From Tetrahymena thermophila SB210 (Eukaryota; Ciliophora; Oligohymenophorea; Hymenostomatida; Tetrahymenidae): DNA of 64,000 nucleotides. Every line of letters begins with the position of its first letter. Position 1 is the stretch's first letter. The notes under the pieces were generated by a model. The model saw nothing but the letters and a program-made list of their open reading frames with translations, did not search any database and was not told where the DNA came from. This document shows positions 1 to 64,000 of the stretch, one piece after another. The translations under genes and the position numbers were made by a program. Where the stretch lies: NCBI RefSeq assembly GCF_000189635.1, contig NW_002476365.1:620001-684000 (forward strand). Direction: 5' to 3'.

Positions 1-887
1 ATTGTTTGTATTAAAGTTTTAGAATTTAATTATTATTAACCTTTAAAGGTGAATTTCTTCTCTTTTATATCATAGGAGAAAACTATTAATTGCACAAAAC
101 TGACTTCCTTAGCTAATTCCTACCAATAATTAGCTAATTAGAGTGATAAGAATGTTTCTCTGTTGTATATATAAGATTGATACTTCAAAAAAATTATTGC
201 AAACCCAGTGAAAAGTGACAACAAGCCTGTCTCTGCATCAATTCCTTTGAAGATATGTAATAAGAAAAAGCAAAGAATTATAAATAAAGTATCAAAGAGA
301 GAGTTATGACCTTAAATCCAAAAAGAGATAACTATACCCTAGATATAAAAAGTAAAATAAAATAAAACTAAAAGAAAGTAAATTTGAAATCAAGTTAAAA
401 TTTTGGGAGTAGAATTCAATTATTAAACTAAGTAAATTAATTTACACATCTTCATCTTATTAAAAAAACAAATGCACAAAATAATTTTTAGAAAAACCCT
501 TATTTAAAGTATAATTTAATAAATAGTAGCTGATATTATCTTTCATTTTTATTTAGTAGTTTAATTTGTTTCTTTGTATGTATGTATGTTTGTATGTATA
601 ATTTATTTGTTTATTTGTTTATTTGTTTAGAATATTATTGCAAATATTTAGTCTTAAGTTGAAGTCTTAAAAATTATAAATATCAATAGAAAAATATAAA
701 TACCATTCCGTTAAAAAGAATTCTCAATTCACTTTTTTCTTTCGATTCTAAAAAGCAATCTGCTAGCACAAGCATAGTAAATATGCAAGTCCCCCAGTTG
801 ATTTTTTAGAGATAGGAGAATTTGGAAACCTTTACTATTAGTAAAAAAACTCCGCAAAATACAAAAAAAGCGACTCTTTTTTGGTCA
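1..887. other. AT-rich spacer with simple repeats
   Basis: No gene is recognised on either strand. The stretch holds short tetranucleotide repeats: a TGTA/TATG run at about 575-600, followed by repeated TTTATTTG units to about 630. Around 770-880 the base composition is a little more mixed, but I see no recognisable RNA or protein there. With TGA as the only stop, chance reading frames of 60 to 80 codons are common in such DNA and were not called. Confidence 0.5.
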
Positions 888-1241
888 TCAAAGGCATTAT
901 CGATGTTGATTTTAGTAAGCAGCTGCTAAATGAATAAGAAAGCTAATAAAAGTCTTAGACCGTTCTAGTACTATTTTTTATAAGTGAAGTATTTAAAATA
1001 GTGTGACTGTAAATAGATATATATATATATATTATGATGATCTGAGCTATTATTTATTTATTTATTTTTTTACGCTTGGAGTGAAGAAATTTTGATACTC
1101 TAGCTCTAATCCTTCATTTTTAAACTTTTAAGTAATTAAATTGAGTTCACCTTTTTTGTATTTTAGCATCTCAATATTATCACTCAAAAGCTCCTTTTTC
1201 TCATCCTGCTTCAGCTTTTTTAAGCAAGGAATATTTACCAT
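888..1241 (-). pseudogene. Possible fragment of a cyclic-nucleotide-binding domain
   Basis: A 117-codon frame (ciliate code) opens with ATG at 1241 and ends at TGA 888-890. The first 50 or so residues look coding: a LKKLKQDEKKELL segment, then YKKGELNLI. This resembles the start of cNMP-binding domains, where an L..L...E...L helix precedes a Y.KGE.I strand. The downstream half runs into an AT microsatellite (around 1018-1031) and looks non-coding. The phosphate-binding cassette that would prove the family is not seen. It may be a decayed kinase or channel fragment, the first exon of an unresolved gene, or chance. I treat it as a remnant at low confidence. Confidence 0.22.
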
Positions 1242-2221
1242 TATACTTTTTTAATTAGATATTAAAAATAAGAATTCTTAGATTTAATTAATAATTTCAA
1301 ATGCTAATTGATTACTTTTTTATAGAGTTAAGCGATTAAAAATAATTAGTTTTCAATTTATTTAATAGAACATGAAATAACTGTTTATTGATATTCCTTT
1401 TAAAATAAATTATAACTAGTTTAAAGAGTGTATTATTAATTATCTAAAGGCTAAAATTTTAAAGTATAATTTAAGATGTTTATTTGTGGATGATCTTTAA
1501 TCATTTTAAAAAAAGCAATTTATGAAAACAAAATTTAATAATAATAATAATCTCAAATTGGTGGTGATTTTTTTAATTATTAAGGTTGAATAATTTTTTA
1601 AACAATATTTACTCAGCCTCAGAGAATAATAATTGCATTTTAATAACTAATACTGTTTCTTTATCATTGAAACTAATATAATATTCTTTAATTAGCATAC
1701 AACTAATGATAATTTATAAAAATTAGATAAATGAGCTGGATGCTTTCAAATTTTGTGGTATTTTTAAGTTAAAATTTTACAAACAAACAAACAAATTACA
1801 AATATTTGATGAATAAATTTAGTCAACTCTAATTAAGAGGTTATGGTTAATTACTATTAAAATAGTTATAAAAATTACAGTTTAAAGAAAGAAACCTTTA
1901 CATATTTTTGTTTACAAGTTAAAAATTTTTTAGATGAACTTAGAGGAAAAACGGGGGATTATTTTGATGGTAATAATTCTTTAATTAAATTTCTTTTATT
2001 TAATTTGATTTCCTAAAAAATTAAATATTTTGATATATAAGTTTATTGATTGGAAGAAGAGATTATTTAATTAATATTAAGTTTAATATTTATCTACAGA
2101 ATCTTAAAATATTAAAATAAAAAACCCAAAATTAAAAACTCATTAAAAATAATAGAAAAATAAATGATTTACTTAATTAAAAAACATATTGAATAAGATT
2201 ATATTTTTGATGATATATATT
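1242..2221. other. AT-rich spacer
   Basis: No convincing coding frame or RNA gene is seen. The stretch includes an AAAC microsatellite at about 1773-1790. The 3' flank of the minus-strand lactonase gene begins at its right end. Confidence 0.5.
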
Positions 2222-3277
2222 TCATACATTTAATAATTCAATGTAAACAGGTATTTCAACATCTATTTTAGCAATTTCTTTGTTTGTTTATTTATCAAAT
2301 ACAAAGAGATTGCTTGATTTTTGATTAGCTACTAAGAGGTGCTTTTCGGTTAACTTGAAATTTCTGGGCCATCTTCCAAGAGTGGAGATACTGGGGAAGT
2401 TAAATTTATCTGAAAATTCATGAGTGGAAGACTTATTATCATTTTAGTTTAATATAAATATTCTATCTACTTCTCTACATGACACATAAATTTAATCTTA
2501 TTCATCTACCCTAATTTCTGCACTATATGAAGTAGCTATTTCTTGCTTGTTGTTTGAATGGAATAATGAAAATTCTGTAACAAGCTTGAGATCAACATTG
2601 TTGCTATCGAAATCATAAACATAAACTACATGAGTGAGTTCTGAGATAAGATAAAGTCTGTCTTCTTTGTTATATATATGTCTAGGTCCACTTCCATAAG
2701 CAACTTAAAATGATTTTTTGAGTTCAATTGGCTTTCCTTCAGCATTTAATTCGTAAATTCTGATAACATCACAACCTAAATCTTATAAAAAGGCATATCT
2801 TTCGCTCTTATCTAAGACTACACTATGAGGATGAGGAGCTTCTTGCCTGTCCTTATTTCCTTTTTCACCTGTTGGGCTGTCTTTGTAAAGTATTGTTTCT
2901 ACTAAAGCTAATCTTTTTTCTTTGTATGTGTAGTAAGACAAAGAGGAACCAGAGTAGTTAGAAACTAGAACCAAATTATTTTTTTTAGAGTATGCTATAT
3001 GACAAGGATCAGCACCATGAGTGGGAAGCTCTTAAACTACCTACTTATAAGTAGTAGAGCTAGAATCTAAATCAACAACTACAATTAAAGGATTTTCTTA
3101 TGTTTCGCTGACACTCAACAAAATTTTATCTTCTTCAATATAGAATAAGAAGCTTCCATTCTTTACTTAAATAGTATCTACAATTGATAAAGTTGATTTA
3201 GAAGTATCAAATGCAACTCTAAATATCTTATCAGTGTATGTACCAACTAAAAAATCAATTACTTTTGCTTGTTCCAT
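2222..3277 (-). CDS. 6-phosphogluconolactonase-type lactonase (seven-bladed propeller family)
   Basis: Read with TAA/TAG as Gln, this is one uninterrupted exon of 351 codons plus TGA, with ATG at 3277 and stop at 2222-2224. The length matches the bacterial-type YbhE/Pgl lactonase family (about 330-350 residues). That family hydrolyses 6-phosphogluconolactone in the oxidative pentose phosphate pathway. Family landmarks in order: VGTYTD near the start, HPHSVVLD followed by QDLGCDVIRIY mid-protein, GSGPRH then YLISELTHVVYVYD, SAEIRVD, and near the end GRWPRNF then LLVANQKSSNLFVFD. No signal peptide is visible, so a cytosolic enzyme is likely. It lacks introns, unlike most neighbours. The family assignment is firm. 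The exact substrate is inferred, because some members of this fold act on other lactones. Confidence 0.88.
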
Positions 3278-3617
3278 TTTTTTTTTTTTGGTAAGTTTTA
3301 TAGTATTTTCAATTTAAGCAATTTTTATTGAAGATATGTTTATAGTTGGTTTGAAATTTCAGATGAAAATCTTTCTTACTTTTATTTTAGAAATATAAAA
3401 GAATATCTTTTTTTTTTCTTTCTATATTCTTATCAGAAAATAGTTTGCTTACTTCATAATTAATTGTGAGAATTTTATAAAATATTTATTTAACCATTTT
3501 CATTTTGACAAAACCAATCTGATATAAATAAAGATTGTAGCGACAACAATTAAATAAATTACCACAAAATGAAAAAGGAAGTAGAAGTTTCTCAAAAAAA
3601 AAAAAATAGATTAGAAA
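3278..3617. promoter_or_regulatory. Upstream region of the lactonase gene
   Basis: This AT-rich stretch lies just 5' of the minus-strand lactonase start and carries T-rich runs, including 12 T directly before the ATG on the plus-strand view. It presumably holds the promoter and 5' UTR. No specific element is identified. Confidence 0.3.
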
Positions 3618-3737
3618 AAAATAAATAATTAATTGATCAGACACGGCTCTAACCTACAGCGCCTTTCGGACTAGTAGGGGGGTCACTGCGAATTTAGAGA
3701 AACTAATTAATCATCAGTTGAATTAATTATTTATTTT
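3618..3737. other. GC-rich foldable island inside AT-rich spacer (candidate structured RNA)
   Basis: About 60 bases (3637-3690) are strikingly richer in G and C than the surrounding spacer. The island is bracketed by a perfect 17-bp inverted repeat, 3618-3634 against 3721-3737. Inside it, CTCTAA (3647-3652) can pair with TTAGAG (3694-3699), and CCTAC (3653-3657) with GTAGG (3674-3678). The whole could fold as an extended hairpin of about 120 nt. There is no open reading frame and I recognise no tRNA, 5S, snRNA or known ribozyme consensus. It sits between two minus-strand genes, about 340 bases upstream of the lactonase start. It could be a small non-coding RNA gene, or an inserted element with AT-rich terminal repeats. 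Confidence 0.35.
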
Positions 3738-4040
3738 ATTTTATCTTAACACATATAACATAAATTAATCAAAATCACTTTTTAATATTTCTTGCAAATT
3801 AAACTAAAAATATCACTTATTCTAAATCCACTCTGTTTTATGGGTGCTCTTAGATATAAATTTAATTAATTCAAACACTTTAAGCACATTTAAACTAATA
3901 TGCAAATTTTTTAATTTAATTTAATAAATTAATTAATTATTAATTTATACAAAATGGAAATTTCTTAATTTTATTTAATTATTTATTAATTATTATTTTA
4001 TTTATCATAAATTAAATTGAACTTAAAAAAAAATTTTTTT
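3738..4040. other. AT-rich spacer
   Basis: This is the 3' flank of the minus-strand F-BAR gene. I see nothing distinct in it beyond TTAATTAA-type low-complexity sequence. Confidence 0.4.
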
Positions 4041-6477
4041 TCATATTTAATCTTGTTAAATTTATTATTGAATGGAAGAAGACATTTCTTTTTCTTTAAG
4101 CTGTTCTTATTTTTCTTCTTTATTATTTATTATGGGCTACTTTTCCTTTTATTCATCTTAATTTTCTAATTCATTTTATTTTGAATCTTGCTTTTAAATT
4201 AGTTAATCTTAAACTTGTTTATTAATTTCTTCTTATAAATTATTTTTATCATCGAGCGGTTTTAACATTTCTCTTTTTTTCATTAAATTGTTACTTTCAC
4301 CAAAAATAGGTTTTTTAATTATTTTCTCTTTATCTAAAATGACATTTTCAAAAAATTATCTTTTTTCTTCCTCTAATCTAAAGTTTGAGGCTATTTCATT
4401 TAATATACTTATTGATAAATCCTATGAAAACTTCATCTGCTTCCATTTCGATATATCCATTTTTAACTAAAATTCGGCCTGTCTTGGCTTCGAAATTTAA
4501 TTTTTTCCATAATCTCGCTAAAATGCTTAGTTAATTTTCTTAGTAGTATCTTGAACCCAGAAATCTTTTGTTGAAAGAATCTTATGTTGCTGCAAGCTCT
4601 CTATAAATATCTACTGCTTTTCTTAATCATGAACATAAGTGCAACAAATTTTCAAAAAACTAAAAAAGCACCTCTCTACAACATCAGATTCCTTTGTCTA
4701 TTCAATCTTAAACAAAATTTTATGTTTTACTATTTCAAAAAATATTTAAAGAAAATTAATTATTACCTTGTCGAATACATGAGAAACTAAGAAAATTAAG
4801 TCACTCATTGACTTCTCATGAAAAATATCTTTCTCCAATTTTTCAAGCATACTAAATTCATGCAAAGCTATAGTAAATAATATCAATTCCCTCTCATTCT
4901 AATCTATTACATCCTTAAACTTTAAGTATTTAAAATAATTTATTTTAAAAGATTAAATTCTTTATTTATATTTACTTTTTTTATTGTGTTGTTATCCAAA
5001 TACATTTAATTCCTAAATATTCCTTCTAAAAGTTTTTTATAATAATTGTCTTATTGCTAAACGTTTTCTTAATTTTTTGAGGCAATCTGGCTTTATTGGT
5101 TATTCTTCACAGGTGAGTTTGCTGAGTTTTAATAGTATTTTTTTTATGCAAACAACTCGATAAATTTTTTTAAAGATTTGTTAATTTCCACTGTTATTTT
5201 ATGAATAAAAACATATTTCCATAAATTGAGTCATATAAAAAATAATTTTACTGGATTCAAATTAATTAGAATCTGGTTTTTAAATGAATTTATCTATATG
5301 AGGATAAATGCATTCAGTTTCTACATAAGATATATAATTTGCAAAATTCAACTTGCTCAACATCATCCTATCTTAAAATTCTACAAACATAGGCTTTGGA
5401 TCTTCTCTAACATAATTTTCTATTTTCTATAAACATCATTTTTTTTAGATAATATTTTATTTAGTCATTTGTAAAATTGGAATTGAAATTACTTTAGACA
5501 CTTAGTTTGTGTCATATTCTACATTTTTCATAGCTGATATTTAATATACGAGTGTTTTAAGAAGAGAATCTTTAATTAGTTCTATTCGATAATCTTCCAT
5601 TTAATCTTAAATTTTGCTAGTTTAAACTATTTCAGTGAAGTATTAATCAAGAAAAACATTAAATCTCAAAACAGATTCTTCAATAATTTTAGAATTTGAT
5701 TACAAGAGTCTTTCATTCTCTTGAAGTACTGCCATTATTGGATTGCTTTCTGGTAGCTGCAAAGATAGTATTTACTCTTTACTCTTTTGCATTAGCTTAA
5801 AATTTTTGTAATATTCCTATTTCTGTCTCTCTAAATCTTGAAGGTTCCTATTTAACTCTGTTTTAAGAAACAATACTTTTTGCTAAAGATTGCGAAGATC
5901 ATCTTATTATTTCTTGATTCCACTTTTTAATGTATTGACTACATCAGTCTTTAATTGCTAAGCATAATATGCTGCTTATTCACTTTAAGTAAGTACTACA
6001 GAGCGAACACTCATAACTATAGAAGCTACTCCTTTCTCTAAACTATTTCAAAATAAATTTATTAGCTTATCAAGATTAAAAAATGCAGTTAGTCAAATTT
6101 TTACTTTATAATTCACTTTCATTTATAACTTTAAAATAATAAATAACTAATCAAATAATTTTCTAAAAAACTAAACTGAAAATCATTTTATGTATCATTT
6201 TGTTTTTGATATCACAATAAATTTAATGAAAACTTTTAAGGAGCATTCAATCAGATATTTTACTAAATTGCTAAATAATTTGATAAATATTAAATTACTT
6301 ATTCTTTTATGAATACTTCTCGCATAAATTAGCTACCTTTACTAAACTTTTTGAATATGCTAATTCTACGTCTGCTCTCTCGTTCATAATTACTTGTATA
6401 TCTTCTAACCATTTCTTTTTAAACTCAAACTAATTAACTGTAAAATCATATCTATCTGCAATATCTGGCGAGTACAT
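4041..6477 (-). CDS. F-BAR domain protein (four exons, 681 aa)
   Basis: Exons 6299-6477, 5493-6042, 4767-5426 and 4041-4697 join to 682 codons including TGA; the intron phases agree. Introns 2 and 3 are 66 and 69 nt, and intron 2 carries an in-frame TGA. The N-terminus has the typical FCH/F-BAR start: a short lead, then FTVNQFEFKKKWLEDIQ, followed by ERADVELAYSKSLVKVANLCEKY. Long charged coiled-coil helices follow to about residue 240. F-BAR proteins form curved dimers that bind and bend the plasma membrane in endocytosis and link it to actin. The rest (about 245-681) is lysine-, glutamate- and glutamine-rich. No SH3 or RhoGAP domain is recognisable, so partners cannot be named. The fold is confident at the N-terminus; the precise subfamily is unknown. 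Confidence 0.8.
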
Positions 6478-7170
6478 TTTTCTTAATCTTTATCTCTCTT
6501 TTTTTTGCTTTCCTAATTTATATTTACAATATTTGATAGATTTTCTTAACGATTAAAGCGGATTAAAGTTGTTTGTGATAATTAAATTAAAATTTTCTAA
6601 TATGTATGTATGATTGATTCATAGACTGACTGACTGATTTGCTGATGTACCTTTATTTTAAAATAAATAGCATTAGATTTTTGAATCTAAACAAGTTAGA
6701 AAAAATCAGTAATTTTATAATTTTGAAAAATATAAATTAATACATTTTAATATTATTTGGTTATCTTAAAATTAAATTAATTATTATTTCTGTGAAGATA
6801 AAATTCTCTTTTGCTAAATATTTGAAAAGAAATTAAAATGATAATTTCAAAATTTCATTCTAAAAACATTTTTTAACATTTAAATTGAATATTTGAGTAA
6901 AAATTGAAAAACTGAATAAAAAATATTTATTTTATTTACTTCAAATTTATTTTGAATACAAATTAAAGATATGAAGATTGCCAATCAACTATTAATTAAT
7001 TAACAAATTATTTGACTAATGAATAATTAATTAATATTGTTAACAATTATCGTAATATTTATAATAATTAATTAATATCAGTTTCGAAATAGAGTTTGCT
7101 TGTTATTATTTATAAGGATATATTTCGCTTTTTAAATTATTTAATAAAGTATTAGCTAGGAATAAATAAC
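6478..7170. promoter_or_regulatory. Divergent intergenic region between F-BAR (-) and androglobin-like (+) genes
   Basis: About 690 bases separate the two divergent start codons, so both promoters should lie here. The stretch includes TATG and ACTG microsatellite runs near 6600-6645 and long TTAATTAA-type tracts. No specific factor site is recognised. Confidence 0.35.
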
Positions 7171-10100
7171 ATGCCTCCAAAGCAATAAAAATAGAAGGCA
7201 CCAGTAGGATACAAGGCTGCAGCCTTAGCCAAAGATATTTTACCTACAAGCGTCAAAAACCCTCCTAGAGAAGGAAAAAGTGTTAAAATTCCTGACGCAG
7301 TTGCCATTTAATAAAATTAAGCAATAGCTAACTAACTTAATGCCCCATTATTTGAAGAATATCCAAAAATTGAAGAATGGCCAGGAGATGATGCTGCAAA
7401 AAATTTTGATTTCAATATTGAAGGAACTACTAATTTTGTTGATTAAAATTTCAGCACAAATAAACTTACTCCTTCCTTTGTTAATGACAATTCAAATTTA
7501 ATCTTTTGGAGACGTCCTACTGAATTTATCTAAATAGAATAAGAAGAATTACAAACAATTTAAAATAAATACAACATCAAAAGACGTACTAGTTATTATC
7601 AAACTGTTGTAAGTGAAGAGCACAGTTTTAAGAAGAAAGAAGAGTTTTAACACTCTCCTTTAAAAGGTTTACATGATGAACCTACAAAACTTTAAGTTAA
7701 AGTTTTCGAATATTATGAAAGGGAGGAAACACAACAAGAGTTTGAATAGCGTAAAAAAGAATAAGTAAGATAAAATTATTTTGCAATAGCTTATTCTTAG
7801 TGAATAAATTCTCTACATAATTTAAATAATAAACAAAACATTTTAAGATAAAATACTATTTACATAGAAGAATTAAAATGCAATTTATTTGAATTTAATT
7901 TTTTATTTGTTAATTGCAGATGGAGAAAGAAGAAAAAGAAAAAAAGACCAAGAAACCAGCAAAAAAGGTAGAACAAGTTGAAGATAAACCAGGATTGGTT
8001 AAAGATATAAAACTAAATAGCATAGATCTTTCCTATTAATATCCTTCAGATTCAAAATGGATTGCCTCATAATTGTAACTTATTAAGGATAGAAATATTA
8101 GGGATTGCTACACAAACAAAGTAAATAGAATATAAATTAATTCGTTTATAAAACTATATCATAAAATTATTTTAAGAAATACAAATTGAATAATTTTAAC
8201 AACAACATCCTTCTTTATTGTTTAAATATTTTGTTTTTAATAAAATTTAAATAGCCTTTGCACTCTAAAATATACCCTTAATAAGATAACATTCCAGTTT
8301 ACAATAAAACAGGGAGATATTGGGTTAAACTGTATTATCTTGGTAAAGAAAGAAAAATTGAAATAGATGATAAGATGCCAGTTAACTTTAAAGGTTAATG
8401 CAAATTTCCTCGTTCAGTTAAGAAAGAAGAAATATGGACTTGCATTATCACAAAGGCAATATTTAAACTTATGCAAATCAGCTAAGATATTACATGTATT
8501 AACAATTTATGTGGATCTGGATTTGTTATGTACACTCTAACTGGTATGTTAAGTCAGAGCATACCAATGCAAATTAATTCTAAATCCACTTCGGAATGGC
8601 AAAATAAATTAAATTTCATTAGAGAAATGCTCAATGATAAGCATTACTTAGATTAAGATATTTTAGTTACTTGCTATAGCGAACCTGGATTTTAACCTAA
8701 AATTGAGTAAGGATAAAACAATTCTAGATTGAGTGTGGTTCAATAAAAAAAAAGTAAAGATTCCTCAGAATTGGCTGAATAAATTAAAGAAGAATCTCCA
8801 ATTGATAGAAGAAAGGTAAAAATTAATTATTAGCTTTTTTTGAAGAATTACAAAAATGCAAATTAAAATTAGAGTTAAGATGAAGAATAAGGTCATTAAA
8901 AACATACTAAAATGTTTATTGAACCTATTAAAATACCACAAAGAGGAAGAGAGAGTGCAGATAGCTCAAATGATGATACCCATCAAAGAAGTCCATATAA
9001 GAGAAAATAGCAAAGAAACCTGACAACTGGAGGTATCGTAAGATATTCCACTTAAGTATTCGATTAGATGCATAAAGCTATGCATGATCCTCATATAAGC
9101 GGAATAGAAGCTGATGAAGAGGAAGTTGCTAATAACAGCATGTCAATTCAAAACCAATCAATGAGTCCAACTAAAAGATAAAATCCTATGTTATAAGAAA
9201 TAAAAAAAGCTTCTAGCATAATATAGCAAACATAAAAAAATATCCCCACAAACGTTATTTCAGGATTTGCTTATCCATTGATTGAGTGTTTCTACAATGA
9301 TACATTTAATATGGTTTATGTCTAGAAGCGTACTGATAAAGAAATAAAATTGAGACAAGAGTATGTTGAGTTGTCTAACTAATCAATCAACAAAATGAGT
9401 AAGGAAGAAAAAATTGAGCATAGAAAAAAGAAAAAGGATATTAGAGATAAGGTAAAAAACACTCTTTTATATTATTTTAGCCAAACTAATAAAATTAACT
9501 ATAAAAAAAGATAGGAGATGAAGAGAAAAAAAGAATAGAGTTGATTACTAGACCTCCAATTTAATATAAATATTTTAGGCTTAAATCTGGAGCTGGAAAA
9601 GTCCCTCAAATAAGTATTCTCACTCCTTTCTCTAATGATGAAATTTAAATAGCAAAAACTTGCATAGTTAACAAAGTAAAATCCCATAATAAAAATATAA
9701 TAGATATGAATTTTTTATATTATTTATAATTCCTTAAAAGCTAAATAAACCTCCAAACTACTAAGATGGTGCAGAAATCAGAGATGATGGTAAATCGATT
9801 GTATCAAGTGTTATGAAAAATTAAGAAGAAACACTACAAATGAAGCCTCTTGATGATTTTTCATCAGTAAATAACTTTGTAGAACCTTTAAATAAAGGAT
9901 AAGGTGGAGTCTGGATATTAGATAATGATCTCATAGGATGCTTTTAGAACTTTTAGATATTCTACAACCCTGCTAAATTCCCACATCACAAAGTAATTTC
10001 TTCACCATTTATACTAAATTTTCTAATTAATTTACTAATTTGCTCTAAAATAAGAATCCTCTTAAGTAAATAAAAGTTAAATTTTCTGAAAATTAATTAA

Positions 10101-13100
10101 TCGTTAATTTTTATTAAAATAAATATATTAAATATTAATAACTTGACAATTTTTATTCCATTCCGAATAAATAATGCTTATCAATCAAACAAATCCAAAC
10201 AAATCAACCATTTTAAATTTATATATATTTTTATATTTAAATAGAATAATTGAATTTTTAATTAAATTTCATTAAAATTGATCTTATAAATTTGAATATT
10301 CAAAATATTAAAGCTTTGATTTCGTTTTATTAAAAAATGATAATTTAATTTAACAATATTGAATTTTTAAAAATATATTCTATCTAAAAAGATTTTACTT
10401 TTATTAAAAAAAATAAAAATTTAATTTAGAAAAATTACATTTTATGTTTGAATTAAAACTATGATATTTTTTTTAGTTTTTGTTTTTTTTAAAATAAGAC
10501 TATTAATATTGCTCAAGCAGTAGATTCTGAAATAACAACAGGAGAAGACAATGAAGTTTTACTTGTTGAAAGAAATGATAATAAAGAAAATCCCGACGAA
10601 GATGTCTAAATGCTTTTTGGATTTACAGCAAAAGAATCTAAAACAGCCAAAATTATTCCTGAACCATACTGCATTTTATAGAAATTTGATTTTGGATCAT
10701 TTAGCGCCATACATGAGTTCCAACCGTTGAAAGGAAACTAAAGCTCTTAAATGATAACTCTTGATAATTCAAATCAAGTTTTTAAAATTTTAGTTTACAC
10801 TCCTGTTTCATTTTCTCTTAACATCTCTTGTCATAATTCTTTTAGGTACTTAAACTATTTTTTTAATTAAAATTAAAATTTAATTGTATTTACTAAATTA
10901 AAGGACTATGTCTGTTCTTAATTACCTAACTGAATACGAAGGATATAGTGTTAAAAATTTTAATATTGAATATCTAGCTATGGAAGAGAAAAAGGTATTT
11001 TTATTTTTAAATAATATAAAATATTAAATGTTTCTATTTTTATTCAATAATAGTACCATGTATTTTTTAGATTCAGAATTCCACAATAGGAACATGAAAC
11101 TTTGTTTTTAATGAAAGTTAAATCAACTACTGATAATCACATGCTCAAATACCTCAGATTGAAATTAGTTGAAGAGGATTCTGAAGGTTAAGGTGTCATG
11201 CTAAATACTATTTAAGGCGTTAACAAAAATCTTTACGAATCTACTTTCAGTCTATCAAATTACCTTCGTCTTTCCATCAGAGAACATACTAATTACTATT
11301 TGGTATTAGAAGGAGAACCTCCCTATACAATTGCTGAAGGTGCACTTTAAGTTGATTTCTACTACAAAAATGTAATTAATCCATCATAACTAAAAGATAA
11401 AAATATTTTAAATATTCTTTAATTTAAAAAAGCCTGACTTGACTTTCGAAAATTTAGAACACGTTGAACCTTTGCAATATATTGAAAAATACATTCCTAC
11501 TAAGTATGGAATAATATTTAGAGAAAAATTATATGTTGGAGAATAAACAATAGCATCTTTCCACTTAAAAATTATGGATATTATAGGATAAGTAGCCCAA
11601 TAAGTTGATCCAAAGAAGAAGGCAGGAAAACCATCAGGAAATGATTAAGCTGATTTTTAAGAAAAAGAAATAGAAGAAAAACATTTAGTTAAGCTTGAGC
11701 TTTTTGAAAATGGATAATCCGTCATTTATAATATTGGACATAATCAAACCCTCTTCTCAAATGTAATTTTAAAATCCACAAAGAATGAAGAAGTCTAATA
11801 TCTGCTAGAAGCTACTTTCGATTTAAGAGATTGGCCTGATGCCAAAGTAAATTAATTTAATTTATAATAAACAAATTGATTTTGTTTTTTAGACTTTAAA
11901 CAAGTTAACAGAAAATATTCATTGGCTCTTAAAAGTTGTAAGCACAGAAACTATTGCTCTTGTTAAAGATACAGACAAAGAAGATAGAGAAAAAGCTATT
12001 AAGAAGAGTTGGGAAGACAGCGAACCAGGAAGAGCAGACAAATCTAAAAAATCTAGAAAGAAATTTTTAGCTTTGATTAAATAACAAAATGGTGAAAAAC
12101 TCACAGAAGAAGAAAATCTACTTTTAAATGAGCCCAGATTAAGTAAGAAACAAAGAGAAGAACAAACATAGCAAGCACAAGCAGGAGGTATTTAGTTTTA
12201 GCTTGTTATTAGTTAAAAATTTTTTATTTATTTCTTTTTAAGGTAAAAAGTAGCCAAAGAAAGAAGAAAAGAAACCACCTGTAAAAGGTAAAGGCAAAGA
12301 GGAAGTTGTTGAGGAAAAAAAAGAAATAAGACCAACCCCTCAGAGTCAAAATCATAGGACTAATGAAATTAAAGCTTTCTTAGAAGTAAGAAATATTTTA
12401 TTATACCTTGAAAAGATATATTTAAATTTACTTAATTTAATCAGCATATGGAATAAGAAAGAGTAAGTGAACACTTAGCTGATCACCCAGGGTTAATTTA
12501 GATTAGATCAGAAGAAAATAAATTGGAAATTAGGTAATTAATAAAATATTTAATGATTTCAATAAACTCAAATTTACCTAAAATTTTATGATAGGGAGAA
12601 TGCTTTGATGGCTAAAGAAGAAGTAGCTGCCATATTTTAAAGAAATATTTAGCTTCGTGAAGAGTTAAAGCAGTATTAACTTGAATAAATCAAGAGGATA
12701 CAAACATTTATGCAAGGTGATAGAGCTGCTTTTAAGGAAAATTGGTAAAAGTTCATTGAAACTAGAGAAGAAGTTAAGTCTAAGATGAGTGCTAAGACTT
12801 AAAAAGAAAAAGAATTTATAGATATTTTGAAAGCTGAAAAGGCAAATATCACTTTAAACGAGCTAGAAAAACTAATAAACGACTCATAAAATATACCTGA
12901 TTTAAATGACTAACTAATTGAAACTTCTAAAAAGTTATTAAAGAACTTGAGAATATAAGCTTTAACAGATAAGATGAATGATAGCTTAAATACTTTCAAT
13001 GTAGAATCTCTTAACACATGTTTTGATGACTATAAAAAATTCAGTGTAACAGGTATTGATGCCGAATTAATAAAAAGAGTAGAAGACATGATAGCAGAAG

Positions 13101-13174
13101 CTAAAGATAACCCAAATTACACACAAGAAAAGTTATTAGAACAAAAAAAGGCTGGTAAAAAGGGTAAAAGATGA
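7171..13174 (+). CDS. ADGB: Androglobin-like protein with calpain-like domain
   Basis: ATG at 7171 and TGA at 13172-13174, with about 12 introns (the largest about 9993-10494), give roughly 1,550 residues, close to animal androglobin (about 1,670). The calpain-like region around residues 230-400 has GRYWVKLYYLGKERKIEIDD, then KMPVNF and a WTCIITKAIFKL helix, as in the androglobin protease-like domain. Later landmarks shared with androglobin: SGFAYPLIE, LQYIEKYIPTKYGIIFREKL, and SWEDSEPGRADKSKKSRKKF. The C-terminus is helical and lysine-rich. Animal androglobin combines a calpain-like module with a circularly permuted globin and an IQ motif and is linked to cilia and sperm flagella. I could not identify a globin domain here, and the space between the calpain-like part and the later conserved blocks looks short for one. 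Orthology is inferred from the order of blocks. Confidence 0.7.
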
Positions 13175-13935
13175 AATAGAAAATAACAAATAAATTGTTT
13201 AAATAAATTATTTTTGTAACTATCTATCTACTATTTACTTTCAACTAAACAAATTGACATATTAATTTATCAGTTTTATCTATCAAAAAAGAGTTATTTT
13301 AATTTTTTATTTTGAATTATGAAATTTAATAATTACTGTAAATAGATAATAATTCTCACAAAATCCATAAAAATTTGTTAATTAATTAATTATCTAATTA
13401 AAAATTTAAATTTTATCTATTTGTTTAAAAAAAGAGTCTGTCTCTAAAAATTCCAAGCAATCTATTTTAATTATTTATTTTCTATTAGAAATAATAATAT
13501 CTTAGTTTAATTGTTAAGAAAAATTGGTTTGTTTTGATCATATTTATTTTCAATTAATAGAACTTAATATTTTACTTAAAACTTTTTATGACATTATTTT
13601 TACAATAAATATTTTTAAGATTAAAAAAAATTAAATTTACAAATTTTAACTGTTATCATTTTTATTAAAAAATAAAAACAGTGTATAAACTTAAATATAA
13701 ATATTTAAACTTACTAAAAATAAAATCATAAATTGATACATTTTTATTGGAAATTTATTGAATTTTTTGAATTAGAATCAAATTTTTTATGAAAATTTAA
13801 TTGTTTTGATACAGAAAACATAAATTATTATAATTTCTTTTCTTAGGTTTAGGTTGATTAAGAATTTTAAACAGTCATCTTGATTTATTTATAAATCTTA
13901 TGTAAGAAGGAATTAAAATTTGAAATAATCTTGCT
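13175..13935. other. AT-rich convergent spacer
   Basis: This lies between the ends of a plus-strand and a minus-strand gene and so should hold both 3' UTRs. I see nothing else in it. Confidence 0.5.
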
Positions 13936-15889
13936 TCACTCTAAATATTAATCCCATATATATAGGTTTGGTTTGTAAGAAATAAACTCAGCAACATGCA
14001 ATTTATAAGCTAAAATAGAGAGCATAATGGATGTCTTTGCATGGATTAATTCATAGATGTTAAAAGGCATACAGGTATTTTTGGATATACTTTGAAGTTA
14101 CTTTGAATGAGTATCATAAGCACAGAATACAAATGTCTAATCTCTGAAATGGGTCTCAATAAGATTTTTATAAATATCAAAAATATTGTGTCTAATTACA
14201 TTTTTATTTTTTTTATTTTTACTCAAAAAATTTGCATATTCTTATTCTTCGCCTGATAACTCACCAGATTTTTTTTTTAATTCTTCAAAGGAAGAAAAGT
14301 TTTCAAAATCCTGCTTGAATAGTTAATTGTCAGATGAAAAGCCACTTAGGGATGTCATTGAAGATTGGCTTAAATATTCTAAATTATTTTAACTGTTATA
14401 TTAATAGTTCAAGTAATTCATTACTGCATTATTTTAATGATTTTCATCTTTTTTATTTTTTTTGTGAGTTTTAAATTTGTATTTAACGTATTTTATGTCA
14501 CTACTATCATTAAATTATTATGTGTGAATAAAAGAAATATTATTATTTAAACCTAAAAACTAAAACCAATTTGACTTTAATTCATTTGAGTAATATATTT
14601 TTTTAATAAACTGATCTGATTTGGTATTGACTAAGTTAACTTTGATATCATTTAGAATGACAGCGTTGAGTGTATTATGCAATAAAACTTAAATCTAGTA
14701 TTTATTTATATCAAATTTATTACTTAAATTTTGACAATCTTGCTGAAAAGTACTACTCATGTACTGATTTATATGCTATGTTAAATATTAACTTTGACTA
14801 TCATTAAACTGCACATATATCTCCAAGATCTGTTTTGTGTAAATCTAATCCATATCTATAAAGACTTTCTTTACGTAATTCATATAATTTTGGAAGAATT
14901 TTTTTGGGTTTTAGTTGCTTTCTTTTTTTCTTTTTTTGAAATAAATATTAAGTTACAAGTTTTTAACTTCTAGTTAGATGTTTAATTTTCTAAATGAATT
15001 TTATATGTCATTAAAATAGCTGTAGCTAGGCGACTTAGAAAAGCCTTCATCATCAATATGCAGTAAATTTAAATTTACTTTGAGAGGATTTGCTAATATT
15101 TTATCTAAAACCTATGGCTTTACAAGACGGATATAGAGATTGTAAATAGAATCGTCAACATAAGAATATGTCAAACAATGTGCATCATTTTCTTAATCTT
15201 TAACAAAACCACTTGTAGAAGAAAAGTGTGGATTATCAGTTCCAGTGATTGCTTAACTCAGCAGAGATTCAATAAAGATATCAATATTTTTACATATTTC
15301 CCTTATTTTTGCATATTCAGCTATTTTAAAAGTTATCTACTTGCTAGCGTCAAAAGATTCATCTGCAGCTGCTGTGTAGTCATCTATGCCAAGATCTTCG
15401 CTTGAATCATCAGAATACATATTCATTCTAGCCATTTCATTGGCCTCATCCGTTTCTATTAACTTATAATATATTTACTGGTTCAAAATTGATTACAATT
15501 GCTATTAAATCTTTTGTTTGTTAAACTTTTCTCTCAGCTTTTGAACTACATTGATATAATAAATGGCCAATCCTTTAGATTGAGCGTTATTTAATATTTA
15601 TTTTTATCCAAATTCATCTTCTCCTTCTAAATACTCCATCACATAAAAGTTTCCTTTAAGATTGACTAGTAGGAATTCATCTTGCTTAATGTTTTAATCT
15701 ATTTTTTTTAATATAATTCATAGGTGATTTTTATAAATTGATTTAAATTACTAATAAACTCCATAATATCCTTTAATTTTGATAATTAATTTAAAATTTT
15801 GATAAGTAGATTAAGTAATCAGTATGTATTACTTTATCAAATTTTATCACCAAAAATTAAATTTTCAAATTTCTGGAATTATTCATCAT
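13936..15889 (-). CDS. Unrecognised 612-residue protein
   Basis: Reading from ATG at 15889 gives exons 15833-15889, 15752-15770 (a 19-nt micro-exon) and 13936-15698. They total 613 codons with consistent phases and a TGA at 13936-13938. The last exon is open for over 580 codons, too long for chance, and carries dozens of TAA/TAG glutamines. The protein is hydrophilic and rich in N, K, D and S, with stretches predicted to be coiled or disordered (for example MYSDDSSEDLGIDDY). No signal peptide or membrane segment is obvious. I recognise no domain. The micro-exon is the weak part of the model; the true start could lie elsewhere. Probably a ciliate-specific cytosolic protein, but no function can be assigned. 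Confidence 0.65.
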
Positions 15890-16407
15890 AATTAATTATC
15901 TCATTCAATAATTTAAAAAATCTCTTCAGAGCTTTTTAATATAAGTGTGATTAAAGGTAAAAATACATTTTGGTGTCATTTTAAAATTAGTATTTTCTTG
16001 CTTTTATCATTAATCAAATGAATTTATGCCTGATTGATCACAATTTATATGATAATTACAAACACACGGTTATCAAATATGTTGAATATAATTTAATAGC
16101 AATAAAATAATTTTAAGTTTTTCTAAATGTGTTTGGTTTAATTTCAAAAGTTTATAAATAAATAAATAAATAACACTTCACAGTTTATGTATAAAATATT
16201 GTATTTATTTATAAATAATAATAATATAGTATATATAGTTTTTATATCCTTTATTTGATTTATTCATAATTAATAATAATAATATATATAGGTTTATTTA
16301 TAATTCAATACTTAAAAGATAGCGAGATTGATAAGACTAAAAAATATATTAAAGATTCCTATTTTAAAGTGAAAATTAATTAGCAGTAAGTTAGTAAGTA
16401 CTCTTAA
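15890..16407. promoter_or_regulatory. Divergent intergenic region upstream of the USP40-like gene
   Basis: About 520 AT-rich bases lie between the divergent starts at 15889 (minus) and 16408 (plus). The stretch contains ATAAATAA and TAATAA runs. No defined element is recognised. Confidence 0.3.
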
Positions 16408-19400
16408 ATGTAAGAAGAATCTAAACCAAAAAATTGTGCACATAACTTAGAAAAGCCCGTTTAGGAGAGATAGTCAAAGGAATTTGTAGGATTAAAAAAT
16501 AAGGGTGCCACATGCTATTTAAATTCATTGATTTAAGCATATTACGCGACTCCAGAGTTTAGAAAATCTATATTTGATATGCAATTATGTGTAAAGACTT
16601 TTATCAAATTTTATCTAAAGCAATAAGCTGAAAAAATGAGCAATTAGCACTAAGTCAAACTTTTTTGTATTTTAATTTAAATAAAAAAGGTAGAAAATAT
16701 TACTAAAAAGAGCAATTTTGTAGAAAATACAAATAGGCACAACTTTTTGCTAGCATTCCAAAAACTTTTTGTAGAAATGTAGGAATTAAATGTTTCTCAC
16801 ATGAGGTAAAATATTCATAAATTATTTTTTATGAAACGACTAACAAAGAGCTCCATACATACATACTTGGAAATAAAAAACTATATATACTTAAAATTTA
16901 AACAAAAAGCACTGAAGACGTTACTAAAAGTTTTGGTTGGGACTCCAACGAAGCCCTGTAGCAACAAGATATATAGGAAGCAATTAGGTAAAACAAGCGA
17001 TATATTTCTGCTAATCAAATGATTAAATCAAATTGAATATGTAAAGCAATGCTAGATATTAACAATTTTCTATTTAAAATAATAGAGTTATTTTTGATGG
17101 ATTAGAAAAAGCTCTTAAAGGAACTGAATTTTAAAATAAACTATTAGAAAACTTCAAGTAATTTTATTTATGAATTACCCTTCATTTAGCTATTTTATAG
17201 CATATCTGATCAATAAGAATAATCAAATAAAACATTAATTGATTAATGAAGATAAATATTTCTAAAATATTGTTTGAAGTGAAAATAGATAGATATGCTG
17301 TTTAACTATAAAATCTAATAAATGTTATTATTTTAGATACATTAATCTGTTATTTTAAAATTAAAGAATCGAGACTGTTGATAAAATAAAATGTTTAAAT
17401 TGCGGAAATTCTAGTGAAAGAATTAATATATAATATGATTTAATGACTTAAGTAAAATAAATAATTCAATTAAAAATTAAATAAAAATTCTTTCATAAAA
17501 AATAAAAAAGATCAAAGGGTAAACTTGTCTAGAAGAAAGTTTGATCAATTTTTAAAATTATGAAAAGCTTAATGGCGACAATAAATACAATTGTGAAAAT
17601 TGTGGCTCTAAGGTAACAAAATAATATAAATATTTAAGTTCTATTTTTTAAAGTTTATGAAAATTTTTTCAAAAAGTATTTAATTTATTTTAACTTAAAA
17701 AAAATTATTAAATTAAAATAAAATAAAAGTTTTTATTTGATCAAATTTAATTTAAATTAAAATTAATTAAACTATAAAATTAAAAGTAAGACGCTTTAAA
17801 GGGGACAATTATCAGAAAACTTCCTAACATTTTGACTATATCTTTGCTACGTTTTGAATTCGATATGGTAAAATTGTAGAGGAGTAAGCTGAATGACAGA
17901 TTTACCTTTGGATTAGAGTTAGATGCTTCTCTATTTTGTGATTAATTTGATGATTTATAATCCGACTAAGGAGAATAATCTATTTATGAGCTTTATGCTG
18001 TACTTATCCATAAAGGTGGAGCTCATGGAGGTAAATAAATAAATAAAGTTTTTTAAATATAATAAAAAATAATTTTGAAATATTATTAAGGACACTATCA
18101 TACATATATTAGAGATTTCTCTTAAAATAGTGACTGGGTAGATCCTAAAATTAAAAAAGAATCTAACCAAGATGAGATAAATTAAAATTCAGAGTAAATA
18201 AGTACACAATTCTAAATAATGTTTAATAACTTATTATTTTTTTCTACAAAAAGTGCATCAAAATAGATGGAAATAGAAATCTAAGATAACCACGAAAAGT
18301 CATCAAATGGAAAGAATGGCAACGGGAATCATTAAAATGGAAATAGCAGTAGTAGCTATAATAACAAATCTTTAAAAAGAAATACAAGAAGAGCAAACAA
18401 AGGTAATGACTAATAAGATGATGAACCTTTTCCAATTCCAGTCGAAAATCAAAGTCTATTAGAGAATTGGTTTGATATTGATGATGAAATCATCAAATGC
18501 ATTTCAGGAAATAAAATATAAAAATAATTTGGTAGTAATTCTGATAAAGAAAGTGCTTACATTTTATTGTACAGAAAAAAATCTCTTCCAAGGCTAAACT
18601 TGAAAATACCTGCATACTTTGAAGAGCACATTAATTCCATCAACAATGTTTTCTAATAAGAAAGAACCCACTATGAAAACGAAAAAAATTCAATAGAATT
18701 GGCAATTAGATCTTATGAAAATTTGAATGTAAAATTATTTAAACTTATCTTAAAAAATATAATTATTATTTATAAAATAGTTAAAGACTTTTAAGTTCAA
18801 CGAAAATGCAGAACCTACAAAAATGATAAAAATCTCTAAAAATTAAAAAGTTTCTGATCTTTACGAACTGCTGAACTTAAGTAGCGAGTATTCCCTATTC
18901 GAAATAGCCTATTGTGAAAATTAAATGGTTTAAATTTACTAAGAGGTTATTTATGATGAGGAAAAAGTAAAGTTTAATAATTAACTATGTTTGATTGGTT
19001 GTTTGTATAAATTTTGTTTTTAAAAAAGAAAGTAGGAGATATGGATTTAGAACATCGCTCAGAACTCATATATATAAGTAAATTGTAAAATGAAATTGAT
19101 TACAATAAAATGCAGAAATATTGTGGTAAAGAAAACACTCCTTATTTGATCAAGGTATAAAAATTTATTATTTAAATAGTAAATTTTAAGTAAAAGTTTT
19201 TATTTAAAAGGTTATAAAAAATGGTGAGAATCAGGGTGATATTATATTCCACAGTAGTAGAAGCTTGAGAGATCTTAAATAAACTCTTGTACACTTATAT
19301 GATGTACCTTATCATAAATAGTATCTGAAAGTTGCCAACGGAGGAGCTACATAGCAAATTCCAAATCATGTTTCATCAGAAGAATAGACTATTAGTGATT

Positions 19401-21422
19401 TAGGCATCATCTAAGACTCAACCATTATTTTAAGTGAATTAGAAGATGTAATTTTAATAATTCAACCTTTCATCAAATAAAATAAATATTATCTATTTTA
19501 AATAAGACTGAAATGATTCAGGAAGGAAAACTCTAAGAAGATCAAAGATATATAATTCTAGAATATGGCAAAGGACAGCCAAAAAAATATGGTAATTAAT
19601 TTTAAATTATATTGAATTATTTTTAATTTAAATTTCTTCAAATAAAAAGTGATTAATATAAATGACACTCTTATGAAAATTAAAAATTAATTTGTCGAAT
19701 CTTTAACAAACGACCCAAAATTAACATGGAGATTCAGACAGTAAGTTATGAATTCTTTATATTAAATTTAAATATATGTTCGGGTAATAGTGTTGACGAA
19801 AATAAAATCTATAAACATGAAGACTATGATAAATCATTCAAGGAAATTATGCCAGAGAGTACTTAATAAGATGAAATTAGGTTATAATTAGAGGAAGGCC
19901 CTACTCCTAACAAAGAAGAAGTTATCATCACCTTCAAGTTTTATGATGATAATTTTCAGCAAGATGTATCAAGAGAGGTGATAGCAAATCAATCTTCAAC
20001 AATCAAAGAAGTGTAAGATTTATATTTAAATGCAAAGGCTAATAACATATTACTATTATTAAAGAAAAGAAAAAGCTTGTTCTCTGTTAGAACTGGATCC
20101 ATAGGAATATTTCGTGTATAAAGTAGATGAAAATGAGCAACCTTCAACTTGTGTGAAAAGAGAAGGACAACTTTTAAACTCTTCAAACTTAAAAAAATGC
20201 ACACTATTTTATTTGATATCAATTACATAAAATGTAGGAGTTTCTGAATAAGAGTATGTGCTCTATTACTATCCTGATGATAATTATGCCAATTCTGCTT
20301 TCATAGGCTAAATTATCTTAAATAAAAACTTAACTGTAGATGAAATAAAAGAAACCATAGCTCAAAATGAAAAGCTTAGAGATCTCACACTTCACTTAGT
20401 TGATAAATTAGTAATGATAATTAGTTAATAAAGATTAATATTTTAAACTATTCTTTATCAAAAAAAATAAGGAAAAAGATAATATTAGATTAAGAGAAAT
20501 GAGAAAAAACCATTAAATGGGTACTATACTGAAAAAGAGTGATAAAAAATTTGGTAAAATTGTTGGTAGCTCAATTGAAGTGCTGTGTGTATAGGTAGAA
20601 AAATTTAAAGATCTTTTAAATAATTAGTTTTTATAATTGTATAATTTAAAATAAATAGATTAAAGCTTAAAAAGAAGTTTTAGAAGAAGATGACTTAGTC
20701 CTCCAAATCACAAAGCGTAAAGTTGAAACTTAAAGTTACGAATAAAATGAAGAATTCATCTTCAAGGCTGGAAAGGCACCTACTATAAATGACTTAAAAA
20801 GAGAGATTATAAAGCATTTGAAATTAGAAATTACTGAAGATGAAATTGATATAGCTAAGCATTACATAAATTAATTTGAGTGGCGAGAAATCAACTTAAA
20901 AACAATTTAAAAATACAAAGAATCATAGTTAAAAGCCATTACAAAAAAAAAAGGTAAGAAGAAGAAAGGTACAGCTTCTAAGTCATAAACTTCAAATTAA
21001 TAAAATTAAGTGCCACAAGAGAGTGAATTAATTGGTAAATTAAATAATTAAAAATAAATTAAATATTTTATTCAACAAATTAAAAGATATTTTAGAAGAT
21101 TTGAAGAAAAGTCCTTACCTTTTAAAAGATGGAGGTATTTAATTAAATTTAAATAAACTAACATCTATTTTTTAATACAAATAAAAATTTAGATGAAATT
21201 GGATATAGACTTAAAAGTGAAAACTTGGATGGGAAGGATGATTTTCAAACTGAGTAAGATAAAGAAAATAAAAAAATTTACTAAACAAAAAAGAAAAACA
21301 AAGATTAGTGGTAATCCATCAATTTTGATGATGACAAGGGATTTGTGCTAAACTTAAACTTTGAAGATGACGATGATGAAGATAATGATATGCAAGAGGA
21401 AAAAGATGATTCTAATGAGTGA
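16408..21422 (+). CDS. USP40: Ubiquitin carboxyl-terminal hydrolase, USP40 type
   Basis: A cysteine protease that removes ubiquitin from proteins. ATG at 16408 and TGA at 21420-21422, with many AT-rich introns. The Cys box is GLKNKGATCYLNSLIQ, catalytic Cys36 (codon 16513-16515). Next come TKSFGWDSNEALQQQDIQEA and a zinc-ribbon remnant CENCGSK, then LPNILTISLLRFEFD. The His box is YELYAVLIHKGGAHGGHYHTY, split by an intron after GGAG; the catalytic His is the CAC at 18093-18095. The IHKGG..GGHYH.YI.D pattern and a downstream WFDIDDE...KESAYILLYRK block are as in animal USP40, not USP7. The long C-terminal half has ubiquitin-like segments (such as YVLYYYPDDNYANSAFIGQI) and ends in an acidic tail. 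A complete catalytic set suggests an active enzyme. Exact splice sites in 17150-17640 are uncertain. Confidence 0.85.
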
Positions 21423-23715
21423 TTAAAAGAATTTTTGGGTATGTATCTACTTACTTGCTGTATTTTTTAATCTTATCATAAAAAAATTTTTTTCAAGGGA
21501 ATTAAAAATTTACTTTTATTTATATCTAAATTAACTTAAAATGTATGTATTATATATATTTATTTCAAATTATTTAATATTTTATAATAAAATAATAATT
21601 CTCAAATTAGTTTTCTATATACATTTAAACAAACAATTATCAAACATTAGTCTTGCCTTATTTATCATAGATACATTTTTAGTTTTATTTTTAAAAAGTA
21701 TGTATTTACAATAAATTCTCATCAAAAAGTTATAGACTAAATTGTATATTTAAAAAAATTTTTAAATTAAATAGAGATAAAATGAATATATAATTCGTTT
21801 TTATCTTCATTAATCAAGTGAAAAGCCCAAAATTATATAGTTTATTAATATTCAATTTAAAATTTAAAATTTTTTATTAGATTCTGTTTTTATATAAAAT
21901 TCATAATTGAATTTATTTTAATAATAAATCTTTATTAAAAAAATCATTGCAAAAAAATTTACTCATTATATTTTATCAAACTACAAATTAAAATTTTTTA
22001 TAAATCAAATGAATCTTAAAAAATTTTTTGTTTTTTATAGATTGTTAAGATTTATAAGTAAAATGATAATTTATAGACACTAATTAATTGTGTATAAAAT
22101 TTTTTGTAAAATTTCAATATCCATCAGTTTATGTTAAAAGAAATATTGCAAATGTTTATGTTTATTAATTTTATTTGCATAATCAATTTAGTTTATACTA
22201 GCATAAAAGAATAATATTAATTCTTGTCATTTTTAAAGTATGATTTCAAGATTATTACATTTTAAGAATCAAATGAATCTTTAAAAACATTATCTCATTT
22301 TTGATTTAAATATCTAAAATTAAAAATAACAATAAATCTTTATCTTTACTTATATTAATTTATTTAATTGAATTATCTTAAAATAAAATTTTTGCAAAGC
22401 AACTTTAAAATTTTTTTGACATTCAGAGGGAGGGTAGTTAAATAATAATAATTATTTTAAATTCAAGAAATAGTGCCTAAAAATAAAAAAACTCATCAAT
22501 TAAATATTATTTTCTTCAAATAAATCTCACCTCCTCTTCTCAAAAGAAAGGTAAAAAAATAAAAATTTAATGCATAAAAATAAAAAATGAAATTAATATT
22601 ATTTCTAAAAACAATTTTTGCTTTTTTATAAATGGTGAAAGTAAAATATGAACAAAATTAATATAAAAGCCTAAAAAGTAAATAAAATATCAAGATCTGC
22701 ACCAACATAGTTAGTGATATTTTAATTTCAGGATTAACCGTACTGATTGATAATTATATAAAATTATTCATATTTATTTATTACTAGTTTTACTTTTCAA
22801 AGTTTATTAAATAAAAGTTTTTTATATTTTAAACAAATAACATTATTTAAAATATATACTTAACCTAAAGTGACAAACAATTAAATTTTAATTTTATATT
22901 AATTAAATATTCTAAATTTTATATAATGCAAGTTCTAACTATATAGAATGAAAAATATTTAAAGTTTTATTAACAAATTAATAGATCTATAATTATTTCA
23001 AGAGTCTTCTGAAAATTAAAATACTTTTTAAATTTTAAATAAAATTCTTAAAAATTTCTTTATTAAGTAAAATAATAATTATTTAATCTGTTGTAAGAGA
23101 TTGGTCATCTTTCTTGACATTAAAATTTGTATTAAATAATTTAATTCGTTGTAAAATTTTAATCTTTTAGAGTTTTTTATTTAAAAAATGAATAGATTTA
23201 TTATATTTTTATGGTTTTTGTATTAAAAATAAATAACTATTTTATTAAATTGAATAAGAAGGTGCAAGAAACAAGAAAGAATTGAAGAAAAAGATACATT
23301 TGAAAGAATTAATAACTAAAGTATAGAGAGATAGAAAAATAGCTATTTCAATAAATAATTTTGAGGGAAAGATTAATATATAGCAGCTAATCTGATGAAA
23401 GCGGTGAGTGAGGAATTATTTTTAAATAAAGGTTGTTTATATATTTTTGATACTAAAGTTCTATCTATTAGTATTTTCTTAATTTAATTATTTTTTGATG
23501 GAGTTCTATTCATGTAATTAATTTGATAAATGATATTAATAATCATTAATAAGGATAAGGCCCCTTTCTTTTTTATTGTTAAATAGTCGGAAACATAAAA
23601 AAATTTATATAATTTTTATTAAATAAATCATTTAAATCATTTAAAAAGCAAAAAAAAAAGTAAAAAGAGCTTTTGCTATTAAATATACACATAAAATATA
23701 TAAACAAAAGAAGAT
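21423..23715. other. Long AT-rich spacer
   Basis: About 2.3 kb without a recognisable gene on either strand. It has many A/T homopolymers and no open frame with credible composition. The purine-rich stretch at 23250-23420 may be upstream or 5' UTR sequence of the E2 gene. Nothing else is seen. Confidence 0.5.
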
Positions 23716-24159
23716 ATGAACAAGCGTATGGAAAAGGAATTCGCTGATATCAGCAACAACCCTCCTAAAGGTGTTTCTATTAAGAAAGGTAACGACCAAA
23801 CTAAGTGGGAAATCACCATTGCTGGCCCTGAAGGTAGCGTTTATCATGGTCACAACTTCAAGGTTATCTGCTCCTTCCCTGATAACTATCCTTTCAAAAT
23901 GCCTGACTTTGCTTTCGAAACTATGATCTGGCACCCTAACGTAACCGACAAGGGTGAAGTTTGCAAGGAAATGCTTGGTGAAAAGGAATGGGTTCCCACA
24001 AAGTAAGTTAAAACTGTTATTGAAATTATTGCCTCTATGTTAGCTGAACCTAATGTTGATTCTGCTATCAACAACGAAGCTGCTAAGCAATATAAATCTG
24101 ATCCAAAGGAATTTGAAAAAAAAGCTAAGGAATTTATCAATCAATATTGTAAAAAGTGA
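23716..24159 (+). CDS. Ubiquitin-conjugating enzyme E2 (single exon, 147 aa)
   Basis: The E2 carries ubiquitin or a related modifier as a thioester between E1 and an E3 ligase. The whole UBC core is present in 147 residues: YPFKMPDFAF, the HPN motif at residues 73-75 (WHPNVTDKGEVC) and the catalytic Cys83. The downstream W and the DSAINNEAAKQY helix are also present. The KGEVC context and length are closest to the UBE2L (UbcH7) branch, but I cannot exclude another E2 or a UBL-specific one. One in-frame TAA (24003) is a glutamine inside the fold. Codon use differs sharply from the neighbours: AAG, GGT, GCT, CCT and ATC dominate, the pattern of highly expressed ciliate genes. No intron. TGA is at 24157-24159. 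Confidence 0.93.
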
Positions 24160-24506
24160 GCTCCAATATGACAACCATCATAGGTTTGCTTATTGGAAAT
24201 AAATCAAATGATAATTACTATTAAATTTTATTTGTTCAATAGTCATTTCTTCTTGTATATCGTAAAAATATAGTTAATAATGTTTTTTTATCATCTTAAG
24301 AAAATTGTCGTCTATCTATCTATTTTTCTCTATTTCCTCTTTGCCAAAAACTATTTCCTCATATCTTTGATCTGACTAAAAAAAATATCTATTAAATAAC
24401 CTATTCTAGTTGAGATTTCATTTTTTATTCTCTTTAAAATAAATACTTTCGATTTAACTATTTTAAGGAGTGCATCCAAATGTATTTAAACATTATATTT
24501 TAGGTA
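24160..24506. other. Spacer between E2 and LRR genes
   Basis: This holds the 3' UTR of the E2 gene and presumably the promoter of the next gene. Nothing specific is recognised. Confidence 0.35.
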
Positions 24507-27287
24507 ATGTCCTCAAAAAAGATACAGAAAATGAGAAAAGATCAATTAAAAGTATTTAGTATGGCACATAGTTACTACAAATATAAAATATAAAGTGTCT
24601 ATTTTTTGTGAATTATTTTTATAGTTCTAGCAACAGTATCATATTTACGTAAAATGAATATTGTCTTACATATTCTTTATTAAAGATAGAAAGAATTAAT
24701 ATCTAATTGCAATTATTGTTGAATGTTTCTTTTTTTTTAAGAAAAGAGAAATTATGATAATCATACAAAAATCAATTATTTCTGAAAAGATCTTTTTTCC
24801 AAATAAGGTCAGAAACAATTATTTTATTTATTTAATTAATTTTGATATTGACACATCACTTCATATAATTATAAATATTCTTATCTTTTATTTATCAACT
24901 AAAAGCAAGATATTCTAATATATCTTAATGCAAAATTACAAAAAATGATTGATAAAACATCAAACAGAATATGTTACTAGTAAACATTTATTCGCTACTC
25001 ACTCTTTTACATTCATTTCTATATAATTCTCTTTTATGCTAATATTTTTTTGCTTGTGTTACACATGACTGAATCCCTACTTACCTATTTATTTTTTATA
25101 AACTAGAGATGAGGATTTAAGTGATGATGGATGTGAGGTAGTTAAAGATGACCTTATTTTAAACCCGCAAATCACTCATCTTCACCTTAATGTTTCGTAA
25201 TTTACAATTTTAATTGTTTGTTTATTTATTTATTTGTTTGCTTATTTATTTTGAGCTTAAAATACCAATTTGTTTAAAACTTAGCGTTTTATTATCAATT
25301 AAATTTAAATGCTAGATTACTTTACGTTAGTTTTATTTATCTAATAAAACATATTTATGTTATAAAAGCACTAATAATATTGGGCAAGATGGTGCAGAAA
25401 TTATAGCTGAAGGCCTTCAAGCCTTAAAAGATTTATAGATTTTGTTTTTTGACATTAGGTAAAAAAAGCAATTTAATATTAAACTAAATTCAAGTTTATT
25501 TTAATAAACAAAACAAAAACTATTTAATAAAATATTCTAAAGTCATAACTAGATTGGAAAGCTTGGAGCTAAATCAATAGCTGAAAGTTTATAAGATTGC
25601 TACAAATTACAGGAATTAACTCTACAATTTTAAGGGTAACTCTATAAAACACTTTTTAATATCATAAAAAATCTATTATTTCTTTTAATACTCTTTGCTA
25701 GCTTGGCTTTTTTTAAATCAATTATAATATGCGTGTCTCCAATAAATAAATACATAATTTAATTTTTTTATTTCCTTAATTAAAAAAATAGAGGTAATCG
25801 TATTGGTGATATAGGATTAGAATCTTTGAGCGAATTAATAAGAAAGTAAAAGTGTCTAGATGTAGTTAAAATAGATCTATCTTAGTAAATTTGTATTATA
25901 TCTTTGAAGATGTCTACTAACTCAAATAATTTTAGTACTAATTATATTAGTGAAATAGGAATGAAATCTTTAATTAATTCTTTGATCCTACATTAAGATA
26001 ATTTAAGGGAACTGACTCTTCATTTAAGGTTTTATTAAAATTAAAAACTTTTTAAATTAATTTAGCTCATTTATCTAAATTTTCTCTTTTTTAATAATAA
26101 ATTAAATAAAATAATAAAATAAACAAGAAATAATTCTATTCTTGATGAGGGAGCTTCTTATATCGGTGAATAACTCTCGGCTTTTAAGAAGTTACAAAGT
26201 TTTTCTATATCAATCAAGTATGATTTTTTAAAGACATTTTTGAATTTTAATTTAAAATTTTATTTTAGAGATAATGGTATCAAAAATTAAGGATATTTTA
26301 AACTTATAGAAGGGATTTAGAGTTTATAACCGACTCTCTTAGATTTACACATATCTGCTACGTATTTTTTATGAATTGATTTATTTTATTTTTTAATTCT
26401 ATTTGTTTTTTATTCTTAAATCAATTATTAAACTATTTTTATATAGTTTCACAAAGCCTTCGTTTTAGACTCTTTGTAACACAATTGAAAAGCTAAATCT
26501 TAAAAAACTATCTTTAGATTTGAGGTTTATTTTTGAATTAATTATTTTCAAAATTAAAAATTTCAACTGATTTAAAGAATGTCTTGCTTTAATTATGCTT
26601 AATTAGAATAGCTTTCAAGGACCTTTTAAAATCTTTTTGGTAGCCTTAAATAAGTTATAATAAACTTAAGGTAAGTAGATTCATAAAACTCAAGCTAATA
26701 AAATAAAAAAACATTAAATTAGTGAAAATGAATTTGAAGATGAAGGAGTATTAAATCTAATAAAAAGTTTGAATTATTTAAATATTTTTGACATTAAAAT
26801 TAAGTAAATTTTATTTTATTAATTAAATATTTTATAAATTGAAGAGCAAAAGTCTAAAAAAAATAAGAGTTAATTTAAATTTACTTTAATTTAATTTAGT
26901 TAAAATAAATTAACAAACGATGGTATTGTCAAAATGCTAAAATATATTACTTTAAATATGAACTCACTGAACTCTCTGAAATTTGAGGCAATGTAGAATT
27001 ATTTTAATTAATAAATTATTTTTTTAATATTCTAAATAAAAAAGAGAAGAAAAGACAAATATTTAAGATAATTTTGATAGAAGAAAAATATATCTTGAAA
27101 AGTTAATTTAGTTGAACTATTTTTGCCTTAACTTATCGTAAAATCGCTTATTCGTTTCGCATAATAAATTAAAAACCACTGTATTATTACTTTGTCATAG
27201 ATAAATAATTTGGGAGGAGTACTTTAGTTACGAAGAGAGAATATTTTCAAATTAAATTTGGAGAGTAAGAAGATTAGTGGCTTTTGA
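24507..27287 (+). CDS. Leucine-rich-repeat protein with one repeat per exon
   Basis: From about 25103 onward, ten or more short exons each encode one repeat of 24-28 residues of the NLR/RNase-inhibitor type. Examples are NNIGQDGAEIIAEGLQALKDL, then IGKLGAKSIAESLQDCYKL and IGDIGLESLSELIRKQKCL. Exons are split by AT-rich introns at matching places, so the gene probably grew by exon duplication. Such LRR proteins are numerous in Tetrahymena, sometimes attached to a protein kinase domain. No kinase is seen here. The 3' end is taken as the TGA at 27285-27287, after a last partial repeat (ENIFKLNLESKKISGF). The start is weak: ATG at 24507 opens a short basic frame (MSSKKIQKMRKDQ), and the link between it and the first repeat is not resolved. 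The function is unknown; the fold implies protein binding. Confidence 0.6.
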
Positions 27288-27981
27288 TACAAATAAAATT
27301 TTTAAATGATGTAAAAGCAATTTTTAAGTTACTAATAATTTTATACAAGTTTTATAAGTTAAGCTTATTGTTGGGTATATTTGATTCCACAAATATATTT
27401 CTTACCCAACCAACATATCACCTTATTTTTTTATTGTTAAAAATTGTAAGATATTTTATTGAATTAATTTAGTTTTTTAATGCTTGTTGTATATCAAAAT
27501 AAAATTAAAGAATGACAGTAATGACGATTTTTTAAAATATGCAATTTCTATTGTTTGTTTGCTTGTTTGTATTTTGTTAATAAAAAATTAAACAAAGACA
27601 AAATTAAATTCAAGTTTATGCTTCTTACTTTTGCTAAAACAAATTACCAAAGATAAAGTAAAAATAGACTACGCTTATTTAAATAATTAGGCTAAGACAT
27701 AAGTAATCTTATCAGATATTCCCAAAACTCATCATAAAAAAGATTTACAATAAGTTGTTTGTTTGTTTCCTATGTATTTTAATTTAAATTGAGTCACTTT
27801 TTGATAACAAAAAAACAAATAAATCAATAGACTTGGGCATATGTGAAATTGTTCTAATAGAATAGAAGAGTTATTAAAAGTATCACAAAATTTAATAACT
27901 AAATATTTATTAAAAGAATAACATCATATCCAATTAATTAAGAAAAAGAATACTGTACTAGAAAAAAAATAAACAAATATA
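27288..27981. other. AT-rich spacer
   Basis: This lies between the LRR gene and the Rab gene. It has TTTG-type microsatellites near 27550 and 27757. No gene is seen. Confidence 0.4.
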
Positions 27982-29512
27982 ATGGCATCGAGAAGAGATA
28001 ATAAAATTCTAGAAAGCAAGGTTATACTTCTTGGAGAATGTATGTCATTTTGTTTATTTGCTCTAAAAATAATCAAGCCTTTAAAACTATTTTGTTAAAC
28101 TTATTAATAAATTATATTGTATGATAAATAGAAAGAGTAGGTAAATCAAGTATAATTAATAGATTCATAAATGACTAGTTTGATCCAGATTCTAAACCAA
28201 CTTCTATCGGAGGAAATCAATAGGCTTATTCAGATAAAATAATTTAAGTTTTCAATGGAGGCAAAATTAAAATAAATTTATGGGTAAATTATTCTTAATT
28301 TATTTTAATTCTTAGTTTTAGGATTAGCTATTTAAAGATTATTCATTTACGCACACCACCAATCTAATAAACTATTTAAAGAATAATTGAAAATTAAATT
28401 TAAAAACTGATATAATAAAGGATACAGCTGGGCAAGAGATATTTTCTTCTATTGTTTCTGTATACTATAAGTCTGCTTAAGCTGCTATAGTTGTGTTTGA
28501 TCTTACTGATAGAAGCACAATAAATAAGGTAATTATTTTTAAGAATAACAAAATGAGGATAGAAACTAATTACTTTAGCATAAATAAATAATCAAGTTTT
28601 ATTTGCACAACATTCATGCATCTTTTTAAAAGAATAAAGAATTTATGTATTATTTATTAAATTAATTAGGCACACAAATGGATTTAGGAAGTACAAAATA
28701 ATAATGAAAAAAACGATTGCAAAATTATTTTGGTTGGTAATAAATATGATAAAAATAATGAAAGGTAGATTAAAACTGAAGAAGGATAAGAAATTGCAAA
28801 ACAATATAAAATTAAGTATTATGAAACTTCTGCTAAAAATTCTTATAATATAAAGGAGCTCTTCTCAGATTTAGCTGAAGGTATTCTTAAATATTTCTTT
28901 TTCTATACTTACAGAAATTTTTACTTGATTAGGAATTAAAATTAATAATATTATTAAAATACTTAATTAAAAAAACTAACTAAAAACAGACAGACAGATG
29001 ATAATAAATAGTATCATCTTAACTAATATTTATTTTTTATCCAAATTATTTGATAAGAAAATCAACTCTCTAAGATAAAAAATTGGTAATTTACTAAAAA
29101 AACAGATTCAAAAATAGTAAAAAACAAATTATTTTTTAGCATACAAAGAAAAAAGCAAGTATTATTTGTTTAAAAAAGAAAAAAACAAGTTTAAATAAAA
29201 ATGCAAGTAAGTTAGTAATTTAATTGTAAATAATATTTTTTATAGTCTTGAGGAAAGTTAAAAAGATTAAAAATTAAATATTTTAAAGTAGATTGATAAC
29301 TAAGAGAGAATGATTTATGATAAATAAGATTGAAGATATATTTTGCTTTATTAAAAAAAATAAATTTAATTTTAAGTTAATTTACATTTTAAAAAATAGA
29401 ACTCTACACTGACAATAAGAATGCTACTAAAAAACCATCTAGAATTACAATTGATAATTTTAAAAAATAAAAAGATACAAAATCTAAAGAAGATAGCAGC
29501 TGTTCATGCTGA
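27982..29512 (+). CDS. Rab-family small GTPase
   Basis: A membrane-trafficking switch. All GTPase motifs are present: P-loop GEQRVGKSS (split by the first intron, where T + AA makes a TAA glutamine), switch II DTAGQE, the NKYD base-binding motif and ETSAK. The LLGE..VGKSS and AQAAIVVFDLTD wording is closest to the Rab5/21/22 group, but the subfamily is not certain. The effector loop reads TSIGG rather than the usual TIG, followed by NQQAYSDK. There are at least four introns, one exactly between the W and DTAGQE codons and a long last one (about 28880-29400). The C-terminal exon ends in SSCSC, a CXC geranylgeranylation signal, so the protein should be membrane-anchored. TGA is at 29510-29512. 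Confidence 0.85.
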
Positions 29513-30467
29513 AAAAAATAACAATTAAGTAAAAGCAACAACAATAGCAATAAAATTAATAAAAATGAATGAATATAATTTATAAAATTTAACAAAATTA
29601 GATTTAAAGTAGTAAAGAAAGATGTAATAAATTTATTAGTAATGTGTTATTTTATATTAAATTTTTCCTAATAATATATTAACAGTAATATATTTTTAAA
29701 CATAAATCCCATTAAAATTTTAAACTTTTACATTAGCGATTTTAAATTAATTTTTAATTTTCAAATACACTTTAAGAAGATTTTTAATTAAAATTATTGA
29801 TAATAAGCAAGTCATATTTTCATGAATTAAATTGCATTTTGTGAGTTTTATAGATAGCAGAAATCATTTTAATTTTAAACGAAATGATTAAATCCTTTTA
29901 TACTTCAAAATTGTTTATTTTAAAAATAAAAATAAACTAATTGCTTTAATTATGGAAAAAATTTATATGATTGATAAATAACTTCGTTAAAACTAAAATT
30001 TTTCGAAATTCATAAACTATTTCGATATTTTAATTTACTTAAATTAATGAGTCATTAACATTTAATAAGGCTATTTAAAAGATAACTATAAATTGTATAA
30101 TTAAAATGTAATAAGACTATTTAAAAGATAACTATAAATTGTATAATGATCATAATAATAAATATTATTTTATCTTGTTTAAAAATTTAAAGTAGATTTA
30201 GCTCAATTTAAATGTTAAAAAAGAAATTTTAAATATTTTTTTAATACCAATTAACAGTTAAAAATATGAATATTTTGCTGTTTTAACGAGAACCTTTTTA
30301 ACCAGTAAAGCTAATTTTTATATATTTAATGGTTGTAAATAAGATTTTTGACTCCAAAAAAAGAAGATTTCTCTTTGAATTTTTCTATTAAAAATATCAT
30401 AAATCATTTTTTGATAATATTAATCTATTAGCAATTAATTTATTAAGATCATAAAAAATAAAACTCA
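29513..30467. other. AT-rich spacer with short tandem duplication
   Basis: No gene is seen. The stretch contains the 46-bp tandem repeat at 30063-30147, listed separately. The promoter of the first TMC-like gene should lie near its right end. Confidence 0.4.
30063..30147. repeat. Direct tandem repeat, two copies, 46-bp period
   Basis: The unit starting TAATAAG(G/A)CTATTTAAAAG occurs at 30063 and again at 30109. The 39 bases after each start are almost identical, with one G/A difference. This is a recent local duplication in spacer DNA. Confidence 0.85.
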
Positions 30468-33400
30468 ATGTCTTAAAGAAATATTTAGGTTGCTTATGAT
30501 CATTCTCCTTAGAGATAAAAGAGAATAACTTAATTTGTAAACAAAGGAAATAAGGTCAGGAGAAATAGAGAATAGGATAGACATGAAAAAAGAAATAGAA
30601 AAGAAGAATCAGAATCCTCATCTTAGTCTTCTTCCAAATCTTCTTCTAGGTCATCTTCTTAAAAATCTAGCTCATCATCTGGAGAGGAAGAAAATAATAA
30701 AAATAAGAGATAGTCAAGAAGGGACATTTAAAAAGCAACTCAAGCAAGGAAATCCGTTTATCTACAGTAAGAAAAACTAAGAGAACTTTAGCAAAGAGAG
30801 AAATAAGAAAAAACAAAGATTATGATTATGAAAAGTAAATAATAGCTTTAAATTCTGTTTTTTTACTATTTTTTTTATTCTACTTTACAATCATAAATAA
30901 CTTAACCAGCATAATAATGTGGCTATAATAAGCGTTAATGAACCTATTTATTTTAAATTCAGGTCAGAAAAAAATCGATATGCAAGAAAACAAGATTGAA
31001 GATTTGTAGTAAGAATTAGAATACTAAAAGTAAAATGTCGATTAGCTCAATAAAGAAAGGTAAAAACTAAAATAGGAGACATAAAAAATTTAAATGATTG
31101 AGTAGCAAAAAAACCTAGTTTAATCTAATTATGAAGCTCACAAACTTAAAGTAGAAACAGTAAAAAAGAATTTTATGAAGCGTTAATAAACCCAAGTAGA
31201 CATCAAAGCAGATAATTTCAACAAGGCTCTGCACAATGTAAACAAACAATTAATACTTCAATATTTAAAATTCTTTGTTTCTTTATTAAACTTATAACAT
31301 AAATTTCCAAATTTATTACAAGATTTTGTTAGTTTAAAAAACTATTTAAAAATAAGAAAAAATACATTTACAATTTTATTAATGTGAATTCCTAGAATAA
31401 TTTATTTGATTAGTTTAAAGATATTTTCGTTAACTTCAATTGATTAGGTTAACAATTTAGTTCTTTATTTAATTGTTTATGTATTTATATTTGTTTGCCA
31501 GCTTGCTTACTTACTTAACTTACCACATATTTAATAATTCAATTAATTAGGATCAATCAAAAGTAAGGGAAGTGGGAAACACCATTCTTTTTATTTTTAA
31601 TTAGCTATTCTTTGCTTTGTCAAATAATTACTTTTTAAGCAAATATGTCTATTAGATAGCTAATTCGTATGGTGCAAAAAGTGAAGTTTTCTTCAGTAAA
31701 AATGCATTTCTATTCAACAATTACCTCTTTTCTGTGCTCATATTTATTCCCTTTTATGTAGAATACTTTATTAACACTAAAATAAGTGGAATAGATTCAT
31801 TCTTTTTACATAATTATGCCTATTCAACTCACTCCTATGTTTCTGTCAGCCTAGCAATCTTTTTTTTATTTTAATTAATTGTTGGTATCTACAAGTAAAT
31901 TTTAATTAATTATTTTTACTGATTAAAAATTTAACTAAATTAAAAAATTCAAAAAACTCCTTTGCTTTTTTCAATCAAAATCAATTAAGATCTTTAATAT
32001 TTTTTTGAAAATTAAATAAAGAATTTCACTATTTTTATTTTTTTTTAAATCCTATCAATATAACAGGTACAACGACATTAAAAAAAAAGAAGTTGGATAA
32101 GAGGCAAAGAAAAGCAAGAAAATTATTAATTTTAGGATAGTATTTGGGGATTGGAATTGGAAAATAAGAGAAAGAGATTCTATTTAAAAAAATCAAATAT
32201 CATTGACAAAAAGAGTTTTATAGTATTATTCTGATAAGGATTCTCATTATAAAAAATACATGGACTAAAACGCTGGATTAATTTAAAAGCTGATTTTTAG
32301 ATTTTTGATAGTTGGTTTAATTATTTCAAGTATTGTGCCAGTCATCATTATTCATTAAAAAGACATTTTCTTTGATTTGGTTGATATAAAATTTATTAGT
32401 GAAATAATTAATGGCTTAATAATTGCTTGCATAAGTAAAATGGTCTACATGATCATTATTCCACTTAATAAATTTGAAGGTTTGGCAAACCAAGATTCAA
32501 GAACGAAATTATTATATTTAAAAAAATTCTTCTCAGAAATCTTTCCGATATTGGCTAGTATTTTGATGAGCTACAGTGTTATCCTTGAGAATGATACTTA
32601 TATTTTTTACATTGGAATATTAACAAACAATATATCCTATGATTACACTAAATATGTCTGTAGAGAAAGTTAGGTAAGTTTTTTAAAATAAATTTATTTA
32701 TTTATTTATCTACTGCTTGTTTTAAATAATTTACAATTCAATAAAATTTTACATTCAAAAAAATAAAAAATTATAAAAATACTATAAGTAAATAACTCAG
32801 CACTAATAGTTATTGAAATTTTAGAGATTACAGTGTTTATTTTATTATTTATTTGCAAAAGATTTTAGTGAATGTTTAAAACAGTGTTTACTAATTTAAT
32901 ATAGGTTGCTTACTAATTGTTTGGATTGCTAATCGGCCATTTTATAATAAGCATAGTATTTCAATATATTCCTTCTATATTGAACTCGATAATGAAAAGT
33001 GGATCTAAAAGTAAGTTTGAACAAAGCATACAATTTGATACTATTGATGCCAGCATTTCTCTCTTGGTTTCGAATACTATTTTCTTGGCACTATTGCCAT
33101 TTTCCTTTTTTTCTATATTTGCATTTTTGGTTATTTTGCTGTTAAACTTTTTAAACGAATGGCTAATTTAACAGAAAATTACTCTTCCTTAATTCTCAGG
33201 TCTTTCAAGTACTCACTTAAAAGGATTTGTTAGCTTTTTCTATAATACTACTTTACTTTTTTGTTTTTGCTATTATTCTTTCTTCTTTGTTAGAACTTTT
33301 ACTCCTATTTATCATTTTGATAATAATACGATGTAAGCATATTTAATTTAAAGTTTAATTAATCAATCATTTAATTAATTCAAATAAAAGGTATTGTAAT

Positions 33401-34042
33401 CCTTTTATGGGGTAGACTACTTCGTTGGCAAATAGATTTAGGTAGTACCTTTATGATACTTAAGTGATAGGAGTCGCGTATGATATTTTAACTTGGCTAC
33501 CATTGATTTATGGATTATTCATTATATACTTGGTGGCTTACCTGGTCTCATAAAATTAAAAAAGAGTTTGGGAGTTTGAGTTTTAAAAGAAATTAAAGGA
33601 ATTATCTGGCATAAAACAATATTACGAATCAAGGATAAATAGGCTTGAAAAAAGAATTGATGATGCAAATAAAATTTTAGAAGAAGACGCATTCTTAACT
33701 TAGGAAAATGATGATTACAACATTAACAATGGTACTACTAATATTCCTCATTCTAGAATACCACAAAAGCCTTAATTAAGTAGTACTTTAGCTTTTTTAG
33801 ACCAAGAAGATCAGAACATCAGACAAGGATCTGAGACAAGCATAAAGCTACACAGCCTATCAAAGATGAATCGATTTGGAAATCCTTCATAATCTCATAT
33901 AGCTCCTACTGCTTCTTCCAAATTATTAAATCAATATCTAACAACTGATGGTAAAGATGCTGATGCATCTTCTAAAGAAAATATTAATTAAGATTTAAAT
34001 CTTAAAAAAAACAATTTAGGTAGACCAAAAAACTTTTTTTGA
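30468..34042 (+). CDS. TMC-like multi-pass membrane protein (copy 1)
   Basis: About 890 residues from at least six exons. The first 120 residues are basic with a serine-rich cluster, then a coiled coil of about 100 residues, then about eight to ten hydrophobic segments and a hydrophilic tail. Features of the TMC (transmembrane channel-like) family are the amphipathic block IVFGDWNWKIRERDSIQKN between early membrane segments, and VCRESQVAYQLFGLLIGHFI where animal TMCs carry the CWET...QELY.L signature. A QFDTIDASISLLVSN...LLPF segment and a CNPF motif before the last membrane helix also fit. TMC proteins are the pore units of mechanotransduction channels in animals. Here a role in ion flow at the plasma or ciliary membrane is inferred only. 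The next gene is a close paralogue in the same orientation. Confidence 0.72.
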
Positions 34043-34499
34043 GAATTCCATTTAATAAAAATAAATTTAATTATATAAATAATTAAAATAAATACTTCTC
34101 GATTAAATAATATAAACTTTTTAAGTGTAATAAATATTTAAAAAAATATGTAACCTTTATATTTTATTTTAATTACAATTTGAAAATTTTATGATTTGTC
34201 ACACATTATTTTCAAGCTTAGCTTAGATTTAAATATGTGGCTTTCTGATGCCTGAAATTAATTCAAGCTGACTATCATTATTTATCAATTGAGATAATTA
34301 AACGATAGTCTTACTAAAATATGGCAATATTACTGGATCTATTAAGTTTGTAGTAAAGAAAGATTTTAATTTTTAAAAATCACTAACTATATTAAAAATT
34401 TTAATTAATAAAATAAGAAAAGTAACAAAAAAAATAAATAAATAAATCCTTATAATTATTTACATAACGCACAATACCACATAATCTTTTCTAAATAAA
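34043..34499. promoter_or_regulatory. Intergenic region between the two TMC-like genes
   Basis: About 460 AT-rich bases. It should contain the terminator region of copy 1 and the promoter of copy 2. No defined element is recognised. Confidence 0.3.
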
Positions 34500-37400
34500 A
34501 TGAATAAATCTTCCCATCTTAGTCAATTTAACTCATACAATAAATAGAAAACTACCCAAAGAATCAGATCTCCTTTATAAAGGAGCAATAAAAGTAAAAG
34601 TAATTATGATAATAATAACTAGACTGGTGATAGTTATATAAACAGTGACAAAGACAGTAGTCCACTTTAAGATTAAAACGAAGAAAATGAAAAGTAAATT
34701 AGAAAAAGAAAAAATACAAAAGGAAAAAGAAGAGATTCTTCTTCTTCTTCCTCTTCATCATCCTAATCATCTGAAGGATCAGAATCAGAAGCTGAAGTAA
34801 GAAGAGAAAGACAAAGAAAACTACAAAGAAAAAAATAGATATAATAATTGCAATAAAAAAATAAGCTTGTCCAAGTTAGTAAAAAAAATAATATCATTAT
34901 TATTTCTAAAATGTTAATTATTTTTTGAAGCTAAGAAAAAATTAGGAGAGAAAGAACAAGAAATATAAAATCTGAGCACTTAAATTGGAAAGCAGCAGCA
35001 AAACTTGAACGAGTTAAATTAGTAAAATGAAAATCTAAAAGCTAAAACAGACTAATTGGATACAGTGATTCAAGAAAAGAGTAATTTAGAAAACCACTTC
35101 GCAACTCAAATGATAAAAGTAGAATAAGCTAAAAAAGCTATCAAAAGAAAACAATCTTTATTTAACGATAAAGCAGAAGAGTTTTAAAAAGCTTTAAATC
35201 AAGTAATTAAAACAAAAAAAATTATATAATTTTCTTTCAAATAACTCTTTCTAAATTAATTAATTAAATGATTTTTTTCCTACAAATATTTTTTACTATA
35301 ATAACTACATTTACATTAGGAATATTTATTTACATTTTTATTAGCTTATCTTGCTAATTTTTGTATTTTAATTATTCTAATAAAAGATAATTTAACTTAT
35401 GAAAACATATGTTTAATTTATAGTTAAATATTATTAAAAATTATTTTTGATACTTTGAATTTAACATGTTTTTTAAATAATTTTATTTAGAAATCATTCA
35501 GGGTAAAAGTAACTAATAAAATGAAGAGCATATTTACTTTCATTAGCTAAACTGTTGAAAATCATTACTACTTAAGTAGCTAAGTATATTAAATCTCAAA
35601 TTCATATGGGAGTAAGAGTGAGGTTTCTTTTAGTTCGAATGCTTATTATGTTAATATTTATATTTTTTCTCTAGCATTGTTTGTACCTTTCTTTGTTTAT
35701 TTCTTCCTTCATACCTAGATAGATAGCTTCGAGGATATATTCTTACATAGCTATAGCGATGAATTAGGATTGTATTTGATTATTACTATGACTATTTTTT
35801 TTGTTTTCTAAGTTCTTTTCTCTATTTTAAGGTAAATAATTAAGTTTAAATTTCATTATATATTTTTAATCTTCCTAAGTAGCTGTTACTGGCTATTTCT
35901 AACTCTAATTATTAGCCACTTTCTTATAAACTAATTATCTTACATGATATATTAAAATTTATTTAATAACATAAAAAACAGATTTACTGATGTAAAGTAA
36001 AAGGAAATAAGAGAAATAGCTAAAAGTGGAAAAGAAATAAATAATTTCAGGATTGCCTTTGCTGAATGGAATTGGAAAATAAAAGATTATCAAATTACAT
36101 AAAAAAGTCAATTTGCCTTGAAGAAATATGCTGAATCTTACTTTAAATATGAAACAACAAACCAATATTAAGATTTAAGCTCTCATTAACAGATAAAGGA
36201 TATATTGATTTTATTTGTTTTTATTGCTATCATAGTTGGAAGTTTATTTGCTACTGCGTATATTCATTATGAAGGTTATTTACTTAAAATAGCAAATATA
36301 ATGTTAGTGAGTGAAATTGCTCATGGTGCTACTATTGCTTGTATTGGTAGATTCTCTTGCGAAATCATGAATATTATAATGAAATAAAAAGCAGGATTTA
36401 ATTCTAATGAAATAAACTCTAAAAAATATAGCATAAAATTTATTTGTTAATCAATTCCTACTGCTTTAAGTATATTGATAACTTATAATACTTTCCTAAA
36501 TAATAATTAAATTACACTAGACTTTGACTTATTTTCTACAAAAATTCCTTATAATTCATCTAAATTTGATTGTCCTGAATAATAAGTAATCTCCTATTCG
36601 TATAATATAATTACTTTAAACCATTATTTAAATAAAATAAATTATAGGTTTCCCATTTTCTTTTAGGTCTTGTTGTAGGTCATTTTATAGTCAATATTTT
36701 CTGGTAATATCTCCCCTCCATACTCACATATTTTTCTTCTGGTAAATAAGGAGATTCACCATTCTATAAGAGGGTAGAATACAGTATGATGCAAGCTTAA
36801 ATACCTTTAGTTGTTATCAATATGACTTTACTAGCTCTTTTGCCATTTACAGGATTTGCAATAATCTTTTCTGTCCTATTATTTTACTTTAATTTTTACA
36901 ATGAATGGCTCATAATTCATAAATTTAAATTACCTTAGTACAAAGGAGCACCAAAGTCTTAGTTAAAGCTTCATTTCACCTATTTTTAGAATTTAACTCT
37001 AATGTTTATCTTTTGTTGCTATTCCCTATATTATCTTAACATATTTTAAGCAGTGTAATAGGGTAACTCTATAAAGTAATATCATATCTAAATAATTTAC
37101 TTCATATTAATAAAGTTTATATTATATTAAAAAAAGATCTTGCAGTCCTTACTCATCGTTTAATTAATCCCTTTACGGTTATATTATAGATAAAATAACT
37201 ACTGTCACAATTTTTAAGGATATATATGAATTTATTTCATGGTACCCCTTGCTTTTAGTTTTTCTGTTTGCTTTTTATATTTCACATGCTAATTCTTAAG
37301 GCTTGTATAAATTCTGGAAGTAAGAAATAAAAAATAAAAATTCTGAGATCAGTGGAGTCAAAACATATTATGAATAAAGGATAGAGCGCTTAGAAAACAA

Positions 37401-37704
37401 AATAAAAGAAACCTAATAAGTTTTGTATAATATTTAAAACCCTCAAAGCTATTAAGAAACAACTGATGATTTTGGCAGGATACCAGAATCAAGAAGATAA
37501 AGTGATGAGTCAATTATGAAAAATCCAACTTAGTTTACTTTGAACTTTGATACTGAATTTAAAATAAAGGGTTCAAGTGGATCAATAAAACCTCTTTTAT
37601 ACACTCAAATAAATAATAAATCAAAAGCTAACTACAATTTGAATGATATTGAAGAAGAAGATGAAAGTTAGATGAAATAAACTTCTATTGCTGTTTTTAA
37701 ATGA
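34500..37704 (+). CDS. TMC-like multi-pass membrane protein (copy 2)
   Basis: This repeats the plan of copy 1 in about 850 residues: basic Ser-rich head (a run of nine serines), coiled coil, then the membrane domain. Shared blocks include ISNSYGSKSEVSFSSNA and FRIAFAEWNWKIKD. Others are CPEQQVSHFLLGLVVGHFIV and FYNEWLI, with a cytosolic tail beginning GVKTYYEQRIERLENKI (copy 1 has GIKQYYESRINRLEKRI). Introns fall at equivalent places, at the coiled-coil/membrane junction and just before the LLGLVVGHF helix. So the pair arose by tandem duplication after the exon plan was set. Identity looks moderate outside the core, so the duplication is old. TGA is at 37702-37704. The family call rests on the same motifs as copy 1. 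Confidence 0.72.
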
Positions 37705-37856
37705 AAATTAAATAAAATAAAATAGAAATAAATTGACTTAACTCTGAATGAATCTAGTACCAATAAATAATATTATTAAATGATGTCATTAGTTAGTTAT
37801 TAATGAATAATATTTCATTTATTTAAAGAAAGGTAAATTATATTAAAAAATAAAAA

Positions 37857-37992
37857 TTATCTTTATAATTGTGAAAATATATTTATTTTATTAAATCACT
37901 GAATATATTTTTATGATGATAATAAATGGTTATCTTTATAATTGTGAGAATATATTTATTTTACTTAATTACTGAATATATTTTTATGATGA
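37857..37992. repeat. Direct tandem repeat, two copies, 73-bp period
   Basis: Units start TTATCTTTATAATTGTGA at 37857 and 37930 and both end in TTTTTATGATGA. The second copy has a few substitutions. Copies 1 and 2 are separated by about ten bases of unmatched sequence. Confidence 0.8.
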
Positions 37993-38142
37993 AAAATATA
38001 TAAATCCGTTCATAAATGTTTTATTTATTTAATTTAATAAAAAAAGTTATTTAAGCAAATTTAAATTTTATTTTTATAACAATTAAATTTATTTAAAAAT
38101 TGCAAATTTCATTTAAAAGGAAGGAAGCATATTTTCTCAAAA

Positions 38143-38913
38143 AAATTAATAAATTGTTTTATTTTAATGGTTATTTAAAAATATATTATTCTTAGTTAGA
38201 TTGGTATATATTAGAAAAATATCTTTAATTTAAGATTGGTTGATTTTGAAAAAATCTTTTAATATAATATTTGAAAAGAAATAAAATATTTTTTAAAAAA
38301 TGCTTATGCAACTTTCAATTAAAGAAATAAACTAAAATGTATGAAGTTAAAATGCTTAAACTTTACATGATTCTTATTATTCCAAAAAATTAACTAATAC
38401 TTAAAATAGTTATTTTTAGTAAAAGTATCATAAATTTTATAAAATTTGTTTTAATTATTAAATTTATTATTTAATATGAATTTGATAAATATTTATAATT
38501 TAACTTTTTCAAAGATAAGATTTAAGTTTAATAATTAACAAATTGTTTATTTGAATGGTTTTTAAAAAATCTTTTCATCTTTTTAAGATTGGTATATATT
38601 AGAAAAATATAATTAATTTAAGATTGGTTGATTTTGAAAAAATCTTTTAATATAATATTTGAAAAGGAATACAATATTTTTTAAAAAATGCTTATGTAAC
38701 TTTCAATTAAAAAAATAAATTAAAATGTATGAAGTTAAAATGCTTAAACTTTACATGATTCTTATTATTCCAAAAAATTAACTAATACATAAAATAGTTA
38801 TTTTTAGTCAAAGTATCATAAAAATTTGTTTAATTATTATATTTATTATTTAATAAGTATTTGATAAATATTTATAATTTAACTTTTTCAAAGATAAGTT
38901 TTAAGTTTAATTT
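38143..38913. repeat. Large tandem duplication, two copies, about 388-bp period
   Basis: Copy 1 (about 38143-38532) and copy 2 (about 38531-38913) share long identical blocks. One begins AGATTGGTATATATTAG at 38198 and 38586; another, around TTTACATGATTC, follows. Differences are a few substitutions and short indels, so the duplication is fairly recent. No open frame runs through the unit and no terminal inverted repeats are seen, so there is no sign of a transposon. Confidence 0.88.
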
Positions 38914-39369
38914 AGTAAACTTATTATTTTAAATAATACTAAAATCATTTCTTAAAGTTTTCATTATTTTTGTATTATTTTTAAGAAATTGTTACTATTA
39001 AGTGTAAATAGCTCTGAAAAAGCCAATAAATGCTGACAATACAATTAAAATTCAAAAAAAATTATACTAATTCTGACTTGAAGTTTAATTGAAGTAATAA
39101 ATATTACAAATTTTATTCGAAGGTGAAAAGCAAAATTTTTTTCTTATCAGAATCTGTTTTTTGCCTATTCACGCTAAATAAATATTATTATTGATACAAA
39201 GAATTACATCTAATATATTAGTTAATCTAAAAGAGATATCAATAGATAATATCAACATTATTAAAAATTTTATAAAGAAAACACAAAAACTTAGTATACA
39301 AATATCCTGAAAGAAAATATAATCAATCAAAAAAAAAAATTATAATTTTAAAGCAGGTCATTAATATAA

Positions 39370-42300
39370 ATGGATAAATTAGGAAAGACTACGTTAGGAA
39401 ACACTAATGCGAAGGACTGTAAACTGAATGATGATATTTAATTAATTATGAGTAAGCATAAAGATGTTCCTCCAGAGGATATTAGGCCTTTAAATATAGA
39501 AATCTATTATACATAAGACCACATAGTAGGATTTTAGAGTGTTTACTAATTGATAGATTAAAAAAAAAAGAATAACAAAAAGAGAAAAATTAATGACAAA
39601 ATCACATTTGAGTTAGAAGGACATAAATCAAAAGGTTCTAAATTTTTCAGTGTTTAAAGCGAAGTAATAAATTTAGGGCCACAAGAGAATATTACAAAAA
39701 TTTTTGGCATTTCAACTGATCAAATAGATAAAATTTCTTTTACAACAGATTAAGGAAGAAGTTTTAATTTTCCTCCAAACAATCCTATTAATCCTAAGCT
39801 ACAATTAAATAGATAATTTTATTTCGAGCTTCCTGTGCAATCAAATATTGTTGGATTCAAAGTAGGCTACTCAAGATTCCTAAATTACTTAGAAATTATG
39901 TACAACATTAATCAATCTTAATAATAAAAAAATTAAAATTTTGCATTGAATTTAAGCTAAAACCAAAGCAACATGCAAGTTTCCTAAAGTATTCAAAATT
40001 AGAATAATGGCTTAAATGCCAATAATGTGCTTCCCAATTAGTAAATGAATTTATTTAATTAAAACTCTCAACAAAAATATGGGTAACCTGCTTTATAATA
40101 ACCAAATTTTAATTATCCACCAGCTCCTTAAAACTAACCACAACCTGAATAATAAAATGCACTATATAACTATCCTACTGAATCTTAGATAAATAGTCTA
40201 AGTAAGCCTTAAGCTACTGTCTAATAAAATAATATTAATAATCAGCAATACTAAGTATCAAACAACCAATTTTAACAAAATAACTTTTAAAATAATCAAT
40301 ACAACCATTAAAACATTTACTAACCTTAACAAAAATATTAACAATAATAAAATTTGTTTCCTTCTCTAAATTAAATGAATCAAAATTAAAATTTTGGCTA
40401 ATAACAATTTATCTAACAACAATAACTGCAGTAATAATATTATCCACCTGCACCTCCACCACCTGTAGATCAATCTTTTTTTGATTATCCTATGGCACCT
40501 TAAAATAACACAAATTAAAATCAAAGTTACCAAAATACAATTTAAAGGTCTAATACTATGCAGATTTCAAATAATTATGAAGGAAGCAATAGATATGGAA
40601 ACAATAATTTTTTAAATGGAGCGGGCTTGATTAGCAACAATCAAAATTAATTTAATTAGTAGAATGGTGGATTATATAACTAAAATATCCCTTTAATGAG
40701 AGGGTAATCGCTTTAAGTTTAACCTATTAAAGAAAATAATGAGGCATACATTGCATAAGAACTAAGAAGGATATTATTCTCTGAAAATCTTCTTGGTAAA
40801 TTAACTATAAAAGAGCATAAAGTAATTTAAAATCAGTCTTCTCTTATTGGAATGGTAGTTCCTGCTCATGTGGCTTATATTATTGAGGTAGAGAGTACTA
40901 TTTAACCTAATCAAGAAAAAGTCCTTGTTGAGAGAAGATATAAAGAATTCAATGCTTTGAGAGAATGTCTGATTGAATCACTTCCTGGATTACCAATACC
41001 TTTGATTCCTGTTAAATAACTAGGTAAAAAGATAGATGATAAATTGATATTAGAACGTAAAGAAGAGCTGTAAATATTCCTTGATGAAATCGTATTTTTC
41101 AACCCTATTTTTAAATTTAAGGGAACTTAGCTCTTCTTAGACCCAAAAATAAACACTAAAACTTTATTAAGCGAATTAGAAAAGATAAAAGATTCTGTTT
41201 CTGGAAAGAATTAAAAATTATTACTCGTTGATTATAAAAGAATTTTTGCCTGCATTGATAGCTATCAATTAAAGCAAAGTATGATAGATGAAGTTGAAGG
41301 ATTCAAAAACATGATAGTAAAAAAATAAGAAAAACTTGAGAAATTAGTAAATAAAGCTCAGTAAACCAAAGAAATGATGAATACTTATTATAGCTTCTTG
41401 AATAATTTCAAAAAAAATTTTATAAAAGACTATGAAGAGCAAGTCCTGTAGGGATATAAACTTATTGATGGAAAATAGCTTCAAGTATAAAATTAGAATA
41501 AATAATCTCAAATGAGCGATTAAGACATAATGGTTTAGCAAACTCATATTAGTAGTTAAAGATTTATCCTATAATACAATATTATACTTAGAGAGCATAG
41601 GATATTAGCAGAGTTCATAAGATTATTCTCTTTCTAAAATTAGCTTGTTTAAAATTATCTCAAGCAATCTTAAAAATTGCTCAAAACGAAAATTCAATCA
41701 GAGTCTATCGAAATTTAAACTGAGATGAATTACAATAAATGGATGGAGCTTTTCATCACTAAAATTTTATATTTCTTTTACATCCCTTTCCATAAAAGAG
41801 ACCAGACAAAAAGATATCTAAAAACAGTTAGCGGTGTTTCAGAAATTGAGAAGTAAAACAATGACAACATGCGCTAATACTGGATTTTTGTAATGCTTAG
41901 AGAGTAAATTGAATTTGAATAAGTATAGGCATAGTACAAAGAAAAAGATGACTATTTAGTAGCTCTTAAGGTATAATCTGAGATAAAAAAGGAAGAATAA
42001 AAAAAAAAATTATTCTAATAAACTCTATAAATGCAACAGTAAAGTTAATAATAAGATACTGGCCATAACTAAATGAGTTAGTAAAATTAATAATAACAAT
42101 AATTACTATAAAGTTAATAGCATTAGCTAAATAATTATTAATGTCTACCAAACGATAATTAATACTTATAGTAAACTCTAGGAAATCCTGCAGGTGTTGA
42201 AGATTTATACAATTACCCACCAGCCCAATCAGATTAAACCTAGCATTAAGATCCAAATACAGAAAATCACATGCAATTATATAGCTAATTAACAGAAGAA

Positions 42301-42822
42301 TAAAAAAATAATTAAAGTTCATAATAGTACAGTAATTATTTCTCTCATTATTAAAAACCTTAGCAGAGCCAGCTAAGCTATAATAATGTAATGAGCTAAA
42401 TTAAAAACTAAATTTCTAATACACCTCAAAATAGCTAACAGTAAGTGATAAGCCACTAGAATGAAAAAGATTAAGAATTCATGAATGAATTTGTTTAATA
42501 ACAAGCTAATTAAGGATAGCTATTTGTGAGCTCTTAGCCAAACAATCAAGCAAAATAAAAGCTGATAAACTAAAAAAATGATGATGTTTTCCAACAATTA
42601 TTTTTAGAGCAACTATAAATAAATGAAATTTCAGTTGATTAAATAAATAATGAATAGAATAATGCAGACATAAATCATGAGGAAAATTAGTAAAAAGAAC
42701 AAGAAAATTAATAATTTTTATAATAACAACAGTATTAACAACATCAAAATTAATAATAATATGAATATCAATAACAATAATAAGAAGAAGAACAAGTAGA
42801 AAGATAATTACTTTGCGAATGA
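39370..42822 (+). CDS. Q-rich sorting nexin with PX and BAR-like domains (intronless, 1,150 aa)
   Basis: One unbroken frame of 1,151 codons from ATG 39370 to TGA 42820-42822, containing well over one hundred TAA/TAG glutamines. Residues 1-190 are a globular unknown region. Residues about 195-430 are Asn/Gln/Pro-rich and low in complexity. The PX domain lies at about 480-595: PAHVAYIIEVES, the PtdIns3P-binding RRYKEF at 522-527, the proline loop LPGLPIPLIP, then LILERKEELQIFLDEI and FNPIF. A helical BAR-like region (about 605-875) follows, and the tail is again Gln-rich. Sorting nexins of this plan bind endosomal PtdIns3P and shape tubules in retromer-type recycling. The low-complexity arms may drive assembly or condensation, which is inference. 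The lack of introns contrasts with the intron-rich neighbours. Confidence 0.87.
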
Positions 42823-44698
42823 AATAATTAATTAATTAATATCTATTTTAATTAATTAATTACTAAAAATTAATAAAAAATACATTTAAAAATATTAAAT
42901 TTTTCTTTTATCTATAACAAATTAATTTAATAAATATTATTAAATATATAAAATTCTATCTATTTATCTCACTTATTATTATTTTAGCTAATTCCTATTC
43001 TAGTTATTTATGATTATTCTTAAAATCAATTTAAAGCATAAAATGTAAGCAATAAGGTGCATTGTATAATTAGTGAATCTACACTATTTTTAATAACAGT
43101 TATTTCTTAAAAAACTTTTTTTATTTTTCATGAATAAAGTCTACTGGAGTGATAAATAAATTTACTTTTCCATTTATTTAAGACATAATTATATTATTTT
43201 AAATTATAACTTATTAATTTATCAAATTAATTTTTATTTTCTCTGTAAATTCAATAAATTAGTTGGATTTGTGTTCTTTAAATCCATAAGATTTCTAAAT
43301 ATATTTTAACCATTTCTATTTCTATTACATTTGTTATTAATCCATTTTATTTTATCTTGCATACTTGAAATCTTTGCTGGTATTCTAATCAACATAGGCA
43401 GATTGTATGTCTTAATTAATTTTTTTTAAATTCAAAATTATTGAATGCGAATTAATTAAGATTTTGATTAAAGTAGATTTTAAGTAAAATCCTATCCATA
43501 CAGATATTTTTAGAATTTTTCCTTCATTAGATTTAACATAATTTTATTTTTAAGAAACTTTCATATAGAAAATCTTTAGATGAGATATTTTTCAAATCAG
43601 AATTCAAAATATTACTTGAAATTAACATTTAAGCTTAACAAAATTTCTTTTTGACTTCAATAGCAAATCGAAAAGGTGGGAAATTGCATAAAACCTATTT
43701 TAGGAATTATCATAAAAAATTATCATTCTTTCTTTTTTGATTCAATTAAATTCTCTTGAAATAGAAAGAATGCACTTGTTTTAAAAGGCGTATAATAAAA
43801 ATATTAAAAATTTAATTAATTGCTTGAATTTAATTTCCTTCGAAAAAGCTTTTCATCTAAATATTGTAATCAAATATGAAATCAAGATGAGTTATGAAAT
43901 TTCTTTTAGATAAGTAATCAATCAATACTGAATTACTTTTTGATAAGAGAACGTTCAAATTAAATTGTCAAATCTTAAATTTTTTGCAAATCTAAAAAGT
44001 AAATATGTTTAATAAAAAAATTATATAAAATAAGAAAATTTGAAAAAAATAAAAGGATAAATTAATTTTTCACATATTATTTTGAATGTATTTTTAATAA
44101 AAAGCATCAAATAAACATAAAAAATTAATTTTTCAACTGATAATTCTAATCTAACTTGTTTATAAATATACCAAATATTTAATTAAGCAGATAAATTAAA
44201 AAATATATTTATTTGTATGATGCAATCTTTTTGCATTTATATATGTATATCGATTCAATTAAGTAACTTTATAAAAGAAAGGTGGGGTGAAAAAAAGAAA
44301 ATTTTGTTATTATTATTTATTTTAATTAATTAATTAAGAATAATGCAAAGTTCATTCTTTCTTCTCCTTTGATTTTTACCTATACGAAGCTAATTTAAAT
44401 ACTACATCAATATCAATTAATCATAAATGAATTATTGCAAAAAAAATTATTAAAATATATAACAATTAAAGAAATCAGAATATTAATCAATCAATCAATC
44501 AAAAACTATCTATCTACCTCTTTATCTTTCTTCTTTTTCAAGTTAAATATATCAAAAATAATTCATTCTAATAGATCTCGCAAATATTAGCTAGCAAAAT
44601 CCAAATATAGAAATCATTACAAATATCAAGAAATTTAAAATACATACAGGAATCTTCAAAAAAAGAGATAATAAAAGAAAAAAGAGTGATAAACAAAA
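42823..44698. other. Long AT-rich spacer
   Basis: About 1.9 kb without a recognisable gene. The longest TGA-free stretches have no credible protein character. Simple repeats such as ATCAATCA occur near 44487. The promoter of the next gene should be at the right end. Confidence 0.45.
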
Positions 44699-46459
44699 AT
44701 GAATTCAAATTAAGATAACTTAAATGTGTCCATTAAGGACTATCTTAACAACAGCAATAATTTGCTCAGTACTAATTTTAGTGAGTAACAAACGTAATTA
44801 ATTATTTATTGATGATATTACATCTTTCTTATTTTAATTCTAGCGCAACTTATTTAACATGATTATTTTATCAAAAGATCTTGTTCAGATGACTCTTTTA
44901 GCAGCCACAGAATGAGCAATATTGACATTTCCTTCCCATTAGATTTAATTTAAGTTAAAAACGTAAAAAGATGCTCTATAGAAAGAAATCAAAAACAAAA
45001 GAGTTAGTAAAACAAACTTAGAATGAAAAGACAATCTTCCCTTGTAGATGTTGTCACAGAAGAAGTAAGAGGCGAACAAGAAAAATAAGAAAAAATTACA
45101 AATGTAAAACTTTTTATCATTTATTATGGCCAAATTTTATATTTAAATTGACTTAACTCCCGTTACTCTTCTACAAAATGATATTAATGTTTTATGAAAT
45201 AAGTAAGTAAATAACAAAAGAATCTTTATCTTTTACTATTTATAATCAAAATATAAATAACAATCAATGAAATTAGTTAAGCAAAAAATTTTTTAAATGC
45301 ATCTTCAAGCAAGCCACATTCATTATATTTTCTAAAATTATTCATCATAGCTAACACTTTTATAATTTAGCTAATTTCATTAGAAACGGAGTAACTTGAA
45401 TTTTTATTACCATTCTAATTTGCGTTATAATAATCAAAAAAATTAATTTTTTTCCGTTAGTTAAAAGAAATATTGGATAAAATTTTTTATAACAATAAAA
45501 TAATTAAATTATTACTGCTTTTAAATAAAATATTAAAAATATATTTGATATGATAAACAGCAGAAACGTAGAGTTTTTCCTCACTTAAAATTGATTTTCG
45601 ATGATGGAGAAAAGAGTGAAGATTCAGAAATCTAATTGCAGATTTAGAGATCAAGATGTAAAAGTGCAGAAAAACTTGGAAGAATTCTTGACGAAGTTGA
45701 CGAATGCAGTGAAATTTTGAATTAGGAAATTCTTGAATGCGATGAGGAAAAAAATTAGGATGATCAAATGAAATTAAGCGGTTTCCTTCATGTAGAAAAT
45801 TTAATTGATAAATAGGAGCCTGTTTTGGAAATACCTACTCCTAAGAAGCTCACAAGTATCAAGTCTAAAATGTATCAAACTAGTTAAGAAGATGTTATTA
45901 AAGAAGACTACGAAAAAGAAAACTACGTCAACGAAGAAAAAGTTGAATTTAAAGCTTCACAAAACTAGTTCATCTCTAACTAATCCAACTCTCCTAAATA
46001 CAGATTAAAGGTTGATGAAATTGATGACGATTTTAAGAAAAGTACCATAAAAAAGGGATACAGTGAAGAAAATTCTATCATCTTAGAAGAAGACGAAAAA
46101 GAAAATGACTAACTTAATGACATTCTTGAAAAAGTTAGATAAAAAATAGAAAAATAAGAATCTTTCCTTAAAAAAATATCAATGTAAATATTTTCTTCAA
46201 ATTTTTATGATTCATCCTATCTAAATACTTTTTTTTAATTAGGAAAAATGACGAAGTTGAAGATGATATGTATCAATCTAGAGGTGGCTTTGTTGGTTAA
46301 ATCGAAGAAATTGAAAACGATTGCGATGAAAAGTATTCATCTCAAGATGATGAAGATGATGAATCTCCAGAGAGAAAGAATAGATGTTGTGATTCTAATA
46401 AGAATAACTTTACTACTTAGAAATCTAACTCACCAAAATCTCCTTTAAAATAAGACTGA
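44699..46459 (+). CDS. Unrecognised acidic 392-residue protein
   Basis: Exons 44699-44780, 44844-45103, 45564-46183 and 46243-46459 join with consistent phases to 393 codons ending in TGA at 46457-46459. Intron 1 uses a GTGAGT donor; the last two start GTAAA. The protein begins MNSNQDNLNVSIKDYLNNSN. It has a basic, serine-rich section (about 30-110), then a strongly acidic, glutamate- and lysine-rich section with repeated EED/DDE clusters. There is no membrane segment, signal peptide or known domain. Composition suggests a largely disordered, possibly phosphorylated nuclear or scaffold protein, which is inference. I recognise no homologue. Confidence 0.65.
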
Positions 46460-48837
46460 AAAGCTTAAACATTAAAAAAATATTTATATAAAACTCACTC
46501 ACCACTATGTTGATCACTATTTCCATGAACCCTATATAAAAACTAATATTATATATATATAAAATCATAAATAAATAAAAGCTTTTCTTAAAATTCTCAC
46601 TCAAATTCCAAAATAACTTATTCGTTTAAATCAGGACTGTATAGCCAGCCAGCCAACAACCCTTCTTGGTCTTATTGTTCACACGAATCAATCATTTAAA
46701 AAGTGAATTAAAGTTGAAATAAAATATTCATTTCTAGCTTGAGTAAATAGAGGAATACTGATTTAATTAAATTAGCTACTTGGGCATTTGGCATAGAAAC
46801 TAAATAAAAAAATAGATTTATTCATTTCTGAATACATTTATAATTTTAATCATTAACTCTATATAAAAATTATCTTTTGATACCTATTCAAATAATTTAA
46901 TAATTAAAATTACAAATTAATGAAAATAATTTAAACAATGAATCTAAATATGTTAAATATTGTGCTTATACAAGAAATTGTATGTATGTATCTATGTATG
47001 TAATTAATTAAATAAATAAATAATATTGTAAATAATTGATTTATAATTATTTATTAAAATTTATTTTTTCATTCACATTTCAAAATAATTCTGAAATGCT
47101 TTGACAGACAATTCATCAATTTCAGTTTTTTTACAAATAAATTATAAAAACTAAATTAATAAATATTTTTTTAAAAAAATATATACTATCATCCTTTCGT
47201 TCTCAATATAATTTGAAAATTTAAAAAGTTTTTTTTCTCAACCAAAAAAAAAATTCTTTATAAAAGGTAAAAACATGATTGGGAATGCATTAGTATATGA
47301 GCCATTACAGTAAATGTATCATTTAATAAAAGTAAGCTTAAAAAGTAAATTTTTTTTTAATTTTATAATTCTATTAATATTCTTATAAGATAGAAAAAGA
47401 TAAATAATTTTATTTGATAAAATAAATATTTAAAGTGTTAGGTTACATATATCACCCTTCTTTTGTATAATCCTTAAAGATTATTTATTTAATTTTTTCA
47501 TTTTTGGTTATATAATTTTTGAAACTATGAAACATTTTTAATCAATATTTAAAAAAAAGAATCTTTTTTAAACAATCTATTTTTGAAACCATTCTTGTAG
47601 AATATTGTTGTCTTATTAAAAATAAATTATTTTTTGAGTTCTACAAAACTTTTTGTAAATTAGCCTGGCTATTGCTATTTAGATAGTAATAAAAATGTTC
47701 ACCTTTGTCTTATTCTTTTTTATATATTTTAAATATTTTAATAATCTTTTCACTAAATTTTTCATAATTTACTCCTAATAAATGACATTTTGAACAAGAT
47801 GAAATTTTTTTGGAATTTCAATCAGCTTTTTTTAAATTCTTTTAAGGCTTTTCTAATAAAAAACCGTTAAATTATTTTTAAAACTCATCATAATTCTATT
47901 TTATATTACCTCCAATTAAAATAAATCTTAATAAATTTTGGGAATTATTGATTTTTTATCTTCAAATGATTTAATCATTATTTACAAATTTTTAAATGAT
48001 TCTCTGTTCATTTAGTAAAAAAATAACATTTACTTAGGTAATTTTGATTTTTATTAATTAGGTTTTATGATCAATTTATTTGAAAAGATGTAAGATTTTA
48101 AAGATATTAATTATATAAAGTTAGTAAAAAAAATATTTTTTAATTCCTTTATAATTTACTGTAAAATTTTTTTAGAAATAAATAATTTCTGTTTTGAATA
48201 ATGAAATAAAAATATATTTAAAAAAAGAATATATTTATAGTCAATTACTGATATTAAATCATATTTATCTGATTTTTGATAGGTTTTCATCTATTTATTT
48301 AAAATTTTTTGTTAATTTTTTAAACAAATAAAATTTCATTTTAATCAAAACTTTTTTTAAAAATTTGAATAAACATTATGATAGGAAGTGTAAATAAAAC
48401 TGGCAATAACCTAAGAATAAAATTAGATTGATACTAGCTAAATTATAAATAAATTGGAATAACAGAATTAGCGATTATTATAATTTTATTTTTAGTTATC
48501 TACTGATTAGTTAATTTTGCATATTGACTTTTATAAATATTTATATATATTTTTAGTTTGATTGTAAGTATATTTATTTATTTATTTATTTATTTATTCT
48601 TCAATATTTTTATTAAATCTTTAAAACTATAATTTGATAAGTTATTATTATTTTGTTAAAGCAGAGTATTTATATTTAAATGAAAATTATTATTATTATT
48701 TATCTATTTATTTATTTATTTTTAAGCCTTTCATTTAATTAAGGATAAGCAATTTAAATATCAAAATGCTAGCTATGCAAATTTTCAGTAAGGAATTCAA
48801 TTAGAAATAAATAAAAGCAAGAATTTCATAGCAGAAC
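46460..48837. other. Long AT-rich spacer with simple repeats
   Basis: About 2.4 kb with no recognisable gene. A slightly GC-richer patch at 46630-46690 is probably 3' UTR of the preceding gene. TTTA and TTA microsatellites occur at about 48570-48600 and 48690-48722. Confidence 0.45.
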
Positions 48838-49470
48838 TCAAGATGACTGAGTACTGTCTTCAATCTAGACATCAAAAGAATATATTTCTTCAACCAAATC
48901 AACGTCTTTTCTCTTCAAGTATAAGTTAACATTTGTTTTTTTAGGACCGTCATAGTTGATAGGTACTCCAATTTGGATTCTAATATAAGTGAAACCTAAG
49001 AAATTTATAATAATTATAATAATTAATTGCTTGTCTAAACTAATGTAAACTCAATTGTTTTTATTATAAAGCGAATAGATAATTATTGCGCTCAATGAAT
49101 AAAAAAATTCCTAGTTTAATATTTTGGAGAAATTTGTTTGTTTTTAGAGTTAGTTAGAAAATATAAGGAAGCAAAGCAAGTAAGAAAGAAAGAAAGCTAT
49201 CAATAAATTACAATCAGCAATAACTTCAAAGTTTGATCTTTATCTGAAGTAAATTAAGGGACTATCTGAAACAAGTTTGTAGTGCACATCATGTTCATTT
49301 CTATTGGTATGTCTAATTTTCTTATTGACAAGCTATCCTCTATGTAAAGTTACTAAGCCCAAATTCTGATTATACCAAATTAAAGTTAATAAATCTATGA
49401 ATTAAATTATCGCTCGCTTTGCCTTTGCTTCAAATTTTAGCAAAGGAATGCAGCAATAAATTTCAAATTA
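48838..49470 (-). CDS. NPHP4: C-terminal part of a nephrocystin-4-like protein
   Basis: On the minus strand, an exon down to about 49212 and a last exon 48838-48995 (intron 48996-49211, joined across a TGT codon) encode one MSP/ASH-like beta domain ending in TGA. The blocks GQLVNKKIRHTN, YKLVSDSPLIYFRQRSNFEV, TYIRIQIGVP and NLYLKRKDVDLVEEIYSFDV follow, in order, the last about 90 residues of animal nephrocystin-4, which end in a similar EE..F.V strand. Nephrocystin-4 sits at the ciliary transition zone, where it helps gate protein entry. Upstream of about 49470 I cannot assemble an open, conserved frame, though the animal protein is over 1,400 residues. Either more exons are hidden in 49.5-51.4 kb or this is a truncated or decaying copy. 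The 49470 edge is approximate. Confidence 0.58.
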
Positions 49471-51425
49471 TATATTTTTTTTACTCTTTTGGGGATATCA
49501 TTCATCAAATGCTTAAGAACTTGACCCTATGAAACACAAATACCTTCTCCTATCATTTAATTTGATTTGTTGTATGTAATTTGATGTATTTATTTTAATT
49601 ATTTGTTTTTGTTTGTTTGTTTATTTGTTATTTGCAAATTAATTCAATTGATTAATATTAACTAAAAATAAATTATGAATATTTTTTTTATTGAATTAAG
49701 GTTTTTAAGATTTTTTTTGTCTATACCTTACCTAATCTTTAATCAAGATATATAGTATGATGACAGTCTATAAAGGAAAATAGCAAATTAATATTTTGGC
49801 TTGATATCAATTGATTGCTGTAAAATTCAATTATTTTTATTCATAGCTAGTTGCTTGTATGCTCATTAACATTAAATTTTTATCTTTAATTCTCATATCT
49901 ATTGAAATTTAAAGTAGTTAGTTATTGGAGGAATTGCATAATTTAGTTAATATAGTTGATTTGTGATTCAAACAGCAAGCATAAGTAGAAGCAAATATTG
50001 CGTAATATAAATTCTGTTATTTTTTTGTTTAAGTTGTTGCACAGAGTTGATATCTCTGATAATCAAAAATTTGAATTTACTCTGTTCTGAATTTCTTCTT
50101 TAAAATTTGTTAAGTTTTTGATTATTTTTTTGAATCTATGAATAAATATTTAGATATTCTTTTATATAGGAAGCACTTTTAAATGGTATTAGCCTGATTG
50201 CAACAAATTTATTTACACTTAATCAATTTTTTCTTTTAAAACACTTACAATTGACACTTTTTAAAATTAATTCTTTTACTATCTGAAATACTGAAATGAC
50301 CAACTTAATTCCATATCGGCTATTTTAAAAGTCTTAATTAGTTTAGTAAATTATCTTAATAATCATTAAGAAAATATCAGCGAATTTAATTAGATTTAAG
50401 TAATTGCTTCAACATCTAAATAGCTTTATTCCGTAATTTGGAATGTGACGAAATATATAATTCTATTAGATTTTACAACAAATGATATTCTTAAATTATA
50501 ACTGCAGAATATAATTAGGGTATTTATTGATAAAAATAGATTTTTAAGCAAGAATAATATCCTATCTTTATTAAATAACACATAAGACTATTTTATGCAA
50601 AATGTTCACTTTTTAAAAATCAAGTAACCAAGCATTATGCGTATTTTGTACTATTAATAAATTTACTAAACAAAGTAGACATTTATTGAAAAAAAAATAA
50701 AAGTCTAGCCTTTTAATTAATATATTTGATAGGCTGAATAATTAGTCCATTTAATACTATTTTTGCTACTCACAAAATTAGCTAGACTTCTTTGATAAGC
50801 ACAATTATCTTTTCCTAGAAAACAGATTCTAGCTTTACTTTTGTTAAGCAGGTTTTGAAAAAGTAATGATAAATTTGGTAAAAGTGTAAAAATCATAAGG
50901 AATAGATATGAAATCTGTGGGAATTATTATTTTTATCATAAATTTTAATTCAAAAGTTATTTATTAATATTAATTAGCTTTGTTTGATCCTCTTTTACAC
51001 ATTAGCGAAATAAAAAGAGTTTTGTAATAATCATTAAATCTTTAAATAAATCAAATTTGATTGTTTTTAAATTTATGTATTTCCTTTACTCAAAATATCT
51101 GGTATTCGTTTCACCATTTAATTTATTCATAGGAAAAAAGTAATGTTAAGAGCAAAGATTTGTGATCTTAATTAAACAATTAGAAGAAAAAAAGAGACAA
51201 ATATCTAAATTATTTACATACATCACCTTTACAATCTAAACAATTGAATAAGGGATAAATAAAAAATGAATTTATGCAAGCAAAGCAAACAAGCAGATAG
51301 GTATATAGATATTTATGTTGATGAATTAATATATTTTAACTAAAACTGAATTATTATAAAGTAAGACAATTATAAATTATATGTTAAGTTAGTGTGTTAT
51401 CTTTATATAAAATTAAAATATTCTA
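49471..51425. other. Unresolved stretch upstream of the nephrocystin-4-like exons
   Basis: About 2 kb between the nephrocystin-4-like domain and the stop of the HECT ligase gene. Several minus-strand frames of 40-70 codons are open (for example starting at an ATG near 51125), but no splicing I tried gives a conserved protein. It may hold diverged upstream exons, a pseudogene body or plain spacer. Confidence 0.35.
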
Positions 51426-54400
51426 TCAGCTCAAGTCGAACCCAGCACCTGAAAAGATTGCTTCTAGTAGCTTCAATTTCAGTTTATTACCATCTTCGTA
51501 ATTTGGCAGTTTAAGTATGTTCATACATGTAGAACTAGTAGGCAATTTTTCTGGTTTTTGAGGATTGTTGTCATCTATAGATTTCTAGATACAAAATTGG
51601 GGATTCAACTGCTTGAAACCGAGAGTTGGAGGACGGCTACAACTTGTTACAAAATGAAGGAATTTACCCTTTTCTTCATCTGTAAATGATTCAAGTGTTT
51701 ACCAAAAGAAAATAATTGTCAAGTCGTTTGGATTGTAACCTTTAATTAAAAAAATAAATTTAATGATAATTCATGAATCTAATTAGAAGTTGCAACAATT
51801 TTCAAAAGTATTTTATTACCCTTATATTGAGTGTGCTTTTTTAAATCTTAAACATCAAAGCAAGTGAACTTGCCTGAAATAATAAGCTAGAGTTCATCAT
51901 GGTTAAACATCGAAAGCCATTCTTAGTCAATTACAGATGCGAATCCCTCTCTGAATGCATGGGCTTCAGGTTCATTCATGGAATTTAGTTTATATTATGC
52001 ATATAAACTAATATACTCGAATTTGTTTTCACTATATTTTATAAATTAGTTAATTTAAACCAAAACTTATACTTAATTTCATAAAGTGTCTCAATTTCAA
52101 AACATTTTCAACGCAAAACGTACAAAACTTAATTTCGCATTTTTACGAAAGAATTGGAAATTTAATTATCTCACAAAAAGAATAAAGTAGAGTAAATTAA
52201 AATTTCTAAAGTTAATTTAGACATTCAATTCTTTTTTTTGATAAATTTTTCTATTTTATATTTTATTTTTTTTCCTCATTTTTGTTACTTTTACAAAAAG
52301 AATTTAAAAACAACAAAATTTATTTGTATGAATAAAATATTTTGTTTAAGTTGATTAATAAATTCAGTTTAAAATTCTGCATAAAAAAATATTATCAAAC
52401 TTTAAAAGAAAATCTTACTTTGTTACAGCTATTTGTGACCCATTTTCTTTGAGCTCAACAGCTCCATTATAAATATCATCAATAGAAAAAGTCAAGCCAT
52501 AATCTTCAACATTATCTTTAGTGTGCTTTAAATTCATCAACATTTTATAAAGCTCCTTATCAACATATTAGAGATCTTCAAGAGTACTTGGTTTTTCAAG
52601 AATTTAATTTAAAAATACTTTAGAAAAAACTGGTTCAATAAAAATATTCTCATAAATAGCTTTTCCAACAACCTTTCCAAGAAAAGTGTATCTCCTAAAA
52701 TAAAATACAAATTAAAAAATAATTAAAATATTTCAATGAATGAGTGAGTAAATTTTTATTGAATTATCATAAGATAATAAGACAGTTTTAAAAATAAGAC
52801 AAATTTTAAATTTAAATTAAATTGACCCTAATTTAAAAAAAATCTATCTAAATGAATTACGCTAATTTGTTTTTGTTATTTGGAGCTGGCATGAGAGTTC
52901 TTTCTGCAGTCTCGATGAACAGTCCGCAAGTAGGATCAAATCCTTGTCTTAAATAATTAAAATGAAATTAAATGTAAAAGAATTAAGTTGAAATTATAAT
53001 ATTTACCTGACTACAGAGTTGATAAATTCTTTAATAATACCACCTCCATCAATACCTTATTCGATAAATCCATGCTCATCAACAAATGAAATTTTGTAAA
53101 GGGCTTTCATATTTTTATTATGGAATTTGCTAAAGGCATCATCTAATTCTTTGCCTCTTTAAATAAAAATATTTTTAGAATTGATGGCGTTGGCCTAACC
53201 ATTTTCATCGTCTTCGTCCTACATTTAATAAAACTAAAAGGGATTTCTATCTTGAACAGATTAATCTTCAGTGATGAATTTTTTCATCATTTAATATCTT
53301 TTCTCGAAAGTAAAAATATGAGGAATTCTATTCAAAAGACGACTCATATATGAATTTTCTTCATCTATTTTCTTAAAGTTAAAATTGTTGAGCAAGATTT
53401 AATTTTCTTCGCTTTCTAGTATCCAGTTATCATAAAACTTTTTTCTAGAATCTCTTGAATAAAGCTATTTTAAGAGAGTGACCACTTTCTTTTCACAAGG
53501 TCTGTAATCAGCTTAAGCCTCAGTAAACAAAAGCTTAAATGCAAATAAATTGAAAAAATCTATTATTTGCTTCATCTCTTGCAAATTGAAATTATTTTGA
53601 ATAATTTGCTCGTCAAGCATTATAATTCCATTTCCTTTACCTAAAACACCAAAGAACTCCTCATCATCCATTAAATTCAATTTTTTCTTAAATAATATGC
53701 AAAATAATCCAACCACATTGCCCAAAAACTTTGAATGGAGTCTGAATTTGCCAATGTCGAAATTCTTTTAGATTTTTTTAATAAATAATATTAATTAGTA
53801 ATTAGAATATTAACTTTGTTTTGTTTTGTTCCGCAATTTCAATAAAAATTTAAATTAACAAAAATAATCAAAACAAAATTATTACTAAATGAGTGAAAAC
53901 TCCATAGAGAGTTTTAAGAAGTTAGAAGTTTTATGCAAGCTTTATTTTTAAACCTAACTAATAAGAATTTCTTATTTTACTCATCATCAAAAATTACCCA
54001 CATATATTACTTATTTTTTCTAAAACTTAAGGTGTAAAGGGTTTGACTAATTTTTAAATTTATATGTAAATTTATTATCAATTTTTAAATATGAATTTTA
54101 CTTTATTTAAGATGGTTTATCATATTGCAGAATAACTTAATTGTTTTATCTTCTGCAAAAACAGAAAGATTAATGCTACTTAATTCAAGAGAAAATTGTT
54201 TATAAAATTTAGTTTTGCTTTTATATTTTTCAATTTCTTCGTTTATCATTAAATTAGCATTATTTTCTTCTTCGATTTCCATTTCATTTTAATTTGAAGT
54301 GGGAATCAAGTCTTTAGTTTATAAAACTAGATTTTACAAGCTGCCCATAAATATATTTGAGAAATTTTAGAGCACATTTTCCTGCTCTTTATCTATATCA

Positions 54401-55494
54401 ATTAGAGACCAAATTTTTATATAGTTATTCACTCTGTTTCTCAAATGATTAATCCTAAACTTTATATTAAAATAATTTCAAATAGATTATTTTAAATGCA
54501 TTAATTTAATTAAGAATTTAATAAATCCGCTTTATTTTCTTTATATTCAAAACGAATTAGGTATAAAATAATTATTTTATTAAATCAAAATAATTTGTAC
54601 CTCATTAACATTTAACTATTCCTCTGATATTATGTTAAATATTCTTGAAGCTCTTGATTGATTATTTTTTAAAAGATTCTAAAAACTATTCGATGTGAGA
54701 AGACTTTGTAGCACAATATCTTTATTAGGCTTGGTAAAGCATGCATATTTTATAGATTTCCTTATTCCTTTCTAACTACAGAAATTGTCTTCTATTTTTA
54801 GAAGTTTTGTCAAATATTTAGTGGGAACCAAAACTTCTTTTCTAACTTTCTTGCAATTCTTATAAAACTCAATTAGGAACTCATTTATTTTTTGTTTTTC
54901 ATTTTACTTCTCTTCTTTAAGTTATGAAAAAAGACTCAAGCAAAGAAGAACTATTCTGTAGATCTTTTAAAATAAAATGAATAAAATTAAATATATCAAA
55001 ACTCATCTATTTTAAATATTTATTAGTAATTTTTAATATTTTAAAGCAAAAATATTGAAGGAGCTTACATAGCTGAACTTGCTTTCTTTACCCTCAAACT
55101 AGTTCATTACAGATTGCTTTGAAGCTTCTATGAGTAGACTAACTATTTCTAAAAGAATTTCACTATATTAGAGAACATTTCTAGGATGAATGAATAAAGT
55201 TGTTTCAAAAAATATTGGATAGACTAAGAAAATTTTATTTGCAAGCTCTTATTGCTATTATTAGCTAATTTTTTACTTGACTATCTTGATATCTTTTATT
55301 TTTTTTGTGAAGTCATCTAATTTTTTTTTTAACTCAATAGAAACATTCTTTTTGTATCTCCAGTAAGTCTAAATCTTTGTGCATGACTATATTTTAACTT
55401 TTAACTCTTTTTTCTACTCTCTTTCCTTCTTTTTTTAATTCAAAAAGGCCTGTTTATCACCTTTGAATCCATCAAACTATTTATCGAACTACAT
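51426..55494 (-). CDS. UBE3C: HECT-type E3 ubiquitin ligase, UBE3C/Hul5 type
   Basis: ATG at 55494 and TGA at 51426-51428, with several AT-rich introns, give roughly 900-950 residues (animal UBE3C has about 1,080). The N-terminus ([29 protein letters not shown], quoted in part) has the charged lead and IQ-like segment of UBE3C. The HECT domain occupies the last 380 or so residues: [70 protein letters not shown]. The catalytic loop [16 protein letters not shown] has its thioester Cys codon at 51525-51527. It ends in GAGFDLS, near-identical in form to the UBE3C end. This ligase extends ubiquitin chains on substrates stalled at the proteasome. The E2 at 23.7 kb is a conceivable but unproven partner. 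Confidence 0.88.
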
Positions 55495-56284
55495 TTTTAT
55501 ATTCTAAAATCTTAATATTTTAAATAGCAATACTTCTTTTGTAAAAATTTGTTTAAACAAATTTTTTTTTTTTTTGATTTTAATCAATTTTCAAATATAG
55601 TAAAATAAATCTGTTTATTATGATAGACGAGTTAAATATCAGTTCTATACCGAATAAGAATAGAGTTAAAAGATTTAATCAGAAATTATTGATTTTGACA
55701 AATTCTACAGAACTTTAGAAGTTTTTTTCAATCTAATCATTAATTTTCATTTAATTAAATTGCTCAATACCCATATTAATTTTACATAATTTAAATTATT
55801 TTATTTGACCTTTTTTGTATTTGAAATTAATTTTATTTAAACCTTTTTTTGTCTTCAAAAAAAATTTTTTAAATTAATTTGATCTTTTAAATTGTTAAAC
55901 TAATTTTTATATTTATATAATTATTGTCTAAATTATTTATTTATTTAAAATTTTTAATTTTTATTCAATAATTTGATTAAAAGAATATCAAAAAATACTT
56001 AAAAAATGAAATTTAATTTATTTTAATTAATACTTTTTAAAATGATTATAAAATAATTAATTTAATTAAAATTAGATTTAACTACTGTTTGATCTTGTTT
56101 ACTTAAAGAAATTTCTTTATCCGAAAATCTGCAAAGATCTATTGTAACACTTTTTCGATGCAATTTCTTTTTAATTATAAAAAAATTAAATTATAAAAAT
56201 CAGAAATTTGAGTAGATTTTAATTAAGATAATTATAAAAATTATTAAGTAGAATACAAAAATAATATAGAAGCATTTAAAAAAC
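55495..56284. promoter_or_regulatory. Divergent intergenic region between HECT ligase (-) and SDHAF2 (+)
   Basis: About 790 AT-rich bases between divergent starts, including a run of 13 T near 55563. Both promoters should lie here; no element is identified. Confidence 0.35.
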
Positions 56285-56779
56285 ATGTTAGCTAGAGTTA
56301 TTAGAAGAGCCTTTTGTTAATCTGCTCAAACTACATATGCTAATTAATTCACTATTGAAAACGACGTTGAAAACCTTAAAAAGTAGCTTACATGGAGGTA
56401 TTATTACGATTTATAGCTTAATTTATTAACTCTCAAATTTATTATTTTTAAGTGCCTAAATAAATTATGACTTTTTTTGAAAGATAACTGTGATTATATG
56501 TTAATAAAACAATAATCCTACTTTACTTTAAATAAAAATAATAGGGCTAGTAACATGGGTATGAGAGAGTTGGATTTGTTACTTGGAACTTTTGCTAAAG
56601 ACAAATTAAAAAACTTTTCTAAGGATGAATTAGTTCAATTTAATAAAGATGTGCTTGTTTTAGAAACTCCTGTCTTGAATAAAATTCTTTTGGGTCAACT
56701 CCCAATTCCTGAAGGAAATAAGTTTATCCCAATAGTTATTGAGTATGCTAAAAATAAACCTAAATATGTTTACTTTTGA
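56285..56779 (+). CDS. SDHAF2: Succinate dehydrogenase assembly factor 2 (Sdh5 family)
   Basis: Two exons, 56285-56397 and 56545-56779, give 115 residues. The hallmark is RASNMGMRELDLLLGTFAKDKL, cut by the intron after its first two bases, followed by a short helical stretch with LVLETPVLNKILLGQ. This is the compact Sdh5/YgfY fold that promotes covalent attachment of FAD to the succinate dehydrogenase flavoprotein. The N-terminus (MLARVIRRAFCQSAQ) is basic and amphipathic, as expected for a mitochondrial targeting signal. Length fits the family after removal of the presequence. TGA is at 56777-56779. Confidence 0.9.
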
Positions 56780-57427
56780 ATTATTTTATTTCTGTTATCC
56801 TAAATAATTTGCATAAGTATTATTATATCCGTAAAATAAAACAAGGCCTTTTGTTTAATAACAATTACTATTTAATTTTTAAAATGACATGTAAATTTTA
56901 TATTTAAAAAACAATTTTACTTACATTTTTTCTGATTTAAATGTAGTTATTTATCATATCAGTGAGTAAAAAACGATTTAATCATTTCATATTTAGATTT
57001 CTTGCTTGAATATTAATATTAAATTAACAAAATTCAAGATAAATTGATTTACTTTCAATAAAAAGATAATCTATACTAATTAGAGTTATAATTCATTATG
57101 ATTAAATTTCATTTTATGCATAATATATAAAGATTATTATATAAATACCTAGACTTAAAAAGCTAAATGCAAACATATGTGATCCATATAAACTACTTTC
57201 ATTAAGAATTAAGTTTGAAATATCCAGAGATCTTTTTATGATGTATTATTAATTAAAACCTTGCTACACAAGCTGATTAAAAAATAATTTATATGTAGCA
57301 AATTTATTTTATTACTTAAATTATTGCTTTAATATATAAAATTTAAATAGTTTACAATATTAGAGAAATAATTTTAAGATTTAACTTAATTTGTTTTTCT
57401 ATATCTAATTAAAAAATTAGAGCAGAT
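56780..57427. other. AT-rich spacer
   Basis: No gene is seen. This is the 3' flank of SDHAF2, leading to the palindromic element. Confidence 0.45.
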
Positions 57428-57545
57428 TTTGGCAGAGAATATGAAACCGTCCATTTTCTGTTCTCACCTCGAAACCCCTCAACTCTCTCGTTGAGGGGTT
57501 TCGAGGTGAGAACAGAAAATGGACGGTTTCATATTCTCTTTTGGC
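57428..57545. mobile_element. Perfect 50-bp-arm palindrome flanked by a 6-bp direct repeat (MITE-like hairpin)
   Basis: The arms 57434-57483 and 57490-57539 are exact reverse complements over all 50 bases, separated by a 6-nt spacer, TCTCTC. The element is far richer in G and C than the surrounding DNA. Directly outside each arm stands TTTGGC (57428-57433 and 57540-57545) in the same orientation, as expected of a target-site duplication. It has no coding capacity. It lies in spacer between SDHAF2 and the 3' end of the IMPACT-domain gene. Readings: a small foldback or MITE-type insertion, a hairpin RNA precursor for small RNAs, or an assembly foldback. The abrupt ends and the flanking duplication favour insertion. 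I know of no named element with this sequence. Confidence 0.7.
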
Positions 57546-57848
57546 CAATCCAAAAGTAATCAAAAATTTTTTATTGTTATTTCTTATAATTATTTTATTA
57601 TTTATTCAAATAATATTTTTGTCTCTAACTTTTATTTTGTAAATATTACAGAGAAAATTATTAATTAGATGAGGAGTCTGAGAGAATTTCAATTTAAAAA
57701 AAATTTAGTTGGCTGGACATAAACTAAAAGAAAATCAAAAGTTAGTAAAAATAATTTAGAATTTTTTATTTGAATAAATTCCATAAGAATTAAAAACAAA
57801 GATAGTTTTTTGATAATATTTAAAGTACTTTTAAATAGATTTAGATAG
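57546..57848. other. AT-rich spacer
   Basis: This is the 3' flank of the minus-strand IMPACT-domain gene. If its last intron is not spliced, the reading frame instead continues here to a TGA at 57689-57691. Nothing else is seen. Confidence 0.35.
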
Positions 57849-59883
57849 TCAGTTAAACACTTGACTATTCTTTTTTATTTTAGATGGTTAATTTATGTAT
57901 ATTTTATTAGGTTTAATTTAAAGTTCTCCACTTTGGATAAGGCTTTCATCTAGATTTGTAAAAATAATTTAATTTGTAATATATCATAAATAAAATATTT
58001 AAAATAATTACTTTAATATTCTGGGATTTTTTAAGATGATTCGACGTAATAATTTTCTTGGAGTGCTATGTTGTTATGTATTTGGTTGCTTTGATGATTT
58101 TAATTGAAAAGAGTTTAAGAGTTACTAACATTTTTTGCAGTGTTAGACTAACTTTAATTATAAATATCAGGAATCATTCCTTAAGACATTGACTTTTAAT
58201 ATTATTAGAAAAGCTAAAATTGTTTCTCTGTTTCTTAAAGCTTTCTTAATGTTTTTCCATTCTCATAGCTTCTCATTAAAACTTAAATAAAACCAAATAA
58301 AGGTCCAAGTGCTTCATTCTATTTGCTGACAGAGTCCAGAGTAAGTCTTTTATCTCCTCTTATCATTTCATTTATAATTTTTATTTTTTATTCATTTAAA
58401 TTGTTAACTGTTAAACCTTCCAAACCGCTTTTTAGATCATACTCATATGCTAATTGCTCTCTAATTGTTTTTGATAATTTAAATTATTCATTTATAAACA
58501 AAATTCAACAATTATAATTTAATTTGAATCTACCTTGATTAAACATCTGCAATTATCATAAATATATTTAGGAGCTTTTCAGTAAGTTTATTCTAGTCAT
58601 ATTAAATAGCAAATCTAAGTTGTAGATAATCTCTTGCATCTATAGAAGATAATATCTTTTCTAACTAATATGCTTATTACTTTAGCTTATCGCCTGTGGA
58701 AAATTGATTAATTAGATATAAAATAAATAGAATTTGTATTTTACCTAAAATTTTTATTTCTTTCCTTCTTTCTATTACTTCCTGTGATATTTAATCACTT
58801 TTATGCTTTAAGAATGTTGGCTTAGAATTGTAAAATATATGATTTGGCCTATTATTTTAACGATCTTACGGCCTAGCAAATTTCGGTTCTTATTGTAGCT
58901 ATGGTAAGTGATATATTTGCTTTTTAAGCTTAACTTATCTCTTAATCTGCATAGATGAACTCTCTGGGAGAAAATTTGTGTTTTCACTTATGTTCTCTAT
59001 TTCTGATTACACGACTCTCGAATACAAATTATTAAGAAGGTCCTATTTATTAAATGGATCAATTACTATTATTATGTTGAAAGGTATTTTCCTTAAAAGC
59101 TAATAGAAATTTTAATAACCTTAGCTCTTTCAACAATAATCCTGAAATGAGTAGCCTCAAATTTATTTAATGGATTATATTATTCTATTCCCACTATTAT
59201 AAGAACATTTTCTACATCTAAAATTTATTTATAAATAGTTAATTATTGATATTATTTTTTTGTGAAACAGTATTAATTTGATTAGTAATATATATTAAAT
59301 CAACAGCTATATTGTAATTCATTTTACTAAATTTTTATAAAAGATGCATAAGCTTTTCGCCACTTCCTTCAATAGTAGGATCCTCTTGATATCCTTCAAC
59401 AAATTTTGGCTTATTTAATAATAAAATTTTCTAAAACCCTGAAAATATACGAATTTTTTAATGCAAATTCTTATTGATTGTTAATTGAAATATGATTACA
59501 TTCTTATATATTTTAAATTGAGATTACCTCTAATTTTGGAACGTCTTACGTAACAAAAAATGTAGGCGTGACATAAAGCCTGAAAGCATATACAATTTTG
59601 TTATATTTTTTGAAATTTTCTTTCTCTTTAAGGTAATATATTATTTTTTCTATCTGCTCTATTTGTTAATAAAAATGAGGTAATTCAAAATAATTTGAAT
59701 AAAAATAATTACAATTAATATAAAATAATAAATACCTTTTTGAGATATCGCGCTGCAAAATGCTCTAAAAGTGCCATAACTATTTTTCACTTGATTTCCA
59801 TAAATAATACTCTTGATGAAGTTTTATTCTTCTTCTTCCTATTGAGTCAAAGGCGCTCCTTAATTTTAATCTAATCCATCCAT
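57849..59883 (-). CDS. IMPACT/YigZ-domain protein with long C-terminal extension
   Basis: ATG at 59883 (MDGLDQNQGAPLTQQEEEEQ); several introns. The first half follows the IMPACT/YigZ fold: IYGNQVKNSYGTFRAFCSAI, EQIEKIIYYLKE, IVYAFRLYVTPTF, then GYQEDPTIEGSGEKLMHLL and ENVLIIVGIEQYNPLNKFE. These correspond to the K.S.F.A, yAyRl, dDgE..G.a..LL and vvVsRwyGG..LG...F blocks. Several normally conserved positions differ: the HN before the tyrosine is absent, DDGEP is replaced by DPTIEGSGE, and RWYGG by EQYNP. IMPACT proteins block Gcn2 activation by binding Gcn1; an RWD domain is not seen here. The second half is Gln/Lys-rich, with a helical FINEQFKLSKTIREQLAYEY region. The end uses a final intron before TGA 57849-57851; without it the frame stops at 57689-57691. 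Confidence 0.62.
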
Positions 59884-60465
59884 AAATTATAAATACCTGA
59901 CAATTTCTAAATAACTATATTCAATTTTTAGTATCTTCAATTAATTTACAAAGAAAGTGTTATTAAAATCACTAGTTGATTAAATTTGTTTATTTGTTTT
60001 ACTCTTAGCAATACATTTCGCAGCAATGTTAAATATTAATAAAAAACTATATAAAAAAAACACTAATTTTTAATTGCTTCAATTTGTTCATGCAATATTC
60101 TAAAATCATTTTATAAAAATTTATTTTTTTTTTTAAATTAATTTTTAACAGTAATTTTTGACAATTTAAGATTAATAAGTTTTATTATGAATTTTATCAA
60201 TTAAGCTGTGTGATTAAGTGAAGATACTATTTATTTTAAAAGAATAAATTTCTACTTAACTTTTTTTTTTTTCAGTTTTATAGTTCTTACTTAATGAGCT
60301 AGTTAGCTACATTTAAATAAAATTCCTTTGAAAATAGATAATTATAAATCTAAAAATGCATACAAATTTTGTTTATTCAACTATTATTTTAAAAGATTAA
60401 AATTTCAGTTTATAAACTGAATTAAAATATAATTAAAATCAAAAAGTGCTTGCACTTATATAAAT
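59884..60465. promoter_or_regulatory. Divergent intergenic region between IMPACT-like (-) and AXDND1-like (+) genes
   Basis: About 580 bases between divergent ATGs; both promoters should be here. T and A runs only; no defined element. Confidence 0.35.
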
Positions 60466-63400
60466 ATGTAGAATATTAATGAACCAGTTAAACTGCCTAG
60501 TTTACCAGACTAGGAAAAGCTGTATACATAGCCTAATTCGTTTAGATTAGGCGAATACATTAAAAAGAATACACTTAATCATTACACAAGCTAGTAAACA
60601 TTTTTTCAACAGAATTCAAAAAAGTAGAATAAAAGAAATAGTGTACATAATGAATTTTAAGCTCCAGGTCCTTCCTTTTTTAATAAACAAAATAAGTAAG
60701 TGCAGTAAATGTACCAGGAGAAGATGGAATATAATTAGCTATAGAAGAATAAGTTTACCAAGATAAATAACTCCTCGAATTCGATCATGACAGTTTCAAG
60801 TGCTGATGGTGTAGGTCAATATGATAGCTCATCAGCAATCTCTCCTGCAAATTTCTTCTTGAATCAAAATTAAATCTAAAAAAATGGATCCTTCACTATG
60901 AAAGAAGCATTTTTGAATTCTACTCAATCTTCAAATCAATTGTATTCTAATAAGAATAATGTTTTTAAGTTTTACCAAACGAACTATACTTAATTTGATG
61001 AAACTAAGCAAAGTCCTACTAATTAATCACTGTCATAAACTCACTAACAGATTAATGAGAGTATTTAATTATAAAAGTAGAAAACTTTAGACAAAATTTT
61101 AAAGCAATCTTTTAGCAATATCTCTAACCTGCAACAAAGGAAAAAGTCAGACTAAAATAAAGATAACCCTTTTGGCAAATAATCTTCTATTTTAACTACT
61201 AAAAGTCCTCTAATAGATATTACTTAGATAGAGTAAGTTTGCTACCTTCGCTCAGCTTAAGCAAAGTAGGACTTTTACTTGTAGCTGTTAGGCACAAATC
61301 CATAAAAGAGTGAGCCTCAATACACTCCAAATATTGAGGAATTAAAATGGAAAATTAATTAATAAAAGTAAACTCTTTAAAATTTAAATTAAATAAATCA
61401 ATAAATAATTCTAACTAACTCTGAATTTGCATACTTGAAAAAATACATTTGAATCAAGTTAGTTTATCTTTATTTAGATGATTAAACAGTTAAATTAATT
61501 ACTGCTAAATTACCTAAATTTCTTATTAATTAAAATTTATTTTTCTTTTCTTGAGATTTAAATAAAGACTACTTTTTTTATTCTAAAGACATATCAACGT
61601 GGATGACTTTTTTGTGCAGTAAATAAAAGGCATCACTACTACCCTTAATAAAGAGAGCATTGTTTCTCATAGTAGCCAGAATAAGAACTTAAAGAAAAGC
61701 ACAGAAAGAAAAGATATGTTTCTTTTAAATTTATGGATGGAGTAGATGCTAAATTAAGTATTCGAAAAAGAAAAAAAATATTGGAATTATCAGGAATTCT
61801 TTGATGAAATTGAACTTATTTATGCAGGATGTATGAAAGAAATAGCAAGGTAATTTTTATCTGTTAATTATTATTTATTAATTTTTTAATTTTTTAACAG
61901 ATAAGTCAGTCTTGACTGCAGCGAAAGAGGGTAGATGCTTACTAAAATATGGGATATATATTCTTCGATAGTCAGAAATTTCATAGAAAAAAGCCAAAAA
62001 GAATTTTTAAAAAAAGAATTAGAGCAAATTAATTTGCAAAGGTCCATTTAAAATGTTTATATCAGAGATTTGAAAAAAATGCAAGAGTAGTAGGATAAAT
62101 TAAATGAGCTTTTAGAGCTTAGGAATAATTAAATCACAAAAGCAAAAGCAGAAAATAGGTAATTTAGTCATTTATTCTATTTGTGAAATGGCTTCTAAGT
62201 AGATATTTTAATTAAAAGGTATTTGAGTAAGAAATGGAAAAAGACAGAAAAAGCTCTCTAAGTTATTTAAGATGACTTTAATGCCCAAATAAATCTTTAT
62301 GATGAAGCACTCAAAGAAATCACATACCTGAAAATGCAGTAAGAAGAATATATTTTGCAAGATTAAATCAGACAAGCAGCTGCGAGTTCAGACGATGATT
62401 ATACCTAAGCAACTTCAGCTGGAAATGTAATTAATTTATCAAATTATAATATTCTTCAATAATTATTTCTTATGATTAGGAAATATATTTTTTTCTTAAG
62501 ACAGTGAATATTTTTGTATAAAAAAAATAAAAAGTAATAAAAAAAGGATTTTAAAACTAAATTGAAAAAAACATAAAAATTAAAAAATTTTAATCAAAGA
62601 TTGAATTTTTTGGTGAAGAAATCAAAGTTTTTTTTTCTAATTTTTAATCTTGAATTAAATATATTTTCATACAAATAAAATGATGATATTTTTATTAAAA
62701 GTCAAAATTTATGCTTGAAATTGAGAAAATTAAAATTGAGCTATAAAATCAATATTAATTTCTCTACATGGAAGAAAAAAAGAAACTGGAAGAGGCTTAT
62801 ATTATTCACAAGCAGAACTAAGATAAACAGCTGATTCTTGCATAAGAAATAGAACAAGAAGTAAGATTTCCTAATATTTAATTAAACAGTTTAATTTTTT
62901 TCATAAAATAAGGAATCAGGGCTTGAAAAAAATTAGCTATAGAGAATTCAAGAATACAATTTCGAAGACGTTTTATTGGCTAATATTGTAATTAATTTAT
63001 TTGATGAATAAATAAGTTATTAATTGAATATTAATTTAATTTTTACTAAAATGCAGGGAGTTGATACATCTGACTTATGTTAAAAATAGTCTTTTGGAAC
63101 TGACACATGTGATTTAGTTGAAAAATAAGATAAATGCATAAATGTAAATATATAAAAGCAAATGAAATATTAGTCAACTCAAACAGTTTGCACTACAGAA
63201 AGTAAAGCACAGCAAGTTAATATAAGGACCATCATAAATGAAAATAAGGTAAATATTATTTTTTTGAACAATAAATTAGAAAATGTCAATGCTTTAATTT
63301 AAATCCATCTAATAATATAATTTGCTAACAATATTTATAATGTTATTCGTTTTGCTTTTTAATATTTGTGAATTGATAATTACAACTAAAAAAATTTAAT

Positions 63401-64000
63401 TAAGAACTTTGTTTTTTATAAAAAAACAAGAAAACATTTTTTTAAATTAATTTTTGGATAAATTTAATCATAAAATATAACAAAATAACTTAGGTTCTTA
63501 CGATTGAAGAGCAGCACTATTTTAGCAAAATAGAATAATTACAATTTACTGATTTGATTAAAGAATACAGAGTCTTGAAACTTATAGATACTAACATTTT
63601 AGAGAGAGATGACTATGGAAAGTTAATGGTGGAATAAGAATTTAAAAGAGTAAAAAAAGAAATAAAAAATATGATTAATCTGACTTTCCTGAAAGAAGAT
63701 ATGACTTAAAAAGACTACAACATACTTTCAGAATTTATCTGCAAAATTTTTAGCTCTTCTGAAAATTTTTTGGCTAGCTTAATTAAGAACATACAAAACT
63801 TGTTTGATATCAAAAATACTATTAAAATTGATTTAATTGATGCATAAATAGATAAGTTTGATTCTCTTATTCTATTAAATGAAAAAACATAATAATGTAA
63901 TTCCCTTCAAAATCAATACAACAATAAGCTAGAATAAGTAAAAAAAATTTAATCCGTCAACAATAACTAAGTTCAGCAATAAAAATAAATAAGTAACTAA
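60466..64000 (+). CDS. Axonemal dynein light-chain-domain protein, AXDND1-like (partial, runs off window)
   Basis: ATG at 60466 opens a first exon of about 300 codons that is Ser/Asn/Gln-rich and probably disordered. Later exons (61600-63240) encode a coiled-coil domain. Its core, LIYAGCMKEIARQVSLDCSE then RGQMLTKIWDIYSSIVRNFI, resembles the p28/DNALI1-type axonemal dynein light-intermediate-chain domain (E..RQV...C.ERG.LL..I.D). Long helices follow (RDLKKMQEQQDKLNELLELR). The large size and long flanks fit AXDND1-type proteins rather than p28 itself, which is about 260 residues. A further exon from about 63493 stays open to 64000, so the C-terminus is missing from the window. The likely location is the axoneme, which is inference. 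Confidence 0.65.

Follow-up and report, generated by a model that had tools for sequence, protein, structure and literature searches.

During formation of the macronucleus of Tetrahymena thermophila the germline genome loses about a third of its sequence (PMC6547420, PMC5182062), and the internal eliminated sequences (IESs) of the main class are reported from intergenic DNA and introns (PMC5666084). Many IESs have inverted repeats outside both ends at nearly equal distances; these set the IES boundary in both cases examined, where their removal loosened it, and for 53.58% of IESs the reported variation between strains does not exceed 20 bp (PMC6547420). Hamilton et al. 2016 (PMC5182062) report transposon termini that are retained in the macronucleus through incomplete IES excision, together with ~1 Mb of putative transposon sequence that is apparently retained and sometimes biased to element ends, a report repeated in PMC5666084. 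MITE copies are given as 8,000 in Blepharisma and about a dozen in Paramecium (PMC9942856). The locus described here is a long palindrome in a macronuclear assembly of T. thermophila. It is read tentatively, and at somewhat less than an even chance, as a footprint that programmed DNA elimination left in the soma, i.e. the joined tips of a germline transposon.

The palindrome covers 106 bp (57434-57539) of the window, the whole 64,000-nucleotide stretch of DNA that was analysed. Its two 50-base arms pair exactly at 50 of 50 positions, with 0 mismatches, around TCTCTC (Table 1). Composition sets it apart: 44.3% GC, as against 18.0% at 57000-57433, 18.2% at 57540-58000 and 22.8% in the window as a whole. 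The preliminary description had noted a mismatch-free palindrome of this plan (50 + 6 + 50) at the same position, with TTTGGC directly outside both ends and with more GC than its surroundings, and these three observations were reproduced. A direct repeat of 7 bp is an alternative reading, because the last base of the right arm is T; TTTTGGC (57427-57433 and 57539-57545) then takes that T from the arm, and the insert shrinks to 105 bp with an asymmetry of one base. The computed DNA fold of 57434-57539 is -61.6 (z -22.8). A small dyad, CTTTTGG-CCAAT-CCAAAAG, lies at 57538-57556; since it is formed by the right flank and the last two arm bases, the putative empty target, ATTTTGGCCAATCCAAAAG, likewise contains TTTTGG...CCAAAA.

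Table 1. Positions in the window of the palindrome, its direct repeats and the neighbouring frames.
Feature	Position	Strand	Remarks
Sdh5 (succinate dehydrogenase flavinator) coding stretch, neighbour	56555..56779	+	PF03937, E 1e-9, 38.6 bits (cut-off 27)
Direct repeat TTTGGC, left copy	57428..57433	+	TTTTGGC (7 bp) if counted from 57427
Left arm	57434..57483	+	50 bp, starts AGAGAATATG; exact reverse complement of 57490-57539
Left arm, read as terminal inverted repeat tip	57434..57483	+	Second genomic copy not found
Spacer TCTCTC	57484..57489	.	6 nt; putative junction of a programmed excision
Right arm	57490..57539	-	50 bp, finishes CATATTCTCT; read as second terminal inverted repeat tip
Direct repeat TTTGGC, right copy	57540..57545	+	TTTTGGC (7 bp) if counted from 57539
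Putative open frame, neighbour outside the element	57689..58504	-	Pfam search without match

The CCCCAA repeats found at six of the seven contig starts that were read show the assembly to be macronuclear, and the attribution to a ciliate macronucleus made in the preliminary description thus holds, on the evidence of these contig starts, a Tetrahymena snoRNA and a telomerase exon. The latter matches the T. thermophila telomerase chain of PDB 6d6v at 135 of 137 aligned residues; the mismatched pair stands at the very beginning, where the frame leaves an apparent intron. A further telomerase piece of 16 residues has 15 identical. The start of one 2.2-Mb contig (C17:1-600) is without telomere repeats. 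The snoRNA, a copy of the Tetrahymena C/D snoRNA TtnuCD25 at 3636-3722 (-, 109 bits), differs from the Rfam consensus by two 1-nt gaps and a few letters. A 30-nt inverted repeat of 83% (3612-3641 / 3714-3743) flanks the snoRNA and overlaps its ends. Another inverted pair, of 25 nt and 88% and containing CCATCC, is separated by 1.8 kb (59869-59893 / 61723-61747). The + frame at 39127-42822 has 1231 aa and is open under the ciliate code only, with 158 codons that differ from the table 11 reading; for neither this nor a second long frame of the window did the PDB yield a relative at an E of 1e-5 or less.

The stop codon of the Sdh5 stretch, a neighbour outside the element, ends 655 bp ahead of the palindrome. 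Convergent genes are likely here; should the frame on the other side be a gene, the palindrome is enclosed by the 3' ends of both. A non-coding position, favoured by flanks of 18% GC, is likely. It falls short of proof because a + frame in the ciliate code, of which TGA is the sole stop, runs across the palindrome (57242-58039).

Palindromes of this kind are rare in the sampled DNA. A scan with loops up to 30 covered 307,976 bases in 61 stretches (the window, the loci and 100 kb extra), or 0.3% of the genome; within it the runner-up among perfect arms measures 15 bp and consists of A and T only, and no other perfect palindrome with GC of at least 30% and arms from 12 bp was found. The longest perfect arms in three mononucleotide shuffles of the window were 11, 12 and 13 bp. 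Of 63,876 window positions, 92 have the same 6-mer on both sides of a 106-bp interval; at just one of them, the palindrome site, does the 6-mer contain three or more G/C.

The direct repeats are flush with both arm ends, which is a mark of insertion. The adjoining flanks are otherwise unrelated and stand in direct repeat, and insertion therefore is the reading adopted, the arms then being terminal inverted repeats (TIRs). The same feature bears on a very unlikely origin of the palindrome as an assembly or library artefact, such as a foldback or a missed hairpin adapter, which would suit a palindrome known from one assembly. Foldbacks mirror their flanks; here the adjoining flanks are unmirrored and carry a direct repeat, by which a foldback is disfavoured. 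Moreover, the imperfect inverted pairs that span the site are rich in AT and stand at unequal distances, both arms end at 50 bp, and the contig (C172), of which the window is positions 620001-684000, continues to 762,267 bp. As to the mobile element proposed in the preliminary description, both the direct repeats and a composition foreign to the surroundings support its insertion. The specific proposal, a non-autonomous hairpin transposon spared from elimination, is just one of two readings that fit.

On the reading that is ranked first, a germline transposon with TIRs of at least 50-56 bp would have integrated at ATTTTGGCCAATCC, duplicating TTTGGC (6 bp, perhaps 7). In the developing macronucleus the body of the transposon would be excised as an IES, with boundaries ~50-56 bp inside each end, and the two tips would then be joined to give a perfect palindrome; the 6-nt loop would represent a slightly asymmetric junction, and the target duplication would be left untouched. 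If the TIR is perfect past 50 bp, all six loop bases would have to come from one side, since at position 51 bases from the left and the right would clash. A near-symmetric cut within two identical TIRs, 6 nt off, appears plausible because the inverted repeats of IESs are near-equidistant and boundary variation between strains is small for the 53.58% of IESs cited above. Joining of transposon tips in the soma would explain a perfect palindrome without germline replication and would also explain compositionally foreign arms. It would answer as well the puzzle of stability raised in the preliminary description, since a palindrome so made need not pass through the germline. The apparently intergenic position appears to fit the main IES class.

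In the macronuclear assembly (101,022,631 bases, 445 contigs) the full palindrome and its right half give only self-matches. Near-matches were sought with three words of 18-19 bases, which between them span 42 of the 50 arm bases, at up to 3 mismatches and with reversed patterns as the control. The counts, which are lower bounds, were at least 27 for the arm words vs at least 37 for the control, at least 6 vs at least 7, and at least 73 vs at least 108; two matches in each arm-word search are the palindrome itself. There is thus no excess of arm near-matches above the control in the macronuclear genome, and the closest other matches among those listed have 2 mismatches in 18, at three places. 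Elements with the same outer 8 bp and a total of 91-121 bp occur at three places including the palindrome, a number equal to the control. The joined 15-base empty target has no exact match elsewhere in the macronuclear genome; with one mismatch it occurs at three places, the control giving 0 forward and 1 reverse. Repeats of the flanks elsewhere are short and partial (two places at 78% and one, of 40 bases, at 90%). Two checks proposed in the preliminary description, for further copies of the arm and for empty sites, were in this way carried out in the macronuclear genome, and yielded neither a second copy above control nor an exact second copy of the joined target.

This outcome counts to some degree against the joined tips: a many-copy germline transposon should leave further tips in the macronucleus, and over the 42 of 50 arm bases searched none was found above the reversed-pattern control. 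The transposon between the arms, the central claim, is a putative germline element. Its proposed boundaries can be compared with the boundary repeats reported for IESs, which are G-rich or C-rich at ~51 or 38 bp from the junction, with TACCNT ~62 bp out (PMC6547420). The arms have GAGGGG/CCCCTC at 57493-57498 and, in mirror position, at 57475-57480, 3 nt from the loop; the boundary motif GAGGG is not found in the palindrome at the reported distance of ~38 or 51 bp, and TACCNT was not found in the arms on inspection by eye. The missing motifs are weak evidence because the motif groups cover only ~57-60% of IESs (PMC6547420). A tip of 44% GC is also unusual in a window whose 2-kb steps range from 18.7 to 27.4% GC, and this too counts against joined tips.

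The other fitting reading, a possible one held with some doubt, is a MITE composed of TIRs only: a palindromic, non-autonomous element that would be identical in germline and soma, would escape recognition by the elimination machinery and would be moved in trans by a transposase generating 6-7 bp duplications. The target-site duplication TTTGGC on both sides would suit such an element, as would the TIRs around a short spacer (50 + 6 + 50, 0 mismatches), a plan that resembles human Made1 with its two 37-bp TIRs around 6 bp (PMC1784062). Palindromic IESs that are possibly MITE-derived have moreover been described in Blepharisma, and MITEs in Paramecium (PMC9942856). MITEs are however usually multicopy, and the arm was found at one locus in 101 Mb of macronuclear DNA, where an autonomous partner with the same tip was not seen above control either. 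A MITE of this form would also require that a perfect 106-bp palindrome survive germline replication. The two readings are close, and the joined transposon tips are ranked first.

The perfection of the arms says little of their age. At 7.61e-12 germline substitutions per site and division (PMC5585995), 50 arm pairs without a mismatch set an upper bound of ~3/(100 x 7.61e-12) = ~4e9 divisions. Intergenic diversity in T. thermophila is reported at 0.6-1.2% (PMC10868616), and a perfect match over 100 bases therefore allows for an age similar to that of common variants. Arm perfection is thus no proof of a very recent event, and the conclusion of the preliminary description that the palindrome must be either recent or maintained does not follow, given this bound of 4e9 divisions and the possibility that a palindrome made of joined tips bypasses the germline.

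Two further explanations were weighed. In one, a one-off repair event, a short foreign or germline-limited single strand would fold back, be copied as a hairpin and be captured at a staggered break, the direct repeat being made by fill-in. This is improbable as a whole: a single locus and a source sequence that was not found agree with it, but it needs three unlinked steps, whereas transposition yields a flush 6-7 bp duplication and a palindrome in one. Among possible sources, at E up to 10 phages have no match to the whole palindrome and E. coli genomes none to the palindrome extended by six flank bases; a 35-aa translation across the palindrome has no plasmid match. The right half with its flank matched eight phage records at 80-90% identity (E 6), and the palindrome matched 36 Sinorhizobium plasmid records by one 20-base match (E 3); both are read as chance. 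A scan of prokaryote genomes gave three stretches with an exact 20-mer, two viral scans gave two and one stretches with an exact 17-mer or 18-mer, and another viral scan gave none; a less specific viral scan listed at least 120 stretches. Placed in register over the 50-base arm, the six stretches with an exact 17-mer, 18-mer or 20-mer agree with it at 25-30 positions and are likewise attributed to chance.

In the other, very unlikely and the least probable of all, the palindrome would be a hairpin RNA gene that supplies small RNAs to a silencing pathway, an idea of the preliminary description that gains little from the data. Its transcript would indeed fold into a 50-bp stem (57420-57560, computed RNA fold -100.4 kcal/mol, z -17.6). 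Against such a gene stand the near-matches of the arm, which are not above the reversed-pattern control and at best, among those listed, comprise the three places with 2 mismatches in 18; the arm therefore has no obvious target in the macronuclear genome. Rfam over 57300-57700 at E up to 1 gave 20 matches, 13 of them to microRNA families and 0 at the gathering score, and such sub-threshold microRNA matches may be what a perfect hairpin gives. At gathering score the window has a single Rfam match, the snoRNA, which lies far from the palindrome.

Should the joined tips be confirmed, perfect palindromes with short direct repeats in the soma would mark germline transposons in ciliates, and they would also show how deep inside the elements the elimination machinery cuts. 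A stronger form, which is unlikely, has the palindrome absent from the germline and remade at each macronuclear development, because the transposon's own inverted tips would carry the signals that set the cuts; a self-delimiting transposon would in that case stamp a hairpin and a target duplication into a somatic chromosome every generation, and somatic tip-to-tip palindromes would be readable scars of germline transposons that are invisible in somatic assemblies. If instead the palindrome is a MITE, an element with 6-7 bp duplications would be retained in the Tetrahymena somatic genome. Among the open-access papers listed for Tetrahymena palindromes with target duplications or excision footprints, no title or abstract opening describes a tip-to-tip palindrome of this kind, and the arm sequence, as six words of 14-15 letters, was not found in open-access literature text.

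Among known transposon families, Polinton termini start with AG, and those of the palindrome are AG..CT. Duplications of 6 bp are typical of Polinton-type integrases (PMC10045372), Maverick/Tlr elements make up 1.9% of the T. thermophila germline genome (PMC5182062), and Tlr elements are described as being without PolB. The palindrome thus shares with Polinton, Maverick and Tlr a 6-bp target duplication (7 if read one base wider) in a species with Tlr and Maverick in its germline, and differs in being a tip without a link to any such element. PolB (PF03175) and the rve integrase (PF00665) gave 0 matches at E ≤ 0.01 in the macronuclear genome, a result that is expected if the elements are germline-limited and weighs neither way on the link; because rve integrase was not found there, the case for Maverick/Tlr comes from the length of the duplication. 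Other families were considered and set aside. IS3EU and GingerRoot have 6-bp duplications with TA..TA termini, occasionally TG..CA in GingerRoot (PMC10045372), which are not the AG..CT seen here. Dada makes 6-7 bp duplications and inserts into small-RNA genes, its U1 and U6 families being described without TIRs (PMC3706591); here the TIRs are perfect, the window is without tRNA and the site without an Rfam family at gathering score. The exon IESs of the piggyBac-like TPB1/TPB6 type have TTAA direct repeats and a CACTTT-like inverted repeat (PMC5182062), in place of which TTTGGC and AGAGAA are found. The rDNA M-repeats are 42-bp inverted repeats with a 28-bp spacer (PMC5182062), as compared with arms of 50 and a spacer of 6.

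Among described palindromic elements, Made1 of primates is hairpin-forming, a 6-bp spacer separating two TIRs that are perfect or nearly so (PMC1784062). Its plan is nearly the same at three quarters of the size (37 + 6 + 37 vs 50 + 6 + 50); unlike the palindrome, with its 50-bp arms, 6-7 bp duplication and one copy found, Made1 is described as Hsmar1-related, with 37-bp TIRs and many copies. The palindromic IESs and MITIES of Blepharisma are likewise short palindromic ciliate elements between direct repeats, but they are eliminated from the soma, whereas the palindrome sits in a somatic assembly (PMC9942856). Such IESs, for which an origin from MITEs is suggested there, are a described ciliate form, of which the preliminary description was not aware. 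The closest parallel to joined transposon tips is the retention reported by Hamilton et al. 2016 (PMC5182062), in which, as here, tip-like sequence is present in a macronuclear assembly and any element body is missing; there it takes the form of a bias in some of the curated families, and here the two tips of a putative germline element would be joined into one perfect palindrome within an intact target duplication.
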